This document shows, piece after piece, positions 1-42,683 of a stretch of DNA of 42,683 bases. How positions within the stretch are numbered: position 1 is the first letter of the stretch; every line of letters starts with the position of its first letter. This stretch comes from Henriciella sp. Lineage in GTDB: Bacteria; Pseudomonadota; Alphaproteobacteria; Caulobacterales; Hyphomonadaceae. Where the stretch lies: the NCBI GenBank assembly GCA_029238175.1, contig JAQWGO010000035.1:1-42683 (forward strand). The letters run 5' to 3'. The position numbers and the translations under genes are program-made. The notes below the pieces were generated by a model. It did no database searches, was not told where the DNA came from, and saw only the letters and a list, made by a program, of their open reading frames with translations.

Positions 1-1
1 G

Positions 2-607
2 CTTGGCCTGACCAATGCGCACTTCATTTTGCATGATTGGGGCGGCATATCCGGCCTGCGCGTTGTTGCGAACAATCAAGAGCATGTCGCGAGCGTGATT
101 TACTCCAATACTGGTTTCCCAACTTGGCAGCCCGGAAAAGAGATGACAGAAATGAATCGGCCGGGAACCGAGTTCCTGCGGACATTCCAAGACACAATCC
201 GGCAGATGGAAGACTGGCAGCATTGGGAGCAGGTGGCATCCATGGTGCTTACGGATATGAACGCTTCTGTCAAAGCTGGCTTTGCCGCCCCGTGCCCAGA
301 TCCATCTTATGTCGTTGCCAATCGCAAGTTCGCACTGATGTTACCCACGCGGAATGATAATCCGATGCTGGAGGACAACTGGCGGGCCCTGGAGAAACTC
401 AAATCATTCGAGAAACCATTCTTGTGCGTTTATTCCGACAAGGACATCGTTGCGCCAAAGGGATATGAATCCGTGCGCCCATACATCCCCGGCGCGGCCG
501 CTTATGAGCCAATTATTCTAGAAGGCGGCAGTCACTTCCTATTGGAAGACGTGCCCGATGCTTACTGTGACGCAGTGCTCAAACACTTGAGCGCTCTTGT
601 GCTGTAG
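2..607 (+). CDS. Haloalkane dehalogenase-like alpha/beta hydrolase, 5' end outside the window
   Basis: The frame is open to the left edge, so the N-terminal part including the oxyanion-hole region is missing; a TTG at 29 is internal and is not the start. What remains has the nucleophile elbow HDWGG (Asp nucleophile followed by the Trp that binds halide in dehalogenases), then SNTGFPT, which recalls the NTGLPT stretch of class I haloalkane dehalogenases. SDKDIVAP supplies a probable acid and GGSHFLLEDVPD the catalytic His. Family knowledge: these enzymes hydrolyse carbon-halogen bonds in the cytoplasm; epoxide hydrolases share the HDWGG elbow and are the main alternative. It lies just upstream of, and in the same direction as, a TonB-dependent receptor. 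Confidence 0.75.
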   Translation, partial: LGLTNAHFILHDWGGISGLRVVANNQEHVASVIYSNTGFPTWQPGKEMTEMNRPGTEFLRTFQDTIRQMEDWQHWEQVASMVLTDMNASVKAGFAAPCPDPSYVVANRKFALMLPTRNDNPMLEDNWRALEKLKSFEKPFLCVYSDKDIVAPKGYESVRPYIPGAAAYEPIILEGGSHFLLEDVPDAYCDAVLKHLSALVL

Positions 608-621
608 CCGGGTAAATTAAA

Positions 622-640
622 TTGGCAAACAATCTGCCAA
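622..640. promoter_or_regulatory. Inverted repeat TTGGCA-N7-TGCCAA, candidate TetR operator (site 1)
   Basis: The 19-bp sequence TTGGCAAACAATCTGCCAA has perfect 6-bp arms around a 7-bp spacer. It lies 15 bp past the stop of the hydrolase and 113 bp before the receptor start. The same arms recur at 695-711 and 4201-4219 and imperfectly at 11467-11483, which suggests one dimeric repressor. The TetR protein encoded at 3444-4070 is the natural candidate; this link is inference. Confidence 0.6.
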
Positions 641-694
641 ATATTCCGGTTTCCATATTGTGTCTTCCATGAGGATAGGTTAACCCAACAGTAA

Positions 695-711
695 TGGCAG
701 ATAACATGCCA
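695..711. promoter_or_regulatory. Inverted repeat TGGCA-N7-TGCCA, candidate TetR operator (site 2)
   Basis: TGGCAGATAACATGCCA has perfect 5-bp arms and the same 7-bp spacer as site 1, with its centre 72 bp downstream of it and 42 bp before the receptor start codon. Its left flank and left half, GTAATGGCAGATA, are identical to the site in front of the GST operon. The placement fits a repressor covering the core promoter or the early transcript of the receptor gene. Confidence 0.65.
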
Positions 712-752
712 AATGAAAAATTTCAAATTTTGGGATAATTCGGGAGGAAACA

Positions 753-3335
753 ATGAAATCAGGATCACTCAACACATTGCTAATAGGCGCTTCGATCGTG
801 GCGCTGTCTCAGACGGGCGTTGCATTTGCCCAACAGGATGAGACGGCTGCCTCGCAGCCAACGGAAACTGAGGCCGGACGCCGCTTGGGAACGGTCACAG
901 TTAACGCGACACGCCGAGAATCAAGCATTCAAGATGTTCCGATTGCGGTAACCGCCCTCGACGCAGATGCGCTTGAACAGGCAGGCGTGGCTGACATCTC
1001 AGACCTGCCCGCGCTCTCAGCGAGTTTCAATATGAGTAACTCGAATTCTGAGTCGGCAGGATCAACACTGAGAATTCGAGGCGTTGGGACGACCGGAAAT
1101 AATGCGGGGCTGGAAGGTGCCGTAGGTGTCTTCCTAGACGGCGTTTATCTCTCACGTCCGGGTGTGGCCCTCGGTGACTTGGTGGACCTTGAAAAGATTG
1201 AAGTGCTGCGCGGGCCTCAAGGTACACTGTTTGGACGCAATACATCAGCGGGCGCACTTAATATTCGAACCAGAAAACCTAATCTCGAATACGTGGAAGG
1301 GTTCGGCAATCTAACAGTTGGAAATTATAATGCGCTGAAGGTTCAGGCCGGCATTTCCGTACCATTGGTAAAAGATAAAGTTGCAGTACGTTTATCTGGT
1401 GCTGTGAATGAACGGGATGGATTTCTTGATAGTTCAAATCCAAATAGCCCGGACGGAAGTCTGACCAAAGACCGTTGGATGGTACGCGGCCAGCTTTATG
1501 CTGAGCCAACTGAGAACGTGAATTTGCGCGTGATTCTCGACCATTCTAATGCAGACGATCTTTGCTGTGACACGGTACATCTGTCAGAATCGTCGCTCTT
1601 GCCTGTCTTTCCACTCGCCGGGCTTCCAGCCGATGGCGGCGCACCTGTCGTCGGTTTCAATGATGCTTTTGACGGGCTGGTCGGGAATGGTGGACGATTC
1701 CAGGATCCTAGCGAGCAGACAGGGATTTCTGCAGAACTCAACTGGGATTTAGGCGGCGCTAATCTAACCTATCTTGGATCGTATCGAGAGTTTGATTCGA
1801 AACCAAACGTACAGGACCCAGACTTTCTGTTGCTGGATGTTCTGTCCGTCGGTGGCCCAACAGCCAACGCGCCAAGTGGTCAGCAGATTGAAACGCTGTC
1901 GCATGAGCTAAGGCTGCAAGGAAATGCCTTTGATGATCGGTTGGATTGGCTGGTCGGCGCCTATTATTCGCAAGAAGATATTCAACTTGATCAAACGCTA
2001 ACGCTTGGCGCAGATTATCAGGCTTATGCAGGCGCGCGTTTCCTGGCGGTTCCTGGGGTCTTTCAGGGGTTTGGCGGGAATCCGCTTTTGGCATTGACCA
2101 GAAGCGCGTCCAATCCACTGGGCGTCAGTGCTGAAGGTAATTTTGCTCAAAACCGCTTCCTGCAAGAAGGCGAGTCCTTCTCCGTGTTCACGCACAATGT
2201 ACTCAGTGTAACGGACAAGTTGGATCTGACGCTCGGGCTTCGTTACGTCGATGAGTCTAAGGATGGGTCCTTCGATCAGGTGGCGGCGAACGCAGCGGCA
2301 TGCGAGGCGATTATCGGCAATATCACAGGCGGTGCGATCCCTGCAAACCTTGCCGGCGGCGCGCTAGGACTCACATGCTTATCGCAAGCGGCGCCTGCGG
2401 ATTTGCCAACTTCTTCGATCCTACCAACACCCCGCACGTATGATGAAACATTCGAAGATGATGAACTCGTCTATACGCTGAAAGCCAGCTATGCGCTCAC
2501 GGATGATGTAAACGCATATGCAGGTTTCACGCATGGCTTCAAGTCCGGCGGTTTCAATCTCGACCCATTGTCTGCGGTTGTTTTGAATGGATCTGCTGTT
2601 CAGCAAGGTATCGCAACCAATATGCCTGTGGCACCAGAGTTTGGCGATCCATCATTCGATTCTGAAAAGATCGACGTTTATGAGATTGGACTAAAGGCTG
2701 ACCTATTGGGGGGACGCGCGCGGATAAATGCTGCAGCGTTCATACAGCAGATGGAAGATTTCCAGGTCCTTGAATTCACCGGCCTACAATTTGTGACATT
2801 CAATGTACCAGAAGCGGAATCTAACGGGTTTGAGGTTGAGGGGCAGTTTCTAGTCACGCCGGATTTGATTTTGAACGGCGCCGTAACCTATACCGATGCC
2901 AAATATCCTGACGGGTGTGACGGGGGCGCGCCAAATGCGACAGTCTCTCGTCTATGCGGAAACTCGCTGACCAATGCGCCTGACTGGGTGGCTTTGTTCG
3001 GGGGGCAATATTCCCGCGACCTTACAAATGCCGGACATCGCGGCTTCGTAAGTGCGGCTGCGCGCTACGAGAGCGATCGGCGAACCAGCACTCAGGCGGT
3101 TCTGGCTGATGGTTCTCTCAATCCGTTTGACGTACAGGACGCTAATACCAAACTCGATCTGCGCGCCGGTATTGCCAGCCCTGATGATCGTTGGGCGCTG
3201 GAAATCTGGGGCAAGAACGTGACCGACGAAAGAACGCGTTCGGTAACCTTCGATATTCCATTGAACGTGGGTGCCCGCGGTGCCTTCGTACAAGACCCCG
3301 CCACATATGGTGTGACGTTGAGGCTTAAACATTAG
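753..3335 (+). CDS. TonB-dependent outer-membrane receptor
   Basis: The 860-residue protein begins with a signal peptide (about residues 1-26, ending AFA-QQ), followed by a TonB-box-like GTVTVNATRRE and a plug domain (about 45-165) with RIRGVGT, VFLDGVYLSRPG and LRGPQGTLFGRN. The rest is the 22-strand beta-barrel, with TLGLRYVDE, GFTHGFKSGGFN and YEIGLKADLL typical of the sphingomonad/caulobacterial iron-complex receptor family. The final residue is His after VTLRL rather than the usual aromatic. Start ATG is preceded by GGGAGGAAAC. It imports a substrate across the outer membrane using TonB energy. The substrate is unknown, but the sulfatase and dehalogenase neighbours argue for an organic compound rather than a siderophore. 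Two operator-like repeats sit upstream. Confidence 0.95.
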   Translation: MKSGSLNTLLIGASIVALSQTGVAFAQQDETAASQPTETEAGRRLGTVTVNATRRESSIQDVPIAVTALDADALEQAGVADISDLPALSASFNMSNSNSESAGSTLRIRGVGTTGNNAGLEGAVGVFLDGVYLSRPGVALGDLVDLEKIEVLRGPQGTLFGRNTSAGALNIRTRKPNLEYVEGFGNLTVGNYNALKVQAGISVPLVKDKVAVRLSGAVNERDGFLDSSNPNSPDGSLTKDRWMVRGQLYAEPTENVNLRVILDHSNADDLCCDTVHLSESSLLPVFPLAGLPADGGAPVVGFNDAFDGLVGNGGRFQDPSEQTGISAELNWDLGGANLTYLGSYREFDSKPNVQDPDFLLLDVLSVGGPTANAPSGQQIETLSHELRLQGNAFDDRLDWLVGAYYSQEDIQLDQTLTLGADYQAYAGARFLAVPGVFQGFGGNPLLALTRSASNPLGVSAEGNFAQNRFLQEGESFSVFTHNVLSVTDKLDLTLGLRYVDESKDGSFDQVAANAAACEAIIGNITGGAIPANLAGGALGLTCLSQAAPADLPTSSILPTPRTYDETFEDDELVYTLKASYALTDDVNAYAGFTHGFKSGGFNLDPLSAVVLNGSAVQQGIATNMPVAPEFGDPSFDSEKIDVYEIGLKADLLGGRARINAAAFIQQMEDFQVLEFTGLQFVTFNVPEAESNGFEVEGQFLVTPDLILNGAVTYTDAKYPDGCDGGAPNATVSRLCGNSLTNAPDWVALFGGQYSRDLTNAGHRGFVSAAARYESDRRTSTQAVLADGSLNPFDVQDANTKLDLRAGIASPDDRWALEIWGKNVTDERTRSVTFDIPLNVGARGAFVQDPATYGVTLRLKH

Positions 3336-3363
3336 TGGCTCTATAATTTCTCCCAGCCGACTT

Positions 3364-3391
3364 TGGGCGACCTCTTTGGTCGCCCATTTTT
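3364..3391 (+). terminator. Rho-independent terminator after the TonB receptor
   Basis: TGGGCGACC and GGTCGCCCA form a perfect 9-bp stem with loop TCTTT, followed at once by five T. It ends the receptor transcript 29 bp past its stop. On the other strand there is no T-run, so it should act only on plus-strand transcription, leaving the convergent TetR gene unaffected. Confidence 0.85.
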
Positions 3392-3443
3392 GAGCCTAGT
3401 CTCAGTGAGGCGGTCTAAGTGATTGTAATTTACAGCGGTGATA

Positions 3444-4070
3444 TCAGTCTAAATCGACGCCCGCGATAAGACCTTCCAGCATCAGTCTTATCGATGTCTT
3501 GGCGCTTTCAACCGACCGTTTCTGATCCTGTCGCAAGTGCCGCCAGGTGGAGAAATCCAAAGCGACCTCAATCGCACCAAACAAATCCCGATTAGATGTA
3601 ATCTCTTCGGGTAGGATATTCTTCAAAGCAGAACGTAAGTACAAAATGTCACGTTCATGCTGCTCACCGAGGAAGTCTGACTGGAACCGCCGAAGGGTCA
3701 TGCACATTTTCATTGGAAAGACAGTTTCATACAATTCTGCGCGCTTTTCCAAACATTCAAACAAGCGGTCCTGCCACTTCGTGGACTCATAAGGCGCTAC
3801 GATCATAGGCATAACCGCTTCGCTAATTTCTTGAGCCATTTCATCATAGATACTGTCCATATCTTCGAAATGACGAAAAACAGTGCGCATGCCGACCTTG
3901 GCACGGTCTGCGACGCTGACGGCGCTGGGTGCCATATCTCCCTCGGCGAGAAGCTCAAACAGTGCCTCAATGATGCGCCTGCGGCTTCGATTGCTGCGCA
4001 AACGGCGTCCGTCATTCGTCTCTGCGTCAATTGCCGGAAAAGGATTTTTAGATAGCGATGAGGTCTTCAA
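3444..4070 (-). CDS. TetR-family transcriptional regulator
   Basis: The N-terminal helix-turn-helix spans about residues 20-65 (RRRIIEALFELLAEGD, then APSAVSVADRAKVGMRTVFRHFEDMDSIYDEM), with the usual TetR ending VGMRTVFRHF. The remaining 140 residues form a helical ligand domain with no recognisable ligand signature. A longer frame reaches a GTG at 4148, but the added residues are hydrophobic and unlike a TetR start. TTG at 4070 has GGGAG seven bases upstream and gives a normal 208 residues, so I prefer it. The gene is divergent from the sulfatase, and the shared 200-bp interval carries a perfect operator-like repeat. It probably represses itself, the sulfatase, the receptor and the GST operon until a substrate-derived inducer binds. 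Confidence 0.85.
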   Translation of the reverse strand: MKTSSLSKNPFPAIDAETNDGRRLRSNRSRRRIIEALFELLAEGDMAPSAVSVADRAKVGMRTVFRHFEDMDSIYDEMAQEISEAVMPMIVAPYESTKWQDRLFECLEKRAELYETVFPMKMCMTLRRFQSDFLGEQHERDILYLRSALKNILPEEITSNRDLFGAIEVALDFSTWRHLRQDQKRSVESAKTSIRLMLEGLIAGVDLD

Positions 4071-4200
4071 GATCGCGCTCCCAATAATGGCGTTCAGCGT
4101 GACGATATAGGGGGAAGTTGCAAAAAAAGAAATAACAGCAGCGAACACAACGTTCTCAACCGAAACAATCTATTTTCGAACTTGCGCCACACATGAATAA

Positions 4201-4219
4201 ATGGCAAGTCGTATGCCAT
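4201..4219. promoter_or_regulatory. Inverted repeat ATGGCA-N7-TGCCAT, candidate TetR operator (site 3)
   Basis: ATGGCAAGTCGTATGCCAT has perfect 6-bp arms and the 7-bp spacer shared by sites 1 and 2. It lies in the divergent interval between tetR and the sulfatase, 52 bp before the sulfatase start, where one bound dimer could control both directions. This is the best single argument that the neighbouring TetR protein reads this motif. Confidence 0.7.
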
Positions 4220-4270
4220 AAGGTGAATGTGCGGGGATTTGTATCCGGTTCATGATTTTTGGGAGAGGCG

Positions 4271-5947
4271 ATGATGTGGAAGAAATTTGTAATCGGCTTG
4301 CTCATCGCCATTTTGGGTGCGGGTATTCTGGCCTGGTTTAACCGCTCAACGATCTTAACGCACATTGTTCTAGACCGTGTAAAATCTTCGCATTATCCCG
4401 TGGCAGACAATAAAGCTGTCACTTGGCAGCAAGGTCCTTCTGAGGCTGTGCTTCCAATTGGAGAGCGACCACCGAACGTCGTGTTCATTCTGCTGGATGA
4501 TTTAGGCATCAATGACTTGTCCACCTTTGGCGGGGGCGTTGCAGGAGGGCGCGTACCAACACCAAATATTGACCTCCTCGCGTTTGACGGCGCACTTTTC
4601 ACGCAGGCCTATTCCGGAACCGGTACATGCGCGCCATCGCGGGCTATGCTAATGACAGGGAGATATCCGATAAGGCACGGGTTTGAATTCACGCCGACGC
4701 CGGAAGGCATGGGGCGTGTAATTTCAACCATCGCAAATGGAAGTGATCGTGGGGCGCTGCCTGATGTCGAATATGCGACAGAAAACTCAGACACGCGTGT
4801 CGCTTATGATGATATGGGGCTTCCGGGATCTGAGGTGACAATCGCCGAAATACTGCAGGACCAAGACTATCACACGGTTCATATTGGCAAGTGGCACCTT
4901 GGCCGTAATCAGGAAAGCCGGCCAACTTCGCAAGGCTTCGACGAAAGCCTGCTCATGCATAGTATGCTATATCTGCCCGAGGACGACCCGTCCGTTGTCA
5001 ACGCGCGGCTGGATTTTGATCCGATAGATCAATTCTTATGGGCACGCGGGCAGTATGCCGCCTCCTATAATATGGGTGAGCCTTTTGAGCCGGGCGGCTA
5101 TCTCACCGACTGGTGGACGGATGAAACGCTGAACGTGATTGAGGCGAACAAAAACCGCCCTTTCTTTTTATATTTGGCGCATTGGGCGCCTCACACACCG
5201 CTGCAGGCGACGAAGGAAGATTATGAAGCTGTCGGTGATATCGAGCCGCATCGTTTGCGCGTCTATGCCGCGATGCTCCATGCGCTTGATCGCAGTGTCG
5301 GCCGCGTGATGGATAAACTTGAAGAAGAGGGTTTGGCGGAGAATACGATTATTGTTCTCAGCAGTGATAATGGCGGGGCGGGCTATGTTGGCTTGCCAGA
5401 GCTTAATGCCCCTTATCGCGGTTGGAAGATCAGCCTGTTTGAAGGCGGTATCCGCGTGCCTCTATTTGTGAAATGGCCGGGCAAAATTGCACCCGGCACA
5501 GTGGTCGAAACGCCTGTTGCGCATATAGATGTCATGCCGACGCTTGCCGCTGCGACGGGCGCGGTGCTGCCTGATGATGTGGTGATTGATGGCCAGAACC
5601 TGTTGCCCGTTATGACAGGCACAGGCGATGTGGTTCGGGAGAATGACGCGATTTACTGGCAGTCCGGCTATTATCAGGTTGTTCGCGCTGGAGACTGGAA
5701 GCTGCAGGTTGATGGTAAGCAGAATAAAGTCTGGCTATTCGATCTCGCAAATGACCCGACCGAGCAGAATAATCTGGCCGATGCCCACCCTGAAAAAGTC
5801 GCTGAACTGCAAGGGCTGCTGGAGGCGCATCAGGCAAACTACGATGGGCCACTTTACAGTTACGAAATGGAGTCGCCTCAGCCAATTGACACCACTGGCG
5901 CTCAAACGGCGACGGAAGACGATGAGTATGTCTGGGTCCCGAATTAA
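4271..5947 (+). CDS. Membrane-anchored Cys-type sulfatase (sulfatase family S1)
   Basis: Residues 5-22 form one hydrophobic segment (signal anchor), placing the enzyme in the periplasm. The alkaline-phosphatase-like fold shows the metal-binding ILLDDLG (Asp76-Asp77) and the sulfatase signature CAPSR at Cys120 followed by MLMTGRYP, the Cys that is oxidised to formylglycine. HIGKWHLG and SSDNGG are further metal and active-site motifs. It should hydrolyse a sulfate ester; the substrate is not predictable, though overall layout resembles arylsulfatases. ATG 4271 (or 4274) follows GGGAGAGG; the longer TTG start at 4259 would lie inside that site. A formylglycine-generating-enzyme-like gene for its maturation sits at 9003-9944. 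The next gene starts 27 bp downstream on the same strand. Confidence 0.93.
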   Translation: MMWKKFVIGLLIAILGAGILAWFNRSTILTHIVLDRVKSSHYPVADNKAVTWQQGPSEAVLPIGERPPNVVFILLDDLGINDLSTFGGGVAGGRVPTPNIDLLAFDGALFTQAYSGTGTCAPSRAMLMTGRYPIRHGFEFTPTPEGMGRVISTIANGSDRGALPDVEYATENSDTRVAYDDMGLPGSEVTIAEILQDQDYHTVHIGKWHLGRNQESRPTSQGFDESLLMHSMLYLPEDDPSVVNARLDFDPIDQFLWARGQYAASYNMGEPFEPGGYLTDWWTDETLNVIEANKNRPFFLYLAHWAPHTPLQATKEDYEAVGDIEPHRLRVYAAMLHALDRSVGRVMDKLEEEGLAENTIIVLSSDNGGAGYVGLPELNAPYRGWKISLFEGGIRVPLFVKWPGKIAPGTVVETPVAHIDVMPTLAAATGAVLPDDVVIDGQNLLPVMTGTGDVVRENDAIYWQSGYYQVVRAGDWKLQVDGKQNKVWLFDLANDPTEQNNLADAHPEKVAELQGLLEAHQANYDGPLYSYEMESPQPIDTTGAQTATEDDEYVWVPN

Positions 5948-5974
5948 TGCTCTTAAGGCGGAAAGCGACACGCG

Positions 5975-7270
5975 ATGAGTATTAAGGCCAATCTGCAGAA
6001 CAGGGTTGCAAGGCACCTTTTCAGCCCCAAGCGCCGCGATGGCAAACGGCGCAAGGCTGAGCGCCAGCGACAGGCTCGCAGCGCGCCCCATGTGGTGAAG
6101 TACTACCATGAACTGGGCGACCCCTATTCGCACCTGATGGTGCAGGTGCTGCCGGAATTTTGTCGCCGCTACGATGTTGAGCTTGAAATACACATCGTAG
6201 CGCCTCCACCAGACTGGGCAGCGCCGGACCGTGAGCGGCTGCAGAGCTATAGCCGCCGGGATGCGGCTCTGCTCGCCGCTAAGGCCGGGCTCGATTATTT
6301 AGACCCCCAAGCGCAGCCATCTGATGACGCCTTGCTGACAGGGAACACAGCGCTGCTGCAGGCTGTCAAGGATGGGGCGTTCCTGCAACGTGCGGCGGAC
6401 ATCGGCAACGCTGTGTGGGGTGGCCATACGGTAGAGCACGATAGCGTTGACATAACCGAGGTCGCATCCGCGCTTACTGCAGCGGCAAAGCAGCGAGATG
6501 CTGACGGGCACTATCTGGGCGCAACCCTCCACTATGCTGGCGAGTGGTATTGGGGCGTGGACCGACTGCATTATCTGGAAAGCCGGTTATGCGAGCTGGG
6601 CGCAGCGAAGTCGGACGCTTCCGAAGCCATATTCGCCCCGCCAAACGTGCCCTCGCCCGGCGCATCGCCTGCAGATGGTGAGCGGCCCATCCTGCATTGG
6701 TATCTGTCGTTCCGCAGTCCTTATACAGGCATCGTTGCGGAACGGGTGAAAGCGCTGGCCGATTCTTATGACGCTGAGCTGAAGCTGCGATATGTCTTGC
6801 CCATGGTCATGCGGGGGATGCAGGTGCCTCGTGCTAAGGGTTATTACATTATGAGCGATACGGTGCGCGAAGCCGAGCGGCTTAGCGTTCCTTTTGGCAA
6901 GCTGGTTGACCCTGTGGGAAAGCCCGTCGAGCGCGGATACGCGATTTTGCATAAGGCGATTGAGCTTGGAAAAGGCTACGAATTTGTGCGCTCATTCCTC
7001 TCAGGCATCTGGGCCGAGGGGTTAGATGCGGGCAGCGACCGCGGGCTTAAGGCAATCACAGAACGCGCCGGATTAGCTTGGTCAGACATACAGCCTTTGC
7101 TGGGCGTTGATCACTGGCAGGCGGACGCCGAAGCCAATCAGGCCGAGATGTTCAGTCACGGTATTTGGGGTGTGCCTAGTTTTCGAATAGGCGACACCGC
7201 GATATGGGGACAAGATAGATTATGGGTGATTGAAGACGCCCTCATAGCAGAGCAGGATAAGACGAAATGA
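5975..7270 (+). CDS. Tandem DsbA-family / 2-hydroxychromene-2-carboxylate isomerase-like protein
   Basis: The 431 residues hold two thioredoxin-fold units of the DsbA/GST-kappa type. The first (about 38-215) starts VVKYYHELGDPYSHLM. The second (about 230-425) starts LHWYLSFRSPYTGI and ends GIWGVPSFRIGDTAIWGQDRL, which matches the cis-Pro and C-terminal motif (WGVPTF, FWGQDRL) of HCCA isomerase. Neither unit has a CxxC pair, so disulfide oxidase activity is unlikely. No signal peptide is seen; the N-terminus is basic. Related single-domain enzymes use glutathione to isomerise aromatic ring-fission products, so a glutathione-dependent cytoplasmic step is plausible. It overlaps the next gene by four bases (ATGA), so the two are translationally coupled. 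Confidence 0.75.
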   Translation: MSIKANLQNRVARHLFSPKRRDGKRRKAERQRQARSAPHVVKYYHELGDPYSHLMVQVLPEFCRRYDVELEIHIVAPPPDWAAPDRERLQSYSRRDAALLAAKAGLDYLDPQAQPSDDALLTGNTALLQAVKDGAFLQRAADIGNAVWGGHTVEHDSVDITEVASALTAAAKQRDADGHYLGATLHYAGEWYWGVDRLHYLESRLCELGAAKSDASEAIFAPPNVPSPGASPADGERPILHWYLSFRSPYTGIVAERVKALADSYDAELKLRYVLPMVMRGMQVPRAKGYYIMSDTVREAERLSVPFGKLVDPVGKPVERGYAILHKAIELGKGYEFVRSFLSGIWAEGLDAGSDRGLKAITERAGLAWSDIQPLLGVDHWQADAEANQAEMFSHGIWGVPSFRIGDTAIWGQDRLWVIEDALIAEQDKTK

Positions 7271-8352
7271 CTTGGCTAAAAAGAATACTCATCGCGCTGG
7301 TTGGCTTGGCAATTATCGCAGTAATCGGCTTTAATCTGTTTAAGGGCCAGATTGCCGAGCGCGCTTTTCAGCGCGCGATCGACAAGAATGCCGGAGTGGA
7401 CCGCAGCGCGACGCTTGGTGACGGCTTGCATGTTTATCTTTGCGGCACCGGATCGCCCATGCCGGATGCGACGCGCGCCGGGCCGTGTCTGGGCGTGCTG
7501 GCGGGGGATAAGGCTTTTGTGTTTGATGTCGGCTCCGGCGGCGTTCGCAATCTGGGCGCGATGGGCTTTCCGACGGGGCGCCTTGAGAGCGTGTATCTGA
7601 CGCATTTGCACTCAGATCATATAGATGGGCTGGGCGAATTGCTGATGCTGTCCTGGATTGGGGGCAGCCGGTCTGAGCCAACGCCTGTTCGCGGCCCGGT
7701 TGGCACAAGCGAAGTCGTCGGAGGGTTTAATGCCGCCTATCGCCTCGATAGCACTTATCGGGTTGCCCATCATGGCACTGAAGTCGCTAACCCCAATGGG
7801 TTTGGCGGCGCGCCCGAAGAGATCACCATCCCTGCTGGTCCCCGCGGGCAATTGGTGGTTCTTGATGAGGGCGATCTGAAAATCACGGCGATCCGCGTGT
7901 CACATGCACCGATTGAGCCAGCCTTCGGGTACCGGATTGATTATAAGGACAGGTCCATTTCGATCAGCGGTGACACAATTTACGAGCCTCGTTTTGTTGC
8001 CGCCTCTGAGGGTGTCGATCTGATGCTGCATGAAGCGCTCAGCAAGGAAATGGTTGAGACCATTGGCGCAAGACTTGGTGAGCGCGGGCTGGAGAACCCT
8101 GAAAAAATCTTCGCTGATATTCTGGATTATCATACCGACCCGGAAGAAGCCGCAAAGGCGGCGCAGGAGGCTCGAGCCGATCACCTCGTCTATTATCACA
8201 TCGTGCCGCAACTGCCGGTGAAAATGCTGGAGTCGGTTTTTCTGGGCGAGTCCAAATCAATGTTCGATGGCAAGATTACGGTTGGGCAAGACGGCATGAT
8301 TTTTAGCCTGCCTGCCGGTACAGATGAGATAAAAAAGCGAAAGGTGCTTTAG
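7267..8352 (+). CDS. Membrane-anchored metallo-beta-lactamase-fold hydrolase (RNase Z/AtsA-like)
   Basis: An N-terminal hydrophobic segment (about residues 6-24) suggests a signal anchor. The zinc-binding core THLHSDHIDG lies near residue 115, with later ligands in VSHAP, ISGDT and the YYHIVP region. The GTGSPMPD and VFDVGSGG motifs before the zinc site are those of the RNase Z/arylsulfatase AtsA branch rather than true beta-lactamases. An exported position makes tRNA processing unlikely; a hydrolase acting on an ester or sulfate ester is more plausible. The gene overlaps the preceding DsbA-like gene and is convergent with the membrane-tethered DUF1330 gene, only 4 bp separating the two stops. 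The substrate is unknown. Confidence 0.85.
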   Translation: MTWLKRILIALVGLAIIAVIGFNLFKGQIAERAFQRAIDKNAGVDRSATLGDGLHVYLCGTGSPMPDATRAGPCLGVLAGDKAFVFDVGSGGVRNLGAMGFPTGRLESVYLTHLHSDHIDGLGELLMLSWIGGSRSEPTPVRGPVGTSEVVGGFNAAYRLDSTYRVAHHGTEVANPNGFGGAPEEITIPAGPRGQLVVLDEGDLKITAIRVSHAPIEPAFGYRIDYKDRSISISGDTIYEPRFVAASEGVDLMLHEALSKEMVETIGARLGERGLENPEKIFADILDYHTDPEEAAKAAQEARADHLVYYHIVPQLPVKMLESVFLGESKSMFDGKITVGQDGMIFSLPAGTDEIKKRKVL

Positions 8353-8356
8353 GCAA

Positions 8357-8977
8357 CTACCTGCTGCGTGCGCGGCCCGCAATCCAGCTCATCGCGCGCA
8401 ATCCTGCCCAACCGAGCAGAATAAGCAGAAGCGCAAGCGTAAGCCGCACATGTAAAAATGTGATGGTAGGTCGCGTAATAAAAACCTCCGTATGTTCCAG
8501 CGCATCGAATTTACGGTGACTGTGAGGGGTCAATGCAGGGTCTTTTGCCATATTGATCAAATCGCGCAGAGATCGGTATCGAATGACACCAATGCGATCG
8601 ACTTCGGTGCCATACTCACCCAGCATCAAACCTGCGCGCTCTGAGATGAAAACTGGGTGTCCAGCCCGTTTGATAAGCTGAGGGAATATCGCACGGGCGT
8701 AAGCGCGATCAGCTGCCCGCGCTTCATCGCCGACTTTCAGTTGCTCAAGATTTACAGCGTAGAATTCCTTACCGTCATCCTTGGCAATCATCTCTTCCAG
8801 GTTGTCGGCGAGCCCGCTTTCACTGTCCGGATAGCTCGCCCGTAGTTGCGCAATCAGCAAGGCGCCCTCTTCTTGTGTGAGGGGCTTCCCATTCCCGCCA
8901 TACCACACCGAGAAGACGGTAAATAAAATGACGAGACTGGCCACCCAGCCGATCTTAACCCATCGCGTTTTTGTCAT
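8357..8977 (-). CDS. Membrane-tethered DUF1330-like protein
   Basis: The 206-residue protein has a transmembrane segment near each end (about 8-25 and 175-197) and a soluble domain between. That domain contains FYAVNLEQLK, ARAADRAYARAIFPQLIKRAGHPVF and RIGVIRYRSLRDLINMA, which parallel the MVNLLKF, YNIYAKEV and VAIVSYPSRADLWKM stretches of the DUF1330 protein two genes upstream; both probably share the ferredoxin-like alpha/beta fold. The frame extends to 9133 but that would overlap the upstream gene by 131 bp; ATG 8977, 25 bp past that stop, is preferred. It is last in the GST/DUF1330/FGE operon. Function unknown; two related domains, one soluble and one membrane-held, in one operon is unusual. 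Confidence 0.7.
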   Translation of the reverse strand: MTKTRWVKIGWVASLVILFTVFSVWYGGNGKPLTQEEGALLIAQLRASYPDSESGLADNLEEMIAKDDGKEFYAVNLEQLKVGDEARAADRAYARAIFPQLIKRAGHPVFISERAGLMLGEYGTEVDRIGVIRYRSLRDLINMAKDPALTPHSHRKFDALEHTEVFITRPTITFLHVRLTLALLLILLGWAGLRAMSWIAGRARSR

Positions 8978-9002
8978 CACTGTTTTATCTCGTTTGGTGT
9001 GA

Positions 9003-9944
9003 TTAATCTTCACTGCCTGCATTGGCGGGCGGTAAATCCCTGACAATTCGAAAGCCAATATGATTGGAGGAAAAGTCTGTATCTTGCGGTTGGCGGGCGG
9101 CGGGGCGGTAGCGTCTGCAGAAATTGTCTGCACAGAGATAAGACCCGCCTTTTATCGTATGCGTGCCAGTCCCATAGGAGGTGTCTGTCCATTCCCATAC
9201 ATTGCCGATCATATCGTAAAGGCCAAGTCTATCAGCGCCGAAACATCCCACGGGGGCCGTGCCATTGTATCCGTCTGTCCCTAAATCAGCGACCGGAAAA
9301 ACCCCTTGCCATGTATTCGCGCGCGGGCCGTCTTCGCCGTAAGCGCCCGAGGTCTGGTTATCAGGATCAGGCAAGCCAAGGCTGGCTGCATATTCCCATT
9401 CGACCTCGCTCGGTAATCGGCCGCCCGCCCAGACCGCATAGGCTTCCACGTCGTTCTTGGAGACATGGACAACAGGTTCATTTTCCCGGTCCTCAATAGA
9501 GCTGCCCTGACCTTCAGGCGAGCGCCAGCTTGCATCCGGCATAAGCGCCCATGGTGATGTAGCGGCGCCGCGATCGCTTGAGTGGAGAAAGACAGCCGAC
9601 CCTGCGCCTTCACGCTTTTCAAGCACGCTTCGCTCAGCATCGGTTAAATATCCGGTGTCTTCCACAAAGGCGGCAAACTGTGCATTCGTCACCTCATGTG
9701 TCTGTATGAGAAAGCCCTTCACCTGAAGACGAAGGCTGGGCCTCTCTTCCTGATAAAGCGGCGATGCACCCTTCATAAAACTGCCATCTGGTATTTTGGC
9801 GAAATGGCCCATTTGGTCTTGGGGCAGGGCGCAGTCTTCATTCGCAAGATTATCGGGCGAAGATGCTTGCGAGCAGGCTGACGCTGACATCGCCAAAGTA
9901 GCGATGAACCACATGCAATTGTGAAAGGCGCTGCGCTGCTTCAA
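9003..9944 (-). CDS. Formylglycine-generating enzyme (SUMF1 family) predicted as a lipoprotein
   Basis: This 313-residue protein has the C-type-lectin-like FGE-sulfatase fold. Family motifs include IPDGSFMKG, HEVTNAQFAAFV, GGRLPSEVEWEYAA, GNVWEWTD and the active site GGSYLCADNFCRRYR, in which both copper-binding cysteines of true FGEs (Cys271 and Cys276) are kept. It should therefore oxidise the CxPxR cysteine of a sulfatase to formylglycine. The N-terminus looks like a lipoprotein signal ending SASAC, so the enzyme would act in the periplasm rather than the cytoplasm. The start is TTG 9944 with GGAA upstream; ATG 9914 would leave a shorter leader. The obvious client is the sulfatase at 4271-5947. 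It is third in the GST operon. Confidence 0.88.
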   Translation of the reverse strand: MKQRSAFHNCMWFIATLAMSASACSQASSPDNLANEDCALPQDQMGHFAKIPDGSFMKGASPLYQEERPSLRLQVKGFLIQTHEVTNAQFAAFVEDTGYLTDAERSVLEKREGAGSAVFLHSSDRGAATSPWALMPDASWRSPEGQGSSIEDRENEPVVHVSKNDVEAYAVWAGGRLPSEVEWEYAASLGLPDPDNQTSGAYGEDGPRANTWQGVFPVADLGTDGYNGTAPVGCFGADRLGLYDMIGNVWEWTDTSYGTGTHTIKGGSYLCADNFCRRYRPAARQPQDTDFSSNHIGFRIVRDLPPANAGSED

Positions 9945-9973
9945 TATTCAGGGTTCCGTCTATTCAACATGGT

Positions 9974-10390
9974 TTAGACCTTCGGCTGGACCGTTTCGAT
10001 GTTTAGTTGGCCTTTCAGCCCTGCCTGACGGTGAACGCCGATGGCTTGCCACTCCGGGGACGTGGACATCTTCCACAAGTCCGCCCGCGATGGATAGCTA
10101 ACAATGGCAACTTCGTCCCACAGCTCGTCAACCTGACCCAGCAATAGCGCGGTCGTATCGCCCCAGAAAACCGCTTTGCCGCCAAATTTCTCAACCAGTT
10201 TTGTAACTTCTTTGGCATAAATATTATACGCTTCACGCCCGGTTAGGTTCGTCTCGCGACCGTCCGCATATTCGGCTTTGTCTCTAAATTTTAGCAGATT
10301 GACCATATAGATCGGGCCTTCAGGACCTTCCGCCATCATCTCTTCAATTTGTTTCGGATCGCTTGGCGTCACTTCGTTTGTAAACTGCAT
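9974..10390 (-). CDS. DUF1330 family protein
   Basis: The 138-residue protein has no signal peptide and reads MVNLLKFRDKAEYADG, YNIYAKEVTKLVEKFGGKAVFWG and EVAIVSYPSRADLWKMSTSPEW, all standard for DUF1330. These small proteins adopt a dimeric alpha/beta-barrel fold, like EthD and antibiotic-biosynthesis monooxygenases. Their reactions are largely undetermined. The start has GGGAG about ten bases upstream. It follows the GST gene by 14 bp and precedes the FGE gene by 29 bp, so it is the second gene of a four-gene operon. A role in handling a small hydrophobic or aromatic intermediate is inference from context. Confidence 0.85.
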   Translation of the reverse strand: MQFTNEVTPSDPKQIEEMMAEGPEGPIYMVNLLKFRDKAEYADGRETNLTGREAYNIYAKEVTKLVEKFGGKAVFWGDTTALLLGQVDELWDEVAIVSYPSRADLWKMSTSPEWQAIGVHRQAGLKGQLNIETVQPKV

Positions 10391-10404
10391 GTTTTTTCTC
10401 CCAC

Positions 10405-11436
10405 CTATGTGAATAATGCTTCGCAGCCTGAGCCGCTAAGGGCGGCGTCGACTGCGCCGCGCTCATTGTCGGACAGGCGCTCATGGTCTTCGCGTAGCCA
10501 GTCTAGGCATTTTGCCTGGTATTTGAACGTCGGCTGCGTCCAATGCCGCCCGTCAATTTCTGTCTCGAATGTCGCATCGCCATTCATAACAGCCTTTGCG
10601 TTGGCGATCATTGCAGGTGCATAGGTGCGGCCGATTTCTGAAAGTAGCGGCCCAAGCGCTTCGCTCGCTTCTTCGGCGCTGAACCAATCGTCATCTGATG
10701 GTTTGAGGCCCGATAAATCTTCCATAATATCGACCCAAGCGCGCACGCGCTGGGATGTGTCGGACGTCAGTTTAGCTGACGTCGGCTCAATCACGGCGAG
10801 TTGTGTCAGCTGCCCAAAAAGCGCGAAATCGGCAGATGCGGGCCGTCCGCCGAGCACAAAGCCTTTGCGGGCAATCAGTCGGTCGAGAATTTCAATAAGC
10901 CTGACATAAGATGATTCAATCGTCTCCGCGGTCACCTCGTTCGAACCGACGACGTACAGTCGGTCGATCTGACGTTTGGCAAAGTCGGCTACGAACTTGT
11001 CCGCCATACCTTCGGGCGCTGTGTTAATGCCCCAATAGACCAAGAGCGGCGCCGCATTCTTCCAGTCAGCCTCGTGCGCCCAGCGAAAATGAAACATGGC
11101 TTTCGTGAGCCATTCGTCCGCATAATCCTCGATCAACGAGTTCATGAATTTTAACGTTGGATCTTGGGGGATGACTGACCGCCCGGAATAGTCATCCTCA
11201 AGGCGGCGTATAATAGGCGTCGAGTCCGTAACCGGCACCAGCACGCCATCTTCACCATCAGGAAAAAAGAAAGTCGGCAGCAATCGAACCTTGGGTTCCG
11301 GATAGCCTTCCGGGATATTCCCGTTTCCCCAGAACACAGAATAGGGTAGATGCCGGTAGCGCAACACGCCCAACATTTTCCGGGTATAGGGAGAGCCAGC
11401 CGCCCCCGTCAGTTCGATCCGCTTCGTTTTTGCCAT
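10405..11436 (-). CDS. Glutathione S-transferase family protein
   Basis: The N-terminal thioredoxin-like domain (about residues 5-85) starts IELTGAAGSPYTRKMLGVL and includes LLPTFFFPDG and TDSTPIIRRLE, the latter matching the glutathione gamma-glutamyl binding E/D-S motif. A helical C-terminal domain with GGRPASADFALFGQL carries the usual GST N-capping motif. At 343 residues it is longer than typical GSTs (200-230), the extra length lying at the C-terminal end. ATG 11436 has GGAG eight bases upstream; the frame extends to 11484 but that would run through the operator-like repeat. It is first in the leftward operon. Conjugation or dehalogenation of an electrophile is plausible; the substrate is unknown. 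Confidence 0.82.
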   Translation of the reverse strand: MAKTKRIELTGAAGSPYTRKMLGVLRYRHLPYSVFWGNGNIPEGYPEPKVRLLPTFFFPDGEDGVLVPVTDSTPIIRRLEDDYSGRSVIPQDPTLKFMNSLIEDYADEWLTKAMFHFRWAHEADWKNAAPLLVYWGINTAPEGMADKFVADFAKRQIDRLYVVGSNEVTAETIESSYVRLIEILDRLIARKGFVLGGRPASADFALFGQLTQLAVIEPTSAKLTSDTSQRVRAWVDIMEDLSGLKPSDDDWFSAEEASEALGPLLSEIGRTYAPAMIANAKAVMNGDATFETEIDGRHWTQPTFKYQAKCLDWLREDHERLSDNERGAVDAALSGSGCEALFT

Positions 11437-11466
11437 ATCATTTTCTCCACAGCGAGACGTAAGTAA

Positions 11467-11483
11467 TGGCAGATAGGGTGTCA
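11467..11483. promoter_or_regulatory. Imperfect inverted repeat TGGCA-N7-TGTCA, candidate TetR operator (site 4)
   Basis: TGGCAGATAGGGTGTCA has the arm TGGCA, a 7-bp spacer and one mismatch in the right arm. With its left flank it shares the 13-mer GTAATGGCAGATA with site 2 in front of the receptor. It lies 31 bp upstream of the GST start codon, where a repressor would block the promoter of the four-gene operon. Confidence 0.5.
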
Positions 11484-11604
11484 ATAAAATTCTGTGCTTG
11501 CCAGACCTAATCGAACAGAAAAGTGATCCGCGTTTAATCAGGCCTCATGGTGGCGCTCTAGCGGGCTCTCACTTGTCGGCTTCATACTCTAACAACAGTG
11601 CTCC

Positions 11605-11777
11605 ATGAGCGTACGCGATGTGGTTATTCTTGAGGATGATGAAGCACAAGCCGGTTTAAGTGCAAGCACTCTAACCCACTGTATTAAAAGGAATTACCAG
11701 TCTACTGTTATGGGAGGTGCGCCCTCCCGCACCCATATTAAGCCCCTGAAATCTTTACGGATTTCAGGGGCTTTTTT
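11605..11777 (+). ncRNA. Possible small RNA ending in a terminator
   Basis: A strong plus-strand terminator occurs without a protein gene to terminate: both flanking genes run leftwards. Just before it, GGTGC (11716-11720) pairs with GCACC (11729-11733), or alternatively GGGAGG with CCTCCC, giving a second hairpin. The 5' end is a guess, as no convincing promoter can be read. A 67-codon frame starting at 11605 crosses the terminator and is not believable as a protein. This matches no RNA family I recognise. Confidence 0.25.
11740..11777 (+). terminator. Strong Rho-independent terminator
   Basis: AAGCCCCTGAAATC (11740-11753) and GATTTCAGGGGCTT (11760-11773) form a perfect 14-bp stem with a TTTACG loop, followed by further T residues. 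On the opposite strand the stem is followed by A, so it works for plus-strand transcripts. No plus-strand gene precedes it closely. Confidence 0.85.
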
Positions 11778-12013
11778 GTGTTTATATTTTGAGCATCGTG
11801 CGGCGTAGGAGCCGTGTCAAACTTAATGCCCGTAGATCATCGCCCGCGCGCGGTGCCAGTGTCCCGTCATGCCAGTCGAAAGCGAGTAGTGGAGAAGGGG
11901 AAGAGACAGAGGAGTTGCTCGCCGTGTCTGGTTCCTTCCCTTGTCTGCCTATTTGCTACGAGACAGCCCATTGCATACGGAGGTTCGTGTTATGTCGTCT
12001 CGTTCTTCTGGTG

Positions 12014-12442
12014 CTAGATTTTCTCGGCTTCGCGACGCACGTGCTCTAGGAATTCAGCAATAACTTTGCGTTCTGTTGGATTAAACGGAGCTAGAATATG
12101 CTCATTCATTTCTTGAATACGCTTGGTGTGACGTCGAATGAGGTCACGTCCGGAACTCGTGATGTGCAAAGTGTGGACACGGCGATCGATATCAGACGTC
12201 TGCCGCTTCAGCATGCCTCTAGTTTCAAGCGTATCGACCAGATTGGTTAGCCTCGATTTGCTGTGCCCTGCGCGCTGGGCGACTTCTGACGCGCGCAGAC
12301 CATCTTCAGCGTTCAGGGTGAATAGGATGACCTGATGCGCCGTCGTGATCCCTTCCTGTAATCGCATAATACGGTCTGCGGCGCGAAACAACGCAGCGTG
12401 CGCGATGTGCAGAAGGTGGAAAACTCGAATCTGCGTTGACAT
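12014..12442 (-). CDS. MarR-family transcriptional regulator
   Basis: The 142-residue protein has the MarR winged helix-turn-helix (about residues 30-110): LFTLNAEDGLRASEVAQRAGHSKSRLTNLVDTLE is the recognition region, followed by the wing RGMLKRQTSDIDRRVHTLHIT with its conserved D-R-R. Terminal helices form the dimer interface. It is divergent from the alcohol dehydrogenase/GST/thioesterase operon, with 103 bp between start codons. Two TTCAA-N2-TTGAA-like repeats in that gap are candidate operators, one of them only a few bases from its own start. Autoregulation and control of the operon by a phenolic or electrophilic ligand are typical of the family but are not shown here. Confidence 0.9.
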   Translation of the reverse strand: MSTQIRVFHLLHIAHAALFRAADRIMRLQEGITTAHQVILFTLNAEDGLRASEVAQRAGHSKSRLTNLVDTLETRGMLKRQTSDIDRRVHTLHITSSGRDLIRRHTKRIQEMNEHILAPFNPTERKVIAEFLEHVRREAEKI

Positions 12443-12445
12443 TAG

Positions 12446-12477
12446 TTCAACCTTGAATTAAATGCTTCGAACTTGAA
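12446..12477. promoter_or_regulatory. Paired inverted repeats TTCAA-N2-TTGAA, candidate MarR operators
   Basis: TTCAACCTTGAA (12446-12457) is a perfect 5+2+5 repeat and TTCGAACTTGAA (12466-12477) is the same with one mismatch. Their centres are 20 bp apart, about two helical turns, so two dimers could bind the same face of the DNA. A further palindrome, ATATCGTTTGATAT, lies at 12481-12494. All are in the divergent marR/dehydrogenase interval. Confidence 0.5.
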
Positions 12478-12545
12478 CCAATATCGTTTGATATGGATTA
12501 AGGCAAGCCCTGGATCCATGAGACTTCAACCATAGGAAATACTCC

Positions 12546-13592
12546 ATGAGCAGTTTATTTTTTGAAGGCGCTAATTCGCTCGGTTGGCGAGATGTTGCCA
12601 TGCCACGCGTGCAAGCGGACCATGAAGCTATTGTACAAACGATCGCTGCAACGGCTTGCTACGTAGATACGATGGTCATTGCAGGCATTACCCCAATGCA
12701 GCCGCCATTCGCGCTGGGTCACGAAGCGGTCGGGCGGGTTGTCGATATGGGCGACGCCGTCAAAGGACTTGAGATCGGCGATATTGTATCGATTCCAAAC
12801 CACCGCACCTGCGGAAGCTGCAAGTCATGCGCAGCGCATAACCCATTGCACTGCGAGCAGGAGAATGCGCCTTTCCCACTTCTGCCAGCGTATGGCACCC
12901 CGGACGCATACGGGTTTGGCGGTATGTTCAGTGAGGCATTTCGGGTTCCATTCGCCGGGCACGCGCTGGTTAAAATTCCAAAATCTGTAGATCCGATTGC
13001 GGCTGTCGCAGCTGGCGACACGCTGACGGACGCTTGGCACACGACTGTGCCGCACATTCGCAAAAAACCTGATGCGAGGGTCCTAATCACCAGTAATGCG
13101 GGATACGGGCTATATGCAGCGCAATGGGCGCTCTCTGCTGGAGCGCAAGAGGTCGTGTATGTCGATGACGACCCCGTCAGAATGGCAGCCGCTAAAAAGA
13201 TTGGCGCCACGATATTGCAATGGTCAGACGATCTTGAGGTCCCGCCTATCTACGATGTGATTGTCAATGAGCGGCAGGGCGGGGCGGCTTTACGGTTTTG
13301 CCTCCTCGCTGCCGCACGTGACGGGGTTGTGGAGAATGTTGTCATCTATTTGGAAGACGTTCCTATCCCTCTGTTCCGGATGCATTTCTCCGGTGTCACT
13401 TTGCGTTCATCTTTCTGCGCCGCGCGGCTGTATATGCCTGAGGTGATCGCTGAGCTTGAAAAGGGCACAATTAATCCGCGAGAGGTTGAGTCAGAGATAT
13501 TTACTCTGGACGAAGCAGCAGAGCGCTTGCTTCAGCCGAGCCACAAGCCAATCGTCATGTTTGACAAAGACTTTGGCGGAAGCGCGTCCTGA
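12546..13592 (+). CDS. Zinc-dependent alcohol dehydrogenase (MDR superfamily)
   Basis: The 348-residue protein has a catalytic-zinc Cys (TACYVDTM), GHEAVGRV with the second ligand, and the structural-zinc cluster CGSCKSC followed by a fourth Cys seven residues later (PLHCEQ). The Rossmann domain reads SNAGYGLYAAQWALSAGA and ends beta-2 with YVDDDP, where the Asp favours NAD over NADP. It should oxidise an alcohol or reduce an aldehyde in the cytoplasm. Its stop overlaps the start of the GST-like gene (TGATG), so it is the first of three coupled genes. Regulation by the divergent MarR protein is likely. The substrate is unknown. Confidence 0.88.
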   Translation: MSSLFFEGANSLGWRDVAMPRVQADHEAIVQTIAATACYVDTMVIAGITPMQPPFALGHEAVGRVVDMGDAVKGLEIGDIVSIPNHRTCGSCKSCAAHNPLHCEQENAPFPLLPAYGTPDAYGFGGMFSEAFRVPFAGHALVKIPKSVDPIAAVAAGDTLTDAWHTTVPHIRKKPDARVLITSNAGYGLYAAQWALSAGAQEVVYVDDDPVRMAAAKKIGATILQWSDDLEVPPIYDVIVNERQGGAALRFCLLAAARDGVVENVVIYLEDVPIPLFRMHFSGVTLRSSFCAARLYMPEVIAELEKGTINPREVESEIFTLDEAAERLLQPSHKPIVMFDKDFGGSAS

Positions 13593-14245
13593 TGATTTTA
13601 CTATTCACTGATGCGTCGCCGTTCGCGCGAAAGTGTAGGGTCTTGATCGAAGAGCTTGGCGTTGCTGATTCCATTGAATTGCGCGACGTTGGAGCACTCA
13701 GTCCATTGGACGCGAATGATATGGCATGCGCCCAAGGGCCGCTCGGAAAGGTCCCAATTTTGATACGGCCCCTCGCGGCTTCTCTCTACGACTCCAGCGT
13801 GATTTGTGAATATATCAATTATGCCAATCAAGCTGCCGCCTTCCCGGTTGAGGGAGAAGCAAGATGGCGCGCTTTGCGATTGCAGGCGCTCGCCGATGGG
13901 ATGATGGAGGCCGCTGTGGCTATGCGGTATGACACTTCATTTCGTAAGAACACGCCGCACGCAGACCAATGGCATGAACGTCAGACCGCCCGACTATTAG
14001 CCTCAGTTAAAACACTAGATGAGCGGGTCGGAAGCTTCCGTGCGATACCAACGATTGGCGAGATCAGCGTCGCGTGCGCCCTCGGCTATCTTGATCTTAG
14101 GTTCGGAAACCTAAGTTGGCGGCGCGGCAGACAATCATTGGAAAAGTGGTTCAGTTCATTCTCAGAACGGCCTTCGATGGTTGTGACCGCACCGAAAACC
14201 CCAAACATAAACTCTACTCAGGAGTTAACCCTTGAAACCATCTGA
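13592..14245 (+). CDS. Glutathione S-transferase-like protein
   Basis: The N-terminal thioredoxin-like domain begins LLFTDASPFARKCRVLIEELG and contains GKVPILIRPLAASLYDSSVICEYI, with the cis-Pro (VPIL) and the D-S glutathione-binding motif. The C-terminal half (about 90-200) is helical. The length of 217 residues is normal for the family. It is translationally coupled to the dehydrogenase in front (one-base overlap) and overlaps the thioesterase after it by 14 bp. It is only distantly similar to the 343-residue GST at 10405-11436. The activity may be conjugation, isomerisation or dehalogenation of an intermediate in the same pathway. Confidence 0.8.
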   Translation: MILLFTDASPFARKCRVLIEELGVADSIELRDVGALSPLDANDMACAQGPLGKVPILIRPLAASLYDSSVICEYINYANQAAAFPVEGEARWRALRLQALADGMMEAAVAMRYDTSFRKNTPHADQWHERQTARLLASVKTLDERVGSFRAIPTIGEISVACALGYLDLRFGNLSWRRGRQSLEKWFSSFSERPSMVVTAPKTPNINSTQELTLETI

Positions 14246-14675
14246 AATGACAGGCCTTGACCTCATGCGTCTAGCGACGAAGCTTCCCGGAAATATGGGT
14301 GATCGAGGCATCTCTAGCGTGATCCCAATGAAAATTATCGAAGCAGAGGAAGGGCGCATCGTTTTTCTAGCGACCGCAGACGGACGCCACACGAACCCCC
14401 TTGGCGCCGTCCATGGCGGGTTCGCAGCAACTGTTCTGGATTCTGCGACAGGCTGCGCGATCCACACATTGCTGCCTGCCGGCGTTGGGTACGGTACGGT
14501 TGACCTTAACGTGAAAATGGTTCGCCCAGTTCCTCTGGAACAAGAGATGACGGCAATTGGCAAAGTCATTGATCGAACCCGAACCATGGCGATCTCTGAA
14601 GCAACGCTGACAAATAAGGATGGCAAAATCTACGCCACCGCGACTGCGACATGCCGCATTTTGGCGCCGTCTTAG
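14232..14675 (+). CDS. PaaI-family acyl-CoA thioesterase (hotdog fold)
   Basis: The 147-residue protein has the hotdog-fold motif HTNPLGAVHGGFAATVLDSATG, in which HGG and the Asp two turns later are the PaaI-type active site, followed by YGTVDLNVKMVRPV. These enzymes hydrolyse acyl- or aryl-CoA thioesters. The start is a TTG with GGAG about eight bases upstream; ATG 14247 is the alternative but lacks such a site. It closes the dehydrogenase/GST/thioesterase operon, which as a set could convert an alcohol to an acid by way of a CoA ester. Confidence 0.87.
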   Translation: MKPSEMTGLDLMRLATKLPGNMGDRGISSVIPMKIIEAEEGRIVFLATADGRHTNPLGAVHGGFAATVLDSATGCAIHTLLPAGVGYGTVDLNVKMVRPVPLEQEMTAIGKVIDRTRTMAISEATLTNKDGKIYATATATCRILAPS

Positions 14676-14809
14676 GTTTCTAGATTGTGTATGGCGACCG
14701 CTAGCTTCCGTATTCTGAAATTTGGTGTGTTCGTACTGACGGAAGCATACCCTTTGGTTTGCCCACTTGCGTGCCGTTTGGCTCTAAATGGTTCGGCGAT
14801 TGAGGGGCG

Positions 14810-15712
14810 TTAGTCGTTAGGTTTCAGCGGTGTGCTTTTCTCGAACGGCACTTCGAAGCCGCAAATGTCTAAGACTTCTGGTGGTTTGCGGTAGAAGAAA
14901 TCTTCGTTGCGAACCCGTTTGGCAGTCTTTGCTGCTTCGAAAGCATCAGACGGGCTTGTCATGACGCGGTAGGGGGGACGTTCGCTTTCTGGAAGGTCGG
15001 CCGCAACGGTGATAGCTATAATTTCATCGCCCTTATCGGGTGCCTGGATAACGCCGCTTTCAATTGAGCGGACACCACGTTTCAACTTCTGTACGTATTC
15101 CATGCCTTCGATGACGCGGCCGAATACGGTTAAGTTGCGATCAAGGTAGCGTTGGGCGTCTAATACGATGTAGAACTCCGTTCCGCCGCTATCTGGGTCA
15201 TTGTCACGGGCCATGGCGAGGGCACCCGGGCAGTGTAGGAGCCATTCTTTGCCGAGGCTTTCGCTACGCCCCACCGGGAAACCATCAATGTGACCAACAA
15301 TAGGTGCGAACAGATCCGCATTACAAAATTCGACGAAAAGTGAATTGGAGATTGGGCGGTCGTTTTCGTTTTTTAGTGTTGGATGTGTTGAGATGACGGT
15401 CTCGTCTTGGAGGCCGCCTTGGGCGACGAAGCTGTCGATGACGCGGTAGAAGCGTGAGCCATTATAGACGCCTTGCCGGGAAAGTGTGCGGAACTGATCG
15501 CTATGGCCCGGCGCAAAATCACTATTGATTTCAATGACAACACGGCCGTGGACAGTGTCCATGAGGAGGAGGTTTTCTGGGGCGATGTCACGCCAATCGG
15601 AGCGCAGCTCATCGGCTAAATCAGTCGGAGGCATCGGCGTTTCACTATCAGTTTGGGCGTAACAGCCAGCAGATAGAAGCGCGAATAGAGCAGAAAGGGC
15701 TAGGGTTTTCAC
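14810..15712 (-). CDS. Cyclophilin-type peptidyl-prolyl cis-trans isomerase, predicted lipoprotein
   Basis: A lipoprotein signal peptide ends LLSAGC, so the mature protein is lipid-anchored in the envelope. The cyclophilin domain (about residues 50-235) shows GRVVIEINSDFAPGH, FYRVIDSFVAQGG with the catalytic Arg, GALAMARD, GTEFYIVL and VFGRVIEGMEYV. Insertions between core strands and a 60-residue C-terminal extension make it longer (300) than minimal cyclophilins of about 165. GTG 15712 has GAGGAG eight bases upstream. Its role would be folding of periplasmic or outer-membrane proteins. The next gene begins on the same strand 67 bp downstream of nothing obvious, so it is probably a single-gene unit. 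Confidence 0.9.
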   Translation of the reverse strand: MKTLALSALFALLSAGCYAQTDSETPMPPTDLADELRSDWRDIAPENLLLMDTVHGRVVIEINSDFAPGHSDQFRTLSRQGVYNGSRFYRVIDSFVAQGGLQDETVISTHPTLKNENDRPISNSLFVEFCNADLFAPIVGHIDGFPVGRSESLGKEWLLHCPGALAMARDNDPDSGGTEFYIVLDAQRYLDRNLTVFGRVIEGMEYVQKLKRGVRSIESGVIQAPDKGDEIIAITVAADLPESERPPYRVMTSPSDAFEAAKTAKRVRNEDFFYRKPPEVLDICGFEVPFEKSTPLKPND

Positions 15713-15779
15713 CGGATGACTCCTCGGTTGAGCTTTGCTTTGTGCAGAAGCCTAGCGACGGTCTAAACGCTTGCCTAGT

Positions 15780-16217
15780 CTAGTTCTTTGCGCCGCACCA
15801 AGGTTTGCGCGCGCCATACGCGATCGCTTGGCCTTGCGCCAAGAGACGCTCTGACAGGCCTTCGCCATCACTTGTTTGGACCGACGCAATGACCCGGCCA
15901 CCATACTTGTCGCGTTTAATGTCAGAGAGCGTGACGCGGCTGCCCACAGGAGAGGACGCGATCACCGCGGCCTTCGCGTCGCGGGCGAGGGCTTTTTCAT
16001 TCGAGCATTTGGGGCGGTAAAGTTCTGGCGCATCAATCCCGCGCAAGCGGACTGAAACTTCAACTGTTTGGTCAACCCAGATCATGGCTTTGACCTTGAT
16101 TGTGTCGCCATCGACAATTCTAAGAACTTCAGCGGATATCGGCCCTTGCAGATTTTCTGCTGAAGCCGACCAAGCTGAGACAAATCCGATACAAAATACA
16201 ACCAAAAAGCGAAACAT
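15780..16217 (-). CDS. Secreted thermonuclease-like (SNase-fold) nuclease
   Basis: A signal peptide (about residues 1-20, ending SASA-EN) precedes an SNase domain. Visible motifs are RIVDGDTIKV, VRLRGIDAPEL and IKRDKYGGRVIASV, which together supply the Asp, Arg and Glu residues of the staphylococcal nuclease active site. The 145-residue length is right for a one-domain secreted enzyme. It would cut DNA or RNA in the periplasm or outside the cell, perhaps for nutrient recovery. A terminal PWCGAKN with a second Cys earlier (KCSNEK) could form a disulfide. It stands 32 bp after the stop of the LuxR-hydrolase gene and could be transcribed with it. Confidence 0.88.
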   Translation of the reverse strand: MFRFLVVFCIGFVSAWSASAENLQGPISAEVLRIVDGDTIKVKAMIWVDQTVEVSVRLRGIDAPELYRPKCSNEKALARDAKAAVIASSPVGSRVTLSDIKRDKYGGRVIASVQTSDGEGLSERLLAQGQAIAYGARKPWCGAKN

Positions 16218-16249
16218 GTTTCAGGTTGTATCAATTGTTCTCCATTTGT

Positions 16250-17965
16250 CTAGTCGATTGCCGTCGCAAGCTGCGCAAGTGCGTTTACGATTATGTCTGG
16301 GCGTTGATGCAGCAAGTTTGTGCTAGCATCTTCTACAATCGTGTAGGGCGCGCCGATGCGAGCATCGACATAGTCTTTCACCAATGATGGCTTTAAGGCT
16401 GTGCAGCGAGCGCCGTGATACCACGCTTGCGGAATTTTGAGTTGGTCGATCAGGTCGCCCCAATTGTTCATGGAGGATTTTGCATCCCTGACGAGGGCTT
16501 CTGACCCTTGCTCAATATAATGGTAGACACCTTCAATCTGGCGGTCGCGGAGATCTGGATTGTCCAGCGTCGCAAGGTCTAGTGAGGATTGCTTGTAGCG
16601 CTTGCGCAGGAAGGCCTCTGGGCCGCCACGCTTGCGATAGGTGGCAATGCCCATCTGATTGATCAGCTTAAGCACGCTCGGCGTGTAACGGGCCGCTGCT
16701 GCTGCGACACGGGTTACACTATCCATATGCGCCATATGTTTCTCATCATTGATGGTAGGGCTGGCGCTGATCATTAGCATTGCGGTGAACCGCTCTGACT
16801 GGGCCAGTGCGATGCGGTAAGCGTGACTAGAGCTGAGTTGGTGGACAGCCATCGCGCATTTTGAGATCTTTAAATGATCCAAGAGAGCGATCGTATCCGC
16901 AACGATCACCTGCTCGTAGGACGCGCGGTCCTGACTGGGCGAAGTGTATCCAAAACCGGGGCGAGAAGGGCATATCAGGTGAAGGTTCTGTGCTGTAAGG
17001 CCTTGAATGAATGCGTCGGTAAAGAAAGGGCCTTGCAGAAATCCGTGTATGAAGAGGATGGGAACATCACCCGCCCCATAGGTGTAATAGGCTAGCTGGC
17101 GGGTGCCACGTTTTAACCGCGCCATGTTTGATGTCGGGGTTTCCCACTTTGCCATGAGAGCGCTGGCATCTTGTTCCGGATACAAGCGAACGAGATAAGC
17201 AATTGAAGCTGCTAGTTGGACCACATCCGACATGCGAGCACAGCCTGCTTTCCGGAGGATGCTTTTTGCGTGAGCTTTAATCGTATCAGTGGAGCGGCCT
17301 GTAGCTTCGGCAATTTCGCGTTGGCTCAAGTTTTGAACCAAGCCTTCGAGAACGCCGGTTTCCGCAGTCGTCAGACCAAAGGCACTGCCGATACGTGTCA
17401 TCAGTTCCGGCGACCAATCGATATAGGAAATCGAGATTGTTAGTTGCTTATTTGCATCTGCTGGGCGCTGAACAAGGGCAAGACAGGAGCGAATGTCCGG
17501 CGTTTCGATAGTGGTTAGAATGACCCGATCTAAAGGGGTCTTACCGTCACTTTTTATCGCAGCGCCTTTTAGAAAGGAGAGCGTTGCGTAGTCGAAAGGG
17601 AGGTCATCGGCATGGCAAGGAAAGATCAATCCTGTCAGGCGAGAGGCGGCCTGATTTCGTGTCACGATCAAATCGCGCTGAGAAACGGTTAGGCGCGCGT
17701 GAAACGTATCAGCATTGGCGGCGGTCGATGTTGTTTCGTATCGTTCAAAAAGGCTTTTGATGCGCGGCAAGTGCGCTTCCAAGGCATCATCATGCGTTTG
17801 TCCGCCAACAATGTCTGCCGCCAAATCCGGTGAATCGGTCGCGCCAAAGAAATAGAGGCGCGCTCGGTCCATAAGGTCGTCATATCGCGCCGGCGTTTCG
17901 GTTGCGGCATATGCCTCGTCGAGTAAATCTAGATAGCGATCAGATAGACTCAATGCGGGCTCCAT
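16250..17965 (-). CDS. LuxR-type regulator fused to an alpha/beta-hydrolase fold with a lost triad
   Basis: Three parts are visible in 571 residues. Residues 1-205 resemble a sensor domain without a clear family. Residues about 205-270 are a LuxR/GerE helix-turn-helix (FGLTTAETGVLEGLVQNLS, then REIAEATGRSTDTIKAHAKS). Residues 285-571 are an alpha/beta hydrolase (PILFIHGFLQGPFF, CPSRPGFGYTSP). By eye alignment the nucleophile elbow GHSxG is replaced by VHQLS, putting Gln at the nucleophile. The acid position reads GARCT instead of the usual G-x-x-D, and the catalytic GH reads TN before LLHQRPD. The domain is therefore probably a ligand receptor, not an enzyme. DNA binding in the middle rather than at the end is atypical for LuxR. 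ATG 17965 has AGGA very close; TTG 17953 with GGAG is an alternative start. Confidence 0.85.
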   Translation of the reverse strand: MEPALSLSDRYLDLLDEAYAATETPARYDDLMDRARLYFFGATDSPDLAADIVGGQTHDDALEAHLPRIKSLFERYETTSTAANADTFHARLTVSQRDLIVTRNQAASRLTGLIFPCHADDLPFDYATLSFLKGAAIKSDGKTPLDRVILTTIETPDIRSCLALVQRPADANKQLTISISYIDWSPELMTRIGSAFGLTTAETGVLEGLVQNLSQREIAEATGRSTDTIKAHAKSILRKAGCARMSDVVQLAASIAYLVRLYPEQDASALMAKWETPTSNMARLKRGTRQLAYYTYGAGDVPILFIHGFLQGPFFTDAFIQGLTAQNLHLICPSRPGFGYTSPSQDRASYEQVIVADTIALLDHLKISKCAMAVHQLSSSHAYRIALAQSERFTAMLMISASPTINDEKHMAHMDSVTRVAAAAARYTPSVLKLINQMGIATYRKRGGPEAFLRKRYKQSSLDLATLDNPDLRDRQIEGVYHYIEQGSEALVRDAKSSMNNWGDLIDQLKIPQAWYHGARCTALKPSLVKDYVDARIGAPYTIVEDASTNLLHQRPDIIVNALAQLATAID

Positions 17966-18040
17966 TTCCTGTTCATGCTGTTCTTAAAGCGAGTTCTTGC
18001 TGATATAAAGGCAATTATTACAATCATTTGCGCATGAAGG

Positions 18041-19183
18041 CTAAGGCGTTAGTTCGGCGGCAATGTAGTCGGCGAGAAGCCGCCCTTGTTGCGTTAAAAG
18101 CAACCGTCCGTGTGAAACATGCGCCAGCTCGTTTTCCGTCAATCTTGAAATGATCTCTGGGTTCGTCGGCGCGCCAAAGACTTGGTTATAGCGCTCTAAA
18201 TCTAATCCATGTGTTGGACGAAGTGCCATGGCGAGGAATTCTAAGCCGGTATCTGTCGATGTCAGAACGGTTTCAGAGAGGTCATCTGTGTCTATATAAG
18301 CGCTTGGTCGTTTTGCAGCCTCTGTGGCGACGCGCCGTCCATTTTTCGTCAGGCGACCATGCGCGCCGGGGCCGACACCAATCCAGTCACCACTGTTCCA
18401 GTAGATGTGATTATGGATGGCTTCATATTGTTTACCGCGCGCGTGATTTGACACCTCATAGGCTGGCAGTCCGGCGGCCTCGCAAAGGTCTTGGGTTAAA
18501 TCGTAGAGATCGGCTTGGGCGTCATCCTGCATTGGGATGAGATCGCCGCGCTCAGCGCGTTTGCCGAAGGCAGTGCGTTCGGCGATTGTCAGCTCGTAGA
18601 GAGACAGGTGAGGTGCACCTAAAGCGAGAGCGGCGCTTAGTTCTGCGCGCCATTCAGCCATAATCTGGCCGGGGCGTGCATAGATGAAGTCTAGCGAGTG
18701 ATTATCGAAGTGCGCCTGAACCGCATCGACAGCTTTGAGGGCGTTGGCGCGATCATGGTCCCGGCCAAGGAAGGCGAGCGCTTGATCGTTTAGGGATTGA
18801 ATGCCGAGCGAGACACGGTTTACACCCGCCGCTGTCCAGCCGACCAAGTCGCTGCGCAGAATGTCGTTTGGGTTTGCCTCTATGGTGACTTCTGCGCCGT
18901 GCTGGAAGCCGAATTGCTGCTCGGCGGTGGATATGATTTTCTCAATTTGGTCGGCGCTTAGAAGTGACGGTGTGCCGCCACCTAGGAAGAGACTGTTGAG
19001 TTTTGGGTGATTTGGTAGGCGGCTTTTATGACGCTCAATGTCGCGCACAATCGCGTCAACAAGGCCGGAATTATCCCGGTCTTTCGCTGTGTAGACATTG
19101 AAGTCGCAATAGGGACAAATCTTTGCGCAATACGGCCAATGAACGTAGAGGCCGAAGCCGTATTGCGGACCTATGGGTAACAT
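18041..19183 (-). CDS. hemW: HemW, radical-SAM heme chaperone
   Basis: The 380-residue protein starts FGLYVHWPYCAKICPYCDF, giving the radical-SAM CxxxCxxC cluster without the fourth Cys present in true coproporphyrinogen oxidase HemN. FLGGGTPSLL, TIEANPND, GVNRVSLGIQS and LSLYELTIAERT are the expected SAM and HemW core motifs, followed by a C-terminal winged-helix HemN_C domain ending TQQGRLLADYI. HemW transfers heme to target proteins in the cytoplasm. The start overlaps the rdgB stop (TAATG), and the rdgB-hemW pairing is common in alphaproteobacteria. Confidence 0.95.
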   Translation of the reverse strand: MLPIGPQYGFGLYVHWPYCAKICPYCDFNVYTAKDRDNSGLVDAIVRDIERHKSRLPNHPKLNSLFLGGGTPSLLSADQIEKIISTAEQQFGFQHGAEVTIEANPNDILRSDLVGWTAAGVNRVSLGIQSLNDQALAFLGRDHDRANALKAVDAVQAHFDNHSLDFIYARPGQIMAEWRAELSAALALGAPHLSLYELTIAERTAFGKRAERGDLIPMQDDAQADLYDLTQDLCEAAGLPAYEVSNHARGKQYEAIHNHIYWNSGDWIGVGPGAHGRLTKNGRRVATEAAKRPSAYIDTDDLSETVLTSTDTGLEFLAMALRPTHGLDLERYNQVFGAPTNPEIISRLTENELAHVSHGRLLLTQQGRLLADYIAAELTP

Positions 19184-19782
19184 TAGAGAAGGGCGGCCTG
19201 TAGCTTTTTGAACGCATCGGCGCGGTGGCTCATGGCATGTTTCTCAGCTGGATCTAACTCAGCGAATGTGATCGTTCGGCCCACCGGTACGAAGACAGGA
19301 TCGAACCCAAAACCCATTTTTCCGCGCGGCGGCCATGTCAGCGTGCCGTGGCTTTCGCCCTCGAACGTCATCTCGTGGCCATCTGGCCAGACAACAGCAA
19401 GGCAACACACGAACTTTGCGCTTCGGTCTTCGGCTTTGATATCTTGGAGCGCTGTTTCGACCTTTTGCATGGCTTTATAGAAGTCGCGGGGATAGCCTGC
19501 CCAGTCAGCGGTGTTGACGCCAGGCATGCCGCCCAGCGCGGTAACCGCGATGCCGCTATCGTCGGAAAGAGCGGGCGCTCCGGTTGCTTTGGCAGCGGCG
19601 CGGGCCTTGATGAGTGCATTGCCAGTGAACGTAAACTCGGTCTCTTCGGGTTCATCGAGGTCGAGGTCACCTGCGGACACGACTTCGAAACCTAGAGGTT
19701 CGAAAAGGTCTTTCAGTTCAACCACTTTGCCTTTGTTGTGGGTCGCGGCCACCAATCGGCCCGGCTGTAACTTTCGTGACAT
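19183..19782 (-). CDS. rdgB: RdgB, dITP/XTP pyrophosphatase
   Basis: At 199 residues it has the Ham1/RdgB motifs: VAATHNKGKVVELKDLF at the N-terminus, ALSDDSGIAVTALGGMPGV with the metal-binding acid, and MGFGFDPVFVP plus HAMSHRADAF at the C-terminus. It removes ITP, dITP and XTP from nucleotide pools and so prevents their incorporation in DNA. ATG 19782 is chosen over the TTG codon directly before it because GGAG sits nine bases upstream. It is the first gene of a coupled rdgB-hemW pair. Confidence 0.96.
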   Translation of the reverse strand: MSRKLQPGRLVAATHNKGKVVELKDLFEPLGFEVVSAGDLDLDEPEETEFTFTGNALIKARAAAKATGAPALSDDSGIAVTALGGMPGVNTADWAGYPRDFYKAMQKVETALQDIKAEDRSAKFVCCLAVVWPDGHEMTFEGESHGTLTWPPRGKMGFGFDPVFVPVGRTITFAELDPAEKHAMSHRADAFKKLQAALL

Positions 19783-19818
19783 CAATGTGGCTCCGTTCTT
19801 GCTTTCTATACGAATACA

Positions 19819-19837
19819 CTTATCGTTTAACGGTAAG
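19819..19837. promoter_or_regulatory. Near-perfect 19-bp palindrome in the rdgB/DUF2975 interval
   Basis: CTTATCGTTTAACGGTAAG has 9-bp arms with one mismatch around a central T. It lies in the 113-bp divergent interval between rdgB and the DUF2975/HTH pair, 58 bp before the DUF2975 start. It could be an operator of the small HTH protein encoded at 20440-20673. Confidence 0.4.
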
Positions 19838-19854
19838 TTTGCGACTCTCTGCTA

Positions 19855-19870
19855 TGCTACAATCGTAGCA
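19855..19870. promoter_or_regulatory. Perfect 16-bp inverted repeat TGCTAC-N4-GTAGCA
   Basis: The arms TGCTAC and GTAGCA are perfect around AATC, 25 bp before the DUF2975 start. No T-run follows, so a terminator is unlikely; an operator or a leader hairpin is possible. Confidence 0.35.
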
Positions 19871-19895
19871 AGTAATACAAGGATGACAGTTAAGC

Positions 19896-20426
19896 ATGAC
19901 AAGTCCTCAGACAAATTCAATGGCTGCCGTGCTGTCCACGCTTGTTCGAGTGATTTTCTGGCTGGCGATTATTTTGGGTGCGTTCTTCTTTGTAATCTTG
20001 AGTATCGGGATGCTTGGCAGTTTGAATGGCGGCGTCATCACGCTGCCGGGTGCGGAAGCGGTTGCGGAGGGCGTCCCGATGGGACGACTTGTTGCGGCGT
20101 TGATTGGCTTGCTCGTGTTTGTGACGGGGATTGCTTATGTCTGTTCGCAGCTGCGCAGCATACTGGTTACGCTGGCGGAAGGTGACCCATTTGTCCCAGA
20201 AAATGCGCCGCGTTTGACGAAGATCGCGATTGCAATTGGTTTGATCGAGATTATCCGCAATTGCGCTGTTCTAATTCTCAGCGCGACAATGGATCTTGGC
20301 GAAGGATATCGCGGCGGTTTGGGCGTCAATCTGGCTGCGTGGGGCGCGGTATTGGTTCTGCTCATATTGGCTCAAGTCTTCAAAGAGGGCAGCCGCCTTC
20401 GTGAAGAACAGAAAATGACGATTTAG
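19896..20426 (+). CDS. DUF2975 family membrane protein
   Basis: The 176-residue protein has four predicted transmembrane segments (about 14-40, 62-86, 108-130 and 138-162), with a conserved-looking QLRSILVTLAEGDPFVPENAPRL loop between the second and third, which is the DUF2975 signature region. It sits in the inner membrane. Thirteen bases separate it from a small Cro/CI-type regulator, a pairing seen repeatedly for DUF2975 proteins. Its biochemical role is unknown. A good AAGGA lies 12 bases before the start. Confidence 0.85.
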   Translation: MTSPQTNSMAAVLSTLVRVIFWLAIILGAFFFVILSIGMLGSLNGGVITLPGAEAVAEGVPMGRLVAALIGLLVFVTGIAYVCSQLRSILVTLAEGDPFVPENAPRLTKIAIAIGLIEIIRNCAVLILSATMDLGEGYRGGLGVNLAAWGAVLVLLILAQVFKEGSRLREEQKMTI

Positions 20427-20439
20427 GAGGGCCGGAAAA

Positions 20440-20673
20440 ATGTCTATTCGTGTGACCCTTGATCGGGTTTTGTTAGAGAAAAGAATGTCGCTCACCGAGC
20501 TGTCCGAGCGCGTTGGCGTGACCCTTGCGAATCTATCTATTTTGAAGACCGGCAAGGCGAAGGCGGTGCGTTTCTCTACTCTGGAAGCGTTGTGCCGCGA
20601 GCTGGATTGCCAACCTGGCGATATCCTTGAGTTTGAGGGCGGTGCAAGCGACAAAAAGAGCGAGGCGGCTTAA
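20440..20673 (+). CDS. Small Cro/CI (XRE)-type HTH regulator, YozG-like
   Basis: The 77-residue protein is a single helix-turn-helix domain: LEKRMSLTELSERVGVTLANLSILKTGKAKAVRF, then LEALCRELDCQPGDILEF. This is the YozG-like group, whose final PGDILE motif is conserved. GGAGGG is well placed before its ATG. It is the second gene of a two-gene unit with the DUF2975 membrane protein and may repress it through the palindromes at 19819-19870. The membrane protein may in turn modulate the regulator; that is inference from the pairing. Confidence 0.9.
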   Translation: MSIRVTLDRVLLEKRMSLTELSERVGVTLANLSILKTGKAKAVRFSTLEALCRELDCQPGDILEFEGGASDKKSEAA

Positions 20674-20750
20674 GGCTTCGCGGCGTCATGGCTTGGAACA
20701 TCGCATTTAGCGCGTAAGACTGACCTAGATTATTCTGGAGGAGCTGCCCC

Positions 20751-21428
20751 GTGAACTATAAAGACGTTGTGATGAGCCGGCGGAGTATTCGCGGGTATTT
20801 GGATAAGCCTGTTCCGAAAGTGCTGATCCGCGAAATCCTAGAGATTGCGATGCGCGCGCCGACATCACTCAATTCGCAGCCTTGGAACTTTTATGTCTGT
20901 ACGGGTGATGTGCTGGACGCCATTCGCAAAGGTAATGTTGAGCGCAACGTGGCTGGCGTGCCGGACAGCCGCGAGTTCCGCATGGGGCCTGCTTATGACG
21001 GGGTTCACCGTCAGCGTCAGATTGGTATTGCTATCCAACTGTTCGAGGCGATGGGGATAGAGCGTCACGATAAGGAAAAGCGCACCGATTGGGTGCTGCG
21101 CGGGTTTCGCCAATTTGATGCGCCTGTCTGTATCGTTGTGACCTATGACAAGACGCTGGCGGGCGGGGACATTCCGCCATTCGATTGCGGCGGGGTGGTG
21201 AATTGTATCGTCAACACGGCATGGTCAAAAGGCCTTGGCTGTGTGATCAATTCGCAAGGCATTATGCAGAGCCCAGTTGTGCGTGAGCATGCGGGGATAC
21301 CCGATGATCAAGTCATCCAGACCTGCGTGGCGATGGGCTGGCCAGATGATAGTTTCCCGGCGAATGCGGTGGTCTCGACGCGCAAGTCAGTGAATGAGGC
21401 GGCGACGTTTCGTGGGTTTGAGGATTAG
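20751..21428 (+). CDS. Nitroreductase-family FMN oxidoreductase
   Basis: The 225-residue protein starts with the classic nitroreductase motif SRRSIRGYLDKPVP, FMN-phosphate binding, followed by AMRAPTSLNSQPWNFYV. The C-terminal half holds NTAWSKGLGCVINSQG and VAMGWPDDSFPAN, the usual FMN-contact and dimer regions. It reduces nitro groups, quinones or enones with NAD(P)H in the cytoplasm. Start is GTG with GGAGGAG seven bases before it. It follows the DUF2975/HTH pair by 77 bp and appears to be its own unit. Confidence 0.9.
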   Translation: MNYKDVVMSRRSIRGYLDKPVPKVLIREILEIAMRAPTSLNSQPWNFYVCTGDVLDAIRKGNVERNVAGVPDSREFRMGPAYDGVHRQRQIGIAIQLFEAMGIERHDKEKRTDWVLRGFRQFDAPVCIVVTYDKTLAGGDIPPFDCGGVVNCIVNTAWSKGLGCVINSQGIMQSPVVREHAGIPDDQVIQTCVAMGWPDDSFPANAVVSTRKSVNEAATFRGFED

Positions 21429-21717
21429 GGGAAGGAGCGGATAAGTCGAATAACCGCTTTGGGTCAGGAGGGGACATTGTGAGAATCTCTTCTTGCCACT
21501 AGGGTTCACGCCATTGCTGGAACCAAAGACGAATGAATGACTTGCCGGAAGACGCCGAACCGATTGTCTCACCCGTTACAGTGTTCACGGGAATTAAAAG
21601 GAATTCAGCTTCCGTGTTGTGCTGGACTGAAGCACCTGAAAACATTGATGCTGTGAAGCGGTCGATCACAGCAGTCGAAATGAAATACACCGCATTCTGC
21701 AAAGAAGGATTTGCAAC
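21429..21717. other. Interval with competing short frames, no clear gene
   Basis: Overlapping short frames run in both directions: 62 codons on the plus strand (21533-21721) and 67 on the minus strand (21499-21702). The minus-strand product has a fairly natural composition (EFLLIPVNTVTGETIGSA), but neither has a convincing ribosome-binding site. I cannot choose between them. Confidence 0.4.
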
Positions 21718-21903
21718 ATGAAATTCTCACCAGCCCGTGCGCTCGTATTTGTCATTATCGGCCTACCGCTAGGCTTTATTCTTACCGCCTTGGGTTTTGC
21801 GGTAACGCAATCCACGATCGAAGCCTCAGCCATTTTTCCTTGGGCACTCACAATTGCTGTTGTCGCCGGTTGCGTCGGCGGCTTCTGGCGATCTACCTCT
21901 TAG
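21718..21903 (+). CDS. Small two-segment membrane protein
   Basis: The 61-residue product has two hydrophobic stretches (about 8-29 and 37-55) joined by a short loop, and a short basic start MKFSPAR. GAAGGA about eight bases before the ATG supports translation. I recognise no family. It lies alone between the nitroreductase and the convergent rph gene, so function cannot be inferred. Confidence 0.5.
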   Translation: MKFSPARALVFVIIGLPLGFILTALGFAVTQSTIEASAIFPWALTIAVVAGCVGGFWRSTS

Positions 21904-21954
21904 AACCGCTCGCTCATACCGAGTTTATGTCCGCTTTGACGCCGGGAGCAGACG

Positions 21955-22677
21955 TTACCCAATCGCCCTCCGCTGCGCTTCAAACAGTTCTTTGCAGCCT
22001 TTTTCGGCGAGGCGCATCATTTCGTCGAGTTCTGTACGGGTCATTGGGCGTTCTTCGCCTGTGCCCTGAACTTCGATGAAGCCGCCATCAGATGACATAA
22101 CAACGTTCATGTCAGCTTCGCCTTTTGAGTCTTCTGGATAGTCGACATCAAGTACCGGCGTGTCTTGGTAAAGGCCAACCGAGATTGCGGCAGCTTGCTT
22201 TGTGATCGGGTCTGTTGTGATGACACCTTCGGCTTTGAGGTATTTTATGGCCATGGCGAGGGCGACATAGCCGCCCGTGATGGATGCGGTGCGTGTGCCG
22301 CCATCGGCCTGAATGACGTCGCAATCGACAGTGATTTGGTTTTCACCAAGCGCTTCAAGATCGATTACAGAGCGTAGCGAACGGCCGATTAGGCGCTGGA
22401 TTTCTTGCGTGCGACCAGATTGCTTGCCCGCGGTAGCTTCGCGGCGACCGCGTGTGTGTGTGGCGCGTGGGAGCATACCATACTCACCGGTCACCCAGCC
22501 TTTGCCTGTGCCACGCATCCAGCCGGGGACTTTATCTGTCCAGCTGGCGGTACACAAAACGTGGGTATGGCCGAACTTTACCAAGCAAGAGCCTTCGGCG
22601 TAGCGAGTGACGCCTGTTTCGAGGCTGATTTCACGGAGTTGGTCGGCGGCGCGACCGGATGGACGGACTAAAGTCAT
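21955..22677 (-). CDS. rph: Ribonuclease PH
   Basis: The 240-residue protein begins with [11 protein letters not shown], the RNase PH start, followed by [31 protein letters not shown] and the phosphate-binding [32 protein letters not shown] and [15 protein letters not shown] complete the catalytic region. It trims the 3' end of tRNA precursors phosphorolytically. ATG 22677 is preferred because it places RPSGR near the start as in relatives; ATG 22695 gives six more residues and neither has a strong binding site. rph, hrcA-grpE and rdgB-hemW often cluster in alphaproteobacteria, and here accessory genes separate them. Confidence 0.95.
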
Positions 22678-22774
22678 TGCACTGTTTTCTTTCATCAGGG
22701 ATGCTGCAGCGCAAATTGCGGGTTTCGACAGATGTGTCTAGGCTTGAACCGACTCACAAAAGGATATGCCCCTC

Positions 22775-23401
22775 GTGAACGTTGAAGAGATGAAGGCACG
22801 CGCGAAAGCGTCTAAGCGTCCGTATCGTAGCTTTGGCTATGAAGTCGCGCGGGTAATATTCTATGGATTTTACCGTTTGATGGGCTGGAAAATTCTTGGC
22901 GGTGCCCCGCAGGATAAGAAGCTTATCATCATCGCCGCGCCGCATGAGACCAATTGGGACCTGCCTTATATGCTGGGGATTGCCTTCTATTACCGTATTC
23001 CAGTGCGGTGGATGGGTAAGAAGGCGCTTGGCGAGGGACCGTTCGGTTGGCTGATGCGGTGGTGGGGTTTGCTGCCGGTCGATCGGCATGCATCGATGAA
23101 TATCGTTCAGCAGGTTGTGAAGGCGTATAGCGAGACTGATGAGATGGCGGTTGTTCTGGCGCCGGAAGGCACGCGATCTGATGTGAAGGCGTGGAAAACA
23201 GGGTTTTACAGTATCTCGCAGGAATCGGGTGTGCCTGTGGCGATTGGGTTTATCGATTATTCGAAAAAACTCGGTGGAATTGATGGCAAACTTGTCCCGA
23301 CAGGTGATTATGCCGCCGACATGGAAACTTTGGTGGATTATTACACAGCCCGTGTGACGAAATTCAATCATCCGGTTAGTGGTGAGGCGTTGGGCGATTG
23401 A
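22775..23401 (+). CDS. 1-acylglycerol-3-phosphate acyltransferase-like protein (PlsC superfamily)
   Basis: The 208-residue protein has the glycerolphosphate acyltransferase motifs: PHETNWD (a variant of the catalytic HxxxxD box, near residue 55) and LAPEGTR (motif III, near residue 130). GWLMRWWGLLPVDR and GVPVAIGFIDYSK are the intervening and terminal motifs. It would acylate a lysophospholipid or related acceptor at the inner membrane. This short form is closer to the uncharacterised bacterial branch than to PlsC itself. GTG 22775 has AGGA ten bases upstream, while ATG 22766 lies right against it, so GTG is preferred. It is divergent from rph and lies 31 bp before hrcA. Confidence 0.88.
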   Translation: MNVEEMKARAKASKRPYRSFGYEVARVIFYGFYRLMGWKILGGAPQDKKLIIIAAPHETNWDLPYMLGIAFYYRIPVRWMGKKALGEGPFGWLMRWWGLLPVDRHASMNIVQQVVKAYSETDEMAVVLAPEGTRSDVKAWKTGFYSISQESGVPVAIGFIDYSKKLGGIDGKLVPTGDYAADMETLVDYYTARVTKFNHPVSGEALGD

Positions 23402-23432
23402 AACTGATCGCTAGCATCACTATCAAATACCT

Positions 23433-24503
23433 ATGAGTGATACGCCCTCTTTGATGCAATCCTTGGACGCCCGTTCACGGGATATTTTTCGGCACGTTGT
23501 CGAGACATATCTAGAGACGGGTGAGCCGGTTGGGTCACGCACGCTTTCTAAAGGCGGGATACATCTGTCGGCGGCGTCCATACGTAATGTTATGGCCGAT
23601 CTGACCGATCTTGGGCTGTTAGCGTCGCCGCATGTTTCAGCTGGACGGATGCCGACCCATGCGGGTTTGCGCCTGTTTGTTGATGGGTTTCTGGAAATGG
23701 GTGAAGCTGGCCAAGACGATCGCGCTGAAATTGAGGCGCGGTTGAAATCGGCCGGCCGTGATCTTGGCGGTGTTTTGAAAGAGGCTTCGTCATTGCTGTC
23801 TGGTTTAGCGGGCGGGGCAGGACTTGTGTCTTCGCCAACTTATGACTCGGCGGTGAAGCATGTTGAGTTTGTACCGCTGACGACAGGCGAGGCGCTGTGC
23901 GTCCTGGTCAATGAGCGCGGGGATGTTGAGAACCGCTTGGTGAAGGTTCCTGCTGGTTTACCGCAAACAGCCCTGGTTGAGGCCGGGAACTATCTGGCGG
24001 CGCGGATGAAGGGGCGTACACTTCGCGAAGCCTCGACTGAAGTGCGCGCAGAGCTGACCCAGCACCGGGCGCAGCTGAATGAGGCAGCTGCGGATTTAGT
24101 TGAGCGCGGGCTAGCCGAATGGGCCGGTGAGATACCTGGGCAAGAACGAAGTTTGATCATTCAGGGGCGCGCAAATCTGCTCGAAGATTCGAGCGCAGCT
24201 GACGATATGGAGCGTGTTCGGCAGTTGTTTGATGTGTTGGAGCGCCAGAAGGGATTGCTGGAAGTCCTTGATTCTACACGAGAAGCTGAAGGTGTTCGTT
24301 TGTTCATTGGATCAGAAAACAGTCTTTTTCCGTTATCGGGTTCAAGCTTGATCGTTGCTCCCTATATGAACGCGCAGAGACAAGTAATCGGAGCGCTCGG
24401 CGTGATTGGCCCAACACGGCTTAACTATGCGCGGGTGATACCAATGGTTGACTATACAGCCCGGATGGTTGGACAGGTGCTTGGCCGCCGTGGACAAGAG
24501 TGA
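23433..24503 (+). CDS. hrcA: HrcA heat-shock repressor
   Basis: The 356-residue protein starts with the HrcA winged helix: [20 protein letters not shown], then [16 protein letters not shown] and [16 protein letters not shown], the family's most conserved stretch. The C-terminal GAF-like domain ends [24 protein letters not shown]. HrcA binds CIRCE operators, classically in front of groESL, and depends on GroEL for folding. I see no CIRCE element in this window. The gene sits nine bases before grpE, a standard hrcA-grpE operon, and belongs with the dnaK gene 2.7 kb further on. Confidence 0.97.
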
Positions 24504-24512
24504 GAGACGAGA

Positions 24513-25193
24513 ATGAGTGACGATACAGCGAAGCCAGATTTGGGCCCAAATGCCAGCAAAGCTGACTTGAAGTCGGCGGCTGATGATTTGTTGAAGCAAG
24601 CGAAAGCAGCGGACAAAGCGGCCGCTAAAGACGCAGCTGACGATGTTGATGTGCTTGATGAAGAGTTCGGCGATGCGGTGCCTGAGCTAGAACCTCAGCA
24701 GAATTTCTCTCCGGATCAGCAGATTCAGATCCTTGAGGCTGAGAAAGAAGAGATGCTTGATCAGTTGCTGCGCACACTGGCGGAAATGGAAAATATCCGT
24801 AAGCGGTCAGAGCGTGAGAAGATTGATGCCCGCGTCTATGCGATTGAGAAATTTGCGCGTGATATGCTGAATGTTGCCGACAATATGGCGCGTGCGCTTG
24901 AGGCGCTGCCTGATGCGGAACGTGAAGTTTTGACCGAAGGTGGCAAAGGCCTGCTGGGCGGCATCGAGATGACGCAGAAAGAGCTGCACACAGTTCTAAC
25001 CCGTCACGGTGTCACGATGATTGATGCCGAACCGGGATCGGCGTTCGACCCGAACCTGCATCAAGCGGTTGCAAACATTCCGAGCGAGCATCCAAACGGA
25101 TCAATTGCCAGCCATTTCCAAGCCGGTTGGCGCATTGGTGACCGCGTTCTGCGCGCGGCAATGGTTGCTGTCAGTGCCGGGGCGGCGAATTAG
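24513..25193 (+). CDS. grpE: GrpE nucleotide-exchange factor
   Basis: In 226 residues, an acidic and alanine-rich N-terminal region (1-65) is followed by the long coiled coil EKEEMLDQLLRTLAEMENIRKR and the FARDMLNVADNMARAL stretch. The C-terminal beta domain includes GSAFDPNLHQAVANIP and GWRIGDRVLRAAMVAVS, the DnaK-contact region. GrpE releases ADP from DnaK and acts as a thermosensor in the cytoplasm. It follows hrcA by nine bases in the same operon. The partner DnaK is at 27153-29063. Confidence 0.97.
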   Translation: MSDDTAKPDLGPNASKADLKSAADDLLKQAKAADKAAAKDAADDVDVLDEEFGDAVPELEPQQNFSPDQQIQILEAEKEEMLDQLLRTLAEMENIRKRSEREKIDARVYAIEKFARDMLNVADNMARALEALPDAEREVLTEGGKGLLGGIEMTQKELHTVLTRHGVTMIDAEPGSAFDPNLHQAVANIPSEHPNGSIASHFQAGWRIGDRVLRAAMVAVSAGAAN

Positions 25194-25296
25194 AAGCCCT
25201 TATTCCGATTACGCATAGCGTTTATTCAGCCCGCCTAACTGTACGCCGCGTGCGTTTAGTGCGACTTGCTGGATGAACTTTAATGCGAGGAATTCA

Positions 25297-26148
25297 ATGA
25301 CCCAATTTAAGCTAGGCGCCGCCATAGCCGCGACGATGTTCATGGGTGCATGCACCGGTTATGTCACTTCAACGGAAGCGGCGTCGCCAGAAGCAGCGGC
25401 CAGTATTGAGCTTTACACATTCGATTGCGGCAAGATTGAAATTTCTGATCGCGGTATTTTTGCAAATGATGGCCGCTATGATGGCCAAGCAAGCGAAGTT
25501 GCCGACAGTTGCTTTGTCGTGTCGCATCCAAAGGGCAATCTGCTTTGGGATCTAGGTCTGCCAGCTGGCTTGATCGGGGCCGAGCCGACGCAAAACGGCG
25601 TGTTCACGCCGTCGCTAGAGGTTAGCTTGGCCGACCAGATTGCAGCGGCAGGCATTGAGAGCATCGACTATGTTGCGATCTCACACCATCATTTCGACCA
25701 TACGGGCCAGCAAGAAGCGGCAGCCGGCGCGAAATGGCTTGTCCCGCAGGCTGAGTTAGATTTCATCGAGAATGCTGGGCCAGAGGCCGGGATTGGCGAT
25801 ATGTCCGGGCTGATGGGACTAGAGCGCACGGCGTTTACAGGCGATTATGATGTTTTTGGCGACGGAAGCGTTGTCATTATCTCTCTACCCGGTCACACGG
25901 CGGGGCATGCTGGTCTGCTTGTGAACTTGGCTGAAGCTGGGCCAGTTATGTTGACGGGCGACCTGTATCATTTCCGTGAGAGCCGAACTGGAAAAGCGGT
26001 TCCGGCATTTAATTTCGATGCGCCAGAGACACTGAAATCTATGAAAGTGTTTGAGGATAAAGTCGCAGCGCTGAACGCCCGCGTTATTATCCAGCATGCG
26101 GCTGCGGACTTGGCGGACCTGCCGAAGCCGCCTGAAGCGCTAAAATAG
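25297..26148 (+). CDS. Metallo-beta-lactamase-fold lipoprotein, lactonase-like
   Basis: ATG 25297 follows GAGGAATTCA and gives a lipoprotein signal MTQFKLGAAIAATMFMGAC; a start at 25273 is possible but has no such site. The MBL domain has the zinc motif SHHHFDHTGQ, then LPGHTAGHAGLLV and TGDLYHF. Sequence style is close to the N-acyl-homoserine-lactone lactonase branch (AiiA/AttM-like) and to related metal hydrolases. Envelope location distinguishes it from cytoplasmic lactonases. It stands alone after grpE, about 100 bp from it. Lactone or lactam hydrolysis outside the inner membrane is a reasonable but unproven guess. Confidence 0.88.
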   Translation: MTQFKLGAAIAATMFMGACTGYVTSTEAASPEAAASIELYTFDCGKIEISDRGIFANDGRYDGQASEVADSCFVVSHPKGNLLWDLGLPAGLIGAEPTQNGVFTPSLEVSLADQIAAAGIESIDYVAISHHHFDHTGQQEAAAGAKWLVPQAELDFIENAGPEAGIGDMSGLMGLERTAFTGDYDVFGDGSVVIISLPGHTAGHAGLLVNLAEAGPVMLTGDLYHFRESRTGKAVPAFNFDAPETLKSMKVFEDKVAALNARVIIQHAAADLADLPKPPEALK

Positions 26149-26370
26149 AGATAGCTGAGTATCCGGTTTGATATGCCGGGTCATATTTGGCTCAAGTGAC
26201 AGTCTATGATTTGTCGCTTGGGCCATTTTCATAACAACGCGAAGAGTGACGCGGCGCGCTTGAGAAAATCAAGCACCGTAAGAAGCTGCGGCAGGGCGCC
26301 GCGCGGTCCGCTGACGCATTCGTAAGACTACCTAGTCTCGCCACTTCTGCCTTAAGCGGAGGGTCTTGAG

Positions 26371-26946
26371 ATGGCTGAGCGGAAAAGTGTCTTTGGTGAA
26401 AATGGCGTTGTGGTTGATGCAGCTGCATTTGAGCCTTGGCAAAAGCAGGCTCGTACCACCTATCCTACTGAACTTGCGCCGTTAGCTAATTTTACTACGA
26501 GGATGCTTTTAGTTTGGGTTGTTTGTGGACCACTGAACCCGTTAGGATTGGTAGCTGGTTTGATATTTGGTGCTTCGGCTCAGAGTTTCCTGCTGGCGGC
26601 TTTTTTCTTTTCTGCGCCAAGCATGCTCGGTTTGACGATTGCATTGCCCCGATTGGGCGCGCGCGAGTGGAGGCGCAGTGAACTAACAACATTCTTTGTT
26701 GGGTGGTCTCTGTTCACGATAGCTTTGTACACTTTGGGCATCGCTCTTGCTTTCAGCATTGATTGGAGTGGCGGCTTTGTTGGCGTCTTATCCATGCTGC
26801 CCAATTTATTGAACGATCTTCCAGCGTTTGTTGGGGGTCTCGTCTTCGCCTATATTGTTGGATTTCTTCCCGCACTCGCCTGTGCAGTGCTAGCGTCACG
26901 CGTGGCCCGGAAGCTTGCTTTTGCGCCGATCAAAGATGCGTGCTGA
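26371..26946 (+). CDS. Unrecognised four-segment membrane protein
   Basis: The 191-residue product has four hydrophobic segments (about 45-69, 70-92, 108-132 and 145-175) and a short cytoplasmic N-terminus. GGAGGGTCTTGAG precedes the ATG with good spacing. No family is recognised. It is an isolated gene between the MBL lipoprotein and dnaK; the 222 bp before it contain no visible feature. Inner-membrane location is the only safe statement. Confidence 0.7.
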   Translation: MAERKSVFGENGVVVDAAAFEPWQKQARTTYPTELAPLANFTTRMLLVWVVCGPLNPLGLVAGLIFGASAQSFLLAAFFFSAPSMLGLTIALPRLGAREWRRSELTTFFVGWSLFTIALYTLGIALAFSIDWSGGFVGVLSMLPNLLNDLPAFVGGLVFAYIVGFLPALACAVLASRVARKLAFAPIKDAC

Positions 26947-26985
26947 CAAAAAGAAGGTTGTACGCATCTAAAACCCACATCACCC

Positions 26986-27013
26986 CTTGAACCCATCCAA
27001 TACTCCCCCACAT
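26986..27013 (+). promoter_or_regulatory. Sigma-32-like heat-shock promoter of dnaK
   Basis: CTTGAA at 26986-26991 and CCCCACAT at 27006-27013 are separated by 14 bp, close to the sigma-32 consensus CTTGAA-N13/14-CCCCATnT. It lies 139 bp before the dnaK start codon, giving a leader of roughly 130 bases. This indicates RpoH control of dnaK in addition to, or instead of, HrcA control. Confidence 0.7.
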
Positions 27014-27152
27014 CGCTACGCGAACGGGGTGACCGGATTGAATTACCGTACTCGCCTCACCACATCTACGATTATAGAGCCGTCTGTTGAAGGCGCTGCA
27101 TATGCGGGCCGAATCTGTTCATAAGGCGGCGGCTTAGGAAAGAGAGACTATT

Positions 27153-29063
27153 ATGAGTAAAATCATCGGGATTGACCTCGGTACGACCAATAGCTGCGTT
27201 GCCGTGATGGATGGCGGGGATGCCAAGGTTATCGAGAACGCCGAAGGTGCGCGTACGACGCCATCTGTCGTTGCGTTTACAGAAGGCGGCGAACGCCTCA
27301 TCGGGATGCCAGCGCGCCGTCAGGCCGTGACCAACCCTGACTTCACGTTCTATGCGATTAAGCGCCTTATCGGTCGCACATTCGCAGATCCGACCGTCAA
27401 AAAAGATATGAAGGTCTCTCCATACGAGATCGTCAAAGGCCCTAGCGGTGACGCATGGGTCAAAGGCCGCGATAAAGAATACGCGCCGCAAGAAATATCA
27501 GCTTTCATTCTGACGAAGATGAAAGAAACCGCTGAAGCTTATCTGGGCAGTGAAGTTACGCAGGCCGTTATTACGGTTCCGGCATACTTTAACGATGCAC
27601 AGCGTCAGGCAACCAAAGATGCCGGTAAGATTGCTGGCCTTGAAGTTCTGCGGATCATCAACGAGCCAACCGCCGCGGCGCTGGCTTACGGCCTTGATAA
27701 AGGCGAGAACAAAGTCATTGCAGTCTATGACCTTGGCGGCGGTACATTCGATGTATCACTGCTTGAGATTGGTGACGGTGTCTTTGAAGTTCTATCGACC
27801 AATGGTGATACATTCCTTGGCGGTGAAGACTTCGATATTCGCCTCTATCAGCACATCATCGATGAGTTCAAAAAAGAGACCAGCATCGACTTGTCTAACG
27901 ACAAAATGGCTGTGCCGCGTATTCGTGAAGAAGCTGAGAAAGCCAAGAAAGAGCTTTCGTCTGCGTCTTCTTACGAAGTGAATCTGCCATTCATTACTGC
28001 AGACGCGACGGGTCCAAAGCACCTGAACATGAAGCTGACACGTGCGAAGCTGGAAAGCCTTGTTGCCGACCTGATCAAGCGCACGATTGAGCCATGTAAG
28101 AAAGCGCTTGCTGACGCTGGTAAGACTATCGGCGGCATTGATGAGGTTGTCCTTGTCGGTGGTATGACCCGTATGCCTGCGGTTCAGGAAGCTGTGAAAA
28201 AGTTCTTCGGTAAAGAGCCGCACAAGGGTGTGAACCCGGATGAAGTTGTTGCGCTTGGCGCGGCAATCCAAGGCGGTGTTCTTCAGGGTGACGTTAAAGA
28301 CGTTGTTCTGCTTGACGTGACGCCTCTGTCGCTGGGTATCGAGACATTGGGCGGTGTGTTTACGCGTCTTATCGACCGTAACACGACGATCCCGACCAAG
28401 AAGAGCCAGACCTTCTCAACGGCTGAAGACAATCAGCCGGCTGTGACGATCCGAGTTTTCCAGGGCGAGCGTGAAATGGCTGCGGACAACAAACCGCTAG
28501 GCCAGTTCAATCTTGAAGATATTCCACCAGCGCCGCGTGGCTTACCGCAAATTGAGGTTACTTTTGACATTGATGCGAACGGTATTGTTTCCGTTGGCGC
28601 GAAAGACAAAGCGACGAACAAAGAGCAGCAGATCACGATCCAAGCTGATGGTGGCCTGAATGATGAAGATATTCAGGCGATGATGAAAGATGCTGAAGCG
28701 AACGCTGAAGCAGATAAAGCACGCCGCGAACTGGTTGAAGCTAAGAACAATGCTGAAGCCCTTGCGCACCAGACTGAGAAGCAAGTTGAAGAGCATGGCG
28801 ATAAGGTCGAGGACGCTGTTAAAGGCGAAATCACTGACGCAATCGCAGCTCTGAAAGCGTCGGCTGAAGGCGAAGACCTGAATGATATTCAGGAAAAGCA
28901 TCAGGCGCTTATGACAGCGGCGATGAAGCTGGGCGAAGCGATCTATGGCGCGCAGCAAGCTGAAGGCGAAGCTGCTGCGGCTGCTGATGCCGACGCTGAA
29001 GGCGATGACGTGGTTGATGCAGACTTCGAAGAAGTCGACGGCGATGACCGCGCTAGCGCTTAA
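27153..29063 (+). CDS. dnaK: DnaK, Hsp70 chaperone
   Basis: The 636-residue protein is a standard bacterial Hsp70. The ATPase domain has [47 protein letters not shown] and [12 protein letters not shown], and [16 protein letters not shown]. The interdomain linker reads [16 protein letters not shown]. The substrate-binding domain and helical lid follow, ending in the acidic tail [14 protein letters not shown]. It folds nascent and stress-damaged proteins with GrpE (in this window) and DnaJ. No dnaJ follows; a terminator stands directly after it, so dnaJ must lie elsewhere. Transcription likely starts at the sigma-32 promoter upstream. Confidence 0.99.
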
Positions 29064-29087
29064 AGCTTAAGCTAAACGATACCTAAG

Positions 29088-29120
29088 AAGCCCGGTCTCT
29101 AAAGAGGCCGGGCTTTTTTA
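29088..29120 (+). terminator. Rho-independent terminator of dnaK
   Basis: AGCCCGGTCTC and GAGGCCGGGCT pair over 11 bp with one G-T wobble and a TAAA loop, followed by six T. It begins 25 bp past the dnaK stop. Confidence 0.9.
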
Positions 29121-29233
29121 TTGGATCGAAAGTGTTGATTTGGGGCAGCGGCAATTCGCGCTGCGCGCGTACGCCTCACTATCATTACGGGTCCAGCGCG
29201 CTTAGCTCTCATACTTAGATAGTGAGATAGAGC

Positions 29234-29635
29234 ATGTTCAAACATCCAATTCGATCGGGTTTAGGTGAGCGGTGCGGGCGCTGTGATGAAGGGCGTTTGT
29301 TTCGCGGCTACCTGAAGTTCAACGATCGGTGCGATAGCTGCGATCTTGATTTCAGCGTTGCGGATACTGCTGATGGACCGGCCTTCTTTGTAGGCTCGCT
29401 CGCGATGATCGTGTTTGCGCCATTCTATTTTATATTGCCGGTCGCTAACATTCCGCTTGTGCCGAAAATTGGATTATGGGTGGTTTTGCTATTTGTAATG
29501 GGCGCGTTTTGCTTACTTCTTCTGCCGAAGTTCAAGGGCGTTCTGTTCAATCTGCAAATTCAGAATAAGGCTGAAGAAGCGCATTTTGAGAGCACCGGAA
29601 AGCACGGAAAACCGCCGAAGAATTGGAAAGACTAG
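29234..29635 (+). CDS. DUF983 family membrane protein
   Basis: The 133-residue protein begins with two CxxC motifs (GRCDEGRLFRGYLKF around RCGRCD, then RCDSCDLDF), characteristic of DUF983 and probably a zinc ribbon. Two transmembrane segments follow (about 50-72 and 78-100). In alphaproteobacteria DUF983 genes often lie near cytochrome oxidase assembly genes; here it stands alone. It is convergent with the TauD-type gene, and their stops overlap by four bases. Function unknown. Confidence 0.9.
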   Translation: MFKHPIRSGLGERCGRCDEGRLFRGYLKFNDRCDSCDLDFSVADTADGPAFFVGSLAMIVFAPFYFILPVANIPLVPKIGLWVVLLFVMGAFCLLLLPKFKGVLFNLQIQNKAEEAHFESTGKHGKPPKNWKD

Positions 29636-30480
29636 GCAGCCGTGCGCTCGCCGATTGTCGTTCTGTGGAGCAGGCGGTCGTGGCCCTTGTATCCGCCAGT
29701 CGCCATGTGAAGCACAGAGCGGTTGTCCCACATCAAAAGCATGTTTGGTTGCCACTTGTGGCGATACTGGAATTCAGGCCGCGTCTGCCAGCGGTACAGC
29801 TCAAATAGAAGTTCGCTTGAGGCTTCAGCGTCCATGCCTTCAAAACCCGTAATGTAACCTGCGGTGCCGAAGATTGCCGGTTGGCCGGTTTCAGGATGGT
29901 TGCGGATTATCGGATGGTTGTGCGTTGCGAGGGCTTCGTCAGATGGCCTGATGTCCATGCTGCGAGCTTCGGTATCGTTGTCGCCATAGAACCCTTTTTT
30001 ACCGTATGCGCCGCCAGCAGAATGGATCGCGACCTTACCGTCTAAGCGGGCACGCAGATCAGTAGGCATTTCCGCGAGCGCTTTATGCTGATTGGTGAAG
30101 AGTGTGTCGCCGCCTTCAGGCGGGATTGTGATGCCGTATAGGCAGGTTCCAGCGGGCGGCGTTTCCTGAAAGCTCCAGTCTGTATGCCATGCTTCGGCAA
30201 AGATCGGGCTCGTCTCGTCGGCGCTACGTTTGACGGCGATGATATGCTCGCGGCCAGGGATGGGGGCGATAAACGGGTCATCGCCAAATGGGCCAAAGTT
30301 GAGGGTGAAGCGTTCTAGGTCGTCGTCACTCAAGTTTTGATCTGGGAAAGCGAGCACATGGTGTTTTAACCAAGCGGCGCGGATCGTGGAGATGTCTGCC
30401 GCTGATAGTTCCGCGCTTAGATCTAGGCCGGTCACGGTGGCCCCGCATGCTTGTACGCTGGCGATTACTTCTATCGTCAT
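29632..30480 (-). CDS. TauD/TfdA-family 2-oxoglutarate dioxygenase
   Basis: The 282-residue protein has the iron ligands in AEAWHTDWSF (HxD) and VLHMATGGY (distal His), and the 2-oxoglutarate-binding Arg in LLHRTTIGE. DLSAELSAADISTIRAAWLKH is the usual N-terminal helix and GDTLFTNQHKAL the conserved middle. Relatives cleave sulfonates, alkyl sulfates or aryloxyacids using oxygen and 2-oxoglutarate. The substrate cannot be read. A second, closer TauD relative is at 41165-42019. It is divergent from the sulfotransferase-like gene, 128 bp apart. Confidence 0.9.
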   Translation of the reverse strand: MTIEVIASVQACGATVTGLDLSAELSAADISTIRAAWLKHHVLAFPDQNLSDDDLERFTLNFGPFGDDPFIAPIPGREHIIAVKRSADETSPIFAEAWHTDWSFQETPPAGTCLYGITIPPEGGDTLFTNQHKALAEMPTDLRARLDGKVAIHSAGGAYGKKGFYGDNDTEARSMDIRPSDEALATHNHPIIRNHPETGQPAIFGTAGYITGFEGMDAEASSELLFELYRWQTRPEFQYRHKWQPNMLLMWDNRSVLHMATGGYKGHDRLLHRTTIGERTAA

Positions 30481-30608
30481 TAGACTTCCTCCGAATTTAA
30501 GCCTAGCAGGTCAAAGAGATGTGGCAATGTTGTGGGCGAATGGTGCTTGCTTGGAGCCTCCCTGATTGATAGCTGACGCAGGTGTTAAAATGCCCGTGGA
30601 GCATCTCG

Positions 30609-31346
30609 ATGTTATATCTGAAAGAGCCTAACTTGATATTCGTGAAGTCCCGAAAGACTGCTGGAACGAGTGTCGAGATTGCTTTGTCGATGTCCGCGCA
30701 AACAGGTGACATTGTCACTCGGCTGGCGCTGCCGGACGAATTATTGCGCCAGAAGTTGGGCGGTCCGTTTCCGTTCGGCTGGGCTGAAGAGGAAGCCCAA
30801 GAGTACGCGTATATCGCATATATTCGCGAACTTGTTGAAACTGGGCAAACCGATATCTCCAATCAGCAACTACCGCCAAAATACAAAAAGGGCCGCAGGT
30901 TTTTTAACCATATGGCTCCGACGGATATTGTCGCCCAGATTGGATTAGACGCGTTCGAGGATGCTTACACGATTAGCATGTGTAGGGATCCTTATGAGAA
31001 GCTCGTCTCGCAAGCGTGGTTTCGAGCTGGCAATACTGGCGCGTCTTTCGCCGATATGTTGGAGCACTTCTTGACGAAGCCGGACGTTACGAACCAGCCA
31101 CTTTATTTTCTCGGTGATGAAATGGTGATTGATCACGTTATTAGGTACGAGCATTTGCATGCTGACTTGGCTGAGCTTGAGGTGCAGACAGGCCTGTCGA
31201 TTTTAGAATATTTGCCAAACGCAAAAAGCGGGTATCGGAAAGAGCAACGCCCGGCGCGTGAGGTTTTGAGTGAAGATCAAAAGCGAAGATGCTTTGAAAT
31301 GTGCCGGTGGGAGTTCGAGTATTTCGGATATGAAAGTGGGTTTTAG
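30609..31346 (+). CDS. Sulfotransferase-like protein
   Basis: The 245-residue protein begins LIFVKSRKTAGTSVEIALS, the PAPS 5'-phosphosulfate-binding loop found in sulfotransferase family 2 and related P-loop proteins (K-T-A-G-T-S). A second motif, SMCRDPYEKLVSQAWF, corresponds to the 3'-phosphate-binding region (R-D-P-Y-x-R/K). It likely transfers sulfate to a carbohydrate or small molecule in the cytoplasm. ATG 30609 has GGAG about eight bases upstream; the frame extends to 30582 without support. The frameshifted methyltransferase follows 48 bp later on the same strand, so the two may form a modification operon. Confidence 0.75.
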   Translation: MLYLKEPNLIFVKSRKTAGTSVEIALSMSAQTGDIVTRLALPDELLRQKLGGPFPFGWAEEEAQEYAYIAYIRELVETGQTDISNQQLPPKYKKGRRFFNHMAPTDIVAQIGLDAFEDAYTISMCRDPYEKLVSQAWFRAGNTGASFADMLEHFLTKPDVTNQPLYFLGDEMVIDHVIRYEHLHADLAELEVQTGLSILEYLPNAKSGYRKEQRPAREVLSEDQKRRCFEMCRWEFEYFGYESGF

Positions 31347-31394
31347 ATGTTGCTTGAAGATGCATATCCGAACGGCAGAGATGGAGGCGGCTAA

Positions 31395-32065
31395 ATGATC
31401 AGTACGCTTGGTTTAGATATCTCCGACAGGACACTTGAAGACGAACTTGAGGCACATGTTGGTCCGCCAGGTTATTGGGAGCATCAGCGAGATGTTCAAG
31501 TTGCGATTCTAAACCATTTTAATGTCAAGCCGCGTCATCGCGTACTCGAAGTTGGCACCGGGGCGATGCGAGGTGGTGCTGTTATTACGAATTATCTCGA
31601 CACCGGTAATTTTTTGGAGTTGAAGTTTCCGAGGAACGATTTGCGGTCGGCCGCAGCGTCATTGAATTACTGGAGCTAAAGCACAAGCGCCCAAATCTTA
31701 TCCTGAGCCGTGTTTTTGGCGTGGATGAGATTAAACCTCAAAGCATCGACTTGGTTTGGGCTTTCCAAGTTATACCGCATATGACCGAGGAGATTGTTCG
31801 CCAGTTTGTGAAGGCCATCGCTTTTCATTTAAAGCCCAACGCGAAGGCGTTATTCTCGGTTCGGTTGGTAGCAGATGGACCAATGTTTTCGCACAGGGGG
31901 AAGTGGCAGGAATTTCCCACAACAAATATGCGACGCGAGTTTTTAGACGAGCTTGCTGCGGCAGAGGGACTCAAAATGAGTCTTCACGGAACACTCGGTG
32001 ATTGGGGAATGGCACCTGAGTTGGGTGGTGCGAAGAATTATCTCGCAAAAATGTCTCGAATATAG
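31395..32065 (+). pseudogene. Class I SAM methyltransferase split by a frameshift
   Basis: The first frame (31395-31679) carries the N-terminus and SAM motif I, HRVLEVGTGAMRGG, then breaks down after TGNF. The second frame, open from about 31620 to 32065, continues with EVSEERFAVGRSVIELLELK, then SIDLVWAFQVIPHM (motif IV) and AFHLKPNAKALFSV. Joining the frames needs one extra base in the run of six T at 31610-31615, giving GNFFGVEVSEE and a protein of about 223 residues. GGAGG precedes ATG 31395. It may be a sequencing error in the homopolymer, a real lesion, or -1 frameshifting at T_TTT_TTG. It lies downstream of the sulfotransferase-like gene and ahead of a terminator. Confidence 0.8.
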
Positions 32066-32078
32066 AGTAGATGCAAAG

Positions 32079-32107
32079 AAGCCCGGAGCTTTCGCACCGG
32101 GCTTTTC
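32079..32107. terminator. Terminator shared by the methyltransferase and ctrA
   Basis: AAGCCCGG (32079-32086) and CCGGGCTT (32097-32104) form an 8-bp stem around a 10-base loop, followed by TT on the plus strand. It lies between the convergent methyltransferase and ctrA genes. Read on the minus strand the stem is followed by CTTTG, a weaker run, so it may work in both directions. Confidence 0.75.
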
Positions 32108-32129
32108 GTCTGTTCGGGGGACAGAAGAT

Positions 32130-32831
32130 TTAAGCGGCGACCGCTTCTTTCTTTGGTTTTGGATCGCGTAGCACGTAGCCACGGCCCCAAACCGTTTCGA
32201 TATGGTGCTCACCGCCAGTTGCTTGCTGCAGCTTCTTGCGGAGCTTACAGATGAACACGTCGATGATTTTCAATTCTGGCTCGTCCATGCCGCCGTAAAG
32301 GTGGTTGAGGAACATTTCTTTCGTCAGGGTTGTACCCTTGCGAAGCGAAAGAAGCTCGAACATTTGGTATTCTTTGCCGGTCAGGTGGACGCGATCATCG
32401 TCGACTTCGACGGTCTTCGCATCAAGATTGACCAAGATGTCGCCTGTGCGGATAACGCTTTCAGCGTGACCTTTAGAGCGGCGAACGATCGCCGTAATAC
32501 GGGCAATAAGTTCATCTTTGTTGAATGGCTTGGTGAGGTAATCATCAGCGCCGTAACCGAGTGTTTTCACTTTGGCTTCGATGTCTGGGTTACCTGATAG
32601 GATCAGAACCGGCGTGTTGACCCGCGCCATGCGAAGCTGTTTCAACACGTCATAGCCAGAGATGTCTGGAAGAGAGAGGTCGAGGATGATGATATCATAC
32701 TCGTAGACTTTGCCGAGATCGACACCTTCTTCGCCTAGATCAGTTGTATAGATATTGAAGCCAGCGGCTTTCAACATCAATTCGATACTACGGGCGACGG
32801 CATTGTCGTCCTCAATTAGCAAGACTCTCAT
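32130..32831 (-). CDS. ctrA: CtrA cell-cycle master response regulator
   Basis: This 233-residue OmpR-type regulator matches CtrA nearly end to end. The receiver (1-115) has the acidic pocket IEDD (Glu7-Asp9), phospho-acceptor Asp51 in IILDLSLPD and the invariant Lys in YLTKPF. The DNA-binding domain (125-225) includes [20 protein letters not shown] and GRGYVLRDP. The C-terminus ends in two alanines after EAVA, resembling the AA degradation tail recognised by ClpXP in Caulobacter. CtrA controls flagellar, division and chemotaxis genes and blocks replication initiation. Here it stands directly downstream of a flagellar block whose far end encodes its antagonist SciP. Its own 124-bp upstream gap has several GANTC sites. 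Confidence 0.98.
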
Positions 32832-32930
32832 TTTCAGCTCCCCGAATCAGTCTAAATAAATTACTACTCTGTTCGTTAACCAATGTGAATCTAGGTAATG
32901 ATAGTTACCAAGGATTTAACAATCGGATTC
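32823..32930. promoter_or_regulatory. ctrA promoter region with clustered GANTC sites and a TTAACCA half-site
   Basis: GANTC, the CcrM methylation target, occurs at 32823-32827 (GACTC, just inside the gene), 32834-32838 (GAATC), 32887-32891 (GAATC) and 32926-32930 (GATTC). About one site per 256 bp is expected by chance. TTAACCA at 32876-32882 resembles a CtrA half-site. In Caulobacter, GANTC methylation and CtrA autoregulation both tune ctrA transcription, so this layout fits the same logic. Confidence 0.55.
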
Positions 32931-32955
32931 GAGACGGTTTTTTTGTTCATACCTC

Positions 32956-33792
32956 TTAATAATGCATCTCTTGTCCGGTACGCCCTAAAAGCGTGTGGGC
33001 AATGGCGATTGCATCCTGAATTGGTTGTGAGGATGGATCAGTTGAGATTAACGTTCGCTGGCTGCGAATAGCTTCACGAACCGCTTCATCGCGCATAATC
33101 GTTCCGGCCAGATGTGGACGGAAGCCTAGGAATGTCTGGCAGGCGCGCGATACCGCTTCATATGTACGTTGACCCGCAGCGCGTGTTTCGCACTGGTTAA
33201 TGGCAATCACTTGCTCAACGTTTGGCGCGTAGCCCTTGAGGACTTTAATAAAGGCATAAGCGTCCGTCATCGACGTTGGCTCGTCAGTGATGATCATCAC
33301 CACTTTATCAGCGGCGCGTGCGAGGCGCATGCAATTGGATTCAATCCCGGCGCCCAAATCAAGGATGACTTGATCATATTGCAGGGCGAGGGCAGAGAGA
33401 CCAGCGGCAAGGCGGGCAACTTCTTCTGATGACATTTCAGCCAGTGCGCCAGACCCTGAACGACCTGGAAGGACATCAAAGCCGCCGCTGCCTGAGCCGC
33501 CATCAACTGGCGTGACAGCATCTTCAAGTTCGACCCAACCGGCAATTACGGCTGCGAGGTCTGTTTCTGGGGCGATGCCGAGTTGGACATCGACGTTTGC
33601 GAGGCCAAGGTCACCGTCAACAAGAAGTGTTCGCTTACCGGCTTGTGCAAAGGCACTGGCGAGGGTGATCGACATGAAAGTCTTGCCAACACCGCCTTTG
33701 CCGGAGCCAACAGCTAGGATCGAGGCTGGCTCGACGCGGCGCTGTGGCCGCTGGGCCGGGCGTTCTTGTGATTTCGGGAGTAGGAAGCTCAT
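32956..33792 (-). CDS. flhG: FlhG (FleN/MinD-like) ATPase of flagellar placement
   Basis: The 278-residue protein has the deviant Walker A motif GSGKGGVGKT (around residue 35), LLVDGDLGLANVDVQLG (switch I) and ILDLGAGIESN in place of the usual D-T-G/A-A-G (switch II), then MIITDEPTSMTDAYA. FlhG limits flagellar number by controlling FlhF and binds C-ring proteins. ATP-binding residues are intact, unlike the neighbouring FlhF. The start overlaps the flhF stop by one base. A C-terminal amphipathic helix region (QDAIAIAHTLLGR) could be the membrane-targeting sequence. Confidence 0.9.
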   Translation of the reverse strand: MSFLLPKSQERPAQRPQRRVEPASILAVGSGKGGVGKTFMSITLASAFAQAGKRTLLVDGDLGLANVDVQLGIAPETDLAAVIAGWVELEDAVTPVDGGSGSGGFDVLPGRSGSGALAEMSSEEVARLAAGLSALALQYDQVILDLGAGIESNCMRLARAADKVVMIITDEPTSMTDAYAFIKVLKGYAPNVEQVIAINQCETRAAGQRTYEAVSRACQTFLGFRPHLAGTIMRDEAVREAIRSQRTLISTDPSSQPIQDAIAIAHTLLGRTGQEMHY

Positions 33793-34796
33793 TACGCAGC
33801 TCCTTTCAAGGCGACATGGGCGGGTGCATCTTCCGTGAGGAGCTGCGCCAACCTGGAAGGTGTAGCTGGGACAAGGCCGCCACCAATGAATGGTGTGACA
33901 GCAAGATGAGATATAGAGATTTTCGCGGCTGATAGCGCTGAGAATATCCCGCCGCGTCTGCGTGTGACGTCTAGTTTTGTAACAATTGCGCGTCTGATGC
34001 CGCAGCGGGCGAACGCGCGGGCGGCTTCGGCTTGATCTTCTGGATGACCTTCAGCGCTGATGACGAGGACAGGCTCTGCGTCGATGACCGCGATAAGGTC
34101 TTGTAGGCTGGCCATATCATCATGATCAAACGGGACGATGGCGGGCAGATCGATAACACAACGTTTGCCGTCTTTGCGGATCGTCTTCAAAATTTTGAAC
34201 AGATCGTCCGGGTTCATTGCTGAACGAACTTGTTTTTGCTCACGCTCAAGATAGGCCGCGAGCTGTGCGCCGCCAGCGGTGTGATCTAGGTCAGCCGCGA
34301 CAGGTAGGATTTCTGCTTTCGCAACAGCGGCGCGGCGTGTGAGCTTTGCTGCAGTGGCGGTGCGGCCATGTCCGGGCGCGCCGACGAGTAATATATCGCG
34401 GTTAGGAACTGGCGGAATGGGGTCGCACGTAATTAACGCTTCAAGCGCGGCCGCAATCGCGGATGTCGGTTCCTGATTGTTAAAGACACCTGTGATGCCT
34501 GCATCTGCAGCGCGTTCTGCGAAGCGTTCCGGGGCACCATGCCATAGAAGGGCATCGCGGACACGGTTGCGCATTGGATTTTCAACAAGGCGTGGTGGAG
34601 GCGCAGCGCCTAAACGGGTCAGGATGCGTGATTCACTCGGAACCATGCCGCCGCCCAATTTATCAGTTGCAGCGCGGACTTCCACACCGCCAGGGACTTC
34701 TCGCTCAGACAAGATGATGGCATCATCACCCATCTCAGCAAAGATCATTGCCTTAGCAGCGTCCATAGACTCAGCGGCAAACATCTTCATACGCAT
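33792..34796 (-). CDS. flhF: FlhF-like SRP GTPase with degenerate GTP-binding motifs
   Basis: The N-terminus MRMKMFAAESMDAAKAMIFA, then GDDAIILSEREVPGGVEV, is a typical FlhF start. The NG domain follows, but its motifs are altered: the P-loop reads GAPGHGRTATAAKL, with Arg for the invariant Lys; the G2 DTYRIGA box is ADLDHTAGGAQ; the G3 DTAGR box is IDLPAIVPF. Only G4 (VTKLD) is well kept. At 334 residues it is also shorter than most FlhF proteins (often above 380). It may bind GTP poorly or not hydrolyse it, acting as a placement scaffold. ATG 34796 has GGAG eight bases upstream; GTG 34805 lies inside that spacing. Confidence 0.85.
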   Translation of the reverse strand: MRMKMFAAESMDAAKAMIFAEMGDDAIILSEREVPGGVEVRAATDKLGGGMVPSESRILTRLGAAPPPRLVENPMRNRVRDALLWHGAPERFAERAADAGITGVFNNQEPTSAIAAALEALITCDPIPPVPNRDILLVGAPGHGRTATAAKLTRRAAVAKAEILPVAADLDHTAGGAQLAAYLEREQKQVRSAMNPDDLFKILKTIRKDGKRCVIDLPAIVPFDHDDMASLQDLIAVIDAEPVLVISAEGHPEDQAEAARAFARCGIRRAIVTKLDVTRRRGGIFSALSAAKISISHLAVTPFIGGGLVPATPSRLAQLLTEDAPAHVALKGAA

Positions 34797-34902
34797 ACGA
34801 CACACTCCACTCTAGTTCGTAGAGTGTTGAGGCGAAATGGTTAACAGAATCTGTTGATTTGTTAGTTTTTCACAGTTTCTCGGTAACTGTGGATAGGTTT
34901 TG

Positions 34903-35163
34903 TTAAGCGGCGCGGCGCTCGTCGACGATTTCGCTGAGGGTTACGCCTAGCTCACCATCGGCAATAACCAAGCGTCCACGCGCCATCAGACGGTCTGAGA
35001 CGTAAATGTCTACAAGGTCGGTTGTTTCGCGGTCTAGCGCGAGAATTTCGCCTTCAGACATCGCCATAAGCTGCTCCACAGGCATGCGAGCTTCGCCTAA
35101 GACAACATCAACTTGAACAGGGACGTCCATTAAGGAAGTTTCGAGGGCGCGGTTTACGGTCAT
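34903..35163 (-). CDS. fliN: FliN flagellar switch protein
   Basis: The 86-residue protein is a single SpoA domain: SLMDVPVQVDVVLGEARMPVEQL, then SEGEILALDRETTDLVDIYV and GRLVIADGELGVTLSEIV. This is the C-ring FliN/YscQ fold with only a short N-terminal extension; Caulobacter FliN is slightly longer. FliN forms the lower C-ring with FliM and binds CheY-type inputs. No FliM gene is in the window. It lies 71 bp after the flbE-like gene and about 100 bp before flhF. Confidence 0.92.
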   Translation of the reverse strand: MTVNRALETSLMDVPVQVDVVLGEARMPVEQLMAMSEGEILALDRETTDLVDIYVSDRLMARGRLVIADGELGVTLSEIVDERRAA

Positions 35164-35234
35164 GGCTGTATTAATCTCTTAACGCTTTGGTTTTGCCAAG
35201 GTCGGATGAATTGGTTGCCGAGTTGTGAACGAAA

Positions 35235-35591
35235 TCAACTTTCGCTGAATAATTCGCCTTGGCCTTCAAGAACAGTGCTGGCGATGCGGCGCACGTTTTC
35301 CATCGCCTGTTGGCGGTCATGCTCATCAATGGCGGCCGTTTCGAGATAGGCCGCAAGATCGACGATGCGTGTCATAACTGATTTCAGATCACCGGAGACG
35401 TTTGACAGCGTATCTGCTTGTTCAGCCAGCGCGTCATTTCGGACAAGCTCTGCAGTACTTATGCGGGTCTCTGAAAGGAGGGCGGCAAGGTCAGAAGCGC
35501 TCAGCGTGATCTGTTCGGGATCGTCCTTGCGCGGGGCCGAGAAGTCACTCTCAAACGGGAATGGTTTTAGGTTTTCGATGCGGCGCCTCAT
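35235..35591 (-). CDS. FlbE/FliH-like small flagellar protein
   Basis: The 118-residue protein is charged and largely helical, with no signal peptide and no membrane segment. Its place between fliG and fliN is where flbE (the Caulobacter FliH-like gene) sits in the fliF-fliG-flbE-fliN order. It overlaps fliG by four bases (ATGA). Sequence similarity to FliH is not obvious to me, so the assignment rests on position, and the protein is shorter than usual FliH/FlbE. FliH normally regulates the export ATPase FliI and docks to FliN. Confidence 0.55.
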   Translation of the reverse strand: MRRRIENLKPFPFESDFSAPRKDDPEQITLSASDLAALLSETRISTAELVRNDALAEQADTLSNVSGDLKSVMTRIVDLAAYLETAAIDEHDRQQAMENVRRIASTVLEGQGELFSES

Positions 35592-36514
35592 TCGACAAGC
35601 TCATCATCTTCGTCAGCGCTCATGATGTCACCGCGCTTGACCATCGTGCGAGCCAGCGCGACGATTTCAGCGCGTGCAATTTGAATTTCGCTGCGCCGGA
35701 CAGGGCCGCTGCCTTGGATTTCACTGCGCAGAAGCTCACCCGCACGCTGGGTCATGTTGTTCATGAACGCTGCAGCGGTTTCTGGCTTGGCATCCTTCAA
35801 CGCGATTATCAGAACGGCGCGGTCAATGCTGGCGAGAACTGTTTGCATGCTGGCTGGATCAAGCGCTGATAGATCATCGAACGTGAACATGAGCGCTCTG
35901 ATTTTCTCGCTTGCGCCAGGTTCAGTCTTATCGAGGGCTGTCAGCAGGTCTTGCTCGACCCGTCCGTCGAGGCCGTCAAAGATTCGTGCGAGATGCTCGT
36001 GTCCTGATTTCCTCGACTGTATGCCCGACCTCGCGATCTGATCAGAAAGACTGTTCTCGATTGCATGCAGCGCCATGGGGCGAATGTCACCTAGGTTCAG
36101 CAAACGATGTAGGGCTTCTGTCGCTGTGGCACGGGGCAAGGCGCGCACCGTGTTCGCCGCCGCTTGCGGATCGAGCTTTGATAGAATGACGGCGATGACT
36201 TGCGGGCTTTCATTCTGGATCAGGGCAGCATTCGCGTTGCCATCGCGAGATGAAAGCTGATCCCAGAGGGCAGTGGCCGTGCGTGTGCTTGCTCGCGTGC
36301 TTTGCGACTGTTTGCCCATGGCGCGCGTGTAGGCGCTGGCGGCTTGAGCTTCAGCGACCGGGTTATCGGGTAGCTGTTGCATCGCTGAAGATAGGCGTGA
36401 CGCCTCATCGGGGCTGAGGCTAGCCCATACTGCGTTAGCTTTTGCCCCAAGTGCGCGCATCAGAGCAGCGCTGCGCATTAGGCCGTTTTGTGGGATCGCG
36501 GCGGGTAGGTTCAT
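35588..36514 (-). CDS. fliG: FliG flagellar motor switch protein
   Basis: The 308 residues contain a shortened FliF-binding N-terminus (to about 65), a middle armadillo domain beginning IQNESPQVIAVILSKLDPQAA (the EHPQ motif is ESPQ), and a C-terminal motor domain with LMFTFDDLSALD. In the torque helix the residues that E. coli needs are mostly kept: Lys in IIALKDA, Arg in MTQRAGELLR, and Arg in GPVRRSE, while the two Asp are Ser-Glu. So the rotor face appears functional. It overlaps the FliF-like gene by four bases upstream and the flbE-like gene by four downstream. Confidence 0.93.
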   Translation of the reverse strand: MNLPAAIPQNGLMRSAALMRALGAKANAVWASLSPDEASRLSSAMQQLPDNPVAEAQAASAYTRAMGKQSQSTRASTRTATALWDQLSSRDGNANAALIQNESPQVIAVILSKLDPQAAANTVRALPRATATEALHRLLNLGDIRPMALHAIENSLSDQIARSGIQSRKSGHEHLARIFDGLDGRVEQDLLTALDKTEPGASEKIRALMFTFDDLSALDPASMQTVLASIDRAVLIIALKDAKPETAAAFMNNMTQRAGELLRSEIQGSGPVRRSEIQIARAEIVALARTMVKRGDIMSADEDDELVE

Positions 36515-37158
36515 GCGGCATCCTCCGACCCGGTCATCCAGTTGCGTAGGATGTGAACCGTATCACTTGGGTTTCGTTCGGCCATGTCTGCGGCTTTCGC
36601 GATGTCTGGCGATGCCAGCGTCGATGCTTGTTCAGGCTGTTGCGGACGGGACGCGCGCTTTGCGGGAAGTTGGCTTGGCTGCATCTCCGCCGGTGTGGCA
36701 GATCTGTTTTGCAGCATGAGAGACGCTAGAAGCGTCATGCAGAGTAGCCCCAGTCCGGTGAATTCCGCCATTTGCAGCGGACTAAGCCGGGTACCAGTGC
36801 CTGCCGCGAATGGGAATTGTTTGATCGTGAGCGTGTCACGCGGGGCGCCGTATCCGACCGAAGCGGTCAGAATGACTTCAATATTTGCTTTAAGGGACGG
36901 ATCTAGATTTTCAGCCGGTCCATCAAGCAGGATGAGGATCGTTCGGCCTTCTGTGCCTGCGATGGAAACTCGCACGGCATTGTTACCGATAAGTGGCTCG
37001 AGCAAATTGGTTGCACGTTGCTCTAAAGCGCTGCCATTAATCGGCGCAGCGGGACTGGCGAAAAGGTCCAGCGCTCTAAACGAAAGGACCCCCGCTGCGA
37101 TAATGATTGCAGCAAGGGTCAGTATACGCGTGGTGGGCGTTCTGTTTGCAGCGGTCAT
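36511..37158 (-). CDS. fliF: Miniature FliF: MS-ring protein lacking the N-terminal ring domains
   Basis: The 215-residue product has a membrane segment at about 10-29, a periplasmic domain (about 40-120) with LEQRATNLLEPLIGNNAVRV and LTASVGYGAPRDTLTIKQFPF, a second segment at about 128-150, and a cytoplasmic tail ending AADMAERNPSDTVHILRNWM. Those features match the third ring-building region, the second transmembrane helix and the FliG-binding C-terminus of FliF. The YscJ-like first two ring domains, some 200-300 residues, are absent. The gap to the upstream sciP stop is only 90 bp, so they are not simply out of frame. fliG overlaps its end. Normal FliF is 500-570 residues. Confidence 0.8.
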   Translation of the reverse strand: MTAANRTPTTRILTLAAIIIAAGVLSFRALDLFASPAAPINGSALEQRATNLLEPLIGNNAVRVSIAGTEGRTILILLDGPAENLDPSLKANIEVILTASVGYGAPRDTLTIKQFPFAAGTGTRLSPLQMAEFTGLGLLCMTLLASLMLQNRSATPAEMQPSQLPAKRASRPQQPEQASTLASPDIAKAADMAERNPSDTVHILRNWMTGSEDAA

Positions 37159-37248
37159 TTACGTCACCTTATTGCCTGCGGGATGCAGACTTACCCTTAG
37201 TCTAAGGGCGGCAGCGTAAACGGCGCTTTAACGATACCGTAGTGGCGA

Positions 37249-37527
37249 CTAGCGGTACTGTTGAATTCGGGTTGTACGCAGGCCTTTTCGGCCATGCTTA
37301 GAGTAAAGTGCACGCCAGCCTTTGAATTCTTCTTCGCTTAGGCTGTAGCGTTCACACGCTTCGCCTTCGGAAAGAAGGCCACCAGATACGGCGGCGACAA
37401 CTTCGGCTTTGCGGCGTGTGACCCAACGGGTAATGCCGGGTTTAGGGAGGTCTTCGAGTGTGATCGGGCGACCATCAGGGCCTTTGACACTCATTTGATG
37501 TGCATTCTGCGCCATTTTTTCCACCAT
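37249..37527 (-). CDS. sciP: SciP (DUF1153), CtrA-antagonising regulator
   Basis: The 92-residue protein has the DUF1153 signature: GPDGRPITLEDLPKPGITRW, then RRKAEVVAAVSGGLLSEGEA and YSLSEEEFKGWRALYSKHG, a helix-turn-helix related to transposase TrpR-like folds. In Caulobacter SciP binds CtrA-dependent promoters in G1 and represses ctrA and flagellar genes. It stands 90 bp upstream of the FliF-like gene on the same strand, matching the Caulobacter neighbourhood of sciP and fliF. Confidence 0.95.
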   Translation of the reverse strand: MVEKMAQNAHQMSVKGPDGRPITLEDLPKPGITRWVTRRKAEVVAAVSGGLLSEGEACERYSLSEEEFKGWRALYSKHGRKGLRTTRIQQYR

Positions 37528-37586
37528 CTTCTTACGGTTGTTAGGACTGCTTTCTGCAGCCGATGGTCGTGATATACAGGACGCTT

Positions 37587-37660
37587 CTTAAGGGCATTTT
37601 CAACGAGGCCGGTGAATTTTCATCAAAATTGGACGGGTTCTCTGAAAAGCGCTTAAGGGC
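37587..37660. promoter_or_regulatory. Repeated CTTAAGGGC upstream of sciP
   Basis: CTTAAGGGC occurs at 37587-37595 and again at 37652-37660 in the 240-bp gap before sciP, the two 65 bp apart and in the same orientation. Each contains a TTAA, the core of CtrA half-sites, but neither pairs into TTAA-N7-TTAA. They may be sites for CtrA or for an unknown factor; no other element was recognised in this gap. Confidence 0.3.
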
Positions 37661-37767
37661 TTGTTTGGAAAGTTGCCCCGGATTGGGACAAGTCTCGGTT
37701 ACTGTAATGTTTATTGCAGGTTCAGCGCTATGATGTTGTGGTTGCAACCGTAGCGCCTGTTTGGGGC

Positions 37768-38445
37768 CTATGCTTGCTTAGCTTTACCAGGCCGTTTTTG
37801 CATCCACGTTTTTCCGAGCCAGAAGAACAAGAGCAGCAAGACAGAATATTCGGGAATTGAAAGGTAGAACGTTCCCTGCAGGGCTTCCGGGAACACTTGC
37901 TGCTGGCCCGAGAAGAACGAGCTGGCAGCGACATAAAGGGGAACGCACATCCGCCATAGGTGGCGAAGAATGCGCTGCTTGCCCATAATGCCTTTCTTTA
38001 AAAGAACGCGGGCATCCTTCACGACACCGAGCACCGCGAGGCTGGTGAAAATAAAGTAGATCGCCGCAGGCACGCTATACGCGCCTAGGCTGTCAGTGAT
38101 GCCGCGTGTGGCGAGCCAGCATAGATATGCTCCAAAGGCGGTAACGCCCAAGCCGCAGGCAAATATAATCTTTTCTGTGAGCCCGATTTGATTTTGTCGG
38201 CGTTTAACGGTCATCGTGCCAGAAGCGAGCAGATATAGGACAAGAGATCCAGCTAGAACGGTAATGTAAACGGAAGCCAAGTAAGCTAGATACGCGCCAG
38301 ATGCCGCCATTAAGATCATTGAGTAGAAAAAGATTTTTCCAGATTGGCGGTGGATTTTACCACCTTTTTTAGCGCCAAGCGCAACCGCACCGAAAAGTAG
38401 AGCAACGGTACCTGCTGCGATATGGAATATAACTTGTGGTGTCAT
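37768..38445 (-). CDS. DUF2306-like multi-pass membrane protein
   Basis: The 225-residue protein has six or seven hydrophobic segments. The motif KKGGKIHRQSGKIFFYSMI between the first and second, with its conserved His-Arg, is similar to DUF2306 proteins. ATG 38445 (TPQVIFHIAAG start, AAGG ten bases upstream) is preferred to the ATG at 38493. It lies downstream of the broken AraC-type regulator on the same strand, 162 bp away. Inner-membrane location is clear; function is unknown. Confidence 0.7.
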   Translation of the reverse strand: MTPQVIFHIAAGTVALLFGAVALGAKKGGKIHRQSGKIFFYSMILMAASGAYLAYLASVYITVLAGSLVLYLLASGTMTVKRRQNQIGLTEKIIFACGLGVTAFGAYLCWLATRGITDSLGAYSVPAAIYFIFTSLAVLGVVKDARVLLKKGIMGKQRILRHLWRMCVPLYVAASSFFSGQQQVFPEALQGTFYLSIPEYSVLLLLFFWLGKTWMQKRPGKAKQA

Positions 38446-38607
38446 CAACAGTGAGCCTTTGTATTTTTTATCTTGGGAGGAAATGTGCATCATCTCTAAC
38501 GACGATGACTTTTCTCTAGCCCTAGAAACATGGCTGATCGTCCGATCGGGCCTATTCGTACAAATATTCTGCAGTTCGTGAGACGGGCACCAGTTTTCGC
38601 CGTCGGT

Positions 38608-39766
38608 TTAGGCCGCGATTTCGGGAAGGCCCAAATCAACTGGCACTAGATCGCTGTGCTTGCGGTACTGACTGGGTGTGACGCCAACGTGCTTTTTGAA
38701 AGCCGCGTTAAAAGTTGACCGCGAGTTGAAGCCTGCATCAAGTGCAACTGTAAGAATTGTATCGCCCGACCCTTCAAGCAGCTGGCAAGCAAATGAAATG
38801 CGGTATCCGTTCACATAGTCGAAAAAAGTTACGGCCAAAGTGGCGTGAAAAAGTCTCGGACAGCTGGTTTTCAGAAACGTTAAGCGCGTCGGATAGGTCA
38901 CGAAGCGATAGATCAGGATTTTCGAACAAGCGCTGTTGTTGCATGGCTTGGTCGAGGCGGTTTGCAATCTTCGTCATGCGCGCTTCATCCAAGGACGGGC
39001 GCGGTGCGGTGGATGTTTGTTTGGTGCTCGCTTCCAAGCTCATTGGCTGTTGCGTGATACCGCAAAAAGCGATCAGCCCGATCCAGAGCATTTCAAAAAA
39101 TTGGTAGGCCAGTAAAACTTCCATCGCGCGATAGCCACTAAGCGCCAAAATTTCGGTAAGTGCATGCACGCTCCACCCTAGGGCGAGAACGATAATAACC
39201 CAGCACAGCCAGCTGGCGGTTTTGTCATCAATCCGCGAAAACATTTCGCGCAGAGACCGATCATGGCTTCGGAAAATTTTGTGGGTGGCGTAAAGATAAG
39301 CCAATGATGAGATAATGAAGAGAACAAGCCCGATCTGACAGCCCAAAAGCGCGTTTGCGTAGAGGTCCGGATCGCGCAGTTCGGGCGACAAGAGCCCAAT
39401 CTTTTGATCAGGCGGCAGAATGTAGAATGGCACAGCCATTATGATAGCCAGTATTGGCGTGATTAGGGCCGGCCAGTCGGATCGCTTTAGCCATCGTGCC
39501 TCTGAGGACATCAGGGAGCGGCTATAAAAGTATATGCAGGGCGCTAAAAATAATTTCACGCTGAACGCTAAACCCAATGCATGAGGGGCCAGACTGTACC
39601 CGCCCAGCATTAGGGTGAGCTCGTCAAGTTTGACGATGGCGTAAAGCCCTAAGAATAAAGCGAAAAATACACCTTGGTCACGCTTGGGCGACTTCAAAGC
39701 CAAAGCTGCAGCAAACACTGCCATAGCAAGCGTCATAGAGACGATAATAGTGATCATCGTTAGCAT
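38608..39766 (-). pseudogene. Membrane AraC-family regulator broken by a frameshift
   Basis: The first frame (39766-38774) encodes about seven transmembrane segments (residues 1-240), then the start of an AraC DNA-binding domain, FENPDLSLRDLSDALNVSEN, ending off-family after GRNFF. The next frame down to 38608 continues with DYVNGYRISFACQLLEGSGD, then FNSRSTFNAAFKKHVGVTPSQYR, the rest of that domain. Removing one base from the six-A run at 38822-38827 (T on the coding strand) would join them into about 385 residues. This architecture is known for membrane-linked AraC regulators that sense envelope signals. Error, lesion or +1 frameshifting are all possible. Confidence 0.82.
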
Positions 39767-39819
39767 ACAGACAGCCTATAACAGAATGAACGCGCGCGGA
39801 TAGCTCACCCGCGAAACAA

Positions 39820-41019
39820 CTAGGCCCGCAAGCGCGTATCCGCTGGGACTGTGGAAGAGATAAATCCGCCGCCCATAATCTGTGTGCTGCCGGATGGATC
39901 ATAAAGGACGCAGGCTTGTCCGCGTGCGACGCCTTCTTCGCTGGCGTCGAACCAAACGGCGGGTTTCCCATTATGATAGCCAAGCCGGGCTGGAAGCGGC
40001 TCACGCGTGGAGCGAACACGGGCAAGGACCGCGTCGCCGCGATCACAGGCATCAGTCAAACTGCCAGCACCAAGCCAGTTAAGCTCTTCGAGGGTCAGTG
40101 CAGCCGTTAGCAAAGCTTCGCGTGGGCCGACGATAACCTGCCGCTTCGGCGCGTTAATTTTGACCACATAAAGCGGATCGCCCACTGCGACCCGTAAGCC
40201 CCGGCGTTGACCGATTGTATAGTGGATCACGCCTTCATGCTCACCAAGAACCCTGCCATCAAGGTGCACAATCTCACCGCCGCGCCCGGAACCGGGGCGG
40301 AGCTTCTCCACGACTTTCGCATAAGAACCTTGAGGCACGAAACAAATGTCTTGGCTGTCAGGCTTGGCGGCGACGGGCAGGTCGAAATGGTCAGCCAGCT
40401 CACGCACTTGGGTTTTCGGCAAGTCGCCAAGCGGGAAGCGGACATAGTCTAACTGCTCTTTGGTCGTGGCAAAGAGGAAGTAAGACTGATCACGGCTTGC
40501 ATCCATTGCGCGGTGAAGCTCTGGACCATGCTCACCATCTGTGCGGCGGATATAGTGGCCGGTGGCGAGGCAGTCAGCGCCAAGATCTTTGGCGGTGCGC
40601 AAAAGGTCTGAAAACTTTACCGTTTGGTTGCAGCGGATGCATGGGATCGGCGTCGCGCCTGACAGGTAAGTGTCGGCGAAGTCTTCCATAACCTGCTCTT
40701 TAAAGCGGGACTCATAGTCGAGCACATAGTGCGGAGCGCCGATTTGATCGGAGACGTTGCGGGCATCGTGAATGTCTTGGCCAGCGCAGCATGCGCCTTT
40801 TTTCTCAATCGCTGCGCCGTGATCGTAAAGCTGCAACGTAATGCCGATGACGTCATAGCCGCGCGCTTTAAGCAGGGCCGCAACGACAGAGCTATCCACC
40901 CCGCCGGACATGGCGGCGACAACGCGTGTCTCGCTAGGCGGTTTTGGGAAGCCAAGTGAATTGAGCGCACCGGGCGCAGGATCGGGCTCACGCATGGTGA
41001 GCGTCGTAAGGTCAGTCAT
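39820..41019 (-). CDS. mnmA: MnmA, tRNA-specific 2-thiouridylase
   Basis: The 399-residue protein has the PP-loop [16 protein letters not shown], the catalytic Cys in [32 protein letters not shown] and [13 protein letters not shown], with the second catalytic Cys in DSQDICF. It puts sulfur on U34 of Lys, Glu and Gln tRNAs using the Tus relay. ATG 41019 follows GGAGAGAAAT; an ATG at 41031 overlaps that site. It precedes the membrane AraC-type gene on the same strand, with 53 bp between them, but they are unlikely to be related. Confidence 0.97.
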
Positions 41020-41164
41020 ATTTCTCTCCAACCGGGTTCAAGGCCCGAAGCAGATGGGTTTGTTTGGCGTGCATATAGGCGCAAGTAGATGCAATGTCAC
41101 TTGCGCCGCATGTATTGGCTTATTGCGCGTCGATGACAGCTTGAACTGTGCGAGTTCGAGTTCT

Positions 41165-42019
41165 CTAGGTTGAGGCGTCAAAGTAGGGCTTATCGCCCGC
41201 AATAGTAACGCGTTCCATGATGCGAACATTTGGGAAATAGTCGCTGGCTGCGTAATGCTGGCACGCGCGATTATCCCAGAAGGCGAGAGAGCCGGGCGCC
41301 CAGCGGAAGCGGCACTGATATTCCGGCAACCAAGCGCGGTGATAGAGGTATTTCAGGAGCTGGTCGCTTTCGTCTCTGTCCATGCCTTTAATATAATCGG
41401 TGAAGGCGACGTTGACGTAGATAAGACGCTTTCCAGTTTCTGGATGCGTGCGGATGACGGGGTGTTCCTTGGGCGGGAAGCGTTCGTGCAGTTTGGACGC
41501 ATCTTTGTTTAAGCGTTTGGCAAAGACGCGGGCAATATCATGCACGGCGGTCATCTCGCAGAGGCGGTTTTGCAGGCCTTCGTCTAAGTCTTCATAAGCG
41601 AGAACCATGTTTGAAAAGAGCGTGTCGCCGCCGATTTCAGGAAGCTCAATCGCGCGCAGGATTGAGCCAAGGCTGGGTTCTTCGCGCCAGGTGACATCCG
41701 AATGCCAATTATTCTCTATGCCCCGAGAGTTTGGACCGTGTGCGATCCGCAATACTTCTGGGTCAGGTTGGTTCTTTGGCGTGGCCGGATGGATTTCTAA
41801 ATCGCCAAACGCGCGGGCAAAGTCGAGATGTTGAGCGCGGGTTAGCTCGTGCTGATCTCTGAAGAACACGACCTGATATTTTAAGAGCGCGGCGCGGACT
41901 TCTTTGATCAGCGTATCGTCAGGATTGGTGAGATCAGCACCGAGTAGTTCTGCCCCAATGTTTGGTGAAAGCAGATGAGGCTCAAAGCGTGTGAACTCTG
42001 TGGCGGCGTCGTAGGCCAT
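41165..42019 (-). CDS. TauD-type taurine/sulfonate dioxygenase
   Basis: The 284-residue protein closely follows TauD: IGAELLGADLTNPDD at the start, ENNWHSDVTWREEPSLGS with the iron ligands His and Asp, LPEIGGDTLFSNMVLAYEDLD, and FWDNRACQHYAASDY with the distal His, then the 2-oxoglutarate Arg in RIMERVTIAGDKP. The enzyme releases sulfite from taurine or another organosulfonate in the cytoplasm. TauD usually sits with a tauABC importer, which is not seen here. It stands alone upstream of mnmA. With the sulfatase this window holds two routes that free sulfur from organic compounds. Confidence 0.93.
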   Translation of the reverse strand: MAYDAATEFTRFEPHLLSPNIGAELLGADLTNPDDTLIKEVRAALLKYQVVFFRDQHELTRAQHLDFARAFGDLEIHPATPKNQPDPEVLRIAHGPNSRGIENNWHSDVTWREEPSLGSILRAIELPEIGGDTLFSNMVLAYEDLDEGLQNRLCEMTAVHDIARVFAKRLNKDASKLHERFPPKEHPVIRTHPETGKRLIYVNVAFTDYIKGMDRDESDQLLKYLYHRAWLPEYQCRFRWAPGSLAFWDNRACQHYAASDYFPNVRIMERVTIAGDKPYFDAST

Positions 42020-42089
42020 GCGCGTTCCTCCCAGAACTTTTCTGGGACGCTAGCATGAGAACTAGAAGAGTTGAATTCTTGTTTTGGCT

Positions 42090-42362
42090 TTAGACGGTCT
42101 CGAAGTCGTTCGGCGCTTTAACGGCGTTGGGTTCTTTTTGCTTGCGCGGTTTGGGCAGCAAACGAAAACGGCTCTGGCACCACGCGAAGTCAACGCCGAC
42201 ATCGATGAGTGCGTCGGAGCGCCCACAGGGGCACATGAAGGGCAGGACGCCATATATCGTATAGGTTTCGCCCTGCACGAGGGGAACAGGGTCGCCCGTT
42301 ACATGGTTGGGCGCTGCATTCACACAGAGGACAAGATCGCCGTCGTTAGGATCGTAGGACAT
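42090..42362 (-). CDS. Small protein with a CPCG motif, unrecognised
   Basis: The 90-residue protein begins MSYDPNDGDLVLCVNAAPNH, continues LVQGETYTIYGVLPFMCPCG, and ends with a basic, proline-rich tail (LLPKPRKQKEPN). The compact beta-rich composition and the cysteines (CVN, CPCG, WCQSRF) suggest a small metal-binding or disulfide domain. I recognise no family beyond resemblance to short hypothetical proteins in phage-rich alphaproteobacterial regions. It follows the partial gene at the right edge, on the same strand, by 69 bp. Confidence 0.6.
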   Translation of the reverse strand: MSYDPNDGDLVLCVNAAPNHVTGDPVPLVQGETYTIYGVLPFMCPCGRSDALIDVGVDFAWCQSRFRLLPKPRKQKEPNAVKAPNDFETV

Positions 42363-42431
42363 GAGCGAGCCTTTAGCATAGAGTGTGCGGCTGGGCTATT
42401 GGGCGTTGGTTCGATTTATATCCAAACGGTC

Positions 42432-42683
42432 CTAATCGGTGCTTTTACTTGGATTGTATATCTCGCGAATGAATTCTGGCGGGTTGTCAGTGCCAGTATG
42501 GGCGGGGGTTCGAAGGCCGCCTTCGCTGTGGTCTTTGAGCGCGCGGTAAAGATACCATTCAGCGGCTTTGCCCTCGGCGCGGGCCAGTTTGGCAAGATCG
42601 CTCAATAAATACATGTGTGTTCGCAACCGCGCGGTTACTTCATCTTGAACTAGCTTGCCGTTTTGATCGCGCGCGATCGCTCC
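42432..42683 (-). CDS. Unrecognised gene running off the right edge
   Basis: The frame is open to the last base of the window, so the true start is outside; an internal TTG at 42624 is not the likely start. The visible 83 residues read GAIARDQNGKLVQDEVTARL, then MYLLSDLAKLARAEGKAAEW and YLYRALKDHSEGG, mostly helical and charged, ending YNPSKSTD. I recognise no family. It may be co-transcribed with the 90-residue protein next to it. Confidence 0.55.
   Translation of the reverse strand, partial: GAIARDQNGKLVQDEVTARLRTHMYLLSDLAKLARAEGKAAEWYLYRALKDHSEGGLRTPAHTGTDNPPEFIREIYNPSKSTD

Follow-up and report, generated by a model that had tools for sequence, protein, structure and literature searches.

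FliF forms a ring of about 34 subunits, and in the alphaproteobacterial polar flagellum it is a protein of approximately 550–600 residues. A FliF-like protein of 215 residues, here called mini-FliF, is encoded in the window, the whole stretch of 42,683 nucleotides from Henriciella sp. that was analysed. The two proteins share their place after sciP and before fliG, an RBM3-type domain, two membrane helices, a FliG-binding tail, and a CtrA-box-like site at a comparable distance; however, mini-FliF lacks RBM1, RBM2, and the collar, and in the eight genomes that carry it as their only detected FliF, neither FliP nor a rod protein was found. The injectisome ring protein SctJ/YscJ similarly brings an RBM fold into a membrane ring, as mini-FliF would, but SctJ consists of RBM1-RBM2 with no FliG tail, and the YscJ_FliF profile does not match mini-FliF.

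Reduced or partial flagella have been described in other bacteria. In Buchnera, basal bodies without a filament represent a part of the flagellum, FliF and FliG included, that is kept in non-motile cells; as described in the accessible portion of that work, Buchnera is the mirror image of the present case, in that the rod, the full FliF, and the exporter are kept and motA and motB are lost, whereas the mini-FliF system keeps rotor and stator, with no exporter or rod found (PMC8109811). Caulobacter mutants that lack the outer parts but have a complete inner rotor produce more holdfast via MotAB and DgcB, and the rotor is needed for this increase (PMC7885107). The bare Caulobacter rotor with MotAB is a case of a cell response without outer parts, like the reading proposed below; however, it arises from a normal flagellum by mutation, whereas the mini rotor would be a natural machine. 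Hat-like inner-membrane complexes that are related to the exporter and tied to FlhA have been reported in Hyphomonas neptunium, E. coli, H. pylori, and other species (PMC9380563, in the portion available). These complexes resemble the mini rotor in being flagellum-related inner-membrane structures, but as an identity for it they were set aside because their reported occurrence extends to distant species such as H. pylori and E. coli. The main text of a survey of flagellar gene loss in Caulobacterales, as far as it was accessible, does not include FliF, FliG, or MotA (PMC12700997), and no published description of a mini-FliF system was found in the open full-text literature, outside of which most subscription journals lie.

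All genes of the locus lie on the minus strand, in the order sciP, mini-fliF, fliG, a short fliH-like gene, fliN, an flhF-like gene, an flhG-like gene, and ctrA. The mini-fliF open reading frame (36511..37158) begins with ATG and overlaps the start of fliG by 4 bases. Upstream of it is sciP, encoding a CtrA inhibitor (37249..37527; NCBIfam CtrAInhibSciP, 126.1 bits, cut-off 100), and the gap between the two genes is 90 bases, too short to conceal a further N-terminal region of mini-FliF, as had been argued in the earlier note. FliG (35588..36514) has 308 residues with N, M, and C domains (Pfam FliG_C 8.4e-32, FliG_M 2.5e-17, FliG_N 4.4e-10), and it was the sole FliG_C match when its own genome was searched. 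It is followed by the FliH-like protein (35235..35591), by FliN with 86 residues (34903..35163; Pfam FliMN_C 3.6e-21; TIGR02480 83.8 bits against a cut-off of 84.05), by an FlhF-like SRP GTPase in which the P-loop lysine is replaced by arginine (33792..34805; SRP54 1.6e-15; FlhF TIGR03499 1e-19, under the cut-off), by an FlhG/MinD-like ATPase identified with Pfam and NCBIfam profiles (32956..33792), and by the response regulator gene ctrA (32130..32831; NCBIfam CtrA, 411.4 bits, cut-off 350). The FliH-like protein matched no Pfam family and was assigned by its position and end motifs. It has 118 residues, compared to 202–218 residues for the polar FliH of relatives at seven loci, and alignment showed that both ends of the polar FliH are kept while approximately 100 residues between them are gone; the shared motifs are F.F.(S/A/T)(D/E/V)F at the N-terminal end and Q.(D/E/N)LF or similar at the C-terminal end (the row of locus L087, read in a wrong frame, was ignored).

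Mini-FliF itself had no Pfam match up to an E-value of 10. When a profile of 19 relatives was compared to the PDB, Salmonella FliF was matched at E 7.7e-8 over the whole sequence, and the strong segment of this match (profile positions 84–219 on FliF 398–559, own E 9e-6) covers the end of RBM3, the second membrane helix, and the tail. A second segment, profile positions 41–74 on FliF 238–271, covers the start of RBM3 with an own E of 3.8; the first half of RBM3 is thus weak by sequence and rests on the fold. In profile-profile comparison, eight full FliFs from the family were matched with a probability of 95.0 percent (E 3.5e-8), and ten FliFs belonging to its second flagellar set with 94.5 percent (E 7.4e-8); both alignments begin in the second half of RBM3.

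The AlphaFold model of mini-FliF has a mean pLDDT of 79.5, with ten-residue means of 90–96 over residues 41–110 and of 65, 51, and 47 over residues 151–180. The predicted fold is an alpha-beta-beta-alpha-beta domain (residues 44–115) between two long helices, followed by two short helices at residues 184–208. Both long helices have hydrophobic sequences and are predicted to span the membrane (residues 8–33, 37060..37137; residues 127–152, 36703..36780). With VIA-align, the domain (residues 43–118, 36805..37032) aligned to FliF RBM3 in all of the top 14 rows (Z 8.4–10.1, rmsd 2.0–2.6, 72–77 residues); row 15 was also a FliF model, and other folds scored Z 7.6 and below. Foldseek was weaker, with its best match, FliF 8t8p, at E 1.5e-3 and none under 0.001; PrgK and EscJ appeared lower down in the fold lists of both programs. 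Model residues 43–119 were placed on Salmonella FliF 243–439 or Vibrio FliF 271–453, and since the Salmonella alignment spans 243 to 438 with 75 aligned residues, an insert of approximately 120 residues, the beta-collar, is skipped. The collar is likewise absent by profile, in which FliF 271–398 faces only about 10 positions, next to the weak first segment. The tail (residues 184–208, 36535..36609) aligns with the C-termini of Salmonella and Vibrio FliF and carries their FliG-binding motif, from which FliG binding is predicted, and P197 and W207 within it are invariant in 19 of 19 aligned relatives. An unrelated domain that merely resembles RBM3 was ruled out by the profile-profile comparison, the VIA-align fold, and the PDB profile match. 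By profile and predicted structure, mini-FliF is a reduced FliF consisting of a first membrane helix, an RBM3-type domain, a second membrane helix, and a FliG-binding tail, without RBM1, RBM2, and the collar. The earlier note had described this frame as a FliF with an N-terminal membrane segment, one RBM3-like domain, and the FliG-binding tail, and had taken the first two ring domains to be missing. Profile, fold, and alignment agree on the former, and the latter was borne out, with no YscJ_FliF (PF01514) match, the profile of RBM1-RBM2, in the protein or in its whole genome, and with the collar insert missing as well.

Conservation of the torque-generating residues in FliG was also examined. 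The stator-facing positions considered were those aligned with K264, R281, D288, D289, and R297 of E. coli FliG. In 19 FliGs of mini loci, the K264 position is lysine in 19, the R281 position arginine in 19, the D289 position acidic in 19, and the R297 position basic in 19; the same four positions are conserved in 20 of 20 each of the FliGs from eight polar loci and 12 other alphaproteobacteria. The D288 position is acidic in 11 of the 19 mini FliGs and is serine in the FliG of the window, so that the torque residues, described as conserved in the earlier note, are so at four positions and not at this one. R281 and D288-D289 have been reported to contact MotA (PMC12505986, seen in part). Of the FliGs from the second flagellar sets, 10 of 10 keep R281, but none has lysine at the K264 position or a basic residue at the R297 position, although the alignment is uncertain for sequences this divergent. 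Since these FliGs of full flagellar sets lack the K264 and R297 equivalents, the torque positions are a soft guide: conservation in FliG favours contact with a stator, and loss of the positions does not disprove one.

Among 101 genomes of the Hyphomonadaceae, mini-FliF was found in 69, belonging to five genera (a 70th matched genome, G042, was dropped because of a weak match in a 455-residue frame), and a full FliF (PF01514) in 87; 61 genomes have both, eight the mini form only, 26 the full form only, and six neither. The eight mini-only genomes (G011, G018, G020, G024, G036, G069, G091, and the window's own, G000) are spread over four genera. The presence of short FliF genes in relatives, which the earlier note had raised as a check, is thereby established. 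The window's mini-FliF is approximately 43 percent identical to its nearest relatives. When 398 genomes from the order were surveyed, 66 strong mini matches were obtained (E 1.1e-33 or better, frames of 169–296 residues), all of them in this family; among the matches listed, other families of the order had full-length frames save for one weak frame of 207 residues (G344). Among the best 80 loci of a separate search, 13 have a short FliF before FliG and 51 a match of the full-FliF type, five of the latter being short frames near a contig end; in the other 16, no FliF directly precedes FliG. Of four from this last group that were opened, two (L138 and L130) carry a full FliF on the downstream side of FliG, and L132 carries a FliF-like frame that runs off the contig; L143 gave no clear assignment. 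Henriciella mobilis M65 and Hyphomonas oceanitis SCH89 are strains in which a short FliF precedes FliG.

In Hyphomonadaceae genera without the mini form, all eight fetched loci carry a full FliF at the same place with flhA beyond, in the order sciP, fliF, fliG, fliH (resolved in seven of the eight), fliN, flhA, and then flhF and flhG. At one of these polar loci (L092) the fetched stretch ends early, with flhA partial and flhF and flhG beyond it, and at another (L087) a single frame of 1043 residues spans flhA and flhF. No flhA was found in any of 19 fetched mini regions (L055–L073). The genes flhF and flhG adjoin in 12 of these regions (L055–L066) and were not found within 14–20 kb around four others (L068, L069, L070, and L073); the remaining regions, L067, L071, and L072, end at contig ends. 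No conserved extra gene was seen as a constant member of the mini operon in the fetched loci.

Further flagellar families were searched for in 18 genomes, mostly drafts, chosen to take in all eight mini-only ones. With the YscJ_FliF profile, full FliF was not found in the eight mini-only genomes; in the same draft assemblies, profile searches gave no FliP in any of the eight, and Flg_bb_rod, the profile for rod and hook proteins, matched in none of the eight and in six of the 18 overall. FlhA and FliF_C were not found in searches of the window's own genome, an assembly that is 95 percent complete in 181 contigs; three other mini-only genomes (G020, G036, and G069) are 99–100 percent complete. 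Of the two profile searches proposed in the earlier note, YscJ_FliF and FliF_C, neither finds anything in the own genome, and the profile of the relatives matches the RBM3 and tail of FliF. A normal fliF-fliG pair elsewhere, which the note had weighed against its own reading, was not found in the own genome; it is present in 61 relatives, where it stands alongside the mini set. FliM (PF02154) was found in two of the 18 genomes (G012 and G042) with a profile that also misses it in the flagellated G062, G038, and G015.

Importantly, stator genes are kept. MotA_N was matched in all eight mini-only genomes and MotB_plug in seven, with none in G024, which is 80 percent complete; the own genome has one match of each, both on contigs other than that of the window. 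Three tested genomes with both FliF systems (G062, G038, and G015) have two MotA and two MotB each, and two with the polar flagellum only (G012 and G042) have one MotA each, G042 having a second, weak MotB_plug match. The MotA proteins of the mini genomes, termed class B, form one clade of 14 rows with 100/100 support, and the class-B MotB proteins, a class assigned by eye, have a shorter linker, the motif AYADF(L)TA with the channel aspartate, and an OmpA-like domain; in the PDB, the two proteins match MotA and MotB, respectively. The class-B stator genes lie apart from those of the rotor. The genes near class-B MotB are conserved and, by eye, transporter- and dehydrogenase-like; the conserved neighbours of class-B MotA/MotB are uninformative on function. 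Of the genomes that gave no mini match, G001 and G085 gave no MotA or MotB match either, G077 has a single copy of both, G087 has two copies of both, and G083 has MotA only; the class-B MotA clade takes in the sequences of G077, G083, and G087. Class-B MotA and MotB are present in G077, in which FliG and mini-FliF were not found, and in the 590-contig assembly of G087, in which the mini set was not found.

At the fliF place of G083 there is an open frame of 131 codons, approximately 128 residues from its methionine, with two hydrophobic stretches and a FliG-binding tail but no RBM3; the FliG of this genome keeps R257 and E265 and has methionine for K240 and Thr-Pro for the arginine pair, and no MotB was found in the assembly (340 contigs, 90 percent complete). 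Decay of this locus is plausible, and G083 serves as an illustration only, because it is a single genome at this level of completeness.

The relationship of the mini set to the second flagellum of the family was assessed with FliG. At least two FliG_C matches were found in 60 of the 61 genomes with both FliF forms, the exception being G009 with one (a contig end interrupts its mini locus), and the second FliG lies approximately 3.5–4 kb from the full FliF in the genomes compared. A 49-row tree groups the mini FliGs in a single clade (100/100) that has a long stem and lies among ordinary alphaproteobacterial FliGs; the second-set FliGs form a separate clade (100/100) on a very long branch. The rows nearest to the mini clade are those of sphingomonads (92/83) and not the polar FliGs of the family; holding mini and polar FliGs together was not rejected (p-AU 0.262). 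Because the tree does not settle the origin of the mini FliG, it is synteny that supports descent from the polar locus.

Selection on mini-fliF was estimated from 29 pairs of relatives by the Nei-Gojobori method, giving dN/dS values of 0.047–0.218 (pairs above 60 percent identity among 28 sequences, with L007 and L028 left out). Five pairs with dS below 0.35 gave 0.065–0.154, and many of the other dS values are near saturation. For the relatives tested, these values rule out a pseudogene or decay; the window's own copy is in none of the 29 pairs. Together with the presence of mini-FliF in 69 of the 101 family genomes, they speak against a frame that is open by chance. Taking TTAA-N7-TTAA as the CtrA consensus, a CtrA-box-like site, TTAAAGCGCCGTTTA, is located 73 bases before mini-fliF (37217..37231, minus strand). 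Sites with at most one mismatch lie 51–90 bases before the start at 18 of 18 mini loci and 74–111 bases before the start at eight of eight polar loci (starts of L057, L060, L061, and polar L087 chosen by hand; L067 and L072 left out). Mononucleotide shuffles of the best site gave p 0.000–0.024 for the 18 mini loci, which disfavours a chance match there, and p 0.006–0.238 for the eight polar loci.

Altogether, the reading we prefer, with a probability of roughly 0.6, is that the core of an ancestral polar flagellar motor, comprising a mini MS-ring, a FliG-FliN ring, and a dedicated MotAB, has been kept without export gate, rod, and filament. The parts of mini-FliF, the stator residues of FliG, the shortened FliH, the absence of flhA from the locus, and the MotA clade with a MotB of matching type all speak for such a core. 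The set suggests a rotary motor put to non-swimming use. In the proposed mechanism, mini-FliF would form a membrane ring through RBM3, its tails would bind FliG, and FliG would carry FliN; FlhF and FlhG would direct the ring to a pole, with CtrA in control, and MotAB units anchored to the peptidoglycan would turn it by ion flow. Since export gate and rod were not found, nothing would be built outward by a known route. A ring of RBM3 only is plausible, though the collar is missing here, because isolated Salmonella RBM3, in a construct with the collar, forms rings by itself (PMC8786727, in the part of the text available). The more specific picture of a natural rotary machine without a flagellum, in which ion-driven MotAB turns the minimal ring with FliG-FliN at a pole for sensing or another non-swimming task and the true flagellum has been lost, probably more than once, falls slightly short of an even chance in our estimation. 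A signalling function, in which the machine without rod and filament would sense load or proton-motive force and signal to adhesion or the cell cycle, is the function that we favour, as a speculative extension by analogy with Caulobacter; it has less support than the other steps, and we would put the odds somewhat against it. It should be noted that the ring-forming RBM3 construct includes a collar that mini-FliF lacks, and that the D288 position, the unlinked MotAB, the gene content of G077 and G087, and the missing flhF and flhG around four loci do not fit the motor core as readily.

Other explanations were weighed against this motor core. Mini-FliF, FliG, and FliN could instead be a static polar scaffold that marks the pole together with FlhF and FlhG and recruits proteins without rotating. 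FlhF and FlhG set flagellar number and place in many bacteria (PMC12826062), their genes adjoin both in the window and at 12 of the 19 mini regions fetched, and the CtrA-box-like site is kept, all of which would suit a scaffold; however, a scaffold needs neither the torque positions of FliG, most of which are kept, nor the separate MotA clade with MotB, kept in the very genomes where searches for FliP and rod proteins gave nothing. Around L068, L069, L070, and L073, the 14–20 kb searched gave no flhF or flhG. We consider the scaffold unlikely. A rotor that moves some other load, such as an envelope or surface complex, through a putative partner of the RBM3 ring draws on the same component evidence as the motor core, namely MotA, MotB, and the FliG positions, but no candidate load is seen among the class-B MotB neighbours, no extra gene is constant in the operon, and a collar-less RBM3 offers little periplasmic surface; this reading seems to us a little less probable still.

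That the set is a functionless, decaying remnant, or a spare part of the second flagellum, is very improbable. The locus does derive from a flagellar one, G083 is reduced further, and 61 of the 69 carriers also have a full FliF; nevertheless, the dN/dS values in relatives are low, the gene is kept in five genera and in eight genomes in which full FliF, FliP, and rod were not found, and its FliG stands apart from that of the second flagellum. The earlier note had offered three readings: a reduced MS-ring, a split FliF, and some other rotor-like device. If FliF were split and RBM1-RBM2 were supplied by another gene, this would account for the missing part, which corresponds to RBM1-RBM2 plus the collar, but YscJ_FliF is found neither in the own genome, where FliF_C and FlhA were also not found, nor in the other seven mini-only genomes, and the FliFs of relatives that were read are full, separate proteins with their own tails, so that this reading has next to nothing in its favour and was dropped. 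Fold, profile, and synteny back the reduced MS-ring subunit, and the rotor-like device is the best-supported option, because eight genomes keep the mini rotor and a MotA of a distinct clade without full FliF, FliP, or rod being found.

Should this reading hold, evolution has uncoupled the flagellar motor from its flagellum. The mini-FliF system would then be a minimal rotor with which to ask how many parts of FliF a ring needs and whether RBM3 by itself sets ring size, and the full FliF, mini-FliF, and the shorter form in G083 would be a natural deletion series of the MS-ring. It would also show what a stator does without a propeller, and the idea that the motor acts as a sensor of surface or energy would become testable in cells that have no filament.

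Downstream of the short fliF, the FlhF-like protein carries an altered P-loop. The P-loop lysine was replaced by arginine (GHGRT) in all six of the mini-type proteins aligned, namely those encoded at 33792-34805 of the window and in the mini-FliF loci L055, L058, L060, L063 and L066; the lysine was present in 3 of the 4 FlhFs aligned from polar loci, which encode a full-length FliF at the same place. The interval between fliN and flhF was occupied by inserted genes, different in each case, in three loci of the genus Henriciella (L055, 11860-13221; L056, 11546-13743; L057, 12329-13480), and the 453-aa gene inserted in L055 looks, by eye, caspase-like. In L087, flhA and flhF lie within a single open frame of 1043 aa (11382-14513), which represents either a fusion or a frame error.

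On the minus strand of contig C60 of G083, a genome in which the mini form was not found, an open frame of approximately 128 residues was observed at about 4000-4400 of locus L210, flanked by sciP on one side and fliG on the other. Its sequence comprises the FliG-binding tail and two hydrophobic stretches without RBM3, and the predicted product is a FliF still shorter than mini-FliF. The FliG encoded in this locus has lost two of the basic torque positions.

A mini-FliF locus of the Hyphomonadaceae type was also present in a record titled Candidatus Sulfopaludibacter (CAMEDD010000011.1), a title that looks wrong. Dissimilar from the Hyphomonadaceae, the sphingomonad loci L138 and L130 encode FliG upstream and FliF downstream, and in L130 FliF also lies downstream of an FliH-like gene.

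A search with PF02154 for the FliM of the second flagellar set revealed none in G062, G038 or G015, though FliF, FliP and rod proteins were present; FliM may be strongly diverged or missing in these genomes. Beside class-B motA, both genera keep an adjoining gene of unknown function (174-221 aa) as well as a large transporter-like gene (L197, L198, L199, L205 and L207).
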